DNA of 64,000 nucleotides from an uncultured Sphingomonadaceae bacterium (GTDB taxonomy: Bacteria; Pseudomonadota; Alphaproteobacteria; Sphingomonadales; Sphingomonadaceae). Of the stretch, positions 1-64,000 are shown one piece after another. The stretch lies in assembly GCA_947493215.1 (NCBI GenBank), contig CANLQE010000001.1, positions 1,675,404 to 1,739,403 on the forward strand, in the 5' to 3' direction. The position numbers and the translations under genes were made by a program. The notes below the pieces were generated by a model. It searched no databases and was not told where the DNA came from. It was given only the letters and a program-made list of their open reading frames with translations. Positions within the stretch are counted from its first letter, which is position 1, and every line of letters starts with the position of its first letter.

Positions 1-681
1 TTATCTGTGCCAACGGCCGCGGGGCCGCTTTACGAGGTGGATACCCGGCTTCGTCCGTCCGGCACGCAAGGTCCCATGGCGGTAACGGTGGAAAGTTTCT
101 ATAAATATCAAGATGAAAGCGCCTGGACTTGGGAGCATATGGCACTAACCAGAGCACGGCCGGTCTATGGCAGCGCGCAGGCCTGCGAACAATTGCAACA
201 CCAGATTAGAAGCATTTTGCAGAAAGGGCGAGAGCCGGAAACGTTGCGTAAAGCCGTACGCAAAATGCGGCTGGATATTGTGGAACATAAACCGCCCAAA
301 GGGCCGCTTGATACCAAGCTTATGGAAGGCGGTTTGGTGGATTGGGAATTTATCGTCCACTTCCTTCAGCTCAAGACCGGAGACGCTTTGCATCCACAGT
401 TGGGGCAGGCGGCACGCGGGCTTGCTGGGGGCGGGCATTTGAATGCGAATATGATCGCAGCCCATGAATTGATGACCCGCTTGCTTGTCGCCTTGCGGTT
501 GATGTCGCCCACCTGCGACTATCCGCCGGAGACAAGCCGTGAGCTGATAGCAAAAGCGGCGGGCCAGGAAAGCTGGGATGCCCTTTTGAACGGGTATGAT
601 GTGGCCCGGCAATGCGTTATTGAGGAATGGAATCGGCACTTGCGGCCAGACCCCCATGAAATTTTAGGAGATATACTATGA
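1..681 (+). CDS. glnE: Bifunctional glutamine synthetase adenylyltransferase/adenylyl-removing enzyme, 3' end
   Basis: C-terminal 226 residues of GlnE; the gene runs in from beyond the left edge. The frame is open from base 1. The start of the visible part carries the family signature EVDTRLRPSGTQGP followed by FYKYQDESAWTWEHMALTRARP, which belongs to the C-terminal nucleotidyltransferase (adenylylating) half; the helical tail follows. The enzyme adds and removes AMP on glutamine synthetase in response to PII in the cytoplasm. The stop overlaps the start of bcp (ATGA), so the two are probably translationally coupled. Seen: motif and overlap. Known: family role. Confidence 0.95.
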   Translation, partial: LSVPTAAGPLYEVDTRLRPSGTQGPMAVTVESFYKYQDESAWTWEHMALTRARPVYGSAQACEQLQHQIRSILQKGREPETLRKAVRKMRLDIVEHKPPKGPLDTKLMEGGLVDWEFIVHFLQLKTGDALHPQLGQAARGLAGGGHLNANMIAAHELMTRLLVALRLMSPTCDYPPETSRELIAKAAGQESWDALLNGYDVARQCVIEEWNRHLRPDPHEILGDIL

Positions 682-1139
682 TCGAAGTTGGTGACAAACT
701 GCCTGATATGGATTTGACGGCGCCCGACGGCAGTACAGTGAAATTGTCAGATTATCACGGTAAGAAACTCGTGCTGTTCTTCTATCCTAAAGCGAGCACG
801 CCTGGATGTACGACGGAATCGAAAGACTTTTCTGCGCTGTTGCCACAGTTTGAGAAAGCAGGGAGTGCGGTGCTGGGCATGTCAGCAGACAGCCCTAAGC
901 GGCAACAGAATTTTATCACCAAACAGGAATTGACCGTCGATATCGCTTCCGATGAAAGCACTGATTTTCTCGAAAAAATCGGCGTTTGGGCCGAAAAGAA
1001 AATGTACGGGAAAACTTATATGGGGATCATAAGATCGACTTTCTTGATCGGACCAGATGGCAAGGTGATCCAAGCTTGGCCAAAAGTGAAGGTCAAGGGG
1101 CATGCGGAAGAAGTACTTGCCGCTGTTCAAGCAGCCTAA
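678..1139 (+). CDS. bcp: Thioredoxin-dependent thiol peroxidase (Bcp/PrxQ type), one-cysteine form
   Basis: 153 residues, normal Bcp length, thioredoxin fold. It reduces hydroperoxides in the cytoplasm. The peroxidatic cysteine is C44 in STPGCTTE. Typical two-cysteine Bcp proteins have a resolving cysteine five residues later; here that position is Lys49 and the protein has no other cysteine. It must therefore work as a one-cysteine peroxiredoxin resolved by an external thiol (inference). The ATG lies in the glnE stop (ATGA), and AGGAG 7 bases upstream supports this start. Confidence 0.95.
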   Translation: MIEVGDKLPDMDLTAPDGSTVKLSDYHGKKLVLFFYPKASTPGCTTESKDFSALLPQFEKAGSAVLGMSADSPKRQQNFITKQELTVDIASDESTDFLEKIGVWAEKKMYGKTYMGIIRSTFLIGPDGKVIQAWPKVKVKGHAEEVLAAVQAA

Positions 1140-1151
1140 GGCCTTTGTAAT

Positions 1152-1961
1152 TTGAACGTTGCAGCAACGATTAAGCCTTCCGCAGGAGAGGCGGTAAGGG
1201 CGGTCATGATGACGGCAGAACCAGCCGCTAAAGTTATGGCTGCACGCTATGCGACCAGAGAATGGCGCAACGGAAGGCTAGAGGCTGATTTTTCAGTATC
1301 TATGCCGGACGTTCCCGCGCGACCGGGCCGTCCCGAATTGTTACGTCCGGGGCAAATGCCGCGGCGCGGTAAAGGAACATCGGTGACCAAGCGCATCGCA
1401 CTGATCCATGCGTTGGCACATATCGAATTTGTTGCGATTGATCTGGCGTTTGACATGATCGGGCGGTTCGGCGCGGAATTTCCAAGTGCATTTGCCGATG
1501 ATTGGTTCCGTGTTGGGGCAGAAGAAGCCATGCATTTTGTCCTTTTGGACCGTCGCTTGCGGGAGATGGGAAGCTTCTACGGTGATTTGCCGGCTCATGA
1601 TGGTCTTTGGGACACAGCCAAAGAGACCGCCTATGATGCCTCTGCGCGGTTGGCCATTGTCCCGATGGTACTCGAAGCGCGGGGTCTTGATATCACGCTC
1701 GATACAGTGGAACGGTTTAAAGCGCAGGGTGATCCACTGACCGCCAAGGTTCTAAACCGCATCTATCATGACGAGATAAATCATGTATTTTTTGGAACAA
1801 AATGGTTCGAATTTTGCTGTAAAAACGAAAAAAACGACCCGCATGTCCACTGGAAAAATCTTGTAAAAAAGCACTTTAGAGGCGGGTTAAAGCCTCCATT
1901 TAACGACTCGGCGCGCCTTGCAGCCGGTTTAACCCAAGAATATTATCTTGGTATTGAATAA
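1152..1961 (+). CDS. DUF455 family ferritin-like protein
   Basis: 269 residues if translated from the TTG; an in-frame ATG at 1206 would shorten it by 18 residues and no ribosome site separates the two choices clearly. The sequence has ferritin-like di-iron signatures: HALAHIE (about residue 86), EEAMHF (about 124) and YHDEINHV (about 205), consistent with a four-helix bundle with E-x-x-H metal ligands. DUF455 proteins have no settled function. It lies 12 bases after bcp, which suggests co-expression with a peroxide-defence gene (inference). Confidence 0.85.
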   Translation: MNVAATIKPSAGEAVRAVMMTAEPAAKVMAARYATREWRNGRLEADFSVSMPDVPARPGRPELLRPGQMPRRGKGTSVTKRIALIHALAHIEFVAIDLAFDMIGRFGAEFPSAFADDWFRVGAEEAMHFVLLDRRLREMGSFYGDLPAHDGLWDTAKETAYDASARLAIVPMVLEARGLDITLDTVERFKAQGDPLTAKVLNRIYHDEINHVFFGTKWFEFCCKNEKNDPHVHWKNLVKKHFRGGLKPPFNDSARLAAGLTQEYYLGIE

Positions 1962-2071
1962 TTAACCAAAATAAACCTACTTCTGTATCCACAGGACGGG
2001 GGCAGAATATCTGTCATCATTTTTCGAACCAAATTGTTTCATGGTTCACAGTAGCAGGACTCGATCAGTTT

Positions 2072-2779
2072 ATGACCGATAGCGTAGTAGGTTTGTTTAA
2101 TGGGGTTGTGAGAAAGATCACCATTGGTGTGGCTTTTGGATCAGCAATTACTCTCTCTTCCACAGCGATGGCCGCCAGTGCCGCGGAATCAGATGCGAGC
2201 ATCCCAGTCGATGTGTTGAAGAACAAATCTTCAGGTTCTGAGAATATTTTGGGCGAAGCAGATCCTGCTTTTCGCCTTCTTTTTAATAATTGGTCCGGAC
2301 AGGGAAAGAAAATACCTGTTAAATTGACCATTCCATCACGCAAACCGGTCGAAAATTATAGACTAACCAGTTCATACGGTTTCCGCTCTGATCCTTTCAA
2401 GGGGCGTCGCGCCCGTCACAAGGGCATTGACATGGCTGGTCCGGTTGGCACCCCCATATATGCGACAGCAGATGGCATTATCGGCCGGTCCCAATGGGTT
2501 CGCGGCTATGGCAATTATATCGAAATTAATCACGGCAACGAAATTCAAACACGCTATGGTCACATGTCGCGTCTTAACGTGAAAGCCAATGCGCGCGTCA
2601 AAAGTGGTGACTTAATTGGTTTCATGGGTTCAACAGGCCGCTCGACCGGTAGCCACCTTCACTATGAAGTGCGTATTGCTGGTGAGGCCGTAAACCCTGT
2701 TCCGTTCATGCAATCGAATGATTTTCTATTGGCCCAGAAAATGGCGCCCGGCGTCGCACTGGGTGGCCCCGCTGAATAG
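2072..2779 (+). CDS. M23 family metallopeptidase (LytM domain), exported
   Basis: 235 residues. The N-terminus (residues 1-36) looks like a Sec signal peptide: basic RK near residue 14, a hydrophobic stretch, and AMAA before the likely cleavage site. The C-terminal half is a LytM/M23 domain with the zinc ligands in RHKGIDMAG and SHLHYEVR, plus YGNYIEINHG and RYGHMS. Such enzymes cut peptidoglycan cross-links in the periplasm or activate amidases. All zinc ligands are present, so it should be active. It stands alone, with about 110 bases before it and 155 after it. Confidence 0.9.
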   Translation: MTDSVVGLFNGVVRKITIGVAFGSAITLSSTAMAASAAESDASIPVDVLKNKSSGSENILGEADPAFRLLFNNWSGQGKKIPVKLTIPSRKPVENYRLTSSYGFRSDPFKGRRARHKGIDMAGPVGTPIYATADGIIGRSQWVRGYGNYIEINHGNEIQTRYGHMSRLNVKANARVKSGDLIGFMGSTGRSTGSHLHYEVRIAGEAVNPVPFMQSNDFLLAQKMAPGVALGGPAE

Positions 2780-2934
2780 AGCGAGTTAAGATATTCCGAA
2801 ACACCTTTGGGAGAGGGTGCTTTAAGGGGTTGGTGATGCTGAAACGCTTACCGACCCTTTTTAATTTCCGATTGAGTATATTGTGAATATTTCTTCCGGC
2901 TCCTTTTGACAGTCCGCTACACAATCCCTATCTT

Positions 2935-3303
2935 ATGTTCATGACAGAGACCGCTCAAACTACCGATCAAAATTCCGGGCAGGATATCATACTGACCCCT
3001 AATGCCGCCAAACGTGTGGCTGCTATTGCTGAAAAGCAGGAAAAGCCTGCAATACTGCGTCTGGCTGTGGAAGGTGGCGGCTGTTCCGGCTTTCAATATC
3101 GCTTTGGCTTGGCCGAAGAAGTTGAATCTGATGATGTCGCCGTTAAAGAATCCGGCGTGACTTTGGTTGTTGATGAGATCAGCCTTGATCTGGTGCGCGG
3201 CAGCGCGGTGGATTTCGTTGAATCTCTTGGCGGTAACGCGTTTCAAGTGACCAATCCCAACGCAGCTTCCGGCTGTGGTTGCGGCTCCAGCTTTTCCGTC
3301 TGA
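2935..3303 (+). CDS. erpA: Iron-sulfur cluster insertion protein (A-type carrier)
   Basis: 122 residues, HesB/IscA/ErpA family. The three cluster-ligand cysteines are in GGGCSGF and the C-terminal SGCGCGSSF. It delivers Fe-S clusters to apoproteins in the cytoplasm. ATG codons at 2935 and 2941 are both possible starts (MFMTE). The downstream exonuclease gene begins 11 bases after this stop, so the two form a probable operon, an arrangement I recall from other sphingomonads. ErpA rather than IscA is the likely assignment, but the two are hard to separate by eye. Confidence 0.9.
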   Translation: MFMTETAQTTDQNSGQDIILTPNAAKRVAAIAEKQEKPAILRLAVEGGGCSGFQYRFGLAEEVESDDVAVKESGVTLVVDEISLDLVRGSAVDFVESLGGNAFQVTNPNAASGCGCGSSFSV

Positions 3304-3314
3304 TCGCAGCATCG

Positions 3315-4103
3315 GTGAGAATAGCCAGTTTCAACATTAACGGCATAAAGGCGCGCCTGCCACGCCTGCTGGAATGGCTGGAAGAGACCACGCCCGACGT
3401 TGCGTGTCTGCAAGAAATCAAAACCCAGGATGAAGGTTTTCCGGCCGCTGAATTTGAAAAAATCGGCTATGGCGCAATCTGGCACGGGCAAAAAAGCTTC
3501 AACGGTGTTGCTATCTTGACCCGGGACCAGCAACCCGAAGAAACGAAACGCGGCTTGGATGGTGAGCCAGAAGATGAGCATAGCCGCTATCTTGAAGCCA
3601 ATGTGAAAAGTGCGAGCGGCCAGACCGTTCGGGTCGCGAGTATTTATTTGCCCAACGGCAATCCGCAGCCCGGGCCCAAATTTGATTTCAAACTGCGTTG
3701 GATGAAGCGTTTGCGCAATCGCGCCACAGAGATATGGCGTGAAGAAATTCCAGCAGTTTTGGCCGGCGACTATAACGTCATTCCACGGGACAATGATGTA
3801 TTTGCTGTCAAAGCGATGGAAAATGATGCGCTGATGCAGCCGGAAAGCCGGGAGGCATATCAGCGCATTTTGCATGATGGTTGGACGGATGCTCTGGGCG
3901 TGACTTATCCGGCGGGAAACATCTGGACCTATTGGGACTATCGCAGCGGCGGGTGGCAGCGCGATCAAGGTTTTCGGATTGACCACTTGCTCCTCAGCCC
4001 CTTGGCTGCTGACCAGTTAGGCCGTTGCGGCGTTGATAAAGAACATCGCGGGCGCGAAAAAGCCAGCGACCATGCGCCGACTTGGATTGAGTTGAACCTT
4101 TAA
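3315..4103 (+). CDS. xth: Exodeoxyribonuclease III
   Basis: 262 residues. I take the GTG that gives MRIASFNINGIKARL, the canonical ExoIII start; a TTG 36 bases upstream would overlap erpA. The endonuclease/exonuclease/phosphatase motifs are all present: CLQEIKT (metal-binding Glu), AGDYNVIP, and the C-terminal ASDHAPTW catalytic Asp-His. The enzyme acts on AP sites and 3' ends in base-excision repair. Its stop overlaps the next ATG by one base (TAATG), so the hydrolase downstream is probably co-translated. Confidence 0.95.
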   Translation: MRIASFNINGIKARLPRLLEWLEETTPDVACLQEIKTQDEGFPAAEFEKIGYGAIWHGQKSFNGVAILTRDQQPEETKRGLDGEPEDEHSRYLEANVKSASGQTVRVASIYLPNGNPQPGPKFDFKLRWMKRLRNRATEIWREEIPAVLAGDYNVIPRDNDVFAVKAMENDALMQPESREAYQRILHDGWTDALGVTYPAGNIWTYWDYRSGGWQRDQGFRIDHLLLSPLAADQLGRCGVDKEHRGREKASDHAPTWIELNL

Positions 4104-4918
4104 TGCGAACGCTAATTGTAGGCTTGGCCGTTGTTGTCGGGCTCTATTTTTTGATTGTTGTCCTAGCCTATAGTTTCCAGCGCAGCTTGCTTTATTTTCC
4201 TGATCAATATGCCTCGTCAGAGCAGGAGCTTGGCATCGCCGGTTTTGATGCCGTAACGATTTCCGCTGAAAATTCTGGCGAGTTGCTGTCCTTGTGGCGC
4301 GCGCCAACAGACGAAGCCAAGCCTGTCATCATCCACTTTCATGGCAATGCCGGCTCGGTTGCCGTGCGCTTGCCCATATATCAGGCTATGGCGCAGGATG
4401 GAGCGGGCGTGCTGGCGGTCGGTTATCCTGGCTATGGCGGCAATGCTGGGACGCCGAGCGAAGACGCTTTCCATGCCGCGGCGCAAGCCAATTATGATTG
4501 GTTGATCGGGCAGGGCTATAGCGCCGACAAAATCGTAATTGCAGCACAATCGCTCGGTACGGGCGTAGCGACATGGCTGGCTGCAAAGAACGAAGCATCG
4601 GGTTTGATATTGGAAGCTGCTTATACCGGTATGGACGATATGGCGCAGCGACAGTTTCCTTTCTTGCCCGCCAAACCCCTGATCAAGGACCGCTATCGTT
4701 CGCTCGACCGGATTGATCAGATCAATATGCCCCTGAGCTGGATTCACGGTACGAATGACCAACTAATACCCTTCGCGATGGGGCAACGGCTGTTTGACGC
4801 GGCGAAGGAACCAAAGTTTGCTCGCCCGGTCAAAAGTGGCGGCCATAATGATTTGTGGATGCGCGGCATTGATGCCGTGGTGCGCAAGGACGCCCAGCGT
4901 TTTGTGACTGGCCGCTAA
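4103..4918 (+). CDS. Alpha/beta hydrolase, membrane-anchored (BEM46/YfhR-like)
   Basis: 271 residues. The N-terminal 25 residues form one hydrophobic segment (LIVGLAVVVGLYFLIVVLAY), which is a signal anchor. HFHGNAGSV is the oxyanion-hole motif of this family. The nucleophile elbow is AAQSLG, so the usual first Gly of GxSxG is Ala. The other triad residues are probably the Asp in HGTNDQLIPF and the His in SGGHNDLW. The substrate is unknown; the fold suggests an ester or lipid hydrolase facing the periplasm (inference). Start and exonuclease stop overlap in TAATG. Confidence 0.85.
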   Translation: MRTLIVGLAVVVGLYFLIVVLAYSFQRSLLYFPDQYASSEQELGIAGFDAVTISAENSGELLSLWRAPTDEAKPVIIHFHGNAGSVAVRLPIYQAMAQDGAGVLAVGYPGYGGNAGTPSEDAFHAAAQANYDWLIGQGYSADKIVIAAQSLGTGVATWLAAKNEASGLILEAAYTGMDDMAQRQFPFLPAKPLIKDRYRSLDRIDQINMPLSWIHGTNDQLIPFAMGQRLFDAAKEPKFARPVKSGGHNDLWMRGIDAVVRKDAQRFVTGR

Positions 4919-4926
4919 CTTCGCTT

Positions 4927-5402
4927 TTAAGGGGGCGAGCTTTTCTGCCACTCTTGCAGCATATTGTAAGCCACAGCACTGGCGGGACCATCGCCAGTTA
5001 GCGCGACAGCGCCATATTGCAGGGTCAAGGGATAATCATCACAAATGCCCTTATGCCCGGCATACCGCCCACGCTGGCCCAATAGTGCAGCTTCTCGGGA
5101 TCTTCCAGACCTTGCGTTTTGGACCAGATAGGGCCCGCCTGGTTGGCGAGGCCCACCGACAGGCTCGTTGCTTTCGATTTGATAAACATATCTGCAAACA
5201 GAGCCGATAGGTCATCCTCATTGGAGATCGTTTGCTTTGCTGATGATAGTGGCACGTCCGGTATGACAACGGAAACCGGAGCTGGGCCAGCATATTCCAT
5301 TTCAACTGAGCAGGCGTTGAGCTTTTCAGCAGAAGCGTTTGCGGGCAGGGTGATCGACATAGCGGTAAGGATAATGCGAAGCAGCGTGCGACCAGCAACC
5401 AT
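4927..5402 (-). pseudogene. Remnant of a serine beta-lactamase-family hydrolase (internal deletion)
   Basis: The ATG at 5402 follows AAGGAC and opens a signal peptide (MVAGRTLLRIILTA to ANASA). About 95 residues on comes YWASVG, which resembles the SxxK active-site entry of class C/beta-lactamase-family hydrolases, but the Lys position is Gly. The frame then stops at 5025. From about 5055, another frame reads GHKGICDDYPLTLQYGAVA and ALTGDGPASAVAYNMLQEW to a stop at 4927; this resembles the C-terminal end of the same family. The middle of the enzyme, roughly 200 residues or more, is missing and the two ends are out of frame. I read this as a deletion-derived pseudogene. Confidence 0.65.
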
Positions 5403-5483
5403 ATCAAGTCCTTGCGGGAGATTTAAGGAAAACTTGCACTGACGCATATTATGATGCGGCTGACATCAGGATGAATAGACCGG

Positions 5484-6674
5484 TCAGATCGCTTTTTCAT
5501 AAACAGTGTAGACCCGATTGATCTTGGATTCGATCGCGTCCGCAATGGCCACCATTCCTTGATTATCTTCCAGCACCCAACCCAATTCCCCTCGCACGGC
5601 GCCATATTTGGCAACCGCTTCGCGGCGGATATATTCGATCATCATGAAGGCCATTTGGCTTGCCATTCGGCTGTTCTGTAGTTCCTTCATGACGCCCATT
5701 AATGGCACACGCATGGTCGGCGATTTGGGAAATTTCAGCCACCAGAGTAGTTTTGCCCAGTTAAACGGGAGCAAACTTCCGTTCATATCCTTGGTGCGAT
5801 CATTGAGGTCGGGGAGCGTCATCAAAAAAGCGACTGGCTTGCCCTCCCATTCTGCGATCATGATCAGGTCTTCGTAGACAATTGGTTTCAGCTTTACCCC
5901 GACATGGTCAATTTCATGGTCGGTAAGCGGCACAAAGCCCCAGTTATCCGACCACGCATCGTTCAAAATATTCATGATGATTTTCGCGTCACGATCAAAA
6001 TGCGACTTATCAACCTTGCGAAGTTTCAGCTTGCTGCTGCGTTCCCCGGATTTGACGATCCTGTCGATCAATGGCGGTAAACCATTGTCGATCGGCAAAT
6101 CATAAGTAACAAGCTCTTTGACGCTTTTATAGCCTTCCTCTTCAATCCAGGCCTGATATTCGGCTTTGTGATGACCCATCATGACGGTTGGACTATGATC
6201 ATGGCCGGTAGTCAGTAGACCTGGTTCGTCCCAGACAGATAGGCTCAGCGGCGCGATCACGCGATGCATTCCTTGTTCTTTCAGCCACGTTTCAGCGGCG
6301 CTGATCAAGGCTTTGACAGCAGCGTCACTCTCGGCTTCTAACAAACCCCAATTGCCGGTGCCTGGCCCCAAGCCCTTCTCGACCGGCTGCTCCAATGCGA
6401 GATGATCGATATGCGCGCTGATCCGGCCGACAGTCTGACCATCTTGTTCCGCTAGGAAAAGCTGTACTGTCGCATGTTCAAAGAACGGGTTCTTCTTCGG
6501 GGTAAGCAGCGCATAGGTTTCGGATTTCAGCGGCGGCACCCAATACGGGTCGTTCGCGTATATACGATAGGGGAGTTCTACAAAGCGCTTGCGCTGTGCC
6601 TTGGTAGTGACGGGTTGAATGACTATATGCGATGACACTGTAGTTATTTGCACCTTTAAAGCGATTATTTGCAC
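5484..6674 (-). CDS. GNAT-fold N-acyltransferase, probable bacterial ceramide synthase (bCerS-like)
   Basis: About 396 residues, starting at GTG; two more in-frame GTGs (6653, 6638) lie close by, so the exact start is uncertain. The N-terminal motif FVELPYRIYANDPYWVPPL and the following NPFFEHA belong to a GNAT-related family often annotated N-acetyltransferase or dATP pyrophosphohydrolase. From memory, the Caulobacter ceramide synthase encoded in its spt locus belongs to this family. The enzyme would N-acylate the sphingoid base. The location 8 kb from spt and next to a desaturase and lipid permeases supports the role. Family call is strong; the bCerS role is inference. Confidence 0.7.
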   Translation of the reverse strand: MQIIALKVQITTVSSHIVIQPVTTKAQRKRFVELPYRIYANDPYWVPPLKSETYALLTPKKNPFFEHATVQLFLAEQDGQTVGRISAHIDHLALEQPVEKGLGPGTGNWGLLEAESDAAVKALISAAETWLKEQGMHRVIAPLSLSVWDEPGLLTTGHDHSPTVMMGHHKAEYQAWIEEEGYKSVKELVTYDLPIDNGLPPLIDRIVKSGERSSKLKLRKVDKSHFDRDAKIIMNILNDAWSDNWGFVPLTDHEIDHVGVKLKPIVYEDLIMIAEWEGKPVAFLMTLPDLNDRTKDMNGSLLPFNWAKLLWWLKFPKSPTMRVPLMGVMKELQNSRMASQMAFMMIEYIRREAVAKYGAVRGELGWVLEDNQGMVAIADAIESKINRVYTVYEKAI

Positions 6675-6826
6675 TTACCTTTGGCCTGCTGTGGCGGTAA
6701 TCAGGTTAAGATGTCAAGCGCTTGAACCGCCTCGGGAGAGGCTGGGTTAGCGCGAGAAACCTTAGCAATGCCATCATCTCGCCATGATGTGTTGCTGTAC
6801 GCACCGGATTACGAAGACAGGAACTT

Positions 6827-7945
6827 ATGAAACATTCTCCCTCTCTGGCCACAGAGGCCGCTACATCACCGGATGCCGTTACTGCAAAAGCTTCCACTTT
6901 TGATGATAATGAGTTGATCCGCACCGCTGCAAAAGTCACCCGTGATCTTAATGCGGTTCGTCCCCTGGTTTATTGGTCTGATTTACTGGCTTCCGCGGTT
7001 GTCGGATATGGCGCAATGGCCGCCGCAATCATGCTTGAAAATATAGGGCTCGCGGTTCTGGCTGCCGTTGTTTCGATTCTCGCGCTCTATCGCGCAGGCA
7101 GCTTCATTCACGAACTGACCCATATCCGGCGCGGATCGATGCGTGGTTTCCATTTTGGTTGGAATGCGCTGATCGGCGTTCCGTTGTTGCTGCCCTCTTT
7201 CATGTATGAAGGTATTCACAATCTCCATCACGCCCGCACGCGCTATGGTACGATTGAGGATCCTGAATATCTGCCGCTGGCCCTTATGAAGCCTTACACA
7301 GTCCCGCTTTTTGTGTTGGTATCTGCCTTGGCGCCAGTGGGTTTGTTCGTCCGCTATGCGGTGTTGGCACCTCTATCAGCGATCATCCCCCCATTGCGTA
7401 AAATTGTCGTCGAACGCTATTCCGGATTGATTATAAATCCAGAGTTTCGTCGTCGTCCACCCGAAGGCGATTTTAAAACGCAATGGTATGCGCAGGAAAT
7501 TGCTGCGAGCATCTGGGCGATTGCTTTGTTGACCGCCGTCGCTACCGGATTTCTGCCTATGCGCGCGTTTCTGATCATGGTTGCAATTGCTGCCGGATCG
7601 GTTGTTCTCAACCAGATACGTACGCTAGTGGCGCATCTGTGGGAAAATGACGGCGAAGTAATGAGCGTGACGGAGCAATATCTCGATAGCGTGAATGTCC
7701 CGCCGCCAGCTTTTCTGCCGGCTTTGTGGGCCCCTGTTGGCTTGCGCTATCATGCTTTGCACCATCTGCTACCCGGTGTGCCTTATCACGCCCTCGGGGA
7801 AGCACACCGCCGCATCGCAGAAGCTTTGCCCAAAGATTCGACTTATTATCGCGCCAATCATACCAGCCTTTGGGGCTTGGTGGCTGGGCTGGTCCGGGGC
7901 AGTTCCGGTCACGCTGCGTCAAGCCAACCCGGCTCTGCCAGCTAG
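6827..7945 (+). CDS. Membrane fatty acid desaturase-family protein
   Basis: 372 residues with three histidine boxes: HELTH (95-99), HNLHH (131-135) and HALHH (309-313), the di-iron site of integral-membrane desaturases and hydroxylases. Hydrophobic segments lie around residues 55-90, 110-125, 155-190 and 225-265. It is divergent from the bCerS-like gene (152-base shared upstream region) and convergent with lptG (2 bases between the stops). Known substrates of the family include acyl lipids, sphingolipids and carotenoids. In this locus a sphingoid-base or ceramide desaturase is plausible, but that is inference. Confidence 0.85.
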   Translation: MKHSPSLATEAATSPDAVTAKASTFDDNELIRTAAKVTRDLNAVRPLVYWSDLLASAVVGYGAMAAAIMLENIGLAVLAAVVSILALYRAGSFIHELTHIRRGSMRGFHFGWNALIGVPLLLPSFMYEGIHNLHHARTRYGTIEDPEYLPLALMKPYTVPLFVLVSALAPVGLFVRYAVLAPLSAIIPPLRKIVVERYSGLIINPEFRRRPPEGDFKTQWYAQEIAASIWAIALLTAVATGFLPMRAFLIMVAIAAGSVVLNQIRTLVAHLWENDGEVMSVTEQYLDSVNVPPPAFLPALWAPVGLRYHALHHLLPGVPYHALGEAHRRIAEALPKDSTYYRANHTSLWGLVAGLVRGSSGHAASSQPGSAS

Positions 7946-7947
7946 GC

Positions 7948-9036
7948 TTATTCCTCCGTCCGGATCAGCACTGTTTCGCCGATCAGAAAGAATAATATAA
8001 AGGGCGCCCAAGCCGCTAATATTGGCGGGTAAGCACCAATTGTTCCCATGGCGAGAGAGAAATTATCGGCCACAAAATAGGCAAAGCCTAGCGCCATGCC
8101 TAGCACTGCGCGGACGAACAACTGTCCTGACCGCGCTAGGCCAAAGGCGGCAACTGCGCCCAGCAAGGGCATTAATATCGCGGATAAAGGCCCTGAAATT
8201 TTGTGCCACAAGCTGGCTTCCAGTCCCATTGTTGGCCGCCCGGCTTCCTTTAACTCAGCTATGGCTGACCTCAGTTGGATAAAAGATAGGCCGTCTGCTT
8301 TGACATCGGCCAACGTAAACTGATCGGGGCGCAACGTATCGCCGATTGTAATGCTGTCCTTTTGTTCTTCGGTGCCGGTTAGCACGTTAAACTGGGTGAC
8401 ATCGGTTATGGTCCAGGACGACCCCGTGAAGCGTGCTTCTTTACCCTGCATGAGGCTACGCAATCCATTATTGGTCCGGTCATAGATGGTGATGTCTCGC
8501 AGAACCACGTCGGTTCCGCGGCCGGTTACGGTTTTTGCGTTGACGAGGTTATTGTCGTCCCGAACCCAGACATTGGTCCGTACGTTACTCGCGGCCGGTA
8601 TCGGTCCATATTCAACCTTTTCCCAAGCTGATAGCTTTGCGGTAGTTGGGGCAACGACGATCTCGTTAAACATAAAAGACACGATTGCAACGAGCATGCT
8701 GGCGATGATCAAAGGCGCGAGAATCTGATGCGCGGATAGCCCGCCAGCCTTCATCGAGATGACTTCGCTATTCTGGTTCAGCGTCGCGGCGGTCACAATT
8801 GTACCTAACAACACAGCAAAGGGCAGGAAGCGTTGGATGAGCTGCGGTGCGCGCCAAGTGACATATGTCCAAAGCTCACTCTGACCATTGCCTTCTTGGC
8901 CGAGAATGCGGCCGCTTTCACCCAGCAGGTCCAATGCTTGCAATACCAAAACGAGCAGGGCGAGGACTGCCAGGGTGCGCAGCATCAGCATTTTGGCCAT
9001 ATAAAAAGCCAATGTCCGCGATGGAAAAAAGTCCAT
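7948..9036 (-). CDS. lptG: LptG-type permease (YjgP/YjgQ family)
   Basis: 362 residues with the family layout: two N-terminal membrane helices and an amphipathic region, a periplasmic jellyroll-like domain (about residues 130-260), and three or four C-terminal helices. LptG pairs with LptF and the ATPase LptB to pull lipopolysaccharide from the inner membrane. Here lptF lies just upstream (39 bases) on the same strand, so lptF-lptG is an operon. LPS-lacking sphingomonads carry glycosphingolipids instead, so the cargo may be a sphingolipid (inference; see findings). Confidence 0.85.
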   Translation of the reverse strand: MDFFPSRTLAFYMAKMLMLRTLAVLALLVLVLQALDLLGESGRILGQEGNGQSELWTYVTWRAPQLIQRFLPFAVLLGTIVTAATLNQNSEVISMKAGGLSAHQILAPLIIASMLVAIVSFMFNEIVVAPTTAKLSAWEKVEYGPIPAASNVRTNVWVRDDNNLVNAKTVTGRGTDVVLRDITIYDRTNNGLRSLMQGKEARFTGSSWTITDVTQFNVLTGTEEQKDSITIGDTLRPDQFTLADVKADGLSFIQLRSAIAELKEAGRPTMGLEASLWHKISGPLSAILMPLLGAVAAFGLARSGQLFVRAVLGMALGFAYFVADNFSLAMGTIGAYPPILAAWAPFILFFLIGETVLIRTEE

Positions 9037-9075
9037 GGCTAAGCGCCTCCGTTATGATTGCGATGGCACAGGCCG

Positions 9076-10287
9076 TTATTCTTTAACATCTGCTCGCTTC
9101 CGATTGAAATTGAGTATGCCTTTAAAAACGCCACCGAATTTTGCGAAAGCTTTTTCAAGTTGGCCAATGGGTTGCCCGCCCGGAACATGAGCGACCATGT
9201 GGTACATCCAGATGATCAGGCCACCAAACAACAAGAATGGCACCCATAGAGCGATGATCGGATCGACAATCCCCAGTGCGCCCAGGTCTTCCCCATATTG
9301 ATTGACCTTATGGTAAGTCACAATCATGACAATAGAAATGAAAACCCCCAGGGCTGAATTCGATCTTTTGGGCGGAATCGCCAGTGCGAGCGCCAGCAGC
9401 GGCATCAGTAACATCATTACCACTTCGACCATGCGGTAATGAAAATTCGCCCGGCTCTGGTTGCGCTCTGTTACAGAGCGATCCTGATCCAGACCCACCC
9501 TGACCAGTTCTGGTATTGTATATTCCAGATCTGCCCCGCCTCTGGATCGAAAAGCTTCGATATCCGGAAGATCAATGGGCAAATCGTGGCTGCTAAAGCT
9601 CAATATACGCGGTTTATCATAATTGGGGGAATCGTGGATTAGTACGCCTCGGGACAAGCGCAATATGATGGTATCGGGATCATCAGTGGCCAAAAATTGA
9701 CCAGTTTCAGACGTTACCGAGACGATTTGGCCTGACTTATTTTCCGCCCTAACAAACATCCCGCTCAGTTTCGTGCCATTGTCGCGGCTTTCTTCGATCC
9801 GCATTGTCATGCGGGAGCCTAAATTGGTGAATTCGCCGACTTTAATCGAGGCCCCTAGTGCGCCAGACCGCAATTCGAAACGCAATTCCTCGTAATAATA
9901 GCGTGACAACGGTTGAATGAACCCGACCAGCGCGAGGTTGATCAGCATCAAAACGACCGCAAACATGTAAGGGACTTTTAAAAGGCGACCATAACCCTGA
10001 CCGACAGCCCGGAAAACGTCCAATTCCGAGCTTAAAGCAAGTTTGCGAAAAGCCAGCAATATGCCGAGCAAAAGGCCTATCGGAATGCCAAGTGAGAGAT
10101 ATTCAGGAATAAGATTGGCCAGCATCCGCCAGACAACGCTGACCGGGCCGCCTTCTGCTGCGACAAAGTCAAACAGCCGCAGCATTTTTTCAAGCACCAA
10201 TAACATTGCAGCGATGACCAGCGTGCTAAACAGCGGAACGGCAATCAAACGGGCGATATAACGGTCGGTAGAACTTAGAAATTTCAA
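9076..10287 (-). CDS. lptF: LptF-type permease (YjgP/YjgQ family)
   Basis: 403 residues. It begins with DRYIARLIAVPL and a membrane helix, then a second helix with SLGIPIGLLLGILLAFRKLALSSELDVFRA, the characteristic family stretch including the cytoplasmic coupling helix. The periplasmic domain covers about residues 140-285 and is followed by C-terminal helices. It forms an operon with lptG. Upstream, the DUF2141 operon is divergent, sharing about 125 bases. No lptA, B, C or D lies in the window, so the ATPase partner is encoded elsewhere. Confidence 0.85.
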   Translation of the reverse strand: MKFLSSTDRYIARLIAVPLFSTLVIAAMLLVLEKMLRLFDFVAAEGGPVSVVWRMLANLIPEYLSLGIPIGLLLGILLAFRKLALSSELDVFRAVGQGYGRLLKVPYMFAVVLMLINLALVGFIQPLSRYYYEELRFELRSGALGASIKVGEFTNLGSRMTMRIEESRDNGTKLSGMFVRAENKSGQIVSVTSETGQFLATDDPDTIILRLSRGVLIHDSPNYDKPRILSFSSHDLPIDLPDIEAFRSRGGADLEYTIPELVRVGLDQDRSVTERNQSRANFHYRMVEVVMMLLMPLLALALAIPPKRSNSALGVFISIVMIVTYHKVNQYGEDLGALGIVDPIIALWVPFLLFGGLIIWMYHMVAHVPGGQPIGQLEKAFAKFGGVFKGILNFNRKRADVKE

Positions 10288-10412
10288 CTTATCGTCGCCC
10301 TCTCACCATGTTTCTGCCGCAAATCATATCCATAACCACAATCATATCAGGGGGCTGATTCTCTATTCGCAGCAGTTTGAACGCGGGTATAACGACTAGG
10401 AGTATTTTCGTC

Positions 10413-10895
10413 ATGTTGAAATTTGCAGCGTCTTTTGCGCTTTCAACCATCCTTTTGGCTGTGCCCGTGCCTGCGACAGCCGCAGGCCAGAAGATTTCCA
10501 ATGATCTGGACAAATGTCGGGCAGGTAACGGCCCGGCAGTTTTGGTAACATTAAACGGCGTAAAAGCGTCGGCCGGTAAAATACGCGTGCAAAGCTATCG
10601 CGGCACCAAGGCTGAATGGCTGAAAAAAGGCGCGTGGATCAATCGGATTGAAACGCCGGCAAAGATCAACAGCATGACTTTTTGCATGCCCGTTCCCTCG
10701 AGCGGAACTTACGGCATCGCGGTGCGCCATGATTTGAACGGCAATGGCAAGACCGACATAAGATCGGATGGCGGTGGCATGTCGAACAATCCCAGCATCA
10801 ATATCTTCAATCTGGGAAAGCCCAGTTACAAGAAAACCAAATTTGCCGTGGGCAATGAAGTGAAATCGATCAGCATCAAAATGAAATATCTGTGA
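10413..10895 (+). CDS. DUF2141 family exported protein
   Basis: 160 residues from the ATG preceded by AGGAG ten bases upstream; a TTG 36 bases earlier is less likely. The signal peptide runs to about residue 23 (ATAAG). The mature part shows DUF2141 features: LVTLNGVK and GKIRVQSY near the start, a central FCMPVPSSGTYGIAVRHDLNGNGKTD, which looks like a calcium-binding-type loop, and a C-terminal IKMKYL. The family is periplasmic or surface-associated with no settled function. It is first in a tight four-gene operon with a lipid kinase. Confidence 0.8.
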   Translation: MLKFAASFALSTILLAVPVPATAAGQKISNDLDKCRAGNGPAVLVTLNGVKASAGKIRVQSYRGTKAEWLKKGAWINRIETPAKINSMTFCMPVPSSGTYGIAVRHDLNGNGKTDIRSDGGGMSNNPSINIFNLGKPSYKKTKFAVGNEVKSISIKMKYL

Positions 10896-10930
10896 TGGGC
10901 AGATATTACGGGGAAATGGGCAATTAAATA

Positions 10931-11905
10931 ATGGCCAATGTAGCGCTACTTTCTAATCCACACTCTACGGGAAACCGTGCGATTTTACCGGAGGTGCGCT
11001 CATATTGCGTCAAGAACAGCGATGTATTCCATTACGAAGTAGACGCGGTTGATGAAATTAGGAAAGCGCTTCAAACCATTGCCAAAGTGAAGCCCAAGGT
11101 GCTGGTTATTAATGGCGGGGACGGAACTGTGCAGGCCGCCCTTACGGAATTGCATCAGGGCGGGCATTTTGGTGATAATCCACCACCAGTCGCAGTGTTG
11201 CCCAATGGCAAGACCAACCTGATTGCTCTGGATCTCGGAGCAGAAGGAAGTCCACTAAAGGCGCTGGAACGCATAGTCGAAATGGCAAAGCATGATCTGC
11301 ATGAGCATCTCGTTAATCGCGAGCTGATTGCTTTATCTGACGGGGGTAAAGACAGTAAAGTCGTACTGGGCATGTTCCTAGGTGGTGCAGGCTTATCAGA
11401 ATTTATTCTCTATTGCCGTCACAAAATTTATCCACTGGGGCTTCCCAATGCGGCATCTCATATATTGACAGTTTTTGCGGCACTGGCCTCGGTTTTGTTT
11501 GGAATAAGAGCCAAGTTCTTGCCGAATAAGCCATCGCCGATCAGTATTTCATTGATTAAAAAGGGGCAATATCAGGGAAATTTTGCAATTTTGATCGTGA
11601 CGACCCTAGAAAAATTACTATTGATGCGGCGCTTGACCCAGTCCCGTGGCAAACACGGACGCCTGCAATTGATGGCGATTGACCAGAAACCAGCAGCTTT
11701 GGTTCGCTTTTTACTATCAGCCTTATTTGGCCGTCTTGGTAAAAACGTGCAAAAAGGTATTCACCTTGAGCAGGGCGATATGATCCGCATAGAAGGTAAG
11801 AATAGCAATGTCGTAATGGACGGCGAATTGTTTCGGGCCCAAGAAGGTCAGCCGATTGTTTTGAAATCTACCAAACCAGTGTCTTTCCTTCGCCTCGCTG
11901 CTTAG
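10931..11905 (+). CDS. DagK-type lipid kinase, candidate ceramide kinase (CpgB-like)
   Basis: 324 residues, diacylglycerol/sphingosine kinase catalytic domain. NGGDGT (61-66) is the nucleotide-binding signature. The second loop reads LPNGKTNLIA (90-99), where most DagK proteins have a GTxND form; this is a divergence worth noting. No membrane helix is evident. It transfers phosphate from ATP to a lipid hydroxyl at the inner membrane. From memory, a related kinase in the Caulobacter sphingolipid locus (CpgB) phosphorylates ceramide. Only 15 bases separate it from the Tam41-like gene. The kinase fold is well supported; ceramide as substrate is inference from context. Confidence 0.8.
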   Translation: MANVALLSNPHSTGNRAILPEVRSYCVKNSDVFHYEVDAVDEIRKALQTIAKVKPKVLVINGGDGTVQAALTELHQGGHFGDNPPPVAVLPNGKTNLIALDLGAEGSPLKALERIVEMAKHDLHEHLVNRELIALSDGGKDSKVVLGMFLGGAGLSEFILYCRHKIYPLGLPNAASHILTVFAALASVLFGIRAKFLPNKPSPISISLIKKGQYQGNFAILIVTTLEKLLLMRRLTQSRGKHGRLQLMAIDQKPAALVRFLLSALFGRLGKNVQKGIHLEQGDMIRIEGKNSNVVMDGELFRAQEGQPIVLKSTKPVSFLRLAA

Positions 11906-11920
11906 GCTATCATCCGACGG

Positions 11921-12823
11921 GTGCGTTACCTTAAACCTCTTGTAGAAGCGGAACTGGCAGAGCCAGTCGAACCGCGTGTGGTTGCATTTGCTCAGTCGAT
12001 TGCGGCGCAATATGGTGACGCTTCTCGGGCGGTGCTGTTTTACGGTTCGTGTCTGAGGACAACTGAACTCGAAGGGCAGATGCTTGATTTTTATCTGATC
12101 GTTTCCAGCTATGAAGCGGCCTATGGAAAAAGCTGGTTGGTCCAGGCAAACAAGCTGTTGCCACCCAATGTTTTCCCGGCCGAACATGATGGCCTGGTCG
12201 CAAAATTAGCGGTGTTGAGCGAAGAGGATTTCCACAGGTTGAACGGACCAGAAGCCAGTGCGGTGAGCGTTTGGGCGCGCTTTGCACAGCCGTCACGGCT
12301 GGTGTGGTGCGCAGACGAAGTTGCTCAGAAAAAAACCGTCGCGGCAATTTCGCGCGCACCGATAACCTTGTTTGAACTGGCCCTGCCGGTTCTTGGTATC
12401 CAACCGCAGACACCGATACGGATATTCCATCGCGGCTTTGAACTGACCTATGGCGCCGAATTACGGGCGGAGCGCGGTAACCGGCCCGGTTCGGTCGTCG
12501 ATTCTGATTTGGAACGTTATGAACGCTTTGGTCTCGCAACCATGGCGACGATGCAGGATCAGAATCCGTCGGAGGCCTTAGACTTGTCATTCGATGAAGC
12601 TGAAAAGCGCTGGAAAACGCTACGCCGTAACGGCAAACTGCTTACATTGGCACGCTTAGCGAAGGCGTCGGGAACCTATGCGGGCGGGATCGACTATCTT
12701 GCGTGGAAGATTAACCGCCACGCCGGAACAAATTACGAGATCAAGCCTTGGCAGCGCAAATGGCCGATATTGGGCGCGCTGACGATGTTGCCGCGATTGT
12801 TTGCCGGCGGGGCGATCAAATAG
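11921..12823 (+). CDS. Tam41-like nucleotidyltransferase (possible lipid cytidylyltransferase)
   Basis: 300 residues from GTG. VLFYGSCLR (38-46) followed by MLDFYLIV (54-61) matches the YGSG...MLDF pattern of Tam41, the mitochondrial phosphatidate cytidylyltransferase; the Asp at 56 would be a metal ligand. Further matches by eye are WARFAQPSRL in the middle, GFELTYGAELR with a following ERYERFG, and C-terminal LARLAKASGTYAGGIDYLAWK. Tam41 makes CDP-diacylglycerol from phosphatidate and CTP. Placed directly after a lipid kinase in a sphingolipid locus, it could activate ceramide-1-phosphate to CDP-ceramide. Fold call moderate to good; reaction is inference. Confidence 0.65.
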   Translation: MRYLKPLVEAELAEPVEPRVVAFAQSIAAQYGDASRAVLFYGSCLRTTELEGQMLDFYLIVSSYEAAYGKSWLVQANKLLPPNVFPAEHDGLVAKLAVLSEEDFHRLNGPEASAVSVWARFAQPSRLVWCADEVAQKKTVAAISRAPITLFELALPVLGIQPQTPIRIFHRGFELTYGAELRAERGNRPGSVVDSDLERYERFGLATMATMQDQNPSEALDLSFDEAEKRWKTLRRNGKLLTLARLAKASGTYAGGIDYLAWKINRHAGTNYEIKPWQRKWPILGALTMLPRLFAGGAIK

Positions 12824-12860
12824 GGCAGAATGTGCTTCTGCATTGTAGGGAGGCGTTACT

Positions 12861-13256
12861 ATGGCTGAGAAACTAACTGACAAGCCGATTCATCTGGGGC
12901 TGGGTGCGACTGCATTTTCGGAACCTTCTTTTACTGGCGATCCGGCCTGGTATCAGGCGTATGGCGAACGTCATGCCAGTGATGGTGCAGAGGGACGCTT
13001 GATGTCGCTGCATCACTTTACCGAGTCTTGGACGGTATGGGAAATGCATCCCGTCGGGGCCGAAGTGGTCATGTGTATTAAGGGCGAAATGTCCCTGATT
13101 CAGCAAATGGACGATGGATCAGAGAAACAGGTAGCGCTCGGAGAAGGCGAATATGCGATTAATCCGCCCGGCGTCTGGCATACGGCAGATGTTGCAGGTG
13201 AAGCAACCGCGCTCTTCATTACAGCAGGACAGGGGACAGAAAACCGCGATCGTTAG
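12861..13256 (+). CDS. Small cupin-domain protein
   Basis: 131 residues, single cupin barrel. Motif 1 is around GAEVVMCIKGEMSL (67-80) and motif 2 around NPPGVWHTADV (about 107-117). Motif 1 lacks the usual HxH metal pair, having only Glu68 and nearby residues, so metal binding is uncertain. It has a good ribosome site (GGAGG, 9 bases upstream of the ATG) and is the last gene of the DUF2141-kinase-Tam41-like operon, 37 bases downstream. Function unknown; a sensor or isomerase-like role cannot be told from sequence. Confidence 0.8.
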   Translation: MAEKLTDKPIHLGLGATAFSEPSFTGDPAWYQAYGERHASDGAEGRLMSLHHFTESWTVWEMHPVGAEVVMCIKGEMSLIQQMDDGSEKQVALGEGEYAINPPGVWHTADVAGEATALFITAGQGTENRDR

Positions 13257-13265
13257 TTGATCGGA

Positions 13266-14060
13266 TCAGCGGTCCTTATACTCCGGCTTTCGTTTGCTGA
13301 AAAAAGCTTTGGCCGCTTCCCGGCTGTCTTCAGTCATGCTCAACATAGCTTGCTGCCGGTCTTCAATCGCCATTGCCGCTTCAAAGCTTTGGGCATCGAT
13401 ATTGCGGTTGAGCGCATCTTTTGTCAGACGCAGACCCATTGGAGCGGTATCTAACATCTCTTCGGCCAGTGACAGGCCAGTGGAGAGCAGTTTGTCTTCG
13501 TCAACAACCTCACTGATCAATCCCAATTTTTCAGCGCGCTCGGCGTGAATGAAGCGGCCGGTCAGGAGCAGCTCTGATGCTAGCGATGATCCGACAAGCC
13601 GCGGCAGGAAATAGCTCGATCCCATATCACAGCCGCCAAGCCCGATTTTTATGTAGGCTGCGTTCATTTTCAGACTTGGCGCACCATAGCGGACATCGCT
13701 GGCAAGCAGCAGCGAGAAACCGCCGCCACAAGCCGCGCCTTGCCCGAGGGCGATAATTGGCTGCGGACATTGCCGCATCAACTGCATAACCGTCGCAATG
13801 CTCCTCTGGGTTCGCCAGATATGCTGCACTTGCCCGCGCGATCCGTCATTTTTCCAAGCTCCAATATCAAGGCCCGCACAAAAGGCGCGTCCTTCGGCTC
13901 GGAACAGCACCACACGGATATCATGCCTGTCCTGCAGCCCGCGGAAATAATCTTGCAGGGCGAAGATCATGTCTTCGTTCATGGTGTTCAGCTTATCGGG
14001 TCGATTGAGGGAGAGAATCTCAATCGCGCCGCGTTGTTCGATAAGTAGGCTGTTAGTCAT
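13266..14060 (-). CDS. Enoyl-CoA hydratase/isomerase family protein (crotonase fold)
   Basis: 264 residues. It begins IEILSLNRPDKLNTM, has the oxyanion-hole motif RAFCAGLDIG (about 58-67) and the second one at GQGAACGGGFSLLLASD (about 107-123). The C-terminal trimerisation region is present. It acts on acyl-CoA thioesters; the precise reaction (hydration, isomerisation or thioester cleavage) cannot be told. It starts 21 bases after the spt stop on the same strand, so it is probably the last gene of an acp-spt-crotonase operon. Confidence 0.85.
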   Translation of the reverse strand: MTNSLLIEQRGAIEILSLNRPDKLNTMNEDMIFALQDYFRGLQDRHDIRVVLFRAEGRAFCAGLDIGAWKNDGSRGQVQHIWRTQRSIATVMQLMRQCPQPIIALGQGAACGGGFSLLLASDVRYGAPSLKMNAAYIKIGLGGCDMGSSYFLPRLVGSSLASELLLTGRFIHAERAEKLGLISEVVDEDKLLSTGLSLAEEMLDTAPMGLRLTKDALNRNIDAQSFEAAMAIEDRQQAMLSMTEDSREAAKAFFSKRKPEYKDR

Positions 14061-14081
14061 TTCTGCCTCTTAACTGGAGGA

Positions 14082-15281
14082 TCAAATTGCTCCAACGGCT
14101 TTGCCAGCCGCTTCAAACATGCCCAAAATCTGGTCGACTTGTTCAGACGTGTGCTCGGCGCAGAGTGAGCAGCGGAGCAGGGTCATGTTGGCGGGTGTTG
14201 CCGGAGGCCGCGCCAGATTGACGTAGAGGCCTTCAGCGAGCAGGGCTTGCCACATCATTGCACCGCGTTCGAGATCCGGCATGATGACCGCGATGATGGC
14301 ACTTTGCGCCTCGGGCGTTCCGATTTCAAAGCCTAGATCGCGCAGACCTTTGTGCAGTTTCTTGCTATTTTCCCACAAATGCGCACGTTTATTGCCGCTA
14401 TGCATCAGTTTGCGGATCGAGGTGCTGGCGGTTGCCATCACGCTTGGCGGCAACGAGGCGGTAAACACATAGGGCCGACAGACCAACCGCATGATTTCAA
14501 ATTTCGGATGATTGGATACGCAGAAACCGCCTACCGTTCCAACCGACTTGCTGAATGTGCCGATGACGAAATCTACATCGTCGATAACGCCTTGATCCTC
14601 GCAGACACCTCTACCGTTATCGCCAATAAAGCCCATGCTGTGCGCTTCATCAACCAATGTCATGGCCCCGTTTTCTTTACAGACGCGGATCATTTCCTTG
14701 AGCGGTGCGACATCGCCAAGCATGGAATAGACGCCCTCGAGAACCACAAGCTTGCCGGCTTCAGCGGGCAGGCGTTTGAGGCGTTTTTCCAATGCTTCCA
14801 CATCATTGTGCCGGAATGCCACGATTTCTGCATTGCCCATCGCGCAGCCGTCATAAATGGATGCATGGCTGTCGATGTCGAGAATGACATAATCGCCTTT
14901 GCCGGCAAGCGTAGAGATAATGCCCAGATTTGCCTGATAGCCTGTGGAAAAGACCATAGCATGGTCCATATCGTAAAATTCTTTGAGCGCTTCTTCACAA
15001 TCTTTGTGCGGACTATAAGTGCCGTTCAGGAGGCGGCTACCGGTTGTTCCGGAACCAAAATCCTTTAGTGCTGTCAGGCCCGCTTCCATAACGTCGTCAT
15101 CAAAGGTCATTCCCATGTAATTATACGTGCCGAGCAGGATGGTTTCTTTGCCATTGCAGACGGCTATGGTAGGGGATTTCACCTCTTCCATGACCAGCGC
15201 ATACGGGTCTTTGACACCAGTAGCGAGAAGGGTCTCGCGTTCCTGGATTAGCGGATCGAATTTACTCAAAAGGTCAGTCAT
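14082..15281 (-). CDS. spt: Serine palmitoyltransferase
   Basis: 399 residues, alpha-oxoamine synthase family of PLP enzymes. LLGTYNYMGM near residue 50, FGSGTTGSRLLNGT (75-88), DSHAS with His139, VDEAHSMG with Asp211 and His214, and GTFSKSVG with the PLP lysine at 245 are all present. The length matches soluble homodimeric Spt of Sphingomonas. It condenses serine with an acyl thioester to 3-ketosphinganine in the cytoplasm, the committed step of sphingolipid synthesis. The ATG follows AGAGAGA. The paired acyl carrier protein lies 99 bases upstream. KBL and ALAS are relatives, but the acp and CerR neighbours favour Spt. Confidence 0.92.
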   Translation of the reverse strand: MTDLLSKFDPLIQERETLLATGVKDPYALVMEEVKSPTIAVCNGKETILLGTYNYMGMTFDDDVMEAGLTALKDFGSGTTGSRLLNGTYSPHKDCEEALKEFYDMDHAMVFSTGYQANLGIISTLAGKGDYVILDIDSHASIYDGCAMGNAEIVAFRHNDVEALEKRLKRLPAEAGKLVVLEGVYSMLGDVAPLKEMIRVCKENGAMTLVDEAHSMGFIGDNGRGVCEDQGVIDDVDFVIGTFSKSVGTVGGFCVSNHPKFEIMRLVCRPYVFTASLPPSVMATASTSIRKLMHSGNKRAHLWENSKKLHKGLRDLGFEIGTPEAQSAIIAVIMPDLERGAMMWQALLAEGLYVNLARPPATPANMTLLRCSLCAEHTSEQVDQILGMFEAAGKAVGAI

Positions 15282-15380
15282 TGGTCTCTCTGTTCATCAT
15301 GTTACCGACCGTCTTTCAGTATTTGGTCAGGAAACAAAAGATGCCTAAAGGTGCTAAAGATGCTTCACGGTCAGTTTAGT

Positions 15381-15626
15381 CTAGTTATCCATTAATTTGG
15401 CAACCGCGTCGGCCAGCTGGCCAACGGTTTCAATTTCGGCCTGCATATTCATGGTTATGATGATATCAAATTCATCTTCCACGGCTGCGACAAAATCCAT
15501 GACAGTCAGGCTGTCCCACTCAAGATCGCCAGCAAAAGTGGTCGCATCTTTCAATGCAACGCCCTTGTTGTTGAACGGTCCGATCAAGGTCTCAACCTTG
15601 CTCATAATTTCTTCGCGACTTGCCAT
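15381..15626 (-). CDS. Acyl carrier protein of the sphingolipid locus
   Basis: 81 residues. The phosphopantetheine site is DLEWDSLTVMDF, with Ser39 in DSL as the attachment residue, followed by the recognition helix AAVEDEFDI. It differs from housekeeping AcpP, which normally has GADSLDTVEL. It probably presents the acyl chain to Spt. Gene order acp-spt on one strand matches the Caulobacter sphingolipid locus as I recall it. No acyl-ACP synthetase is encoded within this window. Confidence 0.9.
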   Translation of the reverse strand: MASREEIMSKVETLIGPFNNKGVALKDATTFAGDLEWDSLTVMDFVAAVEDEFDIIITMNMQAEIETVGQLADAVAKLMDN

Positions 15627-15813
15627 GTTCTAATTCCCCAATATGCCGGTCTGCTTCAGTCTAAGCGACCTTTGCCAATATGATCCCCCCATTGGCAAGC
15701 GAATAAGGCCGAAACGCGGCACAAGCATGGGCATATCGTCCGTAACTTGCCCAATTGCGCCGACTGTGCCACTCTTCGCGTGCATCGGGTCGCGCTTTTG
15801 TGGAGGGCGACGC

Positions 15814-16338
15814 GTGTCCGAGGAACGAAAATGGCCGGATGAAGTCATCCAGTTGCTGCGCACGACACAGCAACATCATGTGCAACTTAGTCTGATGGCC
15901 GATCATAAGGCAAATATGCTGATTGGCGCGACATTCGTGGTCTTCACATTGGCGATCGGGCAAAGCCATGCGAGCAGTTTTTCTTTGCCTTTGCTGATCC
16001 TAGCGATCTCGGCGTTTTCTGCCGCGGGCTTAGCCGCGATTGCAGTGATGCCAGCCACCAAAATCCGGTCGGGTGCCAATCCTAACATGCTGTTTTTCGG
16101 CGCGTTTTCCAAAATATCGGAAGAGGAGTTTAAGGATAGACTTTTGACAGAGAATTTTGTGGATCAGGAAACGGTTTATCGCACGATGTTGCGCGATATA
16201 TATCAAATGGGCTTGGTGCTGGAGCGCAAAAAATACCGTTATCTGGGTCTTGCCTACCGCGTGTTTCTGCTTGGCCTGTCGATGACCTTCGTTACATATC
16301 TTGCCGAGCAGTTTACCGGGCCGTTATTGCAAGGCTAG
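15814..16338 (+). CDS. Pycsar-type effector family protein (PycTM/DUF5706-like), orphan
   Basis: 174 residues from the GTG preceded by GGAGG at 7 bases; upstream in-frame starts would run through low-complexity sequence. It has the family pattern: LMADHKANMLIGATFVVF (helix 1), a second hydrophobic stretch, then NPNMLFFGAFSKISEEEF, YRTMLRDIYQMG and KKYRYLGLAYRVFLLGLS (C-terminal helix). In Pycsar anti-phage systems such proteins sense cCMP/cUMP and disrupt the membrane. No nucleotide cyclase gene is nearby, so a defence role is not supported by context. It is divergent from acp-spt, and its stop is 2 bases from the P450 stop. Confidence 0.75.
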   Translation: MSEERKWPDEVIQLLRTTQQHHVQLSLMADHKANMLIGATFVVFTLAIGQSHASSFSLPLLILAISAFSAAGLAAIAVMPATKIRSGANPNMLFFGAFSKISEEEFKDRLLTENFVDQETVYRTMLRDIYQMGLVLERKKYRYLGLAYRVFLLGLSMTFVTYLAEQFTGPLLQG

Positions 16339-16340
16339 GC

Positions 16341-17531
16341 CTATCCCCAGCGGAGCCATAGTTCTTCAATCGCCCAAACAACGCCGCCGCGCATGGCACC
16401 ATGCGGTTTATCCGGCTGCAGTTGAAATTTGCCAATTTCACGGAACCAGGTTTCATAGAAAATATGCAGTTCCATTCGTGCCAGATGCAGTCCGAGGCAA
16501 GTGTGGATTCCCGACCCAAAAGCGCCATGGCGATAATGCTTGCGATCGATGGATACGGTCATCGGGTCTTCGTTGAGCTTATCCTCCCAGCCGATCATCG
16601 CCAGTGGACAGATTATCTTCTCACCCTTGGACAGTTTTTGCCCACCCAAAATCGTGTCTTCGTTGATTTGGCGAGGGAGGTTGACGAAACTGTATCGGCG
16701 CAACAGCTCTTCGGTGACATCGGGGATGCAGGCAGGATCATCAATAACCCGCTGTTGCAGGACCGTGTTAACGGCCAGATGCTTCATGCTAAAGCTGAGC
16801 GCATTGACCACTGTATCAAGGCCGGCGAGGAACAACAGATGTGCGATGGAGAGCAGTTCTTCGAAGGAAAGCGCGCGACCATCAATGTCGGATTGGATGA
16901 TATGGCTCATCATATCATCTTGGGGATCGGCCTGACGCACTTTCACAAATTCAGCCAGTATCGCGACAATTTGTTGCTGAACCACCGCGGCGTCTGGCGT
17001 GCCGGCTAGTTCGAAATTTTCGTTCACTAGGGCGCGAAATTCATCAAAGCGGTCGAGTGGTAATCCCAGCATTTCCATGAAAACCGATACAGGAAAACGC
17101 GAGCCAACGGCTTCAACAAATTCGCATTGTCCATCGGCTTTTACAGCCCCGATAAGCCTGTCAGCCCATTGTTGAATCCGTTCTTGCAAGGGCGCAATCG
17201 CCTTTTTCTCAAAAAACGGACGCATCATTTGGCGGTAGGGGCGATGTTCCGGCGGGTCGAGCGATAGCGGGATGGTCTTGGGTATGTTTTCGATATGGGG
17301 AATCGAAAAATTCTCGTTAGAGAAAATATTGGGCTTGCGGAGGAGGTCGATCATGAGATCGCCGTCGGTCACAATCCAATGGCCACCATTGGCAGGCGTC
17401 CAAAACAACGGCGGGGCTTCGCTTTTCAGAGCGAGAAAGGCATCGTGGACATCAACCTTAATTGCTGGCTCGGCATAAATATCGAAATTATGGATTGGCA
17501 CATCGTCGCGCACCGCAGCGTTGCTTGGCAT
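16341..17531 (-). CDS. Cytochrome P450
   Basis: 396 residues, soluble bacterial class. Heme-binding loop FGSGIHTCLGLHLAR with ligand Cys345; I-helix LFLAGLDTV with the acid/alcohol-type Asp-Thr pair; K-helix EELLRR (ExxR). The I-helix is conventional, so it is not a CYP152-type fatty-acid peroxygenase, which lacks that Thr. It needs a ferredoxin and reductase encoded elsewhere. It lies 68 bases downstream of the CerR-like gene on the same strand. A role in modifying a lipid is possible from context only; terpenoid or steroid substrates are equally possible. Confidence 0.92.
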   Translation of the reverse strand: MPSNAAVRDDVPIHNFDIYAEPAIKVDVHDAFLALKSEAPPLFWTPANGGHWIVTDGDLMIDLLRKPNIFSNENFSIPHIENIPKTIPLSLDPPEHRPYRQMMRPFFEKKAIAPLQERIQQWADRLIGAVKADGQCEFVEAVGSRFPVSVFMEMLGLPLDRFDEFRALVNENFELAGTPDAAVVQQQIVAILAEFVKVRQADPQDDMMSHIIQSDIDGRALSFEELLSIAHLLFLAGLDTVVNALSFSMKHLAVNTVLQQRVIDDPACIPDVTEELLRRYSFVNLPRQINEDTILGGQKLSKGEKIICPLAMIGWEDKLNEDPMTVSIDRKHYRHGAFGSGIHTCLGLHLARMELHIFYETWFREIGKFQLQPDKPHGAMRGGVVWAIEELWLRWG

Positions 17532-17599
17532 GAATCATCTCCCAGAGCGCAATTATGCGCTTGTTGGGCAGCGATGGCAGCTAGTGGTTTTAAGAGGCG

Positions 17600-18526
17600 T
17601 CAGAGCCAATCGTTCTGACGGTACCATTTGGCGGTGTCTTTCAGACCCTGCCGCGTTTCTATTTGGGCCGTCCACAATTCGGGCGGCAGGCGTTTGGCAG
17701 GATCAACTGTCCAGTCATCATGGCAGAAATAACTCACCCGGTCCTCCGTCAACTTAGCCTTGTCACGGCGCATAAGACGATCCGCCTTGGCACCCAGTTC
17801 CAGCAGGAATTTCGGCGTTGCGATGGGTTTGATCCGTTTGCCAATTGCCCAACCAATCGCCTTGGCAAAACTGGTCTGGGTCCAACCGCCGGTTTTGCCA
17901 TCGTCTATCTCAAAAATTGCAGCGGTCAGGTCTTCATGTTCGGGAATGATGGTCATTAACGCACGCGAGAGATCATCAACATGAATTGCCGAAAGACGAC
18001 CATCGGCGTCAGGGGGCAGGGTAACAAAGCCCATTTTTGCCATTTTGAACAGTTCCAGCATTTCACCGTCTCCGGGGCCGTAGATTGCTGGTGGCCGAAT
18101 GATCGTCCAATCGAGCCCGCTGCTTTTCACGATTTTCTCGGCTTTGGCTTTGGTTTCGCCGTAAATGGAGAGCGCCGGCAGGGTCGCCGCGAGTGATGAA
18201 ACGTGAATGAAGCGCTGGCATCCGGCTTTTTTCGCGGCCTCTACAACAGCCAATGTTCCCGCAACATTACCGGCTTCAAAGCCTTCGCGGGTGGGTGCAT
18301 TGACCACGCCGGCTATATGAATCACCACATCAGCGCCAGTGCACAACACGCTGAGACTTGCCGGATTATCCAACGCGCCACGAACCCATGTCACATTGGG
18401 ACGGTCATCTTGAGTCCGACGGGTCAGCGCACGGACCGGAAAACCAGCGCGCACGGCGAGGTTGAGCAAATGCCCGCCCACAAAACCAGTCGCGCCGGTT
18501 ATCGCCAGAGTTTGCTTGGTCCGCAT
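17600..18526 (-). CDS. NAD(P)-dependent epimerase/dehydratase-family reductase, probable CerR-like ceramide reductase
   Basis: 308 residues, extended short-chain dehydrogenase. GATGFVG (11-17) binds the cofactor, HVSSLAA is the Ser strand, and the catalytic YxxxK is YGETK (122-126), followed by RPPAIYGPGD. In the Caulobacter sphingolipid locus an enzyme of this family, as I recall, reduces the 3-keto group of the ceramide precursor. Location between spt and proB, with the other ceramide genes near, supports that role here. The general reductase call is firm; the substrate is inference. Confidence 0.75.
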   Translation of the reverse strand: MRTKQTLAITGATGFVGGHLLNLAVRAGFPVRALTRRTQDDRPNVTWVRGALDNPASLSVLCTGADVVIHIAGVVNAPTREGFEAGNVAGTLAVVEAAKKAGCQRFIHVSSLAATLPALSIYGETKAKAEKIVKSSGLDWTIIRPPAIYGPGDGEMLELFKMAKMGFVTLPPDADGRLSAIHVDDLSRALMTIIPEHEDLTAAIFEIDDGKTGGWTQTSFAKAIGWAIGKRIKPIATPKFLLELGAKADRLMRRDKAKLTEDRVSYFCHDDWTVDPAKRLPPELWTAQIETRQGLKDTAKWYRQNDWL

Positions 18527-18550
18527 GTATCTATCTATTGATGCCTCGCT

Positions 18551-20763
<2,213 letters not shown>

Positions 20764-20814
20764 CTAGGGGCTTGATTACCTAGTTTCATCACCGTCATTG
20801 TCATCCGCAGCTTT

Positions 20815-22113
20815 TCACTCTGCCGCCTGCAATTGCTCCATCTGCGCGACCCGCGGATCATTGGGATAGACCCATTCTTCGCCAATCACCTGATCAACCG
20901 CCAGCTGCTCCGGCACATTGTCGAGACCGATCATCTTGTCGCAAGTCTGATGAAAACTATAGATACGCGCTTCTTGATAGCTTAGCGGCACGCTTTTAAA
21001 TCCGTCGCTTTCCATGGATTTCTGGATCATTTCGCCAAATTGCGTGTCTTCGAGGATGATCGGGCTCATATCCCGGCCATTCGGCTTGCTGTCATCTGGC
21101 ACCGTCCACAAGTCTGGCGCTGGACCGTTCCCCCAGTCCAGCGCCATCGTGACGAGCTCCAACCGGGTTGTATTCAATCCGGTGGGCCAGAAAACCAAAG
21201 GCGGTACAAAATAATTGGATAGCGGCGACACCCAGTTGGGGAACATGGTGTAGCTTTGCGTGCAGGTGCGGCCAAATTCGCCAACCGTATCAATCTCCTG
21301 CCATTCGGGCGGAGAGTCGACAGCGCGAACATGTTCGCGGTCGGTTTGCTGCGGGGCAGGGGCGAGCATCCTAGCATGGCCATTGGGGAACATCGTATTC
21401 ACGTTGCGCTTGCTATCAACCAGCGGTGCGACGGTTTCGGGATGGATGAAGGGCACATGATAGACCTCCATATTGGCTTCCATCGCCACCTTCCAGTTGC
21501 AGTTGAGTTCGAAGCTGTGGCGCGCCGCGAGCCTAATCTTGTCAAATTGAAACTCTTCCCAGTCATTCCAGACGGGGCCAAGCCATTCTTTCAGCGGCAT
21601 CGCGTCATCGTCAAAGTTCACAAAAATCACATTGCCTAGCATCTCGCATTTGACCGGGATGAGGCTTCTGCAGGACATATCAAGACCGGTAAAATCATGC
21701 TTTTCCGGTACTCCGACCAGCTCACCATCGGTTTTGTACGTCCAGTTATGATAGCCACACATCAGACGCGGAGAGCGGCCCTTTTCTTCAGTTACCACTG
21801 GTGCCCCGCGATGGCGGCAGGTGTTATAAAAGGCCCGTATTTTGCCATCCATTCCGTGGACAATGATGACTGGTGTGCCGGTGTTTTCCCATTTCATGAA
21901 GCATCCGGGCTCTGGTACTTCGTCGATATGAGCGGCAAACAGCCAGCTTTTTTTCCAGATATGCTGCTGTTCTAGATCGTAATATTCTTGGGATGTATAA
22001 CGGCCAGCAGGTAAGTCGGGCAAATGCGGAAAACCCTCCGGTGGCGCTGTCCGCGCAGCTTCCCAATCCATCAGGCGCTTCATCTGCGCAACATAGGCTG
22101 AGTCCATGGACAT
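20815..22113 (-). CDS. Rieske non-heme iron oxygenase, alpha subunit
   Basis: 432 residues. The Rieske centre is CRHRG...CGYHNWTY (about 98-121). The mononuclear iron site is in NWKVAMEANMEVYHVPFIH (about 207-225), with both His; the bridging acidic residue is Glu where many family members have Asp. The protein catalyses O2-dependent hydroxylation or demethylation using electrons from a separate reductase. No reductase or small subunit gene is adjacent, so partners are elsewhere. The substrate cannot be inferred. It is a single-gene unit on the minus strand. Confidence 0.9.
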   Translation of the reverse strand: MSMDSAYVAQMKRLMDWEAARTAPPEGFPHLPDLPAGRYTSQEYYDLEQQHIWKKSWLFAAHIDEVPEPGCFMKWENTGTPVIIVHGMDGKIRAFYNTCRHRGAPVVTEEKGRSPRLMCGYHNWTYKTDGELVGVPEKHDFTGLDMSCRSLIPVKCEMLGNVIFVNFDDDAMPLKEWLGPVWNDWEEFQFDKIRLAARHSFELNCNWKVAMEANMEVYHVPFIHPETVAPLVDSKRNVNTMFPNGHARMLAPAPQQTDREHVRAVDSPPEWQEIDTVGEFGRTCTQSYTMFPNWVSPLSNYFVPPLVFWPTGLNTTRLELVTMALDWGNGPAPDLWTVPDDSKPNGRDMSPIILEDTQFGEMIQKSMESDGFKSVPLSYQEARIYSFHQTCDKMIGLDNVPEQLAVDQVIGEEWVYPNDPRVAQMEQLQAAE

Positions 22114-22257
22114 TGGGTTCTTGTCTTCTCCTTATCGAGCGCAATGCCATTGCCAGGACACATCCGTCGATTGGCAATAGTGATAGAAGGGCGGCCATGC
22201 CCTGTTTGTATTAAAACGGATTGACGCATCTGCCGTTATCCATAATCATCAAGAGGG

Positions 22258-22683
22258 ATGACAAAACCGGTTTTCAGCATGATCATTTTATATGCCCTAG
22301 CGTTGGCAATGGCTGCCTTTGCTTTGCAGTGGTTAGAATATAAGTTTTTTCTCAAGAGCATTCCGACGGATATCTATATCATTTTGGTAGCGACGATTTT
22401 CGTGTCGCTAGGAGTCTGGGTCGGGCACAGGCTCACCGCCAAGAAATCCAAAGGCGCGTTTGAGCGCAATGATCCGGCCCTCAAATCGCTTGGTATTTCT
22501 TCCAGAGAACTGGAAGTCCTGGAGGCACTTGCACGGGGGCAATCCAACAAGGAGATCGCCCGCAGCCTCGGCATTTCGCCCAACACCATTAAAACCCACG
22601 TGGCGCATCTGTTTGAAAAGCTGTCCGTTGATCGGAGAGTATTAGCAATTGAAAAGGCCAAAACGCTTCACCTTATTCCTTGA
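22258..22683 (+). CDS. Membrane-anchored LuxR-type HTH regulator
   Basis: 141 residues. Two hydrophobic segments (about 7-25 and 36-56) precede a LuxR/GerE HTH: ISSRELEVLEALARGQSNKEIA then SLGISPNTIKTHVAHLFEKL (about 80-125). No receiver or autoinducer domain is present, so the membrane part may be the sensor or only an anchor. The DUF4199 membrane protein downstream is the likely partner; I recall similar LuxR/DUF4199 pairs elsewhere. A set of overlapping palindromes lies between the two genes. Confidence 0.88.
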   Translation: MTKPVFSMIILYALALAMAAFALQWLEYKFFLKSIPTDIYIILVATIFVSLGVWVGHRLTAKKSKGAFERNDPALKSLGISSRELEVLEALARGQSNKEIARSLGISPNTIKTHVAHLFEKLSVDRRVLAIEKAKTLHLIP

Positions 22684-22690
22684 TATATTC

Positions 22691-22724
22691 GGGTGATTTG
22701 GGTCCGATCACCCATCAGGGTGAT
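22691..22724. promoter_or_regulatory. Three alternating copies of GGGTGAT/ATCACCC between luxR-type gene and DUF4199 gene
   Basis: GGGTGAT (22691-22697), its reverse complement ATCACCC (22707-22713) and a third copy GGGTGAT (22718-22724). Copies 1-2 and copies 2-3 each form a perfect 7-base inverted repeat with loops of 9 and 4 bases, so the two hairpins exclude each other. This could be an operator for the HTH protein encoded just upstream or an RNA switch before the DUF4199 gene. Seen directly; function is inference. Confidence 0.5.
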
Positions 22725-22778
22725 TTTCACACGGTGGTTTCGATGTCATAAAACGCCCTCAAACAAGAGGAAACAACT

Positions 22779-23330
22779 ATGATCAGATTAACGGTCACTA
22801 TGTTCAAAATCATTCTCATTTATGGCATCATATCGGGCTTGATTGTCATCGGCACGATGATCTTCGGGTTGTTGTCGAGCGGCGGCAAAGGGTTTTTCTC
22901 ATCAGAATATTTCGGCTATCTGATGATGCTGATCGCTTTGTCGATGATCTTTGTCGGCATTAAACGCTACCGCGATCTAGAGCTTGGCGGCGTCATCAAA
23001 TTTCTTCCTGCCTTGAGCGTAGGCCTCGCGATCGCGGTGATTGCCGGGGTGATATATGTCGGCGTGTGGGAGATATATTTGTTCAATACAAATTATGTCT
23101 TCATTGATGAGTTCACGTCCGTGATGGTCGAGGCGAAACAGGCGGAAGGGCTAAGCGGAGTAGCGTTGGACAAGCTGATCGCCGAGATGGAAGAGATGAA
23201 GGCCGATTACGCCAAGCCTTACATCCGCCTGCCCATGACGTTCTTGGAAATTTTCCCCGTAGGTGTAATCATTTCGATGCTGTCGGCGGCGCTATTGCGT
23301 AACCCCAAGCTGCTACCTCCAAGAGCGTGA
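22779..23330 (+). CDS. DUF4199 family membrane protein
   Basis: 183 residues with hydrophobic segments at about 8-30, 44-62, 72-100 and 150-175. A soluble helical stretch rich in Glu and Lys (about 115-145, EMEEMKAD) lies before the last segment. The ATG has a good ribosome site (AAGAGG, about 8 bases upstream). DUF4199 has no settled function. The position after a membrane-bound LuxR-type regulator suggests the two work together at the inner membrane. Confidence 0.82.
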   Translation: MIRLTVTMFKIILIYGIISGLIVIGTMIFGLLSSGGKGFFSSEYFGYLMMLIALSMIFVGIKRYRDLELGGVIKFLPALSVGLAIAVIAGVIYVGVWEIYLFNTNYVFIDEFTSVMVEAKQAEGLSGVALDKLIAEMEEMKADYAKPYIRLPMTFLEIFPVGVIISMLSAALLRNPKLLPPRA

Positions 23331-23344
23331 AAATGGCGCCAAAA

Positions 23345-24031
23345 TTAGATTGTCGGAATATTGTTCGTCAGTTTTTCGACTTTAACGCTGGTTGCTAATT
23401 TGTCGGCCAGATCGCGGCTAAGCAATGCGATAATTGCGTTTTTGAAAGCGGGCGACTTTTCCATCAGTACCGTTACTTGTGCGGCGTCCCACGTTACTAG
23501 TCGTGCCCCTTGCTGCGCAGTCACATCGGCGGAGGGCGGGCGGTCCAGGACAAAAGCGATCTCTCCGATAAAATTGCCGGGTTCCAGCGGAAATTCATTG
23601 TCACCTTTTTTGATCATCACTGTACCATCAACAATGAAGTACAGGTTTTGTAGTGGCTGATTTTCATTCGCCAGAGCGATCGATGTTTCCGCTGTTGTCC
23701 AGCGCGCGACTTTGAGCAGTTGGCGAAACTGGCCAGGAGTAAAGCCCTTAAAATACTCGAAAAGAGCTTTTTCTTCCTTATTGAGCGCAAAAACTGTCCG
23801 TTCCATTGATATCCGGAAGAGAATGACGAGATTTGCCAAAACCAATATGCAAGTCGTGATGATCGCATCCCAAAGCGGAATGTCTGGGAATAAGTAATAA
23901 TAAAGCAAATAAAATGCCGAACCTGCGAGCACCATCAGGCGGAGTTTCAGTTCATCCCGGATGAGAAAAGCAACGATATAAAAGAGCGCACCAAAATGAA
24001 TGAGCAGCGCAGTATTGAAATTAAAATCCAT
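23345..24031 (-). CDS. Membrane protein with cyclic-nucleotide-binding-like domain
   Basis: 228 residues from the ATG giving MDFNFNTALL; longer reading into the divergent upstream region is unlikely. Three short hydrophobic helices (about 8-75) are followed by a cupin-like cNMP-binding fold: LYFIVDGTVMIKKGDNEF, PGNFIGEIAFVLDRPPSADV, then VTWDAAQVTVLMEKSP. The helix-plus-CAP layout recalls Popeye-domain proteins. The phosphate-binding loop GEIAF-x-PPSADV lacks the usual Arg after xxR-x-A (it reads PSADV), so cAMP binding is doubtful. Divergent from a BCCT-like transporter gene. Confidence 0.8.
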   Translation of the reverse strand: MDFNFNTALLIHFGALFYIVAFLIRDELKLRLMVLAGSAFYLLYYYLFPDIPLWDAIITTCILVLANLVILFRISMERTVFALNKEEKALFEYFKGFTPGQFRQLLKVARWTTAETSIALANENQPLQNLYFIVDGTVMIKKGDNEFPLEPGNFIGEIAFVLDRPPSADVTAQQGARLVTWDAAQVTVLMEKSPAFKNAIIALLSRDLADKLATSVKVEKLTNNIPTI

Positions 24032-24236
24032 AAATCGTCCATCGACTAAATTGGGCCGTCTGAAAAATATCGATGGCACAACAGTGGGTTGGCAAGCAAG
24101 TTGCAAAAAAATAGGAAGTTGGTCTGCAGGCGTCTTTTTAGTCCGGCCAAAAAAAGCCATAACATATATTCTATGTTCGACATTGCTGGAGTGGCGCATT
24201 AAGCCATTGGGCCTCTGCCGTTATCAGGAAGAATAT

Positions 24237-25400
24237 TTGCCACTCGCCCATATCATTTTGACCGCTGCCATTTTGATAACATTGGCGACATCGATTTTCC
24301 TTGCGTTGCGCTATCGAAATATCAAGCTCTATGGTACCCAGCCAAGTAATCTGATGGCCTTTACCGCAATCCTGTTCACATCGGGGCTGGACGTGGGCTT
24401 GATCATGTTTCCGCTCACTGAATTTCCAGTTTATGCTCAGGAAGCGCCTTATGGATTTACCAATCCATTGGCGATTGAGTTTGGCTTTTGGGGTTTTCTG
24501 GTCTGGGGTTTTTATTTTCTGACGACCTTCTATTTTTGTGTGATCGAACCGCGCCTGAAACTCTTTGAGATATGGTGGGTCGCATTGGCAAATAACATTG
24601 TTATTGTAGCAACATGCGCCTTTACCGGGTTTCTCTTTCTGAGCTACCTTCCAAATTATATCGCCGATATTACACCGGTCGCACGCTACGGGCTGGTGGC
24701 CGCAGTGGTTTTGGGCGCGGTATTGTCCAGTACCGATATTCGCTATGTTAAATGGCTGAGTTACGCGTCATTCGCCCTATTTGGTCTGTTGATCCTAAGC
24801 TTGATGACCACAAATGATATAGGTGCAGGGGACCTTCTAGCGAGTGGCCAAAATCTCGGCGGCTATTTCAGCAATCTCGATAAATTTATCAGCCCGCAGA
24901 CGGATTATCATGCGTTCTACCTATTCTGGTGGTTTGCGTGGAGCATCATGATTGGGCAGTTTGTCGCCCGGTTCCTCGGCGGAATAAAACCTGTGCAGCT
25001 ATTGATTGCGCTTTTGATACTCCCGTCCATCCCAATCGCTATCTGGTTTTCAGTGCTATTTTACTATCATAGCGAAGAGATTGTTTTGGCCGGATATCTT
25101 CAAATTGCGATGGTCGTTGTTGGGGTTATTTTCGTTCTGAATTCGCTAGACTCTCTGACCCGGCTATATTCGGAAAATCTCAATCTAACTGTCAAACGTC
25201 TGGGCATGCCGCTCTATATTCTGGGTCACTGGGGACTGCTTTTCGGATTGATTCTATTGTACCAATTTACACCGCTGAAAATCGAGTGGATTGGTATGGT
25301 TGTTATCGCCCTCTACGGCTGCATCTATGTCCTGATCTATCTACGCAGAGATGGGTTGCAACAATTATCGCAAACGAGGCTCCCAATTCATGTCCAATAA
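24237..25400 (+). CDS. Short BCCT-like (betaine/carnitine/choline) transporter
   Basis: 387 residues from the TTG preceded by AGGAAG at 5 bases. The open frame extends to 24000 but would then overlap the divergent upstream gene. About ten hydrophobic segments. [22 protein letters not shown] matches the Trp-rich eighth-helix signature of BCCT carriers (FWW..W...VG.F.AR). Typical BCCT proteins have about 500 residues and 12 helices, so N-terminal helices are missing or very divergent. It overlaps the start of a choline-dehydrogenase-like gene by 11 bases, suggesting uptake and oxidation of the same substrate (inference). Confidence 0.7.
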
Positions 25401-27081
25401 TAGAGAAGCTGACTGGGACTATATCATCATCGGAGCAGGGTCGGCTGGCTGTGTTCTGGCGAACCGATTGACCGAGAACGGGCAGAATAGGGTTTTGCTT
25501 CTTGAGGCTGGAGGAAGTGATAAAAATATCCTCGTCCAGATGCCGACTGCACTGTCTTATCCGATGGCTTCCGAAACCTATAACTGGGGATACCATAGCG
25601 ATCCAGAGCCGGAATTGGACGGCAGACGAATTAGCTGCCCACGCGGCAAAGGGCTGGGCGGAACATCCTCGATCAACGGCATGGTCTATGTCCGAGGGCA
25701 TAGTTGCGATTTTGCAGAATGGGAGCAATCAGGCGCTAAAGGCTGGAACTATGCCGCCTGCTTGCCTTATTTTCAGAAATCCGAAACATGGCAAAACGGC
25801 GCCGATGATTATCGCGGCGGCGATGGTCCCTTGGGCGTCGGCGGCGGCAATAACATGACTGGCAATCCGCTTTATCAGACATTTGTCGATGCCGGGGTCG
25901 AGGCCGGATATCCCTATACCGAAGATTATAACGGCTATCGCCAAGAGGGGTTTGGCGCGATGCATATGACGGTGCGGGGCGGCTTCCGCGAGTCCACCGC
26001 GCGGGCCTATCTGGACCCTGTGAAAAAGAGACCCAATCTAACGGTGTGGACGGGCGCGCTCGTTGATCGCGTGATCATGGAAGGCAAGCGGGCTGTGGGC
26101 ATAGCGCTGGAACGCAACGATATCGCTGCTGAGGTCTTTGCGAAAAAGGAAATCATCTTGTCCGCAGGTGCGATTGCGTCTCCAGCATTGCTCCAGCGGT
26201 CTGGTATCGCTGCCAAAGCGGTGCTCGATGAAGCCCGGGTGGAGCTTGTCCACGAACTGCCAGGCGTTGGAGAAAATTTGCAGGATCATCTGGAAGTCTA
26301 TTTCCAGTTTCATTGCAAGCAACCGGTCAGCCTCAACAACAAATTAGGATGGTTCAGCAAATTACTGATTGGCATAGAATGGGTGCTTTTCAAATCCGGT
26401 CTGGGCGCGACCAATCATTTTGAATCCTGTGCTTTTATTCGGTCTGAGGCCGGACGAAAATCTCCAGATATTCAGTATCATTTTCTGCCCGCCGCGATGC
26501 GATATGATGGTACGCCGTCTCTAAAAGGTCATGGATTCCAAGTCCATGTCGGTCCGAACAAACCGAAGAGCAGGGGACGTGTGCGCATCAAATCAGCCGA
26601 CCCGTCGGCCGCGCCAAGCATCCTCTATAATTATATGCAGCATCCAGATGACGTGTCGGTGTGGCGGCGATGTATTCGTCTCACCCGCGAAATTATCGAT
26701 CAACCAGCCATGGATCTCTATCGTGGAGAAGAATTGCAGCCGGGCAAAGATATCGAATCCGACGAAGCTATAGATGCGTGGGTGAAGGACAATGTAGAGA
26801 GCGCCTATCACCCTTGTGGAACCTGTAAAATGGGATCACCCGATGACCCGATGACGGTCGTTGATATGGAATGCAGGGTCATCGGATTAGACGGCCTTCG
26901 TGTAGTTGATGCATCGGTTTTTCCAACCGTCACCAATGGAAATATCAACGCTCCAACGATCATGGTAGCGGAGCGGGCATCTGATATTATCTTGGAAGAA
27001 CCGCTCCTCCCGCCATCATCAGCGCCGAGTTGGATCGACGAGAATTGGCAAACAAGACAGCGTGAAAGACCGGCCGACTAG
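25390..27081 (+). CDS. GMC-family oxidoreductase (choline/alcohol dehydrogenase-like)
   Basis: 563 residues from the ATG giving [15 protein letters not shown]-binding [15 protein letters not shown] (about 11-25), [15 protein letters not shown] (GMC signature 1, about 80-94), [14 protein letters not shown] (signature 2, about 258-271) and the C-terminal catalytic His regions HPCGTCKMG and [16 protein letters not shown] are present. It oxidises an alcohol to an aldehyde with FAD. BetA is the nearest well-known relative, but no betB or betI is adjacent, so choline is not assured. Starts within the end of the transporter gene. Confidence 0.9.
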
Positions 27082-27223
27082 CTTTGGTGATACGGCCTGT
27101 TGTAGGCGCAAAAGCGGGCGCTGAAATATTATCTTCAGTCGATGATACTCAATTTATCTGTAATAATACGCTTGGTTTTGTCAAACCCAGTTTGGGGGGC
27201 CTTGATATCAGAAAGGCTTACAG

Positions 27224-27403
27224 ATGATTGTCAAAACTATTGAGTCAAATGACGGCTTTTATGCCCAAATAATTGATTATGCTCAACGGTCTAGCGCTAC
27301 TTTGAAGATGATGCAGGAAACCCGTATTGACGGTGTGATCGTTGCTGAGATAAAAACAGAGCAATTTCTTTGTATGGTATCGCAGCCGGGATTAAACAAA
27401 TGA
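27224..27403 (+). CDS. Unrecognised 59-residue protein coupled to a GMC oxidoreductase
   Basis: ATG with GAAAGG 7-11 bases upstream; 59 codons. It begins MIVKTIESNDGFYAQIID and ends MVSQPGLNK. It is soluble, with no signal peptide or cysteine motif (one Cys near the end). Its stop overlaps the start of the following GMC oxidoreductase in ATGA, the pattern of translational coupling, and it also fixes that gene's start. I do not recognise the family. Candidate roles are a small subunit or chaperone of the oxidoreductase; a non-functional leader ORF is also possible. Confidence 0.55.
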   Translation: MIVKTIESNDGFYAQIIDYAQRSSATLKMMQETRIDGVIVAEIKTEQFLCMVSQPGLNK

Positions 27404-29079
27404 TATTGGATCTAGCGACAGGTAATGTGCCCAGACAAATCGATGCTGATCTGTGCATCATCGGCGGAGGTGTCGCCGGCCAAATGCTGGCAGAAGCGCT
27501 GAGCACACCGACCCGTGATGTTGTAATTGTCGAAAGCGGAGGGCGTGACTTTGATCCTAATGTTCAATCATTGGCACATGGCCATAATGTTGGGATGCCT
27601 TATTATGATCTCGATGCAGCACGCTTGCGCTTGTTTGGCGGCACAGCAGCGATATGGGGTGGGCGTTGCGCGGAATTGGATGCAATCGATTTTGAGAAGC
27701 GCGATTATTTGCCCCATAGCGGCTGGCCGATTTCCAAAGCCGAACTCTCTCCCTATTATAAAAAAACATTTGATCGTCTGGGTTTAAAACGACCGCGTGC
27801 AGAAGGTCTGTGGTCCACCATTGGCAAATCCGCACCGCCATTTGACCCTACCAAGCTGGATAGCAATTTATGGGTGTTCGATGAAATGGGAGAACGTTTC
27901 ACCGATCCGGACCGCGATAGCTTTTCGCACAGTCGCATCCTGTTAAACGCGACCGTGACTGACATTGATGTGAATGCGCAAAATGCCGTGCAGTACGTAC
28001 GAGCCGAAAGCGTGACCGGGCATTGCACCAAAATAAACGCTAAGGCATTTGTTCTGGCAGCTGGAGCGATCGAAACAGTCCGGCTGCTAATGGGAGCTGT
28101 TGGTAATCGACCCAATGGTCTTGGCAATGTCCGTGATCTTTTAGGCCGGTTTTTCATGGAACATCCGCACGCGCGGGGCGGTGAGTTTATGCCAACAAAT
28201 CTGGCGCAGACATTAACCGCCCTACCGCGTGCTATCCGGCATGACGGCAATCGCTATGCCGCCTACATGCGCCCGGCGGACGAGATGCAGAGACAGAAGG
28301 GAATTTTAAATTCATCCATCAGTATCGCGCCCAGATTGCGTGAGGGCGAAAAAATGGAACTGTTTCGCTCTGCTACCAGTAAGTTCAAACATGAACTGCC
28401 TTCGAGTCGCTTTTGGCGTTCAAGTTATCATGGATTGAAAAAAATGGCTGTTAAAGGCCTGGAATGGACTGATCCCTGGTCTTCGATCCTGAACATGAAG
28501 CTTAACCGGGACAAAATGGGCGTTTTTGCTATCGTGCGCGCAGAGCAGGCCCCGAACCCGGATAGCCGTATCACGCTTGCGCGCGAGACGGATAGGCTTG
28601 GTACACCGCAGGTTGCGTTGAACTGGCAGCTGTCCGAAATCGACAAACATAGCGTAAAAATACTGATGGAAACGGTTGGTGACGAATATCGTCGTTTGGG
28701 CTGGGGCGATGTGAAGGTATCAAACTGGTTGTCAGAAACTTCGACGCGCTGGAACTCGGACCCCTTAATCTCAAGCCATCCTATCGGAGGATATCATCAT
28801 ATGGGCGGAACCCGCATGAGCAGTTCACCTAATACAGGGGTAGTGGACAAAGATTGCAGGTTGCATGAAAGCCCCAATTTGTTCGTTGCCAGTAGCAGTG
28901 TATTTCCCACTGGCGGCTGGGCGAACCCTACCGCGACGATCATAGCACTGTCCCTGCGGTTAGCGGACCATTTGAAATTGGTTTTGGACGAGCGGCCGGT
29001 TCGGCGTTCGCAAAATATCGCGTTGTCACGGTCAGTGACTATAGAACAGCCGGGGCAATTGGGAAAATATGATGCCTAA
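27400..29079 (+). CDS. GMC-family oxidoreductase (second, divergent)
   Basis: 559 residues from the ATG in ATGA. CIIGGGVAGQMLAEAL (about 19-34) binds FAD; YYDLDAARLRLFGGTAAIWGGR follows where GMC signature 1 normally sits. VLAAGAIETVRLLM is the second FAD segment. The C-terminus has HHMGGTRMSSSPNTGVVD and SSVFPTGGWANPTATIIALS, a pattern of the glucose/fructose/cellobiose-type GMC branch rather than the BetA branch. No Tat signal. The upstream 59-residue ORF is coupled to it. Substrate unknown; sugars or lipids are possible. Confidence 0.88.
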   Translation: MILDLATGNVPRQIDADLCIIGGGVAGQMLAEALSTPTRDVVIVESGGRDFDPNVQSLAHGHNVGMPYYDLDAARLRLFGGTAAIWGGRCAELDAIDFEKRDYLPHSGWPISKAELSPYYKKTFDRLGLKRPRAEGLWSTIGKSAPPFDPTKLDSNLWVFDEMGERFTDPDRDSFSHSRILLNATVTDIDVNAQNAVQYVRAESVTGHCTKINAKAFVLAAGAIETVRLLMGAVGNRPNGLGNVRDLLGRFFMEHPHARGGEFMPTNLAQTLTALPRAIRHDGNRYAAYMRPADEMQRQKGILNSSISIAPRLREGEKMELFRSATSKFKHELPSSRFWRSSYHGLKKMAVKGLEWTDPWSSILNMKLNRDKMGVFAIVRAEQAPNPDSRITLARETDRLGTPQVALNWQLSEIDKHSVKILMETVGDEYRRLGWGDVKVSNWLSETSTRWNSDPLISSHPIGGYHHMGGTRMSSSPNTGVVDKDCRLHESPNLFVASSSVFPTGGWANPTATIIALSLRLADHLKLVLDERPVRRSQNIALSRSVTIEQPGQLGKYDA

Positions 29080-29223
29080 GCTCCGGTGCCGGGTGCGGGG
29101 GCATGCTCCAAATACAATGACTTGATATTCAATCGGGATATTTCGGACGTTCGCTGGACTCTGTTAGCAATTCGCTGATACTCCCCAATCTCTTCTTAAA
29201 ATGGCCATCAAGGGCATCGCTTT

Positions 29224-29505
29224 ATGAGTTACGTTTTGATCATACATGAAGTGGATGAGTATGTGGTTTGGAAAAAAGGATTTGACCAAGCTAGTGATCT
29301 GCGAAAATCTGCTGGTGAAATTGAATTCCAGATCCTCAGATATGAAGATGATCCGAATAAGGTTGTTCACTTCTCAAAGTGGCGGTCACTTGATCAGGCA
29401 AAGGTGTTTTTCGAATCCGAAAAGGTAAAAGAGATTCGCAGCGAACTAGGTGTGAAATCCCCCGAGTTTATCTACTTGGATGAACTGGAGAACGGCGTAC
29501 TTTAA
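29224..29505 (+). CDS. Small dimeric alpha/beta-barrel protein (ABM-like)
   Basis: 93 residues, ATG after AAGGG (about 10 bases). VLIIHEVDEYVVWKKGFD at the start, VVHFSKWRSLDQAKVFFES in the middle and a C-terminal SPEFIYLDE form the ferredoxin-like pattern of antibiotic-biosynthesis-monooxygenase/cyclase-like proteins. I recall similar small proteins ending in ESPEFIYL in many bacteria. Function unknown. It is a single gene with 144 bases upstream and no partner. Confidence 0.75.
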   Translation: MSYVLIIHEVDEYVVWKKGFDQASDLRKSAGEIEFQILRYEDDPNKVVHFSKWRSLDQAKVFFESEKVKEIRSELGVKSPEFIYLDELENGVL

Positions 29506-29594
29506 TATCGGCTTTCAGGATTTAGCGGTCAAAACGGTGGTCGTCGCCAATGATGCAAAATTGGGTGGAGGTTCTCGCCGAAATATCCGATGGT

Positions 29595-31352
29595 TTAGCT
29601 GCGGACCAGACGACCCGGCCGGGCACCTGTGTCGCTATCATTCTCCCGGACTTTGATGCCCTTGCAATAGGTCGCGATATAGCCTGTGACCGGCTGCATC
29701 ACTCTGGTTCCGCCGGCAGGTAAGTCTTTATATGCCACCGGTGATGCCACGCTTAGATTATCAAAATCAATCACGTTGATATCAGCCCGCTTTCCTATTT
29801 CTAAAGAACCGCGATCATCAAATCCGTAAAGCGCGGCGTTACGAGCGGTTTGTTTGTGCACCAGAAATTCCAGCGGCAAACGTTCGCCTTTTTTGCGATC
29901 ACGCGCCCAATAGGAAAGCTGGGTGGTCGGCATGGTTGCATCGCAGATCAGCGTCACATGCGCGCCTGCATCGCTGAGACCGGTGACCGTCTCAGGATGT
30001 TCCAACAGCTCGCGCAGCACTTCCATGCCCTTGGGTAAATTCGCTGCGCTTAAGGAACAGAAACGCTTGCCGCCGTCTTCGAGCATCCAGTCATAGAGAT
30101 ATTCCAGCGGCTCGCGGCCTTCGATTTTTGCAAGACTACCGATGGTTTCATCTGTTCCAGCTTCATAATCTACAGGATTGGCGAGAGGATATAAGATGCC
30201 GGCACCGCGACCCAGCAGCGCCGAGATATTTTCCATGCTGCCGGGCGCTTCATGTTTGATTTCCTTTTCGGAGAGCAGCGCCTCTTTCACGTCCGGATCA
30301 CGCATAGCCACCACCCTTTCGCTCAATGGCAATTTGGCGAGCTTGTTCAAATAAGTGGGCTTGCGCATAAACGGATGATAGCTGCTGAGGCCGGTCAGAT
30401 AGCCAATCAGGCGCGATGGTACTTGCGGATGCAGCTTAGCACCATTGTCATTGGCCTCCTTCGCCATCACCAAAGTTTTGCGCCATAGGTCTGGCTCATA
30501 ATCTGGGGACTGGATCAAGGTAAATGTCACCGGACGTCCGCTGGCTATGGAGATGTTGCGCATCATTGCATGTTCCTGATCGGGTGTGGTTCTTTCCCCA
30601 CCGAGATGTTCTAGCTTGCCGACGGTGCCTGCCGGTATCAGCTCAAATACACCTTTGCCGAGCTTGCCCATAGCGCCTGCGATGCCGAGCAATTCTTCTT
30701 CCGGCGCAAAGGTTCCCGGAACTTCGGTGCCCCACAGGGAGCGGTGGCCAATAGTGCGCGATGTACTGAAGCCCACAGCGCCGGCTTCTATCGCTTCGCC
30801 GACAATTGTGGCCATGGCATCAATATCTTCGGCGGTTGCATCTTTATTCTGTTTGCCCCGTTCACCCATGACATAATAGCGGACCGCGCCGTGCGGGATT
30901 TGCGCTGCGACATCGATCGCAAATTCACGACCGGCAATATAATCCATATATTCGGGAAAACTCTCCCATTGGCCCCATTCTATGCCTTCATAGAGCGCGG
31001 TACCGGGGATATCCTCAACGCCTTCCATCAACTCGATCAGCGTTTTCTCTTCGCCGGGTTTTACTGGGGCAAAACCTACGCCGCAATTGCCCATGACAAC
31101 GGTGGTTGCGCCGTTGTGAGAGGAGGGCGCGAGTTCGGTGTCCCAGCTGACTTGTCCATCATAATGGGTGTGCACGTCGACCCACCCCGGAGTCACAATA
31201 GCGCCCTTGGCATTCAGTGTTTCTTTGGCGGGCGTGGAAATATCACTGTCCATTTCGGTAATGATGCCGTCTTGCAGAGCGATATCCCCAATATATGGAA
31301 CCCCGCCCAGTCCATCGACAATCATGCCGCCCTTAATGATTGTATCCAACAA
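29595..31352 (-). CDS. Amidohydrolase, N-acyl-D-amino-acid deacylase family
   Basis: 585 residues. [18 protein letters not shown] (about 49-66) carries the HxH metal ligands. NCGVGFAP (about 93-100), a further SDAGAH-type motif ([10 protein letters not shown], about 467-476) and a C-terminal strand region with [12 protein letters not shown] are typical of the D-aminoacylase branch. It hydrolyses N-acylated amino acids or related amides; the natural substrate is unknown. No signal peptide, so it is cytoplasmic. Stands as a single minus-strand gene. Confidence 0.85.
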
Positions 31353-31466
31353 GATGCTTCTCCCGATAATCCGAGATGCTAAGCTAAGGCATAGAGCGAA
31401 ATATGCACACTATTGGATTTGAGGGCTATTGAGATTTGGCTTCGACCCACGGCGTCTCGGGCAGGT

Positions 31467-32936
31467 TTATTCTGCTTCCGTACTCAGTCCCAATTGCGGG
31501 ATGCCGATTGATCGCTTTCCGCCAAAATCAGCCCGAACAACAATGGCACCTTGTTTTTCCATATATTCAACAAGTCTGCGGATGCGGCCTGGCGAACGGG
31601 TGCCGTAAGCGCGGCCGAGCGTATCATCATTGGGGCAGGGGTGGCCCTCCATCGCGGCGCGCGCGATTTGCAGGAACGGTGCGGCCATATCTTCCGGCAA
31701 CTGCGTCGCTGCTTTTAGTATCTCTGTCCAGCGGGGATCATCGGGGTCGAGTATTCCGCCTTTCGCCAACGCAAAACGGCGACGAAAGTCTGAAAGTTTT
31801 AGGGGCGCAGAGGGCAGCTGCTGCATCCGGCATCGCACCGAGAAATCTTGATATAACAAAGCATCGGGCTGATAGGCGCTGTTTTCGTCAGCCAGCATAT
31901 CTTGCAATACAGCGACAATGACTGGCTCAATATCTATCGCATCGATTTCCGTAAGGTCATCCGCACTATCTTCACTGGATGCGGTTTCAGCCGTCAGTTC
32001 CGGCGAAGCTATCTGACGGATCAACTCTTCAGCGGCAATCGGTTGTGCGACCGGTTTATTGCGAACGGGTAGGGGGTCTGTTTCCATCTCAGCAAACAAC
32101 ATCGTGCGCATGTCTTCTGGTTCGGATTCCGGCATCGGCATGAGGCTATGGGTGCCCATTTTTGTGCTTGTTTTCGTTGGCCCAATTTTCATGGATATCG
32201 GCCGCCGGGATATGGCGGGGCCGAGGCCAAGGAAGCACCCGCGTTCCAAATCCCTGATCCGTTCGGCTTGTCGGCGCTCCATGCCCAGCAAGTCGGCGGC
32301 ACGTGCCATATCAATATCCAAAAAAGTACGCCCCATCAGGAAATTACTGGCTTCGGCGGCAACATTCTTGGCGAGCTTAGCCAGCCTTTGGGTTGCAATC
32401 GCGCCGGCCAGGCCGCGTTTACGGCCGCGACACATTAAATTGGTCATCGCGCCGAGGCTCGCCCTGCGCACCGTATCTGGTACGTCGCCTGAGACTGAAG
32501 GTGCAAACATCTGGGCTTCGTCCACTACCACCAAGGCGGGATACCAATGGTCCCTCGGCGCATCGAACATGGCATTGAGAAAGGCTGCAGCACAGGTCAT
32601 TTGCGCTTCAAGTTCCAGCGCTTCCAAATTGAGGATGATTGAGGCGCGGTGTTCCCTGATACGCGTACCCATCGTCGCTATTTCGCTTTCATTATAATCA
32701 CTTGCGTCGATCACAACGTGATTATAGGCATCGGCTAATGTGGCGAAATCACCTTCGGGGTCAATCACTACCTGCTGCACGAGATGTGCGCTTTCCTCAA
32801 GCAGACGGCGCAAAAGATGCGATTTTCCCGAGCCGGAATTGCCCTGGACCAAGAGCCGCGTTGCTAACAGCTCTTCTATGTTAACATGCACAGGTTGCCC
32901 CGTGTCATCACACCCAATTTCGATCCCGACATTCAC
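31467..32936 (-). CDS. HerA-like/DUF87 ATPase
   Basis: 489 residues. Walker A QGNSGSGKSHLLRRL (31-45) and VIDPEGDFATLAD just after; Walker B LVVVDEAQMF (about 137-146); ATQRLAKL as sensor-type motif (about 179-186). The N-terminal VNIEELLATRLLVQGNSGSGKS layout is that of HerA-type ATPases and of prokaryotic helicase-like proteins often labelled DUF853/DUF87. The C-terminal part (about 380-480) is helical and may bind DNA: GRAYGTRSPGRIRRLVEYMEKQG resembles a winged helix. No NurA nuclease gene is adjacent, so no end-resection module is evident. Confidence 0.85.
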   Translation of the reverse strand: MNVGIEIGCDDTGQPVHVNIEELLATRLLVQGNSGSGKSHLLRRLLEESAHLVQQVVIDPEGDFATLADAYNHVVIDASDYNESEIATMGTRIREHRASIILNLEALELEAQMTCAAAFLNAMFDAPRDHWYPALVVVDEAQMFAPSVSGDVPDTVRRASLGAMTNLMCRGRKRGLAGAIATQRLAKLAKNVAAEASNFLMGRTFLDIDMARAADLLGMERRQAERIRDLERGCFLGLGPAISRRPISMKIGPTKTSTKMGTHSLMPMPESEPEDMRTMLFAEMETDPLPVRNKPVAQPIAAEELIRQIASPELTAETASSEDSADDLTEIDAIDIEPVIVAVLQDMLADENSAYQPDALLYQDFSVRCRMQQLPSAPLKLSDFRRRFALAKGGILDPDDPRWTEILKAATQLPEDMAAPFLQIARAAMEGHPCPNDDTLGRAYGTRSPGRIRRLVEYMEKQGAIVVRADFGGKRSIGIPQLGLSTEAE

Positions 32937-33041
32937 AGCTCGCCACTACCGAGGTGACCGAGAAGTTGCAACAGACCCTGAGCGTCCCGGCAGTCTATTT
33001 TTTGATAGAGTTGTGGATAGTCATGGGGTAGTTTCTACGAC

Positions 33042-33302
33042 ATGGACTTTGATGATCAATTACAACGTTACTTCGGCACAACTGACCTGTCGTCCGTCCA
33101 CTCTGAGGCGATGGATGCTGGCCTTGAAAAGATGCGCGTGGATCTGGGACTGGAGAAGGATCGCGGAAGACGCTTCGCTTTGTGGGCGGTCTTGTACATG
33201 CTTGGCTCAGCGCCTGATCTCGATAGTGCGTTTGAAGACGAAGCGGATCGCAATTCTGCACGTGATTTCATGGATTTGATGGACCGCGCACAGGACGGTT
33301 AA
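33042..33302 (+). CDS. Small acidic conserved hypothetical protein
   Basis: 86 residues, mostly helical, with FALWAVLYMLGSAPDLDSAFEDEADRNSARDFMD in two adjacent stretches. No cysteine, no signal. I recall proteins of this sort in other sphingomonads but no function. It is divergent from the HerA-like gene and 56 bases before the MATE gene on the same strand. Confidence 0.65.
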   Translation: MDFDDQLQRYFGTTDLSSVHSEAMDAGLEKMRVDLGLEKDRGRRFALWAVLYMLGSAPDLDSAFEDEADRNSARDFMDLMDRAQDG

Positions 33303-33358
33303 TCAATAGCTGTAAGGATTCGCTAGCGCCTTCTGTCCGGCTAGGCTAACGGGCATTT

Positions 33359-34747
33359 ATGGCTAGCGCAGCGCAATCTTTTCCAACACCCAATCCGTGG
33401 CGCCGCGAAGCGAGCACGACGCTTAAACTCGCCTGGCCGCTTATCCTTTCCAACCTGACAATGGCGCTAATTGGGGCAACCGATGTTTTGATGATCGGCT
33501 GGCTCGGCGCGCGCGAGTTGGCGGCGGCGACATTGGGTTTTAACCTCGCTATGAGCTGCGCAATTTTCTGCATGGGCTTAGTAACAGCCTCGGCGCCGAT
33601 GATGGCTAGCGAAATTGGCCGCATGGGCCACAGCGTACGTGATGTGCGTCGGACCTTCCGGCAGGCAATTTGGTCGGCTGTGACTGTCATCATACCCTTT
33701 TGGATATTGCTCTGGAACACTGAAAGCATCTTGGTTTTCTTCGGTCAACAACCCGATCTGGCGCGCAATGCCGGGCTCTATATCTCTGCTTATATGTGGT
33801 CGATACTACCGTTTTTATGTTTCATTATCCTGCGGAATTTCGTGTCGGCGCTGGAACAACCGGTTTGGGCGCTGATAATCAGTATCATTGCGGTCCTCGC
33901 CAATGCCCTGTTTAACTATGCCTTGATTTTCGGAAAGTTCGGGGTGCCTGAATTCGGCGTGATTGGCGCCGGTATTGGCAGTGTGATGACGAATTTATTG
34001 ATGTTTGGCGGTATGGCTTTGGTTGTCATCCTCCATAAACGCTTTCGTCGCTATCATTTGTTTGGGCGCTTCTGGCGAGCCGATTGGCAGCGTTTTCGCG
34101 CGCTTTGGAAATTGGGCTTACCAATTGCTGTGACTATGGGACTGGAAGGCTCGGTCTTTGGCATTGCGGCCTTGTTGATGGGGCTAATCAATGCGGAGTC
34201 TGTCGCGGCGCACGCGATTGCATTGCAGCTCGCGTCGCTAACATTCATGGTGCCTATGGGGCTAGCCCAGGCGGCGACCGTGCGTGTAGGCATTCAATAT
34301 GGTCGCCGTGATCATGCGGGGATTACCCGCGCAGGCTGGGTGAGCTTTGTAATCGGCACAGGCTTTATGGCAGCGATGGCGCTGGTCTTTGTTCTCGCGC
34401 CTGATTTTTTGATTTCGATTTTTATCGATGCGAAGGCTCCGGGTAACGAGAAAGTAGCGGCTCTTGCTGTCAGCTTCCTTGCCATTGCCGCGATTTTCCA
34501 GATTGTCGATGGTGCGCAAGTGGTTGGGGCAGGGATGCTGCGCGGATTGCACGATACAACGGTGCCGATGGTCTTTGCGCTGATGGGCTATTGGTTCATC
34601 GGCATAGGCGTCGGTGCGGGGCTCGCCTTTTGGCAAGGCTGGGAGGGCATTGGCGTCTGGACCGGTCTCGCTAGCGGCCTTGGTATTGTTGCAGTGCTGA
34701 TGCTGGCGCGTTGGATGATGCGAGAACGGATCGGGTTGCTTCCTTAA
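33359..34747 (+). CDS. MATE family multidrug exporter
   Basis: 462 residues and twelve hydrophobic segments in two repeats. LAWPLILSNLTMALIGATDVLMIG opens the first half and KLGLPIAVTMGLEGSVF the second, the usual paired MATE starts. GLAQAATVRVGIQYGRRDH matches the conserved loop after the eighth helix. NorM-like proteins export cationic drugs with Na+ or H+. No regulator lies next to it; it is probably a single gene. Confidence 0.92.
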   Translation: MASAAQSFPTPNPWRREASTTLKLAWPLILSNLTMALIGATDVLMIGWLGARELAAATLGFNLAMSCAIFCMGLVTASAPMMASEIGRMGHSVRDVRRTFRQAIWSAVTVIIPFWILLWNTESILVFFGQQPDLARNAGLYISAYMWSILPFLCFIILRNFVSALEQPVWALIISIIAVLANALFNYALIFGKFGVPEFGVIGAGIGSVMTNLLMFGGMALVVILHKRFRRYHLFGRFWRADWQRFRALWKLGLPIAVTMGLEGSVFGIAALLMGLINAESVAAHAIALQLASLTFMVPMGLAQAATVRVGIQYGRRDHAGITRAGWVSFVIGTGFMAAMALVFVLAPDFLISIFIDAKAPGNEKVAALAVSFLAIAAIFQIVDGAQVVGAGMLRGLHDTTVPMVFALMGYWFIGIGVGAGLAFWQGWEGIGVWTGLASGLGIVAVLMLARWMMRERIGLLP

Positions 34748-34888
34748 GCCAATCGGCGCTTTGCGAGACAAAGCCCGGACACGCGTGCGATAGTAAAAAG
34801 CTATGAAAAGCGGGCAATCGTTTCGATTGGATCAATCGGCTTGTCTTTGGCAGATATCTACCAAGCAATAAAACCAAAGGAGGCCGTT

Positions 34889-35062
34889 ATGAAAAACTAC
34901 ATCAACGAACTGGTCAAACGCCACCGCCGACTTAACCGCTTGATCGATAACTGCCGGGCCGCTGGCCGGCAGCAGGAAATGCAGCAGCTGAAGCGTATTC
35001 GCCTGAGGATCAAGGACAAGATCGCCGCTGCAAAGCGCGAACTGGTACCTGTTACAGCATAA
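34889..35062 (+). CDS. DUF465 (YdcH-like) small protein
   Basis: 57 residues from the ATG with a perfect ribosome site (AAGGAGG, 5 bases upstream), which decides the start over an upstream in-frame one. A single charged helix: KRHRRLNRLIDNCRAAGR and MQQLKRIRLRIKDKIAA, the DUF465 pattern. Function unknown in the family. A large bipartite hairpin follows 13 bases after the stop. Confidence 0.8.
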   Translation: MKNYINELVKRHRRLNRLIDNCRAAGRQQEMQQLKRIRLRIKDKIAAAKRELVPVTA

Positions 35063-35075
35063 CAGACCAGAGACA

Positions 35076-35140
35076 GTTGGGCGGCATGTATGGTGTTTCA
35101 CTCCCCGGTCCCCGCCGGAAACACTCACATGCCGCCCAAC
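35076..35140. repeat. Large bipartite inverted repeat
   Basis: A perfect 14-base inverted repeat (35076-35089 with 35127-35140, GTTGGGCGGCATGT and complement) encloses a second perfect 7-base repeat (GTGTTTC at 35093-35099 and GAAACAC at 35118-35124), with CCGG/CCGG in the apical loop. The whole 65-base element can fold into one long two-step hairpin. No T-run directly follows, so a simple terminator is not fully supported. It could be a terminator/attenuator between the DUF465 and zinc-ribbon genes, a small RNA, or a mobile palindromic element. Confidence 0.7.
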
Positions 35141-35183
35141 ATTCTTTGCCCAAACTTCACGCAAACCCATTTCAGGATATGAC

Positions 35184-35492
35184 ATGACATCTCGCTCTGC
35201 CGATGGTTCCCGCGCCCCTCAAGCATCGCCGGCCATGCCATGTCCGGTTTGTCACGTCAGTTTGACGATTAGCGAAAGGCAAGGGGTGGAAATTGATTAC
35301 TGCCCGCAATGCCGCGGCGTGTGGCTCGACCGCGGCGAAATAGACAAGATTATCGAAAGGTCACGGCCTGCTGAAGTACCGCAAGCCCAACAGACCTATC
35401 GCCCCGATCGCACCATTTATAGTGATAGCTATGACAACCGGAATTATAAAAAGAAACGCCGGAAGTCTTTTCTGGAAGACTTGTTCGATTAG
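35184..35492 (+). CDS. TFIIB-type zinc-ribbon protein
   Basis: 102 residues. One zinc ribbon: MPCPVCHVSL and YCPQCRGVWLDRGEIDKII (about 18-56), a family pattern (zf-TFIIB). The tail is Tyr-Asp-Arg-rich and ends with a basic KKKRRKSFLEDLFD segment. A small cytoplasmic zinc-binding protein of unknown role. The ATG is one of two close starts (atgacatgacatct upstream is in a different frame). Its end is 3 bases from the convergent next gene. Confidence 0.85.
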   Translation: MTSRSADGSRAPQASPAMPCPVCHVSLTISERQGVEIDYCPQCRGVWLDRGEIDKIIERSRPAEVPQAQQTYRPDRTIYSDSYDNRNYKKKRRKSFLEDLFD

Positions 35493-35495
35493 CTT

Positions 35496-35960
35496 TCAAA
35501 ACGGAACTAATCCAACAAATTGCTCGGCCTGAAGCCCGTTTTTCAAACGCGCGCCTTGCTTCAATAAAAAATCGTGCCGGACAATCTCGGCCTGCTGCTC
35601 AATACCATAGTCCGCAAAAGCTTTGCCCGGAACGAGCTCATAATCATAGGTACAGAAGGGATGTCGGGCGATCGGCAGAAATATGCCTTTTTGATGTTGC
35701 CACACATGGACCATCTCGTGAATGAGTAGCCCCTGCAGATTTAAGTCTGCATCTCCATAGTCATCGCGAAACAATCCGCCCTTGGGATGAAACCATATAT
35801 TGCCATCCGGAGCCATAGTGACCCGCCGAGGATGGAAGAGCCACCATTTGCGGTTAAATATCTGAACAGTCCGATAGTCTATCGCGTCACCAAACACCGA
35901 CCGACATAGGTTGACCTCCGCTTCGGTAAGCGGTCGCGCTAATCTGGCTTGGCCTATCAC
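35496..35960 (-). CDS. Zincin-like protein with HEMVH motif
   Basis: 154 residues. LIHEMVHVWQHQKG (about 80-93) contains the HExxH zinc-metallopeptidase motif, and FCTYDYELVPGKAFADYGIEQQAEIV follows in the place where a third ligand (Glu) is expected. Similar sphingomonad proteins are often labelled vgr-related. No signal peptide. Substrate unknown. Upstream on the same strand, 11 bases away, is a copper chaperone gene, so the two may form an operon. Confidence 0.75.
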   Translation of the reverse strand: MIGQARLARPLTEAEVNLCRSVFGDAIDYRTVQIFNRKWWLFHPRRVTMAPDGNIWFHPKGGLFRDDYGDADLNLQGLLIHEMVHVWQHQKGIFLPIARHPFCTYDYELVPGKAFADYGIEQQAEIVRHDFLLKQGARLKNGLQAEQFVGLVPF

Positions 35961-35971
35961 CTGGCTGTCAC

Positions 35972-36451
35972 TTACTCTGCGCTGTCGGTTTTTTTGGCGT
36001 CGCTATCCGGGCTATCTGCTGCGCCGATCTTCCTGATAACGGCATTGACCTCAATCCGATCATCGTTGGAAAAGATGAAAATCATTTTCAGTGTCCCTTG
36101 CGCCACGGAACCGCCACCCACGCCCCATATCATGAGATGTTTGCCGCCGGGCTTAAACTTGACGGTTCCGCCAGCGGGTATCAACGCATTTTTCAAGGTT
36201 TTCATTTTAGCCATACCGTCTTCTTCGACAGTTTCGTGCATTTCCATGCGCATGACGTCATCTGCTGTCACACTTACCAACGTGACATCAGTGGGTCCGC
36301 CCTTAATCGTCGCGTAGCCAGACGACGGATTGCCTTCCACTGGCGATAAGTTAACCACGACATCCTTCACCAGCAGGACATCGCCTTGACCGCATGACGC
36401 TAAAAAAACTGCGGCAATGCCTGCAAAAAATATCGAAATATATTTGGTCAT
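35972..36451 (-). CDS. PCu(A)C-type copper chaperone, lipoprotein
   Basis: 159 residues from the ATG giving MTKYISIFF; a longer frame exists but the lipoprotein signal fixes this start. Lipobox FLASC places the lipid on Cys20. The copper-binding pattern H-x10-M-x21-H-x-M is exact: His in MEMHETV, Met in AKM, then KHLM. The mature domain is the PCuAC beta barrel. Such proteins carry Cu(I) to cytochrome oxidase in the periplasm. The C-terminus is an acidic Asp/Ser/Lys tail. Confidence 0.9.
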   Translation of the reverse strand: MTKYISIFFAGIAAVFLASCGQGDVLLVKDVVVNLSPVEGNPSSGYATIKGGPTDVTLVSVTADDVMRMEMHETVEEDGMAKMKTLKNALIPAGGTVKFKPGGKHLMIWGVGGGSVAQGTLKMIFIFSNDDRIEVNAVIRKIGAADSPDSDAKKTDSAE

Positions 36452-36530
36452 GACTGGCTGAAAACTCCTGAATTTTGGGGTAATGAGAACATTTCTGAAT
36501 ATGTACAGCCTCTCGACCTTCGTGCCAAGA

Positions 36531-36558
36531 CTTGTGCGCAAGAAAATGCCTCCTATAT
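36531..36558 (+). promoter_or_regulatory. RpoH (sigma-32) promoter of dnaK
   Basis: CTTG (36531-36534), a 17-base spacer, then CCTATAT (36552-36558). This is an exact match to the alphaproteobacterial heat-shock consensus CTTG-N17-CYTATNT. The start site would be near 36565, giving an 87-base leader before dnaK. Confidence 0.75.
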
Positions 36559-36651
36559 CCCAATTCGAAGCCGTAACGGTGCCAATAGAAAAGGGCCGGG
36601 CGGTTATTTTGCTTTGAACAGAAAATATATTGAAATTGAATTGAGGGAAAA

Positions 36652-38598
36652 ATGGCTAAAGTTATCGGTATAGATTTGGGAACCACCAACAGCTGCGTTG
36701 CAGTTATGGACGGCGGTAAGCCAAAAGTTATTGAAAATGCAGAAGGCGCGCGCACGACACCATCGGTCGTGGCCTTTGCTAAAGACGGCGAGCGTCTGAT
36801 TGGACAACCGGCCAAGCGTCAGGCTGTCACCAATCCAGAGAGCACAATCTTTGCCGTGAAACGCCTCATCGGTCGCCGGTTCGACGATCCGATGACCAAA
36901 AAAGACATGAAACTAGTCCCTTATGAAATTGTCAAAGGTTCGAATGGCGATGCATGGGTGAAAGCTGGCGGTGAAGATTATTCGCCCGCGCAGATTTCTG
37001 CCTTCACATTACAGAAGATGAAAGAAACCGCCGAGAGCTATCTTGGTGAGACCGTTACACAGGCCGTTATCACGGTTCCTGCCTATTTTAACGACGCCCA
37101 GCGTCAGGCAACCAAAGATGCCGGTAAAATTTCCGGTCTCGAAGTCTTACGGATCATTAACGAGCCAACGGCTGCGGCTTTGGCTTATGGTCTTGATAAG
37201 AATGACGGCAAGACCATTGCTGTTTATGACCTTGGTGGCGGCACGTTTGATATTTCCATTCTGGAAATTGGCGATGGCGTTTTCGAAGTGAAGTCTACCA
37301 ATGGCGACACTTTCTTAGGCGGTGAAGATTTTGACGCCAAACTGGTCGAATTTCTTGCTGAAGATTTTAAAAAAGCGGAAAGCATTGACCTTACACAGGA
37401 CAAGCTGGCGCTCCAGCGTTTGAAAGAAGCAGCGGAAAAAGCGAAGATCGAATTGTCTTCGGCTCAGACCACAGAGGTCAACCTGCCGTTCATTACTGCC
37501 GACCAAAATGGCCCCAAGCATTTGGTCAAGTCGATCACGCGCTCCGATCTCGAAAAGCTCGTTGGTGACCTGATCAAGCGGACACTCGATCCTTGCAAGA
37601 AAGCAATCAAAGATGCTGGCATTACCGCATCGGAAATTGACGATGTTGTAATGGTCGGCGGCATGACCCGTATGCCCAAGGTTCGTGAAACCGTTCAGGA
37701 ATTCTTCGGTAAAGAACCGCATACCGGTGTTAATCCGGATGAAGTTGTTGCTATGGGCGCAGCCATTCAGGCTGGCGTTTTGCAGGGTGATGTCAAAGAC
37801 GTGCTTCTGCTCGACGTGACGCCATTGTCATTGGGTATCGAAACCCTAGGCGGTGTCTTCACCCGCATGATCGATCGTAACACGACGATCCCAACGAAGA
37901 AATCACAGGTTTATTCGACCGCTGATGACAATCAGGGCGCTGTAACCATTCGCGTATTCCAGGGCGAACGTGAAATGGCCGCTGATAACAAGATGCTCGG
38001 AAATTTCGATCTGGTTGGAATTCCACCAGCTCCGCGCGGTGTGCCGCAAATTGACGTAACGTTTGATATTGATGCCAATGGTATCGTCAACGTTTCTGCC
38101 AAGGACAAAGGCACGGGTAAAGAACAGCAGATCAAAATCCAGGCTTCTGGCGGTCTGACCGATAATGATATCGATCAGATGGTTGAAGATGCTGAGAAAT
38201 TTGCTGAAGAAGACAAGAAGCGGCGTGAAGAGGCCGAAGCCAAAAACAATGCGGAAAGCCTTGTCCATACGACCGAGAAACAATTGTCCGAACATGGTGA
38301 CAAGATTGATGCCGATCTGAAAGGTCAGATTGAAGAAGCAGTCAAGGAAACCAAGGAAGCGATTGAAGGTGGCGATCCGGAAGCCATGAAGACCAAGTCA
38401 GAAGCACTGGCGCAGGTTTCCATGCAAATGGGTCAGAAAATCTACGAAGCCGAGCAAGCCGCTGGTGGTGATGCTGCCGATGCAGCCGCAGCCGACGCAG
38501 CCGCGAAGGCAGATGATGATGTGGTCGACGCAGAATTTTCCGAAGTGGATGATAGCGACGACGCTGATGCGGACAAAAAAGAAAAAGCCGCTGAGTAA
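36652..38598 (+). CDS. dnaK: Chaperone DnaK (Hsp70)
   Basis: 648 residues, full length. [14 protein letters not shown] at the start, [14 protein letters not shown] in the middle (about 196), and the linker [16 protein letters not shown] before the substrate-binding domain. The C-terminus is an Ala/Asp/Lys-rich lid tail ending DKKEKAAE, without the EEVD-like tail of cytosolic eukaryotic Hsp70. GAGGG lies 4-5 bases upstream of the ATG. It is preceded by an RpoH promoter and followed by dnaJ. Confidence 0.98.
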
Positions 38599-38620
38599 AG
38601 ATCATTAAAACCATTTGGAC

Positions 38621-38671
38621 TGAGCCTGCTGAAGTCATTTCCCGCAAAGGAAATGCCCTCCGGCAGGCTCA
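38621..38671. repeat. Inverted repeat between dnaK and dnaJ
   Basis: TGAGCCTGC (38621-38629) pairs with GCAGGCTCA (38663-38671), and inside them CATTTCC (38636-38642) pairs with GGAAATG (38649-38655), a two-step hairpin of 51 bases. The outer arm resembles a palindrome (TGAGCCTG with CTTCGACAGGCTCA forms) that I recall as common in sphingomonad intergenic regions. It may attenuate dnaJ transcription relative to dnaK or act as an mRNA stabiliser. Confidence 0.65.
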
Positions 38672-38726
38672 AGTCTTGTGGTCTTTTTGTTAGATTTTTC
38701 GGCTTTTGGGGGGCTGAGGTAGAACA

Positions 38727-39881
38727 ATGGCAACCGAAACAGATTATTATGAGCAGCTTCAGGTCGATCGCAGCTGCGACGGTGCGACGCTGAAATCATC
38801 TTATCGCAAACTGGCGATGAAATATCATCCGGATAAAAACCCTGGTGATGAAGCTGCGGAGACCAAATTCAAGTCAATCAGTGAAGCTTATGAAGTGCTG
38901 AAAGACCCACAAAAGCGCGCAGCCTATGATCAATATGGCCATGCAGCATTCACAAATGGCGGTGGTAACAATGCCGGCGGCGGTGGTTTTGGCGGCGCGG
39001 CATTTAACGATATTGGCGATATTTTTGAGACGATCTTCGGCGGCGGCGGCGGTGGCGGTGGCTTTGGTGGTCAGCAGCAACAGCGCGGCCCGGCCCGTGG
39101 CGCAGATTTGCGTTATGACATGGAAATTTCCTTGGAAGACGCTTTTCATGGCAAGCAGACCGAAATTGAAATAGACGTTTCTGTTGGTTGCGATGAATGT
39201 GACGGATCGGGCGCAGAGCCGGGCACAGGCGTAAAAACCTGCGGGACCTGCAACGGTCATGGCAAGGTGAGGGCGCAACAAGGGTTTTTTGTTGTCGAGC
39301 GGACATGCGCAAGCTGTCAGGGCCGGGGTGAAGTCATCGAAAGCCCTTGTCATGTTTGTTACGGCGAAGGCCGGGTCGACAAACCTCAGGCTCTAGAGGT
39401 TGAAATACCCGCTGGGGTCGATAGCGGGACGCGTATTCGCCTGTCCGGCAAAGGGGAAGCAGGCGCGCGGGGCGCCCCTCCGGGTGATCTCTATATTTTC
39501 CTTCACCTTGAACGGCATGATCTTTTTGAGCGAGAAGGTACGACCTTATTCACTCGCGCACCGATCAGTTTTTCGCTGGCTGCGCTTGGTGGGGAGATTA
39601 TCATCCCTGGACTAGACGGCACAAAGCACGAAATTCGTATTCCGGCCGGCATTCAATCCGGCAAACAAATTCGTCAACGCGGTGCCGGTATGCCCGTCCT
39701 GCGTGGTCGCGGCAATGGGGATATGGTAGTGCAGGTAGAGGTGGAAACGCCAACCAAGCTGTCTTCGCGGCAAAAAGAATTGCTGCGAGAGTTTCAGGAA
39801 ACCGAGACTGGCGATGAAAGCCCGAATAGCAGCGGTTTCTTTTCGAAAATAAAAGAAGCTTGGGACGGCTTGGCTGAATAA
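38727..39881 (+). CDS. dnaJ: Co-chaperone DnaJ (Hsp40)
   Basis: 384 residues, class I DnaJ. J domain with YHPDKNPGD (HPD motif, about 33-35), a Gly-rich linker (about 75-115), four CxxCxGxG-type zinc motifs (CDECDGSGA, CGTCNGHG, CASCQGRG, CHVCYGEG) and C-terminal peptide-binding domains. It stimulates DnaK ATPase. GAGG lies about 8 bases upstream of the ATG. Usual dnaK-dnaJ order. Confidence 0.97.
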   Translation: MATETDYYEQLQVDRSCDGATLKSSYRKLAMKYHPDKNPGDEAAETKFKSISEAYEVLKDPQKRAAYDQYGHAAFTNGGGNNAGGGGFGGAAFNDIGDIFETIFGGGGGGGGFGGQQQQRGPARGADLRYDMEISLEDAFHGKQTEIEIDVSVGCDECDGSGAEPGTGVKTCGTCNGHGKVRAQQGFFVVERTCASCQGRGEVIESPCHVCYGEGRVDKPQALEVEIPAGVDSGTRIRLSGKGEAGARGAPPGDLYIFLHLERHDLFEREGTTLFTRAPISFSLAALGGEIIIPGLDGTKHEIRIPAGIQSGKQIRQRGAGMPVLRGRGNGDMVVQVEVETPTKLSSRQKELLREFQETETGDESPNSSGFFSKIKEAWDGLAE

Positions 39882-40198
39882 GCGCAGCGCCACTGCTTGA
39901 ATATGTGCGATCATATAGATTGATGTCTTCGGTCTTTGGCCAAATGTGGCATGCGATGGACACGCAATTGTTGGAGAAGAGGGCGATCACAGTAAGGACC
40001 AGCTAACGGAAATCGCCCCCATCCAATTCGAGTTAAACCGACCGCTCATTGTGGGGATGATTAATGCGGAGTTTAACAAATTTAGGCAGTTCAAAGTGCC
40101 TAAATAAGTTTACGGGCTTTCCAAACCTGGATTAACCACCATGCCAATTTTTAATTTTGATTTTTCTGCAGCAACCCAAAGACGCAGTGGAAATGCGT
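39882..40198. other. Intergenic region after dnaJ
   Basis: 317 bases without a convincing gene. The only structure I see is an 8-base inverted repeat, TTTAGGCA (40081-40088) with TGCCTAAA (40097-40104). It could be a terminator stem without a T-run or an operator. Confidence 0.4.
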
Positions 40199-40357
40199 TT
40201 ATGGCTGCTTGAGACAGTCAATCGCTTCTGAAATTTTGATCGCTGGAACAGAAAGCTTCATGGCATCAAATTCAGTTAAGATCTGTTCGAGTAACGCGAT
40301 AATTTCAGCTTTTTGCGGTGTTTTTTCACCAACTGAAATTTGTTCGAAATTTTTCAT
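40199..40357 (-). CDS. Small helical protein, paralogue of the one at 43.5 kb
   Basis: 52 residues, ATG at 40357 (weak ribosome site). Key part KAEIIALLEQILTEFDAMK then SVPAIKISEAIDCLKQP. It aligns by eye with the protein at 43454-43618 (KIDILALVERLEGILEILD, then SIAAIKVEEAINALRR), sharing the I-x-ALxE pattern and AIKxxEAIxxL near the end. The two paralogues lie in the same orientation at either side of the RadC-like block. The plus-strand frame over the same bases is less likely coding. Function unknown. Confidence 0.55.
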   Translation of the reverse strand: MKNFEQISVGEKTPQKAEIIALLEQILTEFDAMKLSVPAIKISEAIDCLKQP

Positions 40358-40699
40358 CACATGTCATCCAATGCCTTTGGGGTACCCAATTCACAGCAGG
40401 GAGGCCGATAATCTACTCGAAGTCGAATCTTCCCATAGCGCAGCGAATATTAACCTAGACTGTCAAAATCTTTGAATTGTAACAGAATATATCTTAATGT
40501 AATACATATGTAAAATAACAACTGTATAAGTCATATTTTAATACAGATATAATTTCTTGTATTTAACTGATCACTGATCTTGAAGTTCGACAGTTGGTTG
40601 AAGCTGGTGGCCATCCGGTCGAAATTATATTTAGTTTTTTAGCTAGTTGCCTATCCTCGAATGAGAACGTATATTACAACTGTTTCGTGGGGATTATTA
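40358..40699. other. AT-rich upstream region of the HTH gene
   Basis: 342 AT-rich bases without a supported gene, presumed to hold promoters for the plus-strand HTH gene and the minus-strand 52-residue ORF. GGGGA at 40689-40693 is the ribosome site that decides the GTG start at 40700. No clear -35/-10 pair stands out to me. Confidence 0.45.
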
Positions 40700-41215
40700 G
40701 TGGTCCAGTTTGAAATTGAAGCCGCACGTGTTGCGAAGCTAACTGAGAAGCAGCGGGAATGTTTGCATCTTGTAGTCCTGCGAAAATCATCAAAAGAAAT
40801 TGCACGGATTCTGAACATATCCAAACCGGCTGTGGATCAACGCCTTGATAGCGCTCGCCGTACGTTGGATGTGGCGACGCGGGATCAGGCCGCAATTGTC
40901 TATGCGCGTGCTGCTGGGGACTATGATCGGATCATATATGATCCGGCCTATCTTCCATCTAACCCTGAAATAGCGGCAAAAGCTTCTCAGGGCGAACAAT
41001 CTGAGTCGTTCATGTTGGAAGAGGCAGCCGTACCATACGGTTTTAATTCTTCCCATGAATCTGATTTTATTTTGCAAGCCTTGAAGGAACCGAGTGGTGA
41101 TCTGGGTACCGTTCAAAGATTGGTTATCATCGTCGGCATGACCGTCGGTATTTTGGCAATTATTTTGATCGGCCTGGCTGTCTCTCAGTCTCTTTCAGGT
41201 CTGCTGGCTGCGTAA
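40700..41215 (+). CDS. HTH (LuxR/sigma-like) protein with C-terminal membrane anchor
   Basis: 171 residues from the GTG with GGGGA 6 bases upstream; an ATG 39 bases earlier lacks a ribosome site. The HTH is KLTEKQRECLHLVVLRKSSK then EIARILNISKPAVDQRLDSARRTL (about 12-55). The middle is a Pro/Ser/Glu linker. One hydrophobic segment near the C-terminus (VQRLVIIVGMTVGILAIILIGLA, split here for length: VQRLVIIV, GMTVGILA, IILIGLA) anchors it to the inner membrane with the HTH in the cytoplasm. I recall sphingomonad homologues with the same HTH sequence, function unknown. First gene of the RadC-like block. Confidence 0.82.
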   Translation: MVQFEIEAARVAKLTEKQRECLHLVVLRKSSKEIARILNISKPAVDQRLDSARRTLDVATRDQAAIVYARAAGDYDRIIYDPAYLPSNPEIAAKASQGEQSESFMLEEAAVPYGFNSSHESDFILQALKEPSGDLGTVQRLVIIVGMTVGILAIILIGLAVSQSLSGLLAA

Positions 41216-41279
41216 GCCGACTTCAGACCTAGCCTTAAATTTAATTTTTGGAATTCGCGTTTCGCGGAAGGGGAATTTT

Positions 41280-41615
41280 ATGTCTTACGAAATCAAAAAA
41301 GCTACAGATCAAATCGGCCAAGATATGCCGCATACGGAATATAGTATCGATCAAGCCCTTGTTTCTGTTTCTAACCTAATGTCCACACTCGTCAACGCTC
41401 GCTTGACCACGGGTGTCCCAGCTTCGACCGGGCAGGCGGCGATACTTCGCCTAGCCAAAGCGCAAATGGCGCTTGTTGATGCGAGCAGCGACGTATTGCG
41501 TGTGCATGGTGAGTTGAAGAAAATTGGAAAAGAATATTCTGGTCCCGACCTGCATGAATGTCCACCAGCCCAAGCTTCTGCAAAAGAAGATTTGAAGCTA
41601 ACCGTAGTCGCATAA
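41280..41615 (+). CDS. Conserved hypothetical protein of the RadC-like block
   Basis: 111 residues, soluble and mostly helical: IDQALVSVSNLMSTLVNAR, STGQAAILRLAKAQMALVD and ASSDVLRVHGELKKIG. AAGGGG lies 6 bases upstream of the ATG. A C-terminal ECPPAQASAKEDL segment is likely unstructured. I do not recognise a characterised family. It follows the HTH gene by 64 bases and precedes the four-helix membrane protein; I infer a common operon. Confidence 0.7.
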   Translation: MSYEIKKATDQIGQDMPHTEYSIDQALVSVSNLMSTLVNARLTTGVPASTGQAAILRLAKAQMALVDASSDVLRVHGELKKIGKEYSGPDLHECPPAQASAKEDLKLTVVA

Positions 41616-41662
41616 GTGATCAAACGGTTGACACAAATGACCCAGCATGTTCGGGATAGGCA

Positions 41663-42100
41663 ATGCGAGTTGCAATTTATCTCCTCCTCTTCAGCGCTTG
41701 CGCCTTGTATGCGCTGTTTCGCGGAGGAGGTCCTGAGCGTTGGGTTTCTGGCATCTTCATTGCGATGGTGGCATTCGACCCATTGGTCCATACGTTTACG
41801 CCGGCTGAATATGCAAAAATGGATCCCGGACATTTCGTCATTGATTTTTTCGCATGGGTTACGTTCCTTGCGATTTCATTGCGAGCAAGAAGGTTCTGGC
41901 CACTATGCGTAGTCTCGCTTCAAACCATAGCTCTGGTGGCGCATTTGGCAAAGCTGATGGATGTGTCGATACATCCACTGGCATATTTGATCATGCAGGT
42001 CGCTTCTTCCTATCCCTCGTTGATAACGCTGGCGATCGGAACCTATTGTCATCAGCGCAGGTTGAAGGCGAACGGGATCGATCCGTCCTGGCGCAGCTGA
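41663..42100 (+). CDS. Small four-helix membrane protein of the RadC-like block
   Basis: 145 residues with hydrophobic segments at about 3-19, 28-43, 60-78 and 83-125. Charged N- and C-terminal ends (HQRRLKANGIDPSWRS). No known motif. Its 3' part overlaps the start of the RadC-like frame by about 55 bases if the TTG at 42046 is used. The overlap suggests translational coupling with the JAB protein. Function unknown. Confidence 0.68.
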   Translation: MRVAIYLLLFSACALYALFRGGGPERWVSGIFIAMVAFDPLVHTFTPAEYAKMDPGHFVIDFFAWVTFLAISLRARRFWPLCVVSLQTIALVAHLAKLMDVSIHPLAYLIMQVASSYPSLITLAIGTYCHQRRLKANGIDPSWRS

Positions 42101-42672
42101 TAGCGTCGGTGGCCCCTGACAAGGCCATCACATTATCAACGGCACTGCTGGAGGAATTTGGATCAATTGGTCGGATACTGTCAGAGTCGGAGGAAGCATT
42201 ACGGCGTATATTAGGGTCACAGGACGCCGTGATTAACTTGCTTATGGCTACCGAAAAACTGCTCATGGCGCAGTTGCGAAGCGAATTGCCCAAAAAGCTA
42301 GTGTCAGCGACTGATGAAAGGCTGATTAGATATTTGCAGGGCAGCATGGGGTCTTTGGCCGTCGAAACCATGCGGGTCCTGTTTTTGGATAATGGCAATA
42401 GGTTATTAAGTGATCAGGAGTTTGGCAATGGGACCCCGGGCAAAATAATCGTGCAACCCAGGTCCATATTGAAACGAGCCCTGGAGTTGAATGCCAGTGC
42501 GGTCATATTAATACACAATCACCCTGCCGGTGACGTAAAACCCAGTCAATCAGACATAAAATTCACAATTTCGATCAGGACGTTGTGCCGAGAACTGGAG
42601 ATAAAATTGCATGATCATATCATTATCGCCGGCAACAACTGGTCGAGCTTTCGTAAAATGAAATTGTTATGA
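42046..42672 (+). CDS. RadC-like JAB-domain protein
   Basis: 208 residues from the TTG at 42046 (GGAAC just upstream); GTG at 42109 or upstream ATGs at 41854 and 41905 are alternatives, but the latter two would overlap the preceding gene by about 200 bases or more. The JAB/MPN+ zinc site is HNHPAGDVKPSQSD (157-170 from this start), with the conserved Glu in LAVETMRV. The N-terminal part (VAPDKAITLSTALLEEFGS) resembles the helical part of RadC but without clear helix-hairpin-helix motifs. RadC-family function is unsettled. Stop overlaps the next ATG (ATGA). Confidence 0.75.
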   Translation: MSSAQVEGERDRSVLAQLIASVAPDKAITLSTALLEEFGSIGRILSESEEALRRILGSQDAVINLLMATEKLLMAQLRSELPKKLVSATDERLIRYLQGSMGSLAVETMRVLFLDNGNRLLSDQEFGNGTPGKIIVQPRSILKRALELNASAVILIHNHPAGDVKPSQSDIKFTISIRTLCRELEIKLHDHIIIAGNNWSSFRKMKLL

Positions 42673-43013
42673 TGGATCGAATAATAGATAGCTCCGTAGA
42701 ACGGGCACAACAATTTCTGGCTATGCAGCGCAAACGAAGCCTGTTCTTTTCGAACGACGGTCTGTTTGGCGATCCCGCATGGGAGCTGTTGCTCGAAATA
42801 TATATCGCGACAGAACAGCATCAATGCGTTTCAAAATCAGACCTTCTTGAAAACTTGTCAACGACAGATGCGATCGCATCGCGTTGGATCACTGTTTTTT
42901 CGAACCATGAACTTATTGTCCATTGTGGTAAGCATGGCGCCGATTGTATTTGCATGACAGACGATGCGCGTGGGCAATGCGTTGCCTATTTGGATGCGGT
43001 GATGGATTTGTAG
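42669..43013 (+). CDS. Small winged-helix protein (MarR-like)
   Basis: 114 residues, starts in the RadC-like stop (ATGATGG). FGDPAWELLLEIYIATEQHQ then CVSKSDLLENLSTTDAIASRWI forms the HTH, and the wing CMTDDARGQCVAYLDAVMD follows. I recall sphingomonad homologues with FGDPAWDMLLDL and MarR-like annotation. Probable DNA-binding regulator of the block. It is the last gene coupled to the RadC-like protein. Confidence 0.72.
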   Translation: MMDRIIDSSVERAQQFLAMQRKRSLFFSNDGLFGDPAWELLLEIYIATEQHQCVSKSDLLENLSTTDAIASRWITVFSNHELIVHCGKHGADCICMTDDARGQCVAYLDAVMDL

Positions 43014-43055
43014 CTTGTCAGCCATCTCAACAAAAATGATCTGATCGAAATTTTC

Positions 43056-43070
43056 TTAAGCACGGCTTAA
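43056..43070. promoter_or_regulatory. Candidate CtrA box
   Basis: TTAA-GCACGGC-TTAA: two TTAA half-sites with exactly 7 bases between, the CtrA spacing (TTAA-N7-TTAA). It lies 62 bases before the ATG of the exported protein gene. Seen directly; CtrA control is inference, since a match to an eight-base AT-rich pattern arises by chance fairly often. Confidence 0.35.
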
Positions 43071-43132
43071 ATTTATCTTGTCGTGACCGTTACTGCCTCT
43101 GAATCATTTCGGTATCAGAAGGGGCAGGCGAT

Positions 43133-43444
43133 ATGACCCACGTTTGCCAACTGGCGGCGTTGTTTCGCAAAGCGGGTGCAAAACTTACGGTCATATCCAT
43201 ATTGGCCTGTGCAATGATGATCCCTGTAAGAGCAGCAGACAAATCGAACCGAAAAAGCAATGTCGCTGCGACGGCTTCTGCCACCGCCAAAATTCATCAG
43301 CGCTTTGAGGTCCGATCAGAGAGCTTGTCGGAACCGCGCAATCATGGTGATGAAAGCTTACCGGATATCAGCTTTCAAGATTGCGATGCCGCGGTTCGGA
43401 AACTGCTTAAGGATTGTGTTTTTATAATCTATGAAATTCAATAG
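43133..43444 (+). CDS. Small exported protein
   Basis: 103 residues. N-terminal signal (RKAGAKLTVISILACAMMIP to VRAADK, cleavage near residue 35). The mature part has ASATAKIHQRFEVRSESL, a pattern similar to small exported sphingomonad proteins I recall, and a C-terminal CDAAVRKLLKDCVFIIYEIQ with two cysteines that could form a disulfide. No known domain. A CtrA-like box is upstream. Convergent with the 54-residue ORF. Confidence 0.6.
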   Translation: MTHVCQLAALFRKAGAKLTVISILACAMMIPVRAADKSNRKSNVAATASATAKIHQRFEVRSESLSEPRNHGDESLPDISFQDCDAAVRKLLKDCVFIIYEIQ

Positions 43445-43453
43445 TCGAGACGA

Positions 43454-43618
43454 TTACCGATTGTCGGTTTTCTCGGACAGAAGTTCTGCCCGTCGTAGCG
43501 CATTAATGGCTTCCTCGACTTTGATTGCCGCTATCGAATGACCATTTTCATCTAAGATTTCCAGAATTCCTTCGAGCCTTTCTACCAAAGCAAGTATGTC
43601 GATTTTGCTATTATTCAT
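43454..43618 (-). CDS. Small helical protein, paralogue of the one at 40.2 kb
   Basis: 54 residues from the ATG giving MNNSKIDILALVERLEG; a longer frame up to 43708 lacks a ribosome site and has no counterpart in the paralogue. GILEILDENGHSIAAIKVEEAINALRRAELL matches the 52-residue protein at 40.2 kb in length and pattern (the longer string is given in two parts: GILEILDENGHS, IAAIKVEEAINALRR). Two amphipathic helices are expected. Function unknown. Confidence 0.6.
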   Translation of the reverse strand: MNNSKIDILALVERLEGILEILDENGHSIAAIKVEEAINALRRAELLSEKTDNR

Positions 43619-43948
43619 ACTGATCGACAGCGCCTTTCCTGGGGTAACGAAGCTGGCATAGTTCAAATTTTTATCACTAGATTCAAAAGACGAAACAGTA
43701 AGTAACATCTGTTAACGTCAAGTCCACTAATTGCAACTGCTTGCAATTTCAACAAAAATTGCGCGTGTGTGGCAAGAAGTGACAAATTATTAAGATATAT
43801 CTCAAACTGATCCGCGAATATTAGGGTAGCTATTTGCCGATGGATCGCGACCGGGGATCCACAATCCCGGTTATAATCACGCTTATATTGACCCTCAAGG
43901 TTAATGTTTTTCTCTGTCGCCGTTAACCAAGGCACGAAAGGGAAACAA
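43619..43948. other. Divergent intergenic region before the transhydrogenase gene
   Basis: 330 AT-rich bases with no convincing gene. It should hold the promoters of the transhydrogenase gene (plus) and the 54-residue ORF (minus). AAAGGGAAA just before 43949 is the ribosome site for the transhydrogenase. Confidence 0.4.
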
Positions 43949-45370
43949 ATGGCTGATTTTGACTATGATTTCGTAATAATTGGAGGCGGTCCCGCTGGAC
44001 GCAGAGCGGCAATTCAAGCGTCGAAGCTTGGCAAATCTGTTGCCATCGTTGACGATCAAAAGAAAATAGGCGGCGTTTCTGTACATACTGGAACCTTGCC
44101 ATCGAAAACGATCAGGGAATCGGTTCTGTCAGTTACCGGGTGGCGCGACCAACATTTCAAATCGGGACGCCAGCGAGACGGGACAGATGTTACACAAAAT
44201 TCCATTGCTTCCCGTCTTTCCACAACTCTTGGTGATGAAGTCGAGGTGATTGATAGCCAGCTATGCCGTAACAACATTGCCACGCTAAAAGGTAAGGCGA
44301 AGTTTGCAGGGCCCAACAAGCTTGCGGTCTCTCAATCCGTTCAAGGTAAGAAAACAAGTTATACTGTTACGGCAGAAAAGTTTCTAATTGCCGTTGGTAC
44401 GAAACCTTACCGGCCAAATCATATTCCGTTTAATGGCACTACCGTGGTCGATAGCGATTGCATTGCGGCCAACATGCCGATGCCGAAATCGATCATAGTT
44501 GTTGGTGGCGGCGTCATTGGTCTGGAATATGCGACGATATTTTCCACGCTCGAAATTCCGGTAACAGTCGTAGAGGCGCGTGAAAATATATTGGAATTTA
44601 TCGACCGCGATATTATTGCGAACTTTACACATCAGCTGTCCGAACGCGGGATCAGTCTTCGTCTAGGCAGAGCGATCAAAACGATCGAACTGGACCAAAA
44701 CGATAACCCACATGTTGAACTGGATGATGGCCGTCAGCTTCGTGCCGAGATGCTGCTTTTTACCGCAGGTCGTGTCGGCGCTGTAGACAAGCTCGGCCTT
44801 GATAAAATTGGTATTGAGCCGGATAATAGAGGGCGATTGTCGGTAGATCCGAAAACGCTGCAGACATCGCAACCCCATATTTATGCGGCTGGAGATATTA
44901 TCGGCTTTCCGGCCTTGGCGTCGACTTCGATGGAGCAGGGCAGGCTGGCAGCCTGTCACGCATTTGATCATCCGATCCATTGTTCTGAGCACAGCTTCCC
45001 ATTGGGCATATATTCGATTCCCGAGATTGCGAGCATTGGACTTTCCGAAGAAGAAGCACGCGGCAAGGGCATGCAAGTCGAGATTGGCGTTGCGAGATTT
45101 CAGGAAACATCCCGCGGCCATATATTGGGCAATTGCAAAGGTATGCTGAAATGTATTTTTAATCTGAATGATCGAAAATTACTGGGCGTGCATATTGTAG
45201 GTGAGGGCGCGACAGAGCTTATTCATATCGGTCAAGCGGTCCTCAATCTCGATGGTGGCATCGATTATTTGTCCGATACAGTTTTTAACTTTCCAACATT
45301 AGCCGAGGCATACAAGGTTGCTGCGTTAGATGCGTACAATCGGATGCCGCAACCCAGATTGAGAGCATGA
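43949..45370 (+). CDS. sthA: Si-specific NAD(P)+ transhydrogenase-like flavoprotein
   Basis: 473 residues from the ATG after AAAGGG (an earlier ATG at 43904 lacks support). FAD site IIGGGPAGRRAAIQAS (10-25), second Rossmann site VVGGGVIGLEYATIFSTLE, and TPHIYAAGDIIGFP-type FAD segment near residue 315 (QPHIYAAGDIIG). The C-terminal dimerisation domain is present. The redox loop reads GGVSVHTGTLPSK (41-53); the Cys found in many SthA and all dithiol reductases is Ser, so it has no redox-active cysteine. It transfers hydride between NADPH and NAD+. One base separates it from the diguanylate cyclase gene. Confidence 0.88.
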   Translation: MADFDYDFVIIGGGPAGRRAAIQASKLGKSVAIVDDQKKIGGVSVHTGTLPSKTIRESVLSVTGWRDQHFKSGRQRDGTDVTQNSIASRLSTTLGDEVEVIDSQLCRNNIATLKGKAKFAGPNKLAVSQSVQGKKTSYTVTAEKFLIAVGTKPYRPNHIPFNGTTVVDSDCIAANMPMPKSIIVVGGGVIGLEYATIFSTLEIPVTVVEARENILEFIDRDIIANFTHQLSERGISLRLGRAIKTIELDQNDNPHVELDDGRQLRAEMLLFTAGRVGAVDKLGLDKIGIEPDNRGRLSVDPKTLQTSQPHIYAAGDIIGFPALASTSMEQGRLAACHAFDHPIHCSEHSFPLGIYSIPEIASIGLSEEEARGKGMQVEIGVARFQETSRGHILGNCKGMLKCIFNLNDRKLLGVHIVGEGATELIHIGQAVLNLDGGIDYLSDTVFNFPTLAEAYKVAALDAYNRMPQPRLRA

Positions 45371-45371
45371 C

Positions 45372-46457
45372 GTGAAACTAGATATCAAAAATATACTGGA
45401 AAACTATTTCAGCGAAAATAACGGCGACGACACATGTCCTGTTTGCATAGAAAATGAAGGCGAAAAGTCTCCGCTTTATGCTATCGCTAGTTTCATTCGT
45501 CAGCATAATCTCACCCTGTCTTCCGGTAACTTGGAATTGGCCTGGGAATATATTTGCGGTGGGAAGAGCGTTCTCAAGAACGAGATTATGGGGCTGTCTT
45601 CTGCTGGACGTCTCGACAATGCCGCTGCTCAACAGTTGCATGAGAAATATTTGCGATCAGACATTGGCGTCCATATTGATAAGATATTGATGCAGGCCAT
45701 AGAGCATATTCGTAATACCACGCGGATCATTGATGATGGAAATAAAAACACCATCGAATGTGAAACAAACTTGATCGAGCACGCTGATAATATCCGCGCT
45801 GGGTCTGGAAATATCGATACTGCTATCCAGAAACTGCTCGATCTTTCGCAACTAATGGTCGAATCCACACGTGAAAACAGAGAGCAAATCGCGGAGACCA
45901 ATGAGAAATTGGCCAGCTTGCAAGACGAATTGGAGCAAGCAAGAAATGAAGCCGATTTCGATCAGCTAACCAAGCTCCCGAACCGGCGAAAATTTGAACG
46001 TACTTTGGATGCAAGCATAGAGAAGCTTCATAAAGATGATCAGCCGCTGGTCTTATCTTTCATCGACATTGATCACTTTAAGAAGGTCAACGATTCATTT
46101 GGTCATGAATGTGGCGACCGGGTTCTCAGACTTGTTGCTGATGAGCTATCATCTCTGTCGAACAGCAAATGTCATACATCGCGCTATGGCGGAGAAGAAT
46201 TTGCCGTTATTTTTGAAGATGTCGATGTTGACGAAGTATGCCGCAGGATTGACGAATGCCGTGAGGTTTTGGCACGTCGCGAACTTGTGGATCTGGAGTC
46301 CGGCAGTGCGGTGGGCAAGGTTACCTTTTCCGCTGGAGTTGCCCAGGGCCTTGAGACAGATACAAAACGCTCTCTCCTCAGGAAGGCAGATTTGGCGCTG
46401 TACGAAGCCAAATCTCAGGGGCGTAACAACGTTATGACCTATTCCAACGGCCCATAG
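45372..46457 (+). CDS. Diguanylate cyclase (GGDEF domain)
   Basis: 361 residues from GTG one base after the sthA stop. N-terminal 160 residues are helical with CPVC at 22-25, a coiled coil at about 165-195 leads into the GGDEF domain (DQLTKLPNRRKFE, IDIDHFKKVND, RYGGEEF at 271-277). GGEEF is an active signature. No RxxD inhibitory site precedes it, since the region reads SNSKCHTSR, so feedback inhibition by c-di-GMP is not expected. It has no membrane helix. Co-expression with sthA is inferred from the one-base gap. The flagellar genes next door are a plausible target of its c-di-GMP. Confidence 0.9.
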   Translation: MKLDIKNILENYFSENNGDDTCPVCIENEGEKSPLYAIASFIRQHNLTLSSGNLELAWEYICGGKSVLKNEIMGLSSAGRLDNAAAQQLHEKYLRSDIGVHIDKILMQAIEHIRNTTRIIDDGNKNTIECETNLIEHADNIRAGSGNIDTAIQKLLDLSQLMVESTRENREQIAETNEKLASLQDELEQARNEADFDQLTKLPNRRKFERTLDASIEKLHKDDQPLVLSFIDIDHFKKVNDSFGHECGDRVLRLVADELSSLSNSKCHTSRYGGEEFAVIFEDVDVDEVCRRIDECREVLARRELVDLESGSAVGKVTFSAGVAQGLETDTKRSLLRKADLALYEAKSQGRNNVMTYSNGP

Positions 46458-46977
46458 CCCAAGGCCATTTTCAGCAGCGCATCTTACCTGTTGGATGATA
46501 ATTAGTATTTGCGTTATAGGGGACTTTATATTTGAATTTACTGCATATTGTAGCCACATCGCGGCATTTCATTTATTGGGCAGGAGAATAAGCGGAGGCT
46601 TATTCTCCTGTTTTCTATTGCGGCACTCGTCGATGAGCTAAAGTACTAGCTACGGGCGTACTCATAGAAGGTCTAACAGATATGTTCGTACTAGGCAGGA
46701 GCATAAGACCTTCTGACCAGCCCCAATGAAAATTGGGTAGAGTGATACAAACCACTCTACCCAATTAGTTATAACGCAGACCAGGTGCGCTACGTTTGCC
46801 AAAGCCGCAACCTGCGGGGGCTGAGATGGCCTTGGCGGAAAGGGTTTACACTTTCTAACACCCGTATCCAAACAGCGGACTTGAATAGCAATTCATTTTC
46901 AGCCCAATATGAATAGATTGGTCCGTTTTACTTCCAAAATGGTTGTAGTAGCCAGAAACCGTAATAAAATAACCAGC
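46458..46977. other. 520-base intergenic region with several inverted repeats
   Basis: No supported protein gene; a 69-codon minus-strand frame lacks a start site and looks random. Besides the terminator at 46582-46609 it holds AGAAGGTCT/AGACCTTCT (46667-46675 with 46706-46714) and a perfect 14-base repeat with an 8-base loop (46731-46744 with 46753-46766). Two similar 15-mers, GGCAGGAGAATAAGC and GGCAGGAGCATAAGA, also occur about 115 bases apart. The set could be an RNA gene or a mobile palindrome remnant. Confidence 0.5.
46582..46609 (+). terminator. Rho-independent terminator after the diguanylate cyclase gene
   Basis: Perfect 12-base inverted repeat (46582-46593 with 46598-46609), 4-base loop GGAG, followed on the plus strand by GTTTTCT. 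This fits a terminator for the sthA/diguanylate cyclase unit. Confidence 0.7.
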
Positions 46978-47847
46978 CTAGCTATTCTTCATAGTGATCG
47001 ATACACGCCGATTTTTGTCATCCAGCGGCTCTGCGGGATTGTAGGGTTCGGTATCTGCGACGCCTTCGATCCGCGCCATGCGGTTCATTGCGACGCCTTG
47101 TTTCACAAGCTCCCGCCTCGTCGCTTCTGCTCTGGCAGAGGACAATAGCCAGTTATTCATGCTTTGTCCGCTGGCGTAGGGTAAGCTATCTGTGTGGCCC
47201 CTAATAATCAGTTCATTGTCGACAGTGTCGATGATCGTAGCGACTTGTCCAATGAGTTGAATTGCGCGGGATTGCAGGTTATTTGTCGCCAAAGCAAACA
47301 TACTGAAATCCGCTTCATCGACAATATCGATGCGTAAACCTTCCGCAGTATCAGTGAAACGGACGTTGGACAGCAGTTTCGCTGTCTCCGGATTTTTCTT
47401 CAATTGCTCTCGAACGCGTTTCTCAAATTCCTTGGCGGTCATTGATTTGGGCACAGATTTTTCTTTGCGATCTTTTTTGCGATCATCGCCGGTATCGTCG
47501 GTTGGCTTGCGGGGAACTTGAACTGACTGATCTTCCGTATTTTTCGATTTCGCGTGGGGAAATTTATCGGGATCGGTGACCGATGACCCACCGAACATGC
47601 CTTGGCCGCCGGCGCTATCGCGCTTCACTGTTGCCAAGGTCGGCGCGAAATAATCGGCTAGACCCTTGCGCTGTTTTTCGTCTGTGGCGCCGAGCAGCCA
47701 CATGAGCAAAAAAAACGCCATCATCGCCGTGACAAAGTCAGCATAGGCGACTTTCCATGCACCGCCATGATGGCCACCGTGATCTTCCATAATGATCTTC
47801 TTGACGATGATCGGACGAACCGGCTCAGGAACTGCTTTCTTGGCCAT
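46978..47847 (-). CDS. motB: Flagellar stator protein MotB
   Basis: 289 residues. The single helix near residue 25 has KVAYADFVTAMMAFFLLMWLL with the proton-binding Asp of MotB. A charged linker (about 75-140) leads to an OmpA-like peptidoglycan-binding domain: ELIIRGHTDSLPYASG, LLSSARAEATRRELV and DDKNRRVSI. It anchors the stator and forms the ion channel with MotA. It starts 2 bases after the motA stop. Confidence 0.95.
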   Translation of the reverse strand: MAKKAVPEPVRPIIVKKIIMEDHGGHHGGAWKVAYADFVTAMMAFFLLMWLLGATDEKQRKGLADYFAPTLATVKRDSAGGQGMFGGSSVTDPDKFPHAKSKNTEDQSVQVPRKPTDDTGDDRKKDRKEKSVPKSMTAKEFEKRVREQLKKNPETAKLLSNVRFTDTAEGLRIDIVDEADFSMFALATNNLQSRAIQLIGQVATIIDTVDNELIIRGHTDSLPYASGQSMNNWLLSSARAEATRRELVKQGVAMNRMARIEGVADTEPYNPAEPLDDKNRRVSITMKNS

Positions 47848-47849
47848 GG

Positions 47850-48713
47850 CTATTTTGCCCTTATGGCATCAAAGACGTCGGAGAAACTTGGCTGGTTTGC
47901 ATGCTGCAAGCTTGTCCGGGCTGCTTCAATGATTAGTGGCTGTGGATGACCGTGCAGACTGGCAATGATCAACTGTTTTGCGACATGATAAATACTGGCG
48001 TCGCTTTCGATAACCGCGCGTGCACGATTGGCCATGGGGCCTACGAGTCCATAGGCTAAGAAAATACCGAGGAACGTCCCGACAAGTGCCGACCCGATCA
48101 TGCCCCCCAAAATTGCCGGAGGTTTATCGATCGAGCCCATGACTTTGATAATGCCCAAAACAGCGGCAACAATACCCAAAGCCGGTAGAGCATCGGCTAG
48201 GCCTTGAAGATCGTCGGCCGGTCCGACAGCTTCGTGATGGTGCGTTTTGATCGCCTGATCCATGACATCCTCAACCGCATGCGGATCGAGTGTGCCAGAA
48301 GAAACGACAACAAGGCGCAAGCTATCAGCAATCAAGTGGATGAGAGCGTCATCCTTCAAAAGCTTTGGATATTCACTGAATATCGGAGAGGCTTTCGGAT
48401 CCTCGATATGCGGTTCGAGAGCGACGGGGCCTTCACTTTTGAGGATCTTTGTCAGTTTGGACACCAGCAATATGCAATCCATGAAATCCTGTTTGACGTA
48501 GGTCGGACCTTTGAAAACTTTGCCAAAGCCGCCCATTATTGCCTTGAGCTTCGCGCCATTGTTGCCGATGATCAGCGCGGCGACCGCCGAGCCGCCGATA
48601 ATTCCCATCTCGATCGGAAGCGCGGCAATCACAACGCCCATGTCGCCGCCGGATAGCGTGTACACGCCGAAAACCATCACGAACAAGACAACAATTCCGA
48701 TTACAGCGAACAT
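47850..48713 (-). CDS. motA: Flagellar stator protein MotA
   Basis: 287 residues, four hydrophobic segments, starting FAVIGIVVLFVMVFGVYTLSGGD. Conserved ADALPALGIVAAVLGIIKVM and GALVGTFLGIFLAYGLVGPM are the third and fourth helices. It works with MotB, encoded 2 bases downstream, as the proton channel of the flagellar motor. The 127 bases upstream hold no sigma-54 match that I can see. Confidence 0.95.
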   Translation of the reverse strand: MFAVIGIVVLFVMVFGVYTLSGGDMGVVIAALPIEMGIIGGSAVAALIIGNNGAKLKAIMGGFGKVFKGPTYVKQDFMDCILLVSKLTKILKSEGPVALEPHIEDPKASPIFSEYPKLLKDDALIHLIADSLRLVVVSSGTLDPHAVEDVMDQAIKTHHHEAVGPADDLQGLADALPALGIVAAVLGIIKVMGSIDKPPAILGGMIGSALVGTFLGIFLAYGLVGPMANRARAVIESDASIYHVAKQLIIASLHGHPQPLIIEAARTSLQHANQPSFSDVFDAIRAK

Positions 48714-48840
48714 TATTTATTCCAATCCACAGGTCCGTTTAAACTTGCCCGCTCACCCATTGGCCGCGGAACAATTCTTATATTGGTGAACGGACAAAAA
48801 CCCTTATGGTTAAGAGCGAGATAGTGATGATTTTGGCGGG

Positions 48841-49689
48841 CTAGCCGATAAGTTGGATCAATGAAGTCCTGGCGGTTTGAGCATAAAGCCGCTGGGCTGC
48901 TTCCAAGTTGACCAGCAGCGATTGGAACTGGGATATTGCCTCGGCAACATCGGTATTTTCCAGCGCAGACCGGCGCTCCGTCGTGTTGAGTTGTGAGTCC
49001 TGCAATCTCAAATCCTGCTCATCCAGTCTGTTGACAAGGACACCCTGACCACCAAGCAGCACGGAGAAATGATCCGTCATCGACTTAGCGCGATCCAACT
49101 GTTCCCCGCGTTCCGCCGGTGTGCCGGTGCGAACCGCGTCAATCATATTAGTGAGGATCATATCCAGGCTTTCGGTCGCGCCGCCGCCAATGTCGACATC
49201 TTCAGCAACTGCTCGCAATGTCGGGGCCGGGGTGACCAAAACATTGGCGTCAATGCGCATCTGGATCGGATCGCCGGAATGGAAAAGTTGACCGCCATAA
49301 TTGTCTTTTACCTGAGTCAGTTGGTTAAACTGTTCCTGAAAACTCTGGAGCTCCAACGCAATAATCTCACGGTCTTGCGGCGCCAATGTTTCGTTATTGG
49401 CCAGCACCATCAACTCTCTGATGCGCGTGGCGCCGTTCGACATGGTGTCCATGGTCGATTCTGCCTGCTGCGCCAAAATACGCGCGCGGCCGATATTGTT
49501 GGACCAGCTGTCCTCGATCGTCGACTGCCTGCTGATACTCGATATTTCCAGCCAACTAGCAGGAGCCTCCGACGGTCGATTAAAACTGATGCCAGTGGCG
49601 ATGGATTCCTGTTTCCGTGCGATCAGCTCAGACAGTGAAGTCTGTTTCTGAATGGCGTCCGCTGGTCTGGTGCGATTAATAGATTCCAT
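48841..49689 (-). CDS. flgL: Hook-filament junction protein FlgL
   Basis: 282 residues. N-terminal flagellin-type helix with ISTGISFNRPSEAPASWLEIS; C-terminal helix ALENTDVAEAISQFQSLLVNLEAAQRLYAQT, given here in parts (ALENTDVAEAISQF, QSLLVNLEAAQRLYAQ). Shorter than enteric FlgL by about 35 residues. Last gene of the flgB-flgL unit, 36 bases after flgK. Confidence 0.9.
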   Translation of the reverse strand: MESINRTRPADAIQKQTSLSELIARKQESIATGISFNRPSEAPASWLEISSISRQSTIEDSWSNNIGRARILAQQAESTMDTMSNGATRIRELMVLANNETLAPQDREIIALELQSFQEQFNQLTQVKDNYGGQLFHSGDPIQMRIDANVLVTPAPTLRAVAEDVDIGGGATESLDMILTNMIDAVRTGTPAERGEQLDRAKSMTDHFSVLLGGQGVLVNRLDEQDLRLQDSQLNTTERRSALENTDVAEAISQFQSLLVNLEAAQRLYAQTARTSLIQLIG

Positions 49690-49725
49690 TACATACCCCT
49701 TAGGTGCTGCTGGTTCAGCGCCTCA

Positions 49726-51057
49726 TTAAAAAATTGCCAATACGGATTGGACGGTTTCACGAGCGACCTGAATAATCCGGGCAGATGCTTCATATGCCTG
49801 TTGCAGCCGAATGAGGTCGGCGGCCTCGCGGTCAAGGTCCACGACCGAGACCCGGTCTCGCGATTCCCGTGTCGCCACATCAAAGGCGGTTGCCGCGTCG
49901 CTTTCGCTGCGTGCTGACAAAAGATTCTGTGCTTGTGCGAGCACCAGCCCTTCAAATTGTTGTTCAGTCCCGGTTGGTGTGCGTAGATCTACGAAAGCCA
50001 AAATATTGCCATTGGCGACCCCGGCTGGTGATGCCAGCGCCAGATCATTCCCCGTCAATCCAGTGGTCGTAAGACTGGCAGCCGTACCTCCATGGGAAAC
50101 AACCGCTGTGCCAACTGCGCCGGCATCGGTACGGCCATTGGCTTGCCAGCCGTTAATCTCGCCGGCAAATTGTACGGCCAAGCTATCCAGATTGGCGGAT
50201 GTAGCTGCAATGTCAGATTGTGCGCGGTGCAGCCCGCCCAATGTCCCATTGGTTGGCGGTGGCTGTATTGCCCCGCCGATCTCTATGTCAAACGCACCGC
50301 CTGCATTGGCAACAAAAGTCACCGGACTGACAGTGTCATAGGCGACCAGACTGGTGCCGCCGCGTGAAACATCGGCCAGTCCATTATCACCAAAACTAAT
50401 TTCGACATCCAGCTTCTCGGTGATGACGGTCAGGGCCGCATCGCGTTGGTCGAGCAATGCTACTTGCTGCGATGTACCCGTCTTGGTGGGGCGCAATTTT
50501 TCGTTGACCGCGGCGAGTTCAGCTAGCGCTGAATTCAGTTCCGATGCTTCTTGTGCTGCGGCACCGTTCATCAATGTTGTGGTGGTGGAAAGATTTGACG
50601 CTGTCTGATTAAACCGGGCAACCGTGTCTTCGATATCGCCCAGAAATTGGCCTCTTAGCGCCGGTTCAAACGGGACTGCTGACAATTCTTCGGCGCTGCC
50701 GAAAAGCTCGGTCAGCTGGCTGCCAATATCCGATTGATTATTTGCGAGCGCGATCTCTCCTTGATCGAGCCATTGGACCATGACGTCGGTCCGGACGCGA
50801 TTGGCGCCCGTCTGCCGTGTCGCCGCTTCCAAAAATTGGTCGCTGGCTCGGACAAGGCCGTTTATCGCAACGCCGCCGACGCCTGTAAAATTGCTATATA
50901 AAGGATTGGTAGATCCATAAATTGTTGTGTCACCGACATTGAGCGAGCGGCGCACATAATCGGGGTTTTCGGCATTCGCGATATTGGACCCGACGACCTC
51001 TAGCGCCCGGCTATTCACCTGCAGCGCCGATCGTCCGATAGATAACATATCAGACAT
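49726..51057 (-). CDS. flgK: Hook-associated protein FlgK
   Basis: 443 residues from the ATG with GGAG 7-8 bases upstream, overlapping the flgJ stop by 8 bases. N-terminal rod-type motif LQVNSRALEVVGSNIANAENPDYVRR (given in parts: LQVNSRALEVVG, SNIANAENPDYVRR) and C-terminal DREAADLIRLQQAYEASARI and IQVARETVQSVL. It caps the hook and joins the filament. Typical domain order; somewhat shorter than enteric FlgK (about 547). Confidence 0.93.
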   Translation of the reverse strand: MSDMLSIGRSALQVNSRALEVVGSNIANAENPDYVRRSLNVGDTTIYGSTNPLYSNFTGVGGVAINGLVRASDQFLEAATRQTGANRVRTDVMVQWLDQGEIALANNQSDIGSQLTELFGSAEELSAVPFEPALRGQFLGDIEDTVARFNQTASNLSTTTTLMNGAAAQEASELNSALAELAAVNEKLRPTKTGTSQQVALLDQRDAALTVITEKLDVEISFGDNGLADVSRGGTSLVAYDTVSPVTFVANAGGAFDIEIGGAIQPPPTNGTLGGLHRAQSDIAATSANLDSLAVQFAGEINGWQANGRTDAGAVGTAVVSHGGTAASLTTTGLTGNDLALASPAGVANGNILAFVDLRTPTGTEQQFEGLVLAQAQNLLSARSESDAATAFDVATRESRDRVSVVDLDREAADLIRLQQAYEASARIIQVARETVQSVLAIF

Positions 51058-51352
51058 TATTTTTCTCCACATGACGGGTCAGCAGTTGGGCAATGCCAAA
51101 GACTCCTTTGTCCGCCATATTTTCAGCCAGCATGCTATCCTGCATATCGCGGAACTGTTCCGTTCCTTGGCCATCGAACAGACCTTCACCCAAAGATGGC
51201 GTGCGCATAGTAGAAAGCATTTGCCGGACGAAGATCGCCTCAAAATCAGCAGCCATCGTTTCCGCATCGGTTTTCGCGCCGTTTGGCGGAGCCTTCGCCG
51301 CATTTGGTGCCGATGCGGCCAACAGGTTTCCAGTTGGATTAATAGTGGTCAT
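51050..51352 (-). CDS. flgJ: FlgJ rod-binding domain protein, lacking the muramidase part
   Basis: 100 residues. It has only the N-terminal domain of FlgJ: AADFEAIFVRQMLSTMRTP and FRDMQDSMLAENMADKGVFG then IAQLL. The peptidoglycan-hydrolase half found in enteric FlgJ is absent; a separate lytic transglycosylase gene at 60.0 kb may supply it. Overlaps flgI by 4 bases and flgK by 8. Confidence 0.88.
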   Translation of the reverse strand: MTTINPTGNLLAASAPNAAKAPPNGAKTDAETMAADFEAIFVRQMLSTMRTPSLGEGLFDGQGTEQFRDMQDSMLAENMADKGVFGIAQLLTRHVEKNNV

Positions 51353-52473
51353 ATGATGATCAACTCCGCTTTCAAGGCACCTGCTTGCTTCAATCCTTCC
51401 AGGATCGCTGTTAGATCAGACGGTGAAACGCCGATGGAATTAATAGTTTCGACAATTTCCGATAAAGAAGCACGGCGACCAATTTCAAAGGCAGGGGCGC
51501 CATCATCTTCCAGAACAATGTCACTATTCGGCTCTGTTGCGGTCCTTCCGCGGCTAAACGGCTCGGGTTGTACGACCGTTGGATTTTCTTCGACACGCAC
51601 GGTCAATTTTCCGTGACTGACCGCTGCAGGGCCTAGACGAACGGCTCCGTTTATGACGACCGTACCTGTTCTGGCATTCACAATGATCCGCGCACGGGCT
51701 TCGGCGGGCTTCACATTGAGGTTTTCGATTTTGCCCATCAGCATGACCCGTTCCTGCACGCCTATCGGCGCAACAATGCGCACCGTTACCGCGTCCGCTG
51801 CTATGGCCATCTCAGCGCCGACGGCTTCATTAATCGCATCGGCAACCCGCAAAGATGTCGTAAGATCGGCATCGGTCAGATTGAAACTGAGAAACGGTTG
51901 GGTTTCAAAACCAGTGGCAACGGTTCTTTCGATCGAAGCACCACCTGAGATACGTCCGACCGAGGGGATGTTGACGGTTAGCCTTGATCCGTCTGCCGCA
52001 GAAATACCAAGGCCGCCAACGGCCAAGTTTCCCTGCGCCATCGCGTAAATCTGTTGATCCGCACCGTATAGCGGCATCAATATCAATGTCCCGCCACGCA
52101 GCGATTTGGCTTTGCCAATTGCTGATACGGTAACGTCCATTCGTTGACCCGGTTTCGCGAAGGCTGGCATCTCGGCGGTGACCATAACGGCCGCCGCATT
52201 TTTGGTTGCCGGGTTAACGCCGGGGGGCAGGGCCAGGCCAAAGCGGCTGGTCATGCCTTTCACACCCAATGTCGCATATTCCAGACTGTCATCGCCGGTA
52301 CCTGCAAGCCCGACCACTACGCCATAGCCGACGAGCTGATTGGTCCGCAGACCAGCGAAATGGCCGAGATCTTTAATCCGCTCCGCCTGGGCTGGTTGCA
52401 TCGCAATCAACACCGTGATGGCGAGCGCGGCAAGCAAGTGGACGAGACGGGTTATTTTGAATGATAGGGTCAT
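51349..52473 (-). CDS. flgI: Flagellar P-ring protein FlgI
   Basis: 374 residues. Sec signal peptide to about residue 30 (AMQPAQA). Conserved RIKDLGHFAGLRTNQLVGYG, VVGLAGTGDD and GVNPATKNAAAVMVTAEMP regions are those of FlgI. It forms the periplasmic P-ring with FlgA as chaperone. Start is fixed by TTCAAAATGAC; stop overlaps flgJ start by 4 bases. Confidence 0.96.
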   Translation of the reverse strand: MTLSFKITRLVHLLAALAITVLIAMQPAQAERIKDLGHFAGLRTNQLVGYGVVVGLAGTGDDSLEYATLGVKGMTSRFGLALPPGVNPATKNAAAVMVTAEMPAFAKPGQRMDVTVSAIGKAKSLRGGTLILMPLYGADQQIYAMAQGNLAVGGLGISAADGSRLTVNIPSVGRISGGASIERTVATGFETQPFLSFNLTDADLTTSLRVADAINEAVGAEMAIAADAVTVRIVAPIGVQERVMLMGKIENLNVKPAEARARIIVNARTGTVVINGAVRLGPAAVSHGKLTVRVEENPTVVQPEPFSRGRTATEPNSDIVLEDDGAPAFEIGRRASLSEIVETINSIGVSPSDLTAILEGLKQAGALKAELIII

Positions 52474-52494
52474 AAAATGTGCCTGATCAGGAAT

Positions 52495-53181
52495 CTAAAA
52501 GGGTGAGATTTTGGAGAAAAAATTCTGTAACCAGCCTTGTTTGCTGGCAGAGGCAATTTCCCCGGAGCCGCCGTAAATGATCCGGGCATTGGCCACTTTG
52601 GTCGATGGGATCGTGTTCTCGGATGACACATCAATCGCCCGGATCAGTCCGCTAAATTGAACATGTTCGTCCCCGCGGTTGAGCGAAGTCATTTTCTGTC
52701 CGCGCACCAGCATCGTGCCGTTGGCATAGCTTTGCGCGACCGTCACGCTGACCTGCCCCTGCAGCGAGTTTGATTGCGAAGCATTGCCGGTGCCTGAGAA
52801 ATTTTGTGACCCACTTGTCCCAACGTCGCTGGGAGAAAATAGCGAGAATAAGCCCGTGGTAGGCGGCGCTAATGAAATACCGCCGCTGCGGTCTTTCGAT
52901 GCACTATTTGCTTTGCTTGCTCTGGTATTTTCGACCAGCAAGATGGTGATAATATCGCCTTTGCTACTGGCGCGCATGCCGCTGGTGAGCGCTGCATAGC
53001 CCGACGCCTGCTGAAAGATGGCACCATTGGCAATGGTGGGCGCTGGCGCCGGCAGTGGGGCGGCAATAGCGGCGTTAAAACCTTGCTCCGGTGCAGATCC
53101 ACCAGAACCCATGCAGCCGATTAGCAGAAAGGGTGCAATGGTGACGGTCAAAGCTGTCTTCGAAATAGATGATATGTGCAT
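52495..53181 (-). CDS. flgH: Flagellar L-ring lipoprotein FlgH
   Basis: 228 residues. Lipobox LLIGC with Cys23. The mature part has GDIITILLVENTRASKAN and ARIIYGGSGEIASASKQGWLQ at the C-terminus, typical of FlgH. It forms the outer-membrane L-ring. It lies 29 bases after flgG and 21 before flgI. Confidence 0.94.
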   Translation of the reverse strand: MHISSISKTALTVTIAPFLLIGCMGSGGSAPEQGFNAAIAAPLPAPAPTIANGAIFQQASGYAALTSGMRASSKGDIITILLVENTRASKANSASKDRSGGISLAPPTTGLFSLFSPSDVGTSGSQNFSGTGNASQSNSLQGQVSVTVAQSYANGTMLVRGQKMTSLNRGDEHVQFSGLIRAIDVSSENTIPSTKVANARIIYGGSGEIASASKQGWLQNFFSKISPF

Positions 53182-53210
53182 GACGCTAATGTCTCTCGTT
53201 CAGAATATTT

Positions 53211-53999
53211 TTAAAGCTGCTGGTTTACGAATTGCAGCATTTCATCGGTTGCAGAGATCATCTTGGAATTGACCTCATAGGCGCGCTGCGTCTCGATCAT
53301 GTTGACGAGCTCTTCGACGATATTGACGTTGGATTGCTCCAGCGCTCCTTGGCGGATGTTACCGCGGCCTTCGGTGCCAGCTTCGCCAACTTGCGGTGCA
53401 CCACTGGCGGCGGTTTCCGTGCGGATATTATTGCCGACCGAGAGCAATCCAGCTGGATTGGTAAAACTGGCCAATTCTATTTGGCCCAATTCACTGGGGT
53501 CAGATTGGCCAGCCAGTGTAGCGGTCACGGTACCATTATTACCGATCGTCACTGCAGTGGCCCCTTGGGGCACCTGGATGGCCGGTACGAGGGGAAAACC
53601 ATCGCTGGTGACCATATTGCCTTCGGCGGTGAGGTTGAAGTTACCTGCACGCGAATAGCCTGTGGTTCCGTCGGGCATTTCAACCTGGAAAAAACCAGAG
53701 CCTTCGATCGCCATATCGAGGGCGTTCTCAGTCATTTGCAATGTACCTTGCGTGCTGATTTTTCCGATGCCCGATAGTTTGACACCGGTGCCCAGTTGCA
53801 AACCACTGGCAAACCGATTCTGTGCGTCTGATGGCGCCCCGGGCGTGACTACATTTTGATAAGCAAGCGTCTCAAAATCCGCTCGATCGCGTTTGAAACC
53901 GGTTGTGTTTACGTTCGCCAGATTGTTGGCGATGACGCGCATTTTCGTATTTTGCGCGTCCAAACCGGTGCGCGCAACTTGTAAAGCAGCATTGCTCAT
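53211..53999 (-). CDS. flgG: Distal rod protein FlgG
   Basis: 262 residues, full-length. N-terminal ARTGLDAQNTKMRVIANNLA and NVNTTGFKRDRADFETL; C-terminal RQGALEQSNVNIVEELVNMI and IETQRAYEVNSKMI. It builds the distal rod. Located 36 bases after flgF. Confidence 0.95.
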   Translation of the reverse strand: MSNAALQVARTGLDAQNTKMRVIANNLANVNTTGFKRDRADFETLAYQNVVTPGAPSDAQNRFASGLQLGTGVKLSGIGKISTQGTLQMTENALDMAIEGSGFFQVEMPDGTTGYSRAGNFNLTAEGNMVTSDGFPLVPAIQVPQGATAVTIGNNGTVTATLAGQSDPSELGQIELASFTNPAGLLSVGNNIRTETAASGAPQVGEAGTEGRGNIRQGALEQSNVNIVEELVNMIETQRAYEVNSKMISATDEMLQFVNQQL

Positions 54000-54035
54000 T
54001 TCATCGTCTCCTTCGTGCGATTATCGCACCAATTA

Positions 54036-54779
54036 TCATTGCGGCATGTTCATGACGCTGGCGCTGCTCTCATCCAGCTCTTCGGCTGTGCGCAGCATTT
54101 TTGCCTGGGTTTCCCAAGCACGGCTGGTCTCGATCATATCGACCAGCGCGGCGGTCATATTCACATTCGATTCTTCCAGTGCGCCAGAAACAACCCGCGC
54201 ATTGTCATCAATCGGTAGGACGCCATCATCCGGCGCGCGGAATAGCGCGTCTGACCCTTTGGAAAGGGCGCTGCCGGTCATGCTGACCAGTTTGATCCGG
54301 TCGAGTTCTTGCGGCTGTGTGGGGTCGCCGCCCTGTGGTACGAAGAACACGGTGCCGTCTGCGCCAATGTCCACCCGCTCGGCCGGTGGCATGGTAATCG
54401 GTCCGCCTTCGCCCAAGACCGGGAAACCGTCGCCGGTAACCATCGCGCCCGAAGCGGCGATGCGGAAATCGCCACGCCGGGAATAAGCTTCTTTGCCGTC
54501 TGCGGCCTGAACCGCGATCATTGCGTCGCCTTCCATCGCGATATCCAGCGACCGACCTGTTTGCGTTATAGAGCCGCCGTTCATATCGGCTTGCATATCC
54601 CGCTCGACGGCCATGGCTCGGCTATCGTGACCGGGGCCGGTCAAATATTTAGCTTTGGCTGAAACCATATCGGCTTTGAAACCCACAGTGTTTGAATTCG
54701 CCATATTATTGGCGACAGCCGTTTGCCGGTTCATCAACGATTTCATCGTGTTGACGGCGGTATATGCAAGCTTATCCAT
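54036..54779 (-). CDS. flgF: Proximal rod protein FlgF
   Basis: 247 residues. N-terminal LMNRQTAVANNMANSNTVGF and C-terminal ALEESNVNMTAALVDMIETS then RAWETQAKML. GDGFPVLGEGGPITMPP is the central rod-family stretch. It forms part of the proximal rod, 33 bases after flgE. Confidence 0.93.
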   Translation of the reverse strand: MDKLAYTAVNTMKSLMNRQTAVANNMANSNTVGFKADMVSAKAKYLTGPGHDSRAMAVERDMQADMNGGSITQTGRSLDIAMEGDAMIAVQAADGKEAYSRRGDFRIAASGAMVTGDGFPVLGEGGPITMPPAERVDIGADGTVFFVPQGGDPTQPQELDRIKLVSMTGSALSKGSDALFRAPDDGVLPIDDNARVVSGALEESNVNMTAALVDMIETSRAWETQAKMLRTAEELDESSASVMNMPQ

Positions 54780-54812
54780 AGACTATTCCTAGGTTGTTAT
54801 CGCCTTCAGCTG

Positions 54813-55643
54813 TTAGACCTGAAGGTTGATAATCGTCTGGCTTAGGGTATTGGCCGTCTCAATCGCCTGGGCATTGGCCTGGAAATTCCGCTGAGCGGAA
54901 ATCAAGGAGACCAGCTCTTCGGTAATATCGACGTTAGCGAGTTCTAGCGTGCCAGAACGTACTTGACCCAATGGACCGTTAGCGGCCTGATTAAGCTGGG
55001 CCGGACCGGAATCGCCGGTCGCTACCCAATGGGCATCGCCAATGGGACGCAAACCTTCGATGGAGTTGAAACTGGACATCGCAAGGGCGCCAATATCAAT
55101 CTGGTTTCCGTTAGAGAATGTTGCACTGACAACCCCTTCACCGTTGACGGCGATATTGGTCAGAAGCGCAGCCGGATCGCCGGGATCGGCATCTGGCAAA
55201 ATGAAATCGAACATGTCGGCGGCATTGGTCGATGTTGCAACGCCATTGGCATCAACCGGTAAAAGTTGCGCCTTGGCTCCAGTGGTATCGACAACTTCAC
55301 GATCGACATTTACGGCGAAAGAACCATTGCGGGTAAAGGAAAGACCCTGACGCGGGGGTTGACCGCGGACGGAGAAAAACCCGTCACCGGCAATCGCGAG
55401 ATCCAGTGTTTTGTCAGTTGCCTGCAATGTACCCTGCGTAAATTGCTGTGTGATGCCAGTCAGCCGAACGCCTTGCCCTGCAACGGTTTTGGTCGTCTGG
55501 GTAGGGGAAGCGGCAAACAGGTCGCCAAACTGCGCGCGGCTTTTTTTGAAGCCGGTCGAGTTTGTATTCGCGACGTTGTTTGAAATCACGTTCAAATCGG
55601 TTTGTGCAGCTTTCAGGCCGCTAAGGGACGTAAAGAAAGACAT
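54813..55643 (-). CDS. flgE: Hook protein FlgE, unusually short
   Basis: 276 residues. N-terminal LNVISNNVANTNSTGFKKS and C-terminal RSGTLELANVDITEELVSLI then SAQRNFQANAQAIETAN are hook/rod motifs; gene order (after flgD, before flgF) marks it as FlgE. Hook proteins usually have about 400 residues or more. The middle D2-type region is reduced to about 100 residues (the FILPDADPGDPA area), so the hook would have a minimal outer domain. A FlgE-FlgG mix-up is unlikely because flgG is present separately. Confidence 0.85.
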   Translation of the reverse strand: MSFFTSLSGLKAAQTDLNVISNNVANTNSTGFKKSRAQFGDLFAASPTQTTKTVAGQGVRLTGITQQFTQGTLQATDKTLDLAIAGDGFFSVRGQPPRQGLSFTRNGSFAVNVDREVVDTTGAKAQLLPVDANGVATSTNAADMFDFILPDADPGDPAALLTNIAVNGEGVVSATFSNGNQIDIGALAMSSFNSIEGLRPIGDAHWVATGDSGPAQLNQAANGPLGQVRSGTLELANVDITEELVSLISAQRNFQANAQAIETANTLSQTIINLQV

Positions 55644-55687
55644 TATCTCTTCTCCTGGTTAAAATCTATTTGGGGAGGAATATCTGA

Positions 55688-56356
55688 CTATCCGATGCGC
55701 AGGGCTTCGGATGGCAGGACATTGCCAATTGGGGTGACAAGAATTGTGGGACTATTGCCTTGCGATGTCTGCACGGATGCCACGGGCACCCATGTTGCAA
55801 GGTTAGATACATTTCCGCCGTTTACGCGAACCCGCAGGCGCCCCAGATCTTGCGGCTCTCCATTTGCGTTTTTGCTGTCAAAGTTAAACTGGATCGGTCC
55901 AGCTTCCTGACTGCCTAGCTCGGCAAACATCACAATTTCTCCTGCTTCATTAAGCAGATCAATCGACAGGTTCTCACTCGGCTGGTTCAGTTCAAACTCG
56001 CCGGTATATTCGCCATCCTTGTTCGCGACCGAGAAGTTTCCGGGAACCAATACATTGTGGCCGATCCATTCTTTGGCATCGGATAAACGGTTATTACCCA
56101 GCATCGCCGCGATATCGGTGAGTGACTGGTTCATTTCGGAAATGCCGGCAACGCTCGAAAATTGTGCGAGCTGGGCCACCATCGCCTGGTTATCCAATGG
56201 ATCAAACGGGTCCTGAAACTTTAGCTGTGTCGTCATTAGACGCAGAAAGGAATCTTGACCCAAGTTGTTATCGCCGATGGCATCGGCAGGCTGCGCGGCT
56301 GTGAGGCCTGCAATATTACTATTATTATTTTCAAAAACTTGTGGTGCAATTTCCAT
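55688..56356 (-). CDS. flgD: Hook scaffolding protein FlgD
   Basis: 222 residues. QDSFLRLMTTQLKFQDPFDP and DNQAMVAQLAQFSSVAGI (about 33-70) are the FlgD signature; the C-terminal part is a beta-rich FlgD-Ig-like and Tudor-like domain. It is the cap that drives hook polymerisation. Start overlaps the flgC stop by one base (TAATG). Confidence 0.94.
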   Translation of the reverse strand: MEIAPQVFENNNSNIAGLTAAQPADAIGDNNLGQDSFLRLMTTQLKFQDPFDPLDNQAMVAQLAQFSSVAGISEMNQSLTDIAAMLGNNRLSDAKEWIGHNVLVPGNFSVANKDGEYTGEFELNQPSENLSIDLLNEAGEIVMFAELGSQEAGPIQFNFDSKNANGEPQDLGRLRVRVNGGNVSNLATWVPVASVQTSQGNSPTILVTPIGNVLPSEALRIG

Positions 56357-56754
56357 TATTGGTTCCTTACCGTTTCTAGAATGAGTGATTTTGCGGTCTG
56401 TAAAACTTGTACGTTATTCTTGTAATTTCTGGCGGTTTCGAGCATGTCGATCATCTCGGCGGTCTCATCGACAGCCGCTTCCCAGACATAGCCTTCCTTG
56501 TCCGCAATCGGGTTGGATGGGTCGTAACGTCGCTGTGGTTCGGCGTCGGTCTGAACCACTTTTTCAACATCGACCGTCGCCATATTATCTTCCATGACGG
56601 ACCGAAAAACCGGGCGCATGGCGCGATAGGCTTCGTCCTTGCTGGCATAGTCGGTCCGGGCATTGGCCAGATTGGATGCGGTTGTGTTGAGCCGTACCAT
56701 CTGGGCCGACATGGCCCGGCTGGCGACATCAAATACATTCATACTACCGCTCAT
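56356..56754 (-). CDS. flgC: Proximal rod protein FlgC
   Basis: 132 residues. N-terminal ASRAMSAQMVRLNTTASNLA and NARTD; C-terminal DETAEMIDMLETARNYKNNV then QVLQTAKSLI. Full-length FlgC. Starts 2 bases after flgB and shares one base with flgD. Confidence 0.95.
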   Translation of the reverse strand: MSGSMNVFDVASRAMSAQMVRLNTTASNLANARTDYASKDEAYRAMRPVFRSVMEDNMATVDVEKVVQTDAEPQRRYDPSNPIADKEGYVWEAAVDETAEMIDMLETARNYKNNVQVLQTAKSLILETVRNQ

Positions 56755-56756
56755 AT

Positions 56757-57110
56757 CTATTCCCCTTTCAAGGCGCGTTTGATCGACGACACTTGTCCTT
56801 TGAGGAAGGACAGGGTGGTGCGATATTGAATGGCATTTTCAGCGAACAAGGTTTGTTCAACCGACAGTTCGACGGTATTCCCATCGAGCGAGGATTGGAG
56901 CGGTACGCGGAAGCCAGTATGGTCTTTCATCGCTTTGTCTAATGAGCCGCCATTTTGTGCTTGCTGCATCGCCCGATCGAAATCGAGGTCCTTCGCCTTA
57001 TATCCAGGCGTGGACGCGTTTGCGATATTAGAGGCCAGCATATTCAGACGCTGCGAACGCAATTTCAGCGCTCCCCCGTTTAATGCAAAAATTTGATCCA
57101 AACTCGGCAT
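56757..57110 (-). CDS. flgB: Proximal rod protein FlgB
   Basis: 117 residues. RSQRLNMLASNIANASTPGY then KAKDLDF near the start and a C-terminal helix FAENAIQYRTTLSFLKGQVS are typical. First gene of the flgB-C-D-E-F-G-H-I-J-K-L unit. A sigma-54 promoter lies about 90-100 bases upstream of the ATG. Confidence 0.94.
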   Translation of the reverse strand: MPSLDQIFALNGGALKLRSQRLNMLASNIANASTPGYKAKDLDFDRAMQQAQNGGSLDKAMKDHTGFRVPLQSSLDGNTVELSVEQTLFAENAIQYRTTLSFLKGQVSSIKRALKGE

Positions 57111-57197
57111 CGAATTAAATCCTGTCTTAACTGTCCGGCCATTCGACCGTCACTTTGGCATGAGAAGCACCGGGATCGGTAATCTCGAACAATACTT

Positions 57198-57213
57198 CGC
57201 AAAGGGCGTGCCA
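57198..57213 (-). promoter_or_regulatory. Sigma-54 promoter of the flgB operon
   Basis: On the minus strand TGGCACGCCCTTTGCG: GG (-24) and GC (-12) with exactly 10 bases between, and the full TGGCACG-N4-TTGC consensus. The start site would be near 57186, giving a 75-base leader to flgB. Sigma-54 control of hook/rod genes is usual in alphaproteobacteria. Confidence 0.8.
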
Positions 57214-57296
57214 GTTTTCTGGTGCCGGGCGAAAAAGCGCAGTTTTTGGGGATTTCGTAACCGTGATGGCAAAAATTTTATCCAGAGGCAGACTGG

Positions 57297-57316
57297 ACCG
57301 GCAAATTTTTGCCGGT
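57297..57316. repeat. 20-base perfect palindrome in the flgB/motA-like divergent region
   Basis: ACCGGCAAA with TTTGCCGGT around a central TT, a perfect inverted repeat. Related half-sites (GGCAAAAATTTT at about 57268, GGAAAAAATTTGCC at about 57321) flank it. Likely operators for the divergent flgB operon and stator-like genes; the binding protein is unknown. Confidence 0.5.
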
Positions 57317-57357
57317 TGCCGGAAAAAATTTGCCGCTTTTGAAAGAGGCGGGATCTG

Positions 57358-58053
57358 ATGGACGCTATTCTCAGCAATATTGGTCGATTTTTTGATCCGC
57401 TGTCTTTCGGCCTGGTGCTGGGCAGCGTGCTGATTATGGCATGGCTTCAAAATGGCCGGGCATCATTCGGTTTGGCCTTTGCCGCCCTTTTACACTGCGG
57501 CAGAGATCCCTTTGCAGAGAGCGGAGAAAATGCCACTTTCATGTGTCGCCGCATTGACTTTGTCTTAAGAGAAGACGGGTTTGTGGGGTTGGAACGTGTC
57601 CGTAGTGAGGACGCATTCGTCACCCGTGTCATTGCTCATCTGCTAAACTCCAAGGAAGCGAAAACCTTTGAAGAATGGGCGCGGCTCGAACAGAATTCCG
57701 TGCAAAAGAAGCAGGATATGATGGCGACATATTGGAGTGCAGCCTCCGAAATCGCGCCCGCCATAGGTTTGATTGGCACGATCATGGGCCTGATCCAACT
57801 TTTTGCGACTGGCATTGATCCGCTAAAAATGGGTCCGGCGATGAGTTTCACTTTGCTCACCAGTCTCTATGGACTGTTTGTTTCGAACATTATTGCTTAT
57901 CCGATCTATGTGCGTCTGCAAGCTAGGGCGGATATATTAAACACCTATCGCGCCGCTGTCGTGCAACATGCTGTCGCGATCGCAAAACGAGAATTACTGA
58001 TTTCGGGGCCGGTTCATTTCTCTCCGCAACAGCCATTGCGTGCGGCGAGCTGA
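57358..58053 (+). CDS. MotA/TolQ/ExbB-type proton channel protein
   Basis: 231 residues with hydrophobic segments at about 15-35, 40-50, 122-145 and 155-180. SEIAPAIGLIGTIMGLIQLF and FTLLTSLYGLFVSNIIAYPI match the third and fourth helices of MotA. It is shorter than the main MotA (287). It is followed after 3 bases by a MotB-like gene, so the pair looks like a second stator. No sigma-54 promoter is seen on this strand upstream. Confidence 0.8.
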   Translation: MDAILSNIGRFFDPLSFGLVLGSVLIMAWLQNGRASFGLAFAALLHCGRDPFAESGENATFMCRRIDFVLREDGFVGLERVRSEDAFVTRVIAHLLNSKEAKTFEEWARLEQNSVQKKQDMMATYWSAASEIAPAIGLIGTIMGLIQLFATGIDPLKMGPAMSFTLLTSLYGLFVSNIIAYPIYVRLQARADILNTYRAAVVQHAVAIAKRELLISGPVHFSPQQPLRAAS

Positions 58054-58056
58054 TCA

Positions 58057-58545
58057 GTGAAGGCGGGGCGCACCACTCTGTCCTTTTTGGACCTCGCCCT
58101 GATGTTGCTCAGCGCCTTTGCTTATGCCCATTTTGTGAACATTGCCGATCCAGAAACCCGCAAAAAACTGTCCGGTGACACGGACCAGGCTTCCAAGGTT
58201 TTGGGAGCATTTGAATATAGAGCTGCTGAGTTTTTCGGCGACAGCAGCGCGGTGCTAACAGATTTTGCCCGCTCAGAGATTTCTCAAATTCTTTCCGTCC
58301 AGAAAAAGCAATTGCTTACTATATATGTGCCGGCCGTTTCTGAGACACAGGACGGCCAAAGACTGCGACAGTGGGAAAAAGTAGCGGCTCGATCCGCGGC
58401 CATTGCCGATGCTTTTCAAAAGGCCGGGCAAGAGGGTGACATGATTGTTCTGAAAATGCCGGATAAGTTGGTATCAACAACGGCAGAGAAACAGAATATC
58501 GTGCTGACCTTTCTTCCGCCCGAAACTGTCTTGCCAGAGAAATAA
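58057..58545 (+). CDS. MotB-like membrane protein with degenerate periplasmic domain
   Basis: 162 residues from GTG. One N-terminal helix SFLDLALMLLSAFAYAHF with Asp12 at the position of the MotB/ExbD proton-binding Asp. The C-terminal part (LRQWEKVAARSAAIADAFQK) recalls the central helix of an OmpA-like domain, but the motif TDxxG...LSxxRA and terminal RRV are missing, and the chain is about 120 residues shorter than the main MotB. Peptidoglycan binding is therefore unlikely. Partner of the MotA-like protein 3 bases upstream. A stator regulator or specialised proton channel is possible. Confidence 0.65.
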   Translation: MKAGRTTLSFLDLALMLLSAFAYAHFVNIADPETRKKLSGDTDQASKVLGAFEYRAAEFFGDSSAVLTDFARSEISQILSVQKKQLLTIYVPAVSETQDGQRLRQWEKVAARSAAIADAFQKAGQEGDMIVLKMPDKLVSTTAEKQNIVLTFLPPETVLPEK

Positions 58546-58563
58546 TATAGACTGGCCGTTAAT

Positions 58564-58579
58564 TGGCATGAAACCTGCT
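58564..58579 (+). promoter_or_regulatory. Sigma-54 promoter of flgA
   Basis: TGGCATGAAACCTGCT: GG and GC with 10 bases between. The start site would be near 58590, 25 bases before the flgA ATG. Confidence 0.65.
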
Positions 58580-58614
58580 TAGTTTTTCCTGAACAAAGTG
58601 CACAGGAACCTATT

Positions 58615-59112
58615 ATGTCTTATTATCGCGTTGCCATTCCCATGTTGTCCGTTCTTGTTATGGGCGCGGCCTCCTCATTTGAAGATACCACCCACCTGGA
58701 CCGACAGGTGGCAGCGCATCTGAATGCCGACATTGGCGGCGCGGGTGGAGCGCGCGCGGCGATAGATACAAAATTGCGGTTAAAACGCTGTTCGAGCCCT
58801 GTGCAGTTTTCAGATACTAATAACAATGCCGTGATGGTGAGCTGCCCTGATCTGGGATGGCGGATATTTGTTCCGGTCCGGCGTACACAGGCCCGCGCCA
58901 CTAACAAGGCCGCGCGTGCGGACGAATTTGTGGTTTTGAGAAATCAACCGCTGACACTTGTAGTCCGGCGCCCTAGCTTCAGTGTGAGCTACGGCGTTAT
59001 CGCGCAAAAAAATGGCAGGGTAGGGGATTACATCCCTGTCCGGTCCAGCCGTAAATCGAAAATGTTAATGGCGCGCGTGTCTGGTTCTGGAGAAGTGGAA
59101 CTGGTGCAGTAA
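58615..59112 (+). CDS. flgA: P-ring assembly chaperone FlgA
   Basis: 165 residues. Signal peptide to about residue 20 (MGAASS). SAF-domain end: NQPLTLVVRRPSFSVSYG and IAQKNGRVGDYIPVRSS then KMLMARVSGSGEVELV, the conserved FlgA C-terminus. Shorter than enteric FlgA, like other alphaproteobacterial ones. AGGAA lies about 8 bases upstream. It follows a sigma-54 promoter. Confidence 0.88.
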   Translation: MSYYRVAIPMLSVLVMGAASSFEDTTHLDRQVAAHLNADIGGAGGARAAIDTKLRLKRCSSPVQFSDTNNNAVMVSCPDLGWRIFVPVRRTQARATNKAARADEFVVLRNQPLTLVVRRPSFSVSYGVIAQKNGRVGDYIPVRSSRKSKMLMARVSGSGEVELVQ

Positions 59113-59235
59113 TTTTTTTTGACAAAGATATTAATTTTTTCACAACACACCGTAAATTGTTACGAGAGACGTTGTAGACGTTTCAGCCCAGGTCAATAAG
59201 TACCAATAAGCTGAACGTATTAAGGATAGATTGAA

Positions 59236-59526
59236 ATGAAACCTGTTGAAAGCTACTCAGCGATTAATACGCGGCTGGATCGGCCAGTATTGCAAGATAG
59301 TGCGGCAAATAAAGCTGCGGCTGGAACCAATGCCGATGAGCCCAAGCAATCTCCGGCGATTACGACTACCGCGTCGATATTAGCCGCGCAAACGCCGCCT
59401 TTTGATGCACAGAAAGTTGCCGACGTACGGCAGAAAATTGCCTCTGGGGTATATAGTGTTGATACGGCCGCCCTGGCGCAGAAAATGCTGGATAACGGAG
59501 TATTTGGAGTGGAATCGGACAAATGA
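59236..59526 (+). CDS. flgM: Anti-sigma-28 factor FlgM
   Basis: 96 residues, with an Ala/Pro/Thr-rich N-terminal half that is probably disordered. The C-terminal VADVRQKIASGVYSVDTAAL and AQKMLDNGVF is the sigma-28-binding region. It holds FliA inactive until it is exported through the hook-basal body. fliA lies 3.5 kb downstream. Stop overlaps the next gene by 4 bases (ATGA). Confidence 0.9.
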   Translation: MKPVESYSAINTRLDRPVLQDSAANKAAAGTNADEPKQSPAITTTASILAAQTPPFDAQKVADVRQKIASGVYSVDTAALAQKMLDNGVFGVESDK

Positions 59527-59834
59527 AACATATAGTGGAATCCTTCCGAAGTTCCCAAGATAGTCTGTTTTCAGCGCTGGAAGGGCATGACAGCGATGCA
59601 ATTTTTCAAGCCAGCAAGCAATTGGGCCAAGCAGTCGCTCAGCTTGGTTCGATCAATGCCAACGAATTGGATCCGGGACTTAAGCCGCTCATTTCCGAAG
59701 CTGACGATTTGATGCAGGCATCCATCTATCGTTTGCGTTTTTTACGCGACCATAGCTCCACGAGATTACAGCTATTGGCCGGATTTCGTGAAAGCCAAGC
59801 GAATACCTATTCCGATGCCGCTCGCGGTCGGTAG
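59523..59834 (+). CDS. FlgN-like export chaperone (probable)
   Basis: 103 residues, all helical: SFRSSQDSLFSALEGHDSDA, QASKQLGQAVAQLG and ADDLMQASIYRLRFLRDHS. Position directly after flgM with a 4-base overlap is that of flgN in many bacteria, and the C-terminal RLQLLAGFRESQANTYSD loosely resembles the FlgN end. FlgN carries FlgK and FlgL. Sequence similarity is weak, so the call depends on context. Confidence 0.6.
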   Translation: MKHIVESFRSSQDSLFSALEGHDSDAIFQASKQLGQAVAQLGSINANELDPGLKPLISEADDLMQASIYRLRFLRDHSSTRLQLLAGFRESQANTYSDAARGR

Positions 59835-59980
59835 ATCTACGAAAAGCCACTATTATTTTTAGTTTTCAGGCGTTTATAAGCGTCTCGTCACAGTTGAACT
59901 ACGCGCGGCATAAATATGTCTGCGCGTTTTCACATTTGGACGTTAAATATATCGCGGCCGCCGCCTCCCAATATAAGTTC

Positions 59981-59996
59981 TGGCATGATCATTGCT
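59981..59996 (+). promoter_or_regulatory. Sigma-54 promoter of the lytic transglycosylase-flhA-fliA unit
   Basis: TGGCATGATCATTGCT: GG and GC with exactly 10 bases between, TTGC at -12. The start site is near 60006, just before the ATG at 60028, which rules out the in-frame TTG at 59992 inside the promoter. Confidence 0.75.
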
Positions 59997-60027
59997 TCTC
60001 TCCTTTGCAGGAGACTTTGATACTAGT

Positions 60028-60855
60028 ATGTCCAATCTATCCATCACCAACCTGACCGAGCGGCGCGATTTGCCGAGCGTCATCGCGCAAAGCGCGCAGC
60101 GCACCGGTGTTGATTTTCAATATCTGGTCGCGCAGGCGCAGCTTGAAAGCGGGATGCGGGCAGATGCAAAGGCATCAACCTCTTCGGCCACAGGCCTGTA
60201 CCAATTTATCGATCAAACCTGGCTTGGCCTGGTCAAGGAAAAGGGCGACCAATACGGGCTGGGTTGGGCACAAAATGCTATTTCCAGAAACTCCAATGGA
60301 CGTCTGACAGTCTCTGATAAGTCCCAGAAATCTAGCATTTTGGCACTCAGAAATGATCCAACGCTTTCTGCTAATCTCGCGGGAGAATTTGCACGGGATA
60401 ATAGCCAGTATCTAGAACAGAGAACGGGTCGGAAACCTGAATCTGTTGATCTTTATCTAGCCCATTTTCTGGGGCCTGCGGGCGCCGCGAAATTCCTGAA
60501 TAAGATGGAAAATAGCCCCGGCGCATCTGCCGCATCCGCCTTTCCGAAAGCGGCCCGGTCTAACCATAATATATTTTTCAATTCCGCTGGCAACGCCCGC
60601 AGCTTTGAAGATATCCGCGGTCGTTTTGAGCGCAAACTGGCCAACGCTGCGGACTTAGTTGGCCGCGGCAACGCTTTGCCGACCCGTGGAAATATTTTGC
60701 CGCAGTCCGATGGTGAGACGCAAACGGTGCAGCCGGAAGATTATCTGCGGATCGCGCGAGCCCATGTTGACGACAAAAGCCATTTAAACCTGCCGAAGCC
60801 ATTTAGCGAGCCGGCACGTGCCGCCTACCTGATGCTCGCTACCCTAGGGATATAA
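60028..60855 (+). CDS. Lytic transglycosylase (SLT-like), flagellar
   Basis: 275 residues from the ATG. FQYLVAQAQLESGMRADAKA carries the catalytic Glu40, followed by STSSATGLYQFIDQTWLGLV, a goose-lysozyme/SLT pattern. No Sec signal is seen, so it may be exported by the flagellar apparatus (inference). Its gene lies in the flagellar run, just before flhA. It may replace the muramidase half missing from FlgJ. Confidence 0.8.
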   Translation: MSNLSITNLTERRDLPSVIAQSAQRTGVDFQYLVAQAQLESGMRADAKASTSSATGLYQFIDQTWLGLVKEKGDQYGLGWAQNAISRNSNGRLTVSDKSQKSSILALRNDPTLSANLAGEFARDNSQYLEQRTGRKPESVDLYLAHFLGPAGAAKFLNKMENSPGASAASAFPKAARSNHNIFFNSAGNARSFEDIRGRFERKLANAADLVGRGNALPTRGNILPQSDGETQTVQPEDYLRIARAHVDDKSHLNLPKPFSEPARAAYLMLATLGI

Positions 60856-60861
60856 AATATA

Positions 60862-62973
60862 ATGAACCGACAAATGTTTTCGATGGACCGGATGGCCGAC
60901 AATCTGAAATCGGGCCTGTTGCCGATGGCGACGCTGTTGCTCGTTATCTTCATGGTTTTACCGCTGCCTACGATCATGCTCGATATCGGGTTCATTACCA
61001 ATATCATGATCTCGCTCGCGATTCTGATGGTCGCGTTAAACGCGAACAAGCCGCTCGATTTTTCAAGCTTCCCGACCGTGCTGCTATTCGCAACACTAAT
61101 GCGACTGGGCTTGAACGTAGCATCGACGCGGGTTGTTCTGGTTCAAGGGCACGAGGGCGGAGATTCTGCTGGGCAGATTATCGAAGCTTTTGGTAGTCTG
61201 TTGCTCGGCGGCAATTATGTTGTCGGCATATTCGTCTTCGCGATCCTGATGATCATCAATTTGATCGTTATCACCAAGGGTGCTGGACGGGTGTCTGAAG
61301 TATCAGCGCGGTTCACTCTAGATGCTTTGCCCGGGAAGCAAATGGCTATTGATGCCGACCTGAATGCAGGATTGATTGCGCCAGAGGAAGCAAAAGAACG
61401 GCGATTGGAAGTTGCCACGGAAGCCGATTTTTACGGTTCGATGGATGGTGCTTCTAAATTTGTTAAAGGTGATGCGGTTGCCGGCATATTGATCCTCGCG
61501 GTGAATATCATCGGCGGTATCGTTCTGGGTACAACCATGCATGATCTGTCCTTTGCCGAAGCGGCGAGTACATATTCCTTGCTGGCTATTGGCGATGCGC
61601 TGGTTGCTCAGGTGCCTGCACTGATCCTATCGATCGCGGCTGCTGCAATTGTCACCCGGGTGGCATCCAGCAAGAATTTGCCCGATCAGATTACATCGCA
61701 ATTCGGGTCCGGTGCTGCGTGGGTTCCGGTGGCGGTGATCCTCACCATTTTGGGCATATTGCCGGGTATGCCGCATATGGTCGTGCTTTCTGCAGCGGCC
61801 GTTGCCACTGGTTTCGCGGTCTATTTGATCCGCAAACCAAAACCAGTTGAAGCAGCTCCCGCGCCGGTTGAGGAGAAACAACCGGAACAGATTGATTGGG
61901 AAGATGTATCTGAAAAAGCCCGACTAGGTATCGAAATCGGTTATAGTTTGGTGTCGATGGTAGAGGATCGCAAGGGGGCGCCGTTGATGAAACGGATCAC
62001 CGGGATCCGCCGTCAAATTTCCAAAGAACTCGGTTTTGTTGTGCCGCTGGTGCGGATCAAAGATGATCTGGAACTGGAACCCAATAGCTACCGGATCATG
62101 ATGGGCGGCATGGTGCTGGGAGAGGGCACTGTATGGCCGAATGATTTCTTGGCTCTTGACGATGGTCATGTTGATGCGGTGGTTGAAGGACGGCATTGTA
62201 AAGACCCCACATTTGGCATGGATGCAATTTGGATTGGAGCCGACAAAAAATCGCATGCCATTGCGGAAGGTTATACCGTTGTTGATGCTCCAACCGTTGT
62301 TGCCACACATCTGAACGATGTCGTCCGGCGAAATGCGGCTCAATTGTTCAGCATGGACGAAACGCAAAAACTGCTCGACTTGCTCAAGGAAACAAGTCCT
62401 CAGTTGGTCGATAGTCTAACGCCGCAACCACTTTCGCTATTTGCAATCACAGCTATTTGCCGTGAACTTCTAACCGAAAAAGTCCCAGTTAAAGATTTTC
62501 AAAAAATCTGTCTGGCGATGCTTGAGGCGTCAACCCATCACAGTGAAACAGAGCAGATTGTTGATGTGATAAGGCAGAAGATCGGTAATCTTATCATACA
62601 GACAATGGTGCCGATTAACCTGCCGCTGCCGGTTGTGACATTGGATGCAGAGCTAGAAAGCCTGCTCGTCAAAGCGCTCAAGATTGGTGAAGATGCAAGC
62701 TATCCGATCGAACCACAATTGGCTCAGCAGTTGGTCGAAGCGGTCGATGAAACGGCGCGCACGTTGCCGATGGAATCACGCAACATCGCGCTCATCACGT
62801 CGCCGATTGTTCGGCGACCGTTGGGGGGATTGTTGAAGAACCGGTTCCCGGATTTGACCGTACTTTCCTATCAGGAACTGCCGGAAGACAAATCTATCGA
62901 AGTCTTGGCCAAAATTGGCGTCCCGCAATCCCGGCCTGAAACGCCGCGGGTTGAAGCAAATCAAACCTATTAA
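60862..62973 (+). CDS. flhA: Flagellar type III export protein FlhA
   Basis: 703 residues. N-terminal membrane part with eight hydrophobic segments (about 20-320), including the conserved GRVSEVSARFTLDALPGKQM then AIDADLNAG (the FHIPEP region, about 130-165). C-terminal cytosolic domain from about residue 350 with EIGYSLVSMVEDRKGAPLMK. It is the central gate of the flagellar export apparatus. Six bases after the transglycosylase stop. Confidence 0.97.
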   Translation: MNRQMFSMDRMADNLKSGLLPMATLLLVIFMVLPLPTIMLDIGFITNIMISLAILMVALNANKPLDFSSFPTVLLFATLMRLGLNVASTRVVLVQGHEGGDSAGQIIEAFGSLLLGGNYVVGIFVFAILMIINLIVITKGAGRVSEVSARFTLDALPGKQMAIDADLNAGLIAPEEAKERRLEVATEADFYGSMDGASKFVKGDAVAGILILAVNIIGGIVLGTTMHDLSFAEAASTYSLLAIGDALVAQVPALILSIAAAAIVTRVASSKNLPDQITSQFGSGAAWVPVAVILTILGILPGMPHMVVLSAAAVATGFAVYLIRKPKPVEAAPAPVEEKQPEQIDWEDVSEKARLGIEIGYSLVSMVEDRKGAPLMKRITGIRRQISKELGFVVPLVRIKDDLELEPNSYRIMMGGMVLGEGTVWPNDFLALDDGHVDAVVEGRHCKDPTFGMDAIWIGADKKSHAIAEGYTVVDAPTVVATHLNDVVRRNAAQLFSMDETQKLLDLLKETSPQLVDSLTPQPLSLFAITAICRELLTEKVPVKDFQKICLAMLEASTHHSETEQIVDVIRQKIGNLIIQTMVPINLPLPVVTLDAELESLLVKALKIGEDASYPIEPQLAQQLVEAVDETARTLPMESRNIALITSPIVRRPLGGLLKNRFPDLTVLSYQELPEDKSIEVLAKIGVPQSRPETPRVEANQTY

Positions 62974-62990
62974 TCGAGTGGAATGAACTT

Positions 62991-63710
62991 ATGTTTCAAT
63001 CAAAAATAAAAGCATCTCAAGCTTATGGAGCCATGCAGATTGACGAAACCAAATTGGTTTCCGAGCATCAGGGCCTGGTCACGAAAATTGCCTGGCAGAT
63101 TAAGGGGTTTTCGCCAGATCAGATTGAAATAGAAGATCTGATTCAGGTCGGCCTAGTGGCAATGGTCGAGGCTGCCGGAAAATATGTGGATCAGGGCCAT
63201 AATTTCAGCACCTATCTATATGTGCGCGTTCGTGGCGCGATGATTGACTATTTACGCAACACTTGCAGTCTGCGCAGGAGCGCGGTGGAGTGGAACAAAA
63301 GGTTGCGCCGGATTAGCGATCAGTTAGCGCAGCAAAACGGCCGAGAACCCAATGAAGTCGAACTTGCTGAAGCCATGGGTATGGATCAGGCCGAGTTTCG
63401 GAAAAATGCCGACCGCGCGATTGATGTCCATGTCGATTCCCTCGATGAAGTTTATTGTGATTCCAGCAGCTGGTTCACCAACGATGATGATGATCAGCAT
63501 GAGGCGTTGGAAAAAAGTCAGATGGTTGAGCTTTTGTCGGCAAATTTGAAGAAGCTTAATGAACGCGAACAACTGGTACTTAATAGTTATTTCATCGAAG
63601 AAATGCAGCTGGATGAAATTGGCGCAGTGCTGGACGTGTCATCTGTCCGTGTTTGTCAGATAAAAAAGCGGGCCTTGGAAAAGCTACAAGCAGCAATGAC
63701 AACCAAATAA
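62991..63710 (+). CDS. fliA: Flagellar sigma factor FliA (sigma-28)
   Basis: 239 residues. Region 2 with IEIEDLIQVGLVAMVEAAGK and FSTYLYVRVRGAMIDYLRN, region 3 QNGREPNEVELAEAMGMD, and region 4 LNEREQLVLNSYFIEEMQLD then EIGAVLDVSSVRVCQIKKRA. It drives late flagellar genes such as flagellin and is held by FlgM. Starts 17 bases after flhA. Confidence 0.95.
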   Translation: MFQSKIKASQAYGAMQIDETKLVSEHQGLVTKIAWQIKGFSPDQIEIEDLIQVGLVAMVEAAGKYVDQGHNFSTYLYVRVRGAMIDYLRNTCSLRRSAVEWNKRLRRISDQLAQQNGREPNEVELAEAMGMDQAEFRKNADRAIDVHVDSLDEVYCDSSSWFTNDDDDQHEALEKSQMVELLSANLKKLNEREQLVLNSYFIEEMQLDEIGAVLDVSSVRVCQIKKRALEKLQAAMTTK

Positions 63711-63751
63711 TTACCATCGATGTATTTTTGTGACTGCTTGAGGCAAAGAAA

Positions 63752-63782
63752 AAGCCTCCTCCCTATTTAGGGGAAGAGGCTT
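63752..63782 (-). terminator. Terminator of the flagellin gene
   Basis: GC-rich stem with arms AGCCTC and GAGGCT around an inner CCC/GGG pairing, then TTTTTCTTT reading on the minus strand. It lies 25 bases past the flagellin stop. On the plus strand it could also end fliA transcripts. Confidence 0.75.
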
Positions 63783-63806
63783 CTCTATCATATTGAACCG
63801 AACTAA

Positions 63807-64000
63807 TTACCGGATCAGGCTCAATACGGACTGCTGAGACTGGTTAGCCTGAGCGAGCATCGCTGTGGATGCCTGGCTTAGGATCTGGTTCTTGGCCAGC
63901 TCAGTGGTTTCAGAGGAGAAATCTACGTCCATGATCCGCGAACGAGATTCCGTAATATTGGCTACTCGATCAGACAGGTTGGATACAGTGGTCTGCAGAC
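63807..64000 (-). CDS. Flagellin, 3' end
   Basis: The last 64 codons of a flagellin; the gene continues beyond the right edge. LSDRVANITESRSRIMDVDF, SSETTELAKNQILSQASTAM and LAQANQSQQSVLSLIR are the C-terminal flagellin helix, ending in IR then the stop. It is on the opposite strand from fliA, with a terminator between. Confidence 0.95.
   Translation of the reverse strand, partial: LQTTVSNLSDRVANITESRSRIMDVDFSSETTELAKNQILSQASTAMLAQANQSQQSVLSLIR

Follow-up and report, generated by a model that had tools for sequence, protein, structure and literature searches.

A lipid kinase and a Tam41-like nucleotidyltransferase in a sphingomonad sphingolipid locus: a candidate route to CDP-ceramide

The gene pair and its neighbourhood

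The window analysed here, a stretch of 64,000 nucleotides from the genome of an uncultured Sphingomonadaceae bacterium, contains two adjacent forward-strand genes that were originally predicted to encode a DagK-fold lipid kinase and a nucleotidyltransferase; both open reading frames, the motifs quoted for them and the gap of 15 bases between them were confirmed. The first (10931..11905, +) starts with ATG and encodes 324 amino acids, with NGGDGT at residues 61-66 (GGDG at 62-65) and LPNGKTNLIA at residues 90-99. It matches the Pfam family DAGK_cat (PF00781) with an E-value of 1.8e-14, and in an alignment of 30 kinases (A2), where the other 29 sequences are 21-65% identical to it, G63, D64, G65, D297 and G298 are invariant. 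The DAGK catalytic domain and GGDG motif expected of the ceramide kinase CpgB are both present, and together with the alignment and the gene order they lead us to class this protein as a lipid kinase of the CpgB type.

The second gene (11921..12823, +) starts with GTG and encodes 300 amino acids, with YGSCLR at residues 41-46 and MLDFYLIV at 54-61. From its family profile, predicted fold and residue D56 we regard the product as a CpgC-type, Tam41-like nucleotidyltransferase that is predicted to activate ceramide-1-phosphate. For the protein on its own Pfam returns nothing at E<=1, and its NCBIfam matches, to the antibiotic nucleotidyltransferases Lnu(H) and ANT(4')-Ia, all fall below their cut-offs (best 0.042). 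Scans for promoters and terminators around the pair returned nothing telling.

That the pair lies in a sphingolipid locus, as was first proposed, is borne out by a serine palmitoyltransferase gene (spt; 14082..15281, -), which scores 794.7 bits against the cut-off of 670 for the NCBIfam model SerpalmtaseAlphaP (NF047603). Cupin and enoyl-CoA hydratase genes separate it from the pair. Upstream of spt is an acyl carrier protein (ACP) gene (15381..15626, -; 81 amino acids), the product of which shares 40% identity across 45 residues with the ACP that adjoins spt in a distant cluster (L133), and further on is a gene for an SDR protein with Epimerase/NAD-binding Pfam matches (17600..18526, -). Homologues of the latter adjoin aasR, ACP and spt genes in distant clusters, a position that makes it likely to be the reductase CerR. 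On the other side of the pair, a GNAT-like protein (5484..6674, -; a weak Acetyltransf_1 match under the cut-off) has homologues that adjoin CC_1153-like and hydroxylase genes in distant clusters, which is the place of Caulobacter CC_1154, and by that position it is likely to be the bacterial ceramide synthase CerS. A membrane desaturase/hydroxylase gene (6827..7945, +; FA_desaturase, 1.1e-28), which adjoins the GNAT gene in many close relatives, may encode an enzyme that modifies the ceramide acyl chain. It is followed by two genes for LptF/LptG-family permeases (7948..9036, -, PF03739, 2.1e-70; 9076..10287, -, PF03739, 1.6e-59), the only two PF03739 genes found in the genome. The gene preceding the kinase on the same strand encodes a DUF2141 protein (10377..10895, +; PF09912, 9.4e-22), and a DUF2141 gene lies less than 300 bases from the kinase gene in 46 of the 47 loci (within L031-L082) that have a kinase and sufficient upstream sequence.

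Correspondence to the Caulobacter cpg genes

The best-described relatives of these genes are those of Caulobacter crescentus. CpgB (CCNA_01218, CC_1160) is a proven ceramide kinase that converts ceramide to ceramide-1-phosphate, and the purified enzyme accepts diacylglycerol (DAG) and ceramide about equally well as substrates (PMC10331486). Published mutants indicate that CpgC (CCNA_01219, CC_1161) is required for ceramide phosphoglycerate (CPG), and CpgA and CpgD for CPG2 (PMC11324152, PMC12275187); loss of cpgC is reported to remove CPG, and loss of cpgB to leave phosphatidate unchanged (PMC10331486, PMC11324152). CpgD is described as making CDP-glycerate with a preference for CTP, and 4jd0 is given as its top structure match (PMC12275187). 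The published gene order (PMC11324152) runs from CC_1165 to CC_1162 (aasR, cerR, acpR, spt) through CC_1161 (cpgC), CC_1160 (cpgB), CC_1159 (cpgA), CC_1158, CC_1157, and CC_1156 and CC_1155 (lptF2, lptG2) to CC_1154 (cerS), CC_1153 and CC_1152 (cpgD).

In the distant clusters, the gene content of which was read by tblastn, the most complete counterpart of this order is in L119, where aasR, SDR, ACP, spt, nucleotidyltransferase, kinase, CDP-alcohol transferase, metallophosphoesterase, LptF, LptG, a second CDP-alcohol transferase, fatty acid hydroxylase, GNAT protein and MobA-like protein genes follow one another. Once the hydroxylase and the additional transferase are set aside, this is the Caulobacter order, with no counterparts of CC_1157 or CC_1152 seen in L119, and the position of the MobA-like family identifies it as CC_1153-like. 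By gene order and content the window pair likewise corresponds to Caulobacter cpgB and cpgC, an orthology that also draws on the published statement that orthologues occur in two other Sphingomonadales, Sphingomonas wittichii and Zymomonas mobilis (PMC11324152). The kinase is of DAGK type with a GGDG motif, adjoins a CpgC-type gene and is close to spt, and CpgB homologues have been published as accompanying sphingolipid genes, so the expectation of a ceramide-type kinase holds in so far as the window protein agrees with the proven enzyme in both position and type. The nucleotidyltransferase has the place of CpgC in the same gene order, and CC_1161 is reported to carry the InterPro domain of a CDP-DAG synthase (PMC11324152), a hint that fits the Tam41 result described below.

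Unlike in Caulobacter, no cpgA follows the pair. The statement that the window holds no CDP-alcohol transferase stands (tblastn with two CpgA-type queries), but PF01066 finds four in the rest of the genome, and a CpgA-type enzyme is encoded about 825 kb from the window, which sets the window gene apart from the compact Caulobacter arrangement of cpgC with cpgA and cpgD. This second locus (L141) contains the CpgA-type CDP-alcohol transferase gene (L141:8250-9344, -; product 47% identical to a CpgA-type protein of L131), a gene for a LicC-like NTP_transferase related to 1jyk and 4jd0 (CpgD-like; L141:7065-7808, +), a CC_1153-like MobA-type gene (L141:4817-5605, +) and a HIT gene. Together with the window pair, these genes give the genome the makings of CPG2 synthesis, split over two loci. 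In L159 the two halves are joined: LicC-like (CpgD-like), HIT, cpgA, kinase, nucleotidyltransferase and CC_1153-like genes form one group, and the LicC-like product is 67% identical to its counterpart in the window's genome.

Relationship of the nucleotidyltransferase to Tam41

The claim that the second protein is Tam41-like is supported at the level of the family, by profile and by predicted fold, so that a lack of any Tam41 similarity, named in advance as grounds for refutation, did not come about. The Tam41 (Mmp37) family model PF09139 matches two of 51 aligned family members, L022 at 29 bits and L024 at 23.2 bits against a Pfam cut-off of 24, so that 50 of the 51, the window's included, do not pass it; the window protein has no match at E<=1, and neither does its genome have one. 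The 14 control genomes, Caulobacter vibrioides among them, gave no PF09139 match either, a silence that is not proof of absence. Over 398 genomes of the phylum there was one weak match (2.2e-4, under the cut-off), and this is itself a CpgC-type gene adjoining cpgB- and cpgA-type genes and hence unusable as an independent Tam41 reference. A phmmer search with one distant CpgC gave nothing useful. When a profile of the 51 members was searched against the PDB, however, Tam41 (6ig2/6ig4) ranked first with an E-value of 0.0021, ahead of a generic nucleotidyltransferase at 0.04.

Structure prediction, which had been proposed as a check, points the same way. An AlphaFold2 model of the window protein (mean pLDDT 92.7) has as its top Foldseek match the bacterial Tam41 7ecd in complex with CTP-Mg (E 1.2e-7, TM 0.55/0.60), and four mitochondrial Tam41 chains take places two to five, so that for the predicted fold the five best PDB matches are all Tam41 chains (probability 1.00, TM 0.45-0.55 by query length). 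The superpositions are loose, with rmsd values of 5.8-9.5 and 12-14% identity. Antibiotic nucleotidyltransferases (ANT) come next, at a TM of about 0.3.

The active-site residues are in keeping with this. D56 is present in all 51 members, and position 58, where the usual second acid would be, is acidic in none (49 Tyr, one Phe, one Cys), which fits the report that Tam41 retains one of the three acids of the nucleotidyltransferase fold (PMC11646218). In the profile alignment the invariant K95, R120, P124, R182 and E184 align with Lys, Arg, Pro, Arg and Glu of Tam41, and the invariant E180 with an Asp. A feature of Tam41 is a positively charged C-terminal helix that binds the membrane. Residues 224-300 of the window protein carry a net charge of +10, and the last 78 residues carry +8 to +19 across the 51 members, the strongest hydrophobic moments being located elsewhere in the protein. 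The profile and the predicted fold thus support a Tam41-like family, which resembles Tam41/Mmp37 (PF09139; 6ig2, 6ig4, 7ecd) in predicted fold, single motif acid, aligned Lys/Arg/Glu residues and basic C-terminal part. It differs in its gene partner, a ceramide-type kinase, and a sphingolipid substrate is to be expected on that account, whereas the known bacterial and mitochondrial Tam41 enzymes are reported to produce CDP-DAG (PMC11646218, PMC7018664). CdsA-type CDP-diacylglycerol synthases perform the same kind of reaction, placing CMP on a lipid phosphate, but are described as integral membrane proteins that are unrelated to Tam41 in both sequence and structure (PMC7018664).

Conservation of the pair and co-occurrence with spt

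A scan of genome contigs yielded 52 loci, mainly from Sphingorhabdus, Parasphingorhabdus and other Sphingomonadales, with the kinase gene in 49 and spt in 45 within the stretch examined. Over all 134 loci with a nucleotidyltransferase match, a set to which some genomes contribute both a short and a long locus, a kinase match is found in 120; the two genes are on the same strand in every one of these and less than 150 bases apart in 119. In three of the 14 loci without a kinase match (L014, L129, L020) the profile detects a partial kinase at the border of the sequence examined. No kinase is found even with the profile in the 19.9 kb of L134 or the 19.9 kb of L135. Several others of the 14 end at a contig end. 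The pairing is far from chance. Among the 120 kinase reading frames TNL[IV]A occurs in 87 and the form GTxND[FLV] in none. The loop LPNGKTNLIA had been taken as a sign of a non-DAG substrate, but it proves to be a hallmark of the subfamily, and since CpgB accepts DAG (PMC10331486) it fails to exclude that substrate. Viral contigs, where searched, yielded none, and primer patterns aimed at Caulobacter matched nothing in 82 loci, 27 genomes and 14 genomes.

The distribution of the nucleotidyltransferase is nested within that of spt. With thresholds of E<=1e-120 for spt (NF047603) and E<=1e-40 for the CpgA profile, a draw of 240 alphaproteobacterial genomes contained 32 with spt, 28 with the nucleotidyltransferase, all within those 32, and 17 with CpgA, all within those 28 (Fisher tests 1e-32 and 5e-19, which ignore kinship between genomes; a few of the genomes are incomplete). 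The gene lies less than 10 kb from spt in 20 of the 28, on another contig in seven and 82 kb away in one. That 11 of the 28 have the enzyme and lack CpgA agrees with CPG being formed before, and without, CpgA. Within the family, 199 genomes were drawn, of which 158 have the nucleotidyltransferase and 194 spt, 40 having spt without the nucleotidyltransferase. Occurrence of the pair in genomes lacking spt, named in advance as evidence against a sphingolipid role, was not what these draws returned, spt being present in all 28 genomes of the class draw and in 154 of the 158 of the family draw. Three of the four genomes in which the nucleotidyltransferase is found without spt at the threshold (G320, G389, G413) are 66-70% complete, and the fourth (G294), 96% complete, has a weak match (4.1e-15). 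The gene thus has the two features of a CpgC, adjoining a CpgB-type kinase and being linked to spt, and the co-occurrence supports a tie between this family and ceramide synthesis.

Many of the nucleotidyltransferase matches in the family draw are merely 34-41% identical, and 12 of these genomes were chosen by hand for having the gene far from spt; in every one of them both genes are on the same contig, with about 99 kb or more between them. A kinase matching the A2 profile nevertheless adjoins the nucleotidyltransferase in each of them, YGS...LDFY is kept in each, and DUF2141 adjoins the pair in 11.

A proposed route to ceramide phosphoglycerate and its alternatives

We propose, at a probability of about 0.6, that the pair is the sphingomonad CpgB and CpgC, and that the CpgC-type enzyme makes CDP-ceramide, from which CPG would be formed as follows. 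The kinase would convert ceramide to ceramide-1-phosphate, as Caulobacter CpgB does; the Tam41-superfamily nucleotidyltransferase would most likely use CTP to place CMP on ceramide-1-phosphate, with CDP-ceramide and pyrophosphate as products; a putative CDP-alcohol phosphotransferase would then exchange the CMP for glycerate or phosphoglycerate; and the CpgD-like and CpgA-like enzymes of the second locus would add the second phosphoglycerate. For CpgC, the use of CTP and the product CDP-ceramide are both inferred. We see roughly even odds for the more specific statement that CpgC forms a branch of the Tam41 superfamily with CDP-ceramide synthase activity, acting on ceramide-1-phosphate in place of phosphatidate, and is followed by a putative CDP-ceramide:glycerate phosphotransferase. 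If so, bacteria would possess a liponucleotide pathway to sphingolipids, parallel to the one that leads through CDP-diacylglycerol to phospholipids. The conversion of ceramide-1-phosphate to ceramide phosphoglycerate is a gap in a pathway that helps Caulobacter to survive without LPS and confers sensitivity to polymyxins.

The notion of a CDP-lipid, put forward in the original prediction, has a precedent: Olea-Ozuna et al. (2024) already proposed that CC_1161 might form an NDP-activated ceramide, leaving the nucleotide open as NTP (PMC11324152), and in that work the cpgB/cpgC pair is known as well. A preprint of May 2026 still terms the mechanism of CpgC unidentified (PMC13228409). Under the names tried, the open-access library searched yielded no paper on CDP-ceramide, most subscription journals being outside the search. 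What is new here is the fold and active-site evidence for the CpgC type, the nested distribution, the retention of the pair far from spt and the second locus about 825 kb away.

Other readings of the CpgC step have been advanced or can be framed. Zik et al., as cited in later papers, have CpgC itself join glycerate to ceramide-1-phosphate with no free CDP-ceramide, and indeed it is, besides the kinase, the sole gene reported as necessary for CPG, with no separate transferase named; we find this rather unlikely, the reaction being described as energetically not very favourable (PMC11324152) and the predicted fold being that of an enzyme that moves nucleotidyl groups. The openness of PMC11324152 as to the NTP, and the fact that the sequence does not reveal the preference here, leave room for the use of another nucleotide in place of CTP and for products such as GDP- or UDP-ceramide. 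Such a product seems improbable to us, given that the nearest folds, 7ecd and 6ig2, bind CTP and that the pathway partner CpgD is reported to prefer it (PMC12275187).

The nucleotidyltransferase might instead be an extra CDP-diacylglycerol synthase like the known Tam41 enzymes, which are reported to yield CDP-DAG (PMC11646218, PMC7018664), with the kinase recycling DAG, a substrate that CpgB phosphorylates in vitro (PMC10331486). The published mutants, in which loss of cpgC abolishes CPG and loss of cpgB leaves phosphatidate the same, and the company that the gene keeps with spt in both draws disfavour this reading, to which we give little weight. Least credible is an antibiotic- or protein-modifying nucleotidyltransferase lying beside spt by chance: the sub-cut-off matches to Lnu(H) and ANT(4')-Ia and the place of ANT structures directly after Tam41 in the fold search are what would recommend it, and we reject it because Tam41 outranks ANT in that search and the gene accompanies spt. 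The conserved pairing with the kinase and the reported lack of CPG in cpgC mutants (PMC11324152) also speak against it.

Returning to the CDP-ceramide route, the LptF/LptG permeases of the window cluster may carry the finished lipid outward. Candidates for the transferase that would act on CDP-ceramide are a housekeeping CDP-alcohol transferase or a second CpgA-like paralogue; the latter is present in five of the 17 genomes with CpgA (G037, G093, G163, G165, G186).

CDP-alcohol transferases

Five genomes (G037, G093, G163, G165 and G186) encode a second, divergent CpgA-like CDP-alcohol transferase, which could be the missing first transferase, the proposed enzyme that follows CDP-ceramide and gives ceramide phosphoglycerate. 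At three loci, L119 (16127-17335), L123 (2560-3789) and L135 (3464-4735), its gene is flanked by lptG and a fatty acid hydroxylase gene. The window's own genome encodes a 201-aa CDP-alcohol transferase (L139:1453-2058, minus strand) in addition to three that resemble PgsA, PssA and CpgA, the likeness to the first two being judged by general appearance.

Genes accompanying the pair and cpgA

The kinase–nucleotidyltransferase pair is accompanied in the window by a gene for a DUF2141 protein (10377-10895, plus strand), which adjoins the kinase in 46 of the 47 loci with room for it (among L031-L082) and the nucleotidyltransferase in 11 of the 12 genomes where the pair is distant from spt. Within the examined stretches of six CpgC loci (L134, L135, L021, L022, L023 and L095) the kinase was not found by profile, and the CpgC protein that exceeds the Tam41 cut-off (L022) belongs to the same genome as L134.

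HIT proteins frequently have nucleotides as substrates, and a HIT-domain gene may therefore be part of the pathway. Such a gene directly adjoins cpgA in the window's genome (L141:7811-8278, minus strand, with a Pfam match just below the cut-off) and in L159 (5562-5936), and immediately precedes lptF in L118, L131 and L136, occupying in the latter two the place of Caulobacter CC_1157, a gene judged probably unrelated in PMC11324152.

The lptF/lptG genes that neighbour the sphingolipid genes in the window (7948-10287) are the sole such pair found in the genome; the Caulobacter cluster carries second versions of them, according to PMC11324152. A cytochrome P450 gene (16341-17531, minus strand) lies between spt and an SDR gene, and was seen in just ten close relatives (L031-L039 and L041) among the 52 loci compared; its product might hydroxylate a sphingolipid.
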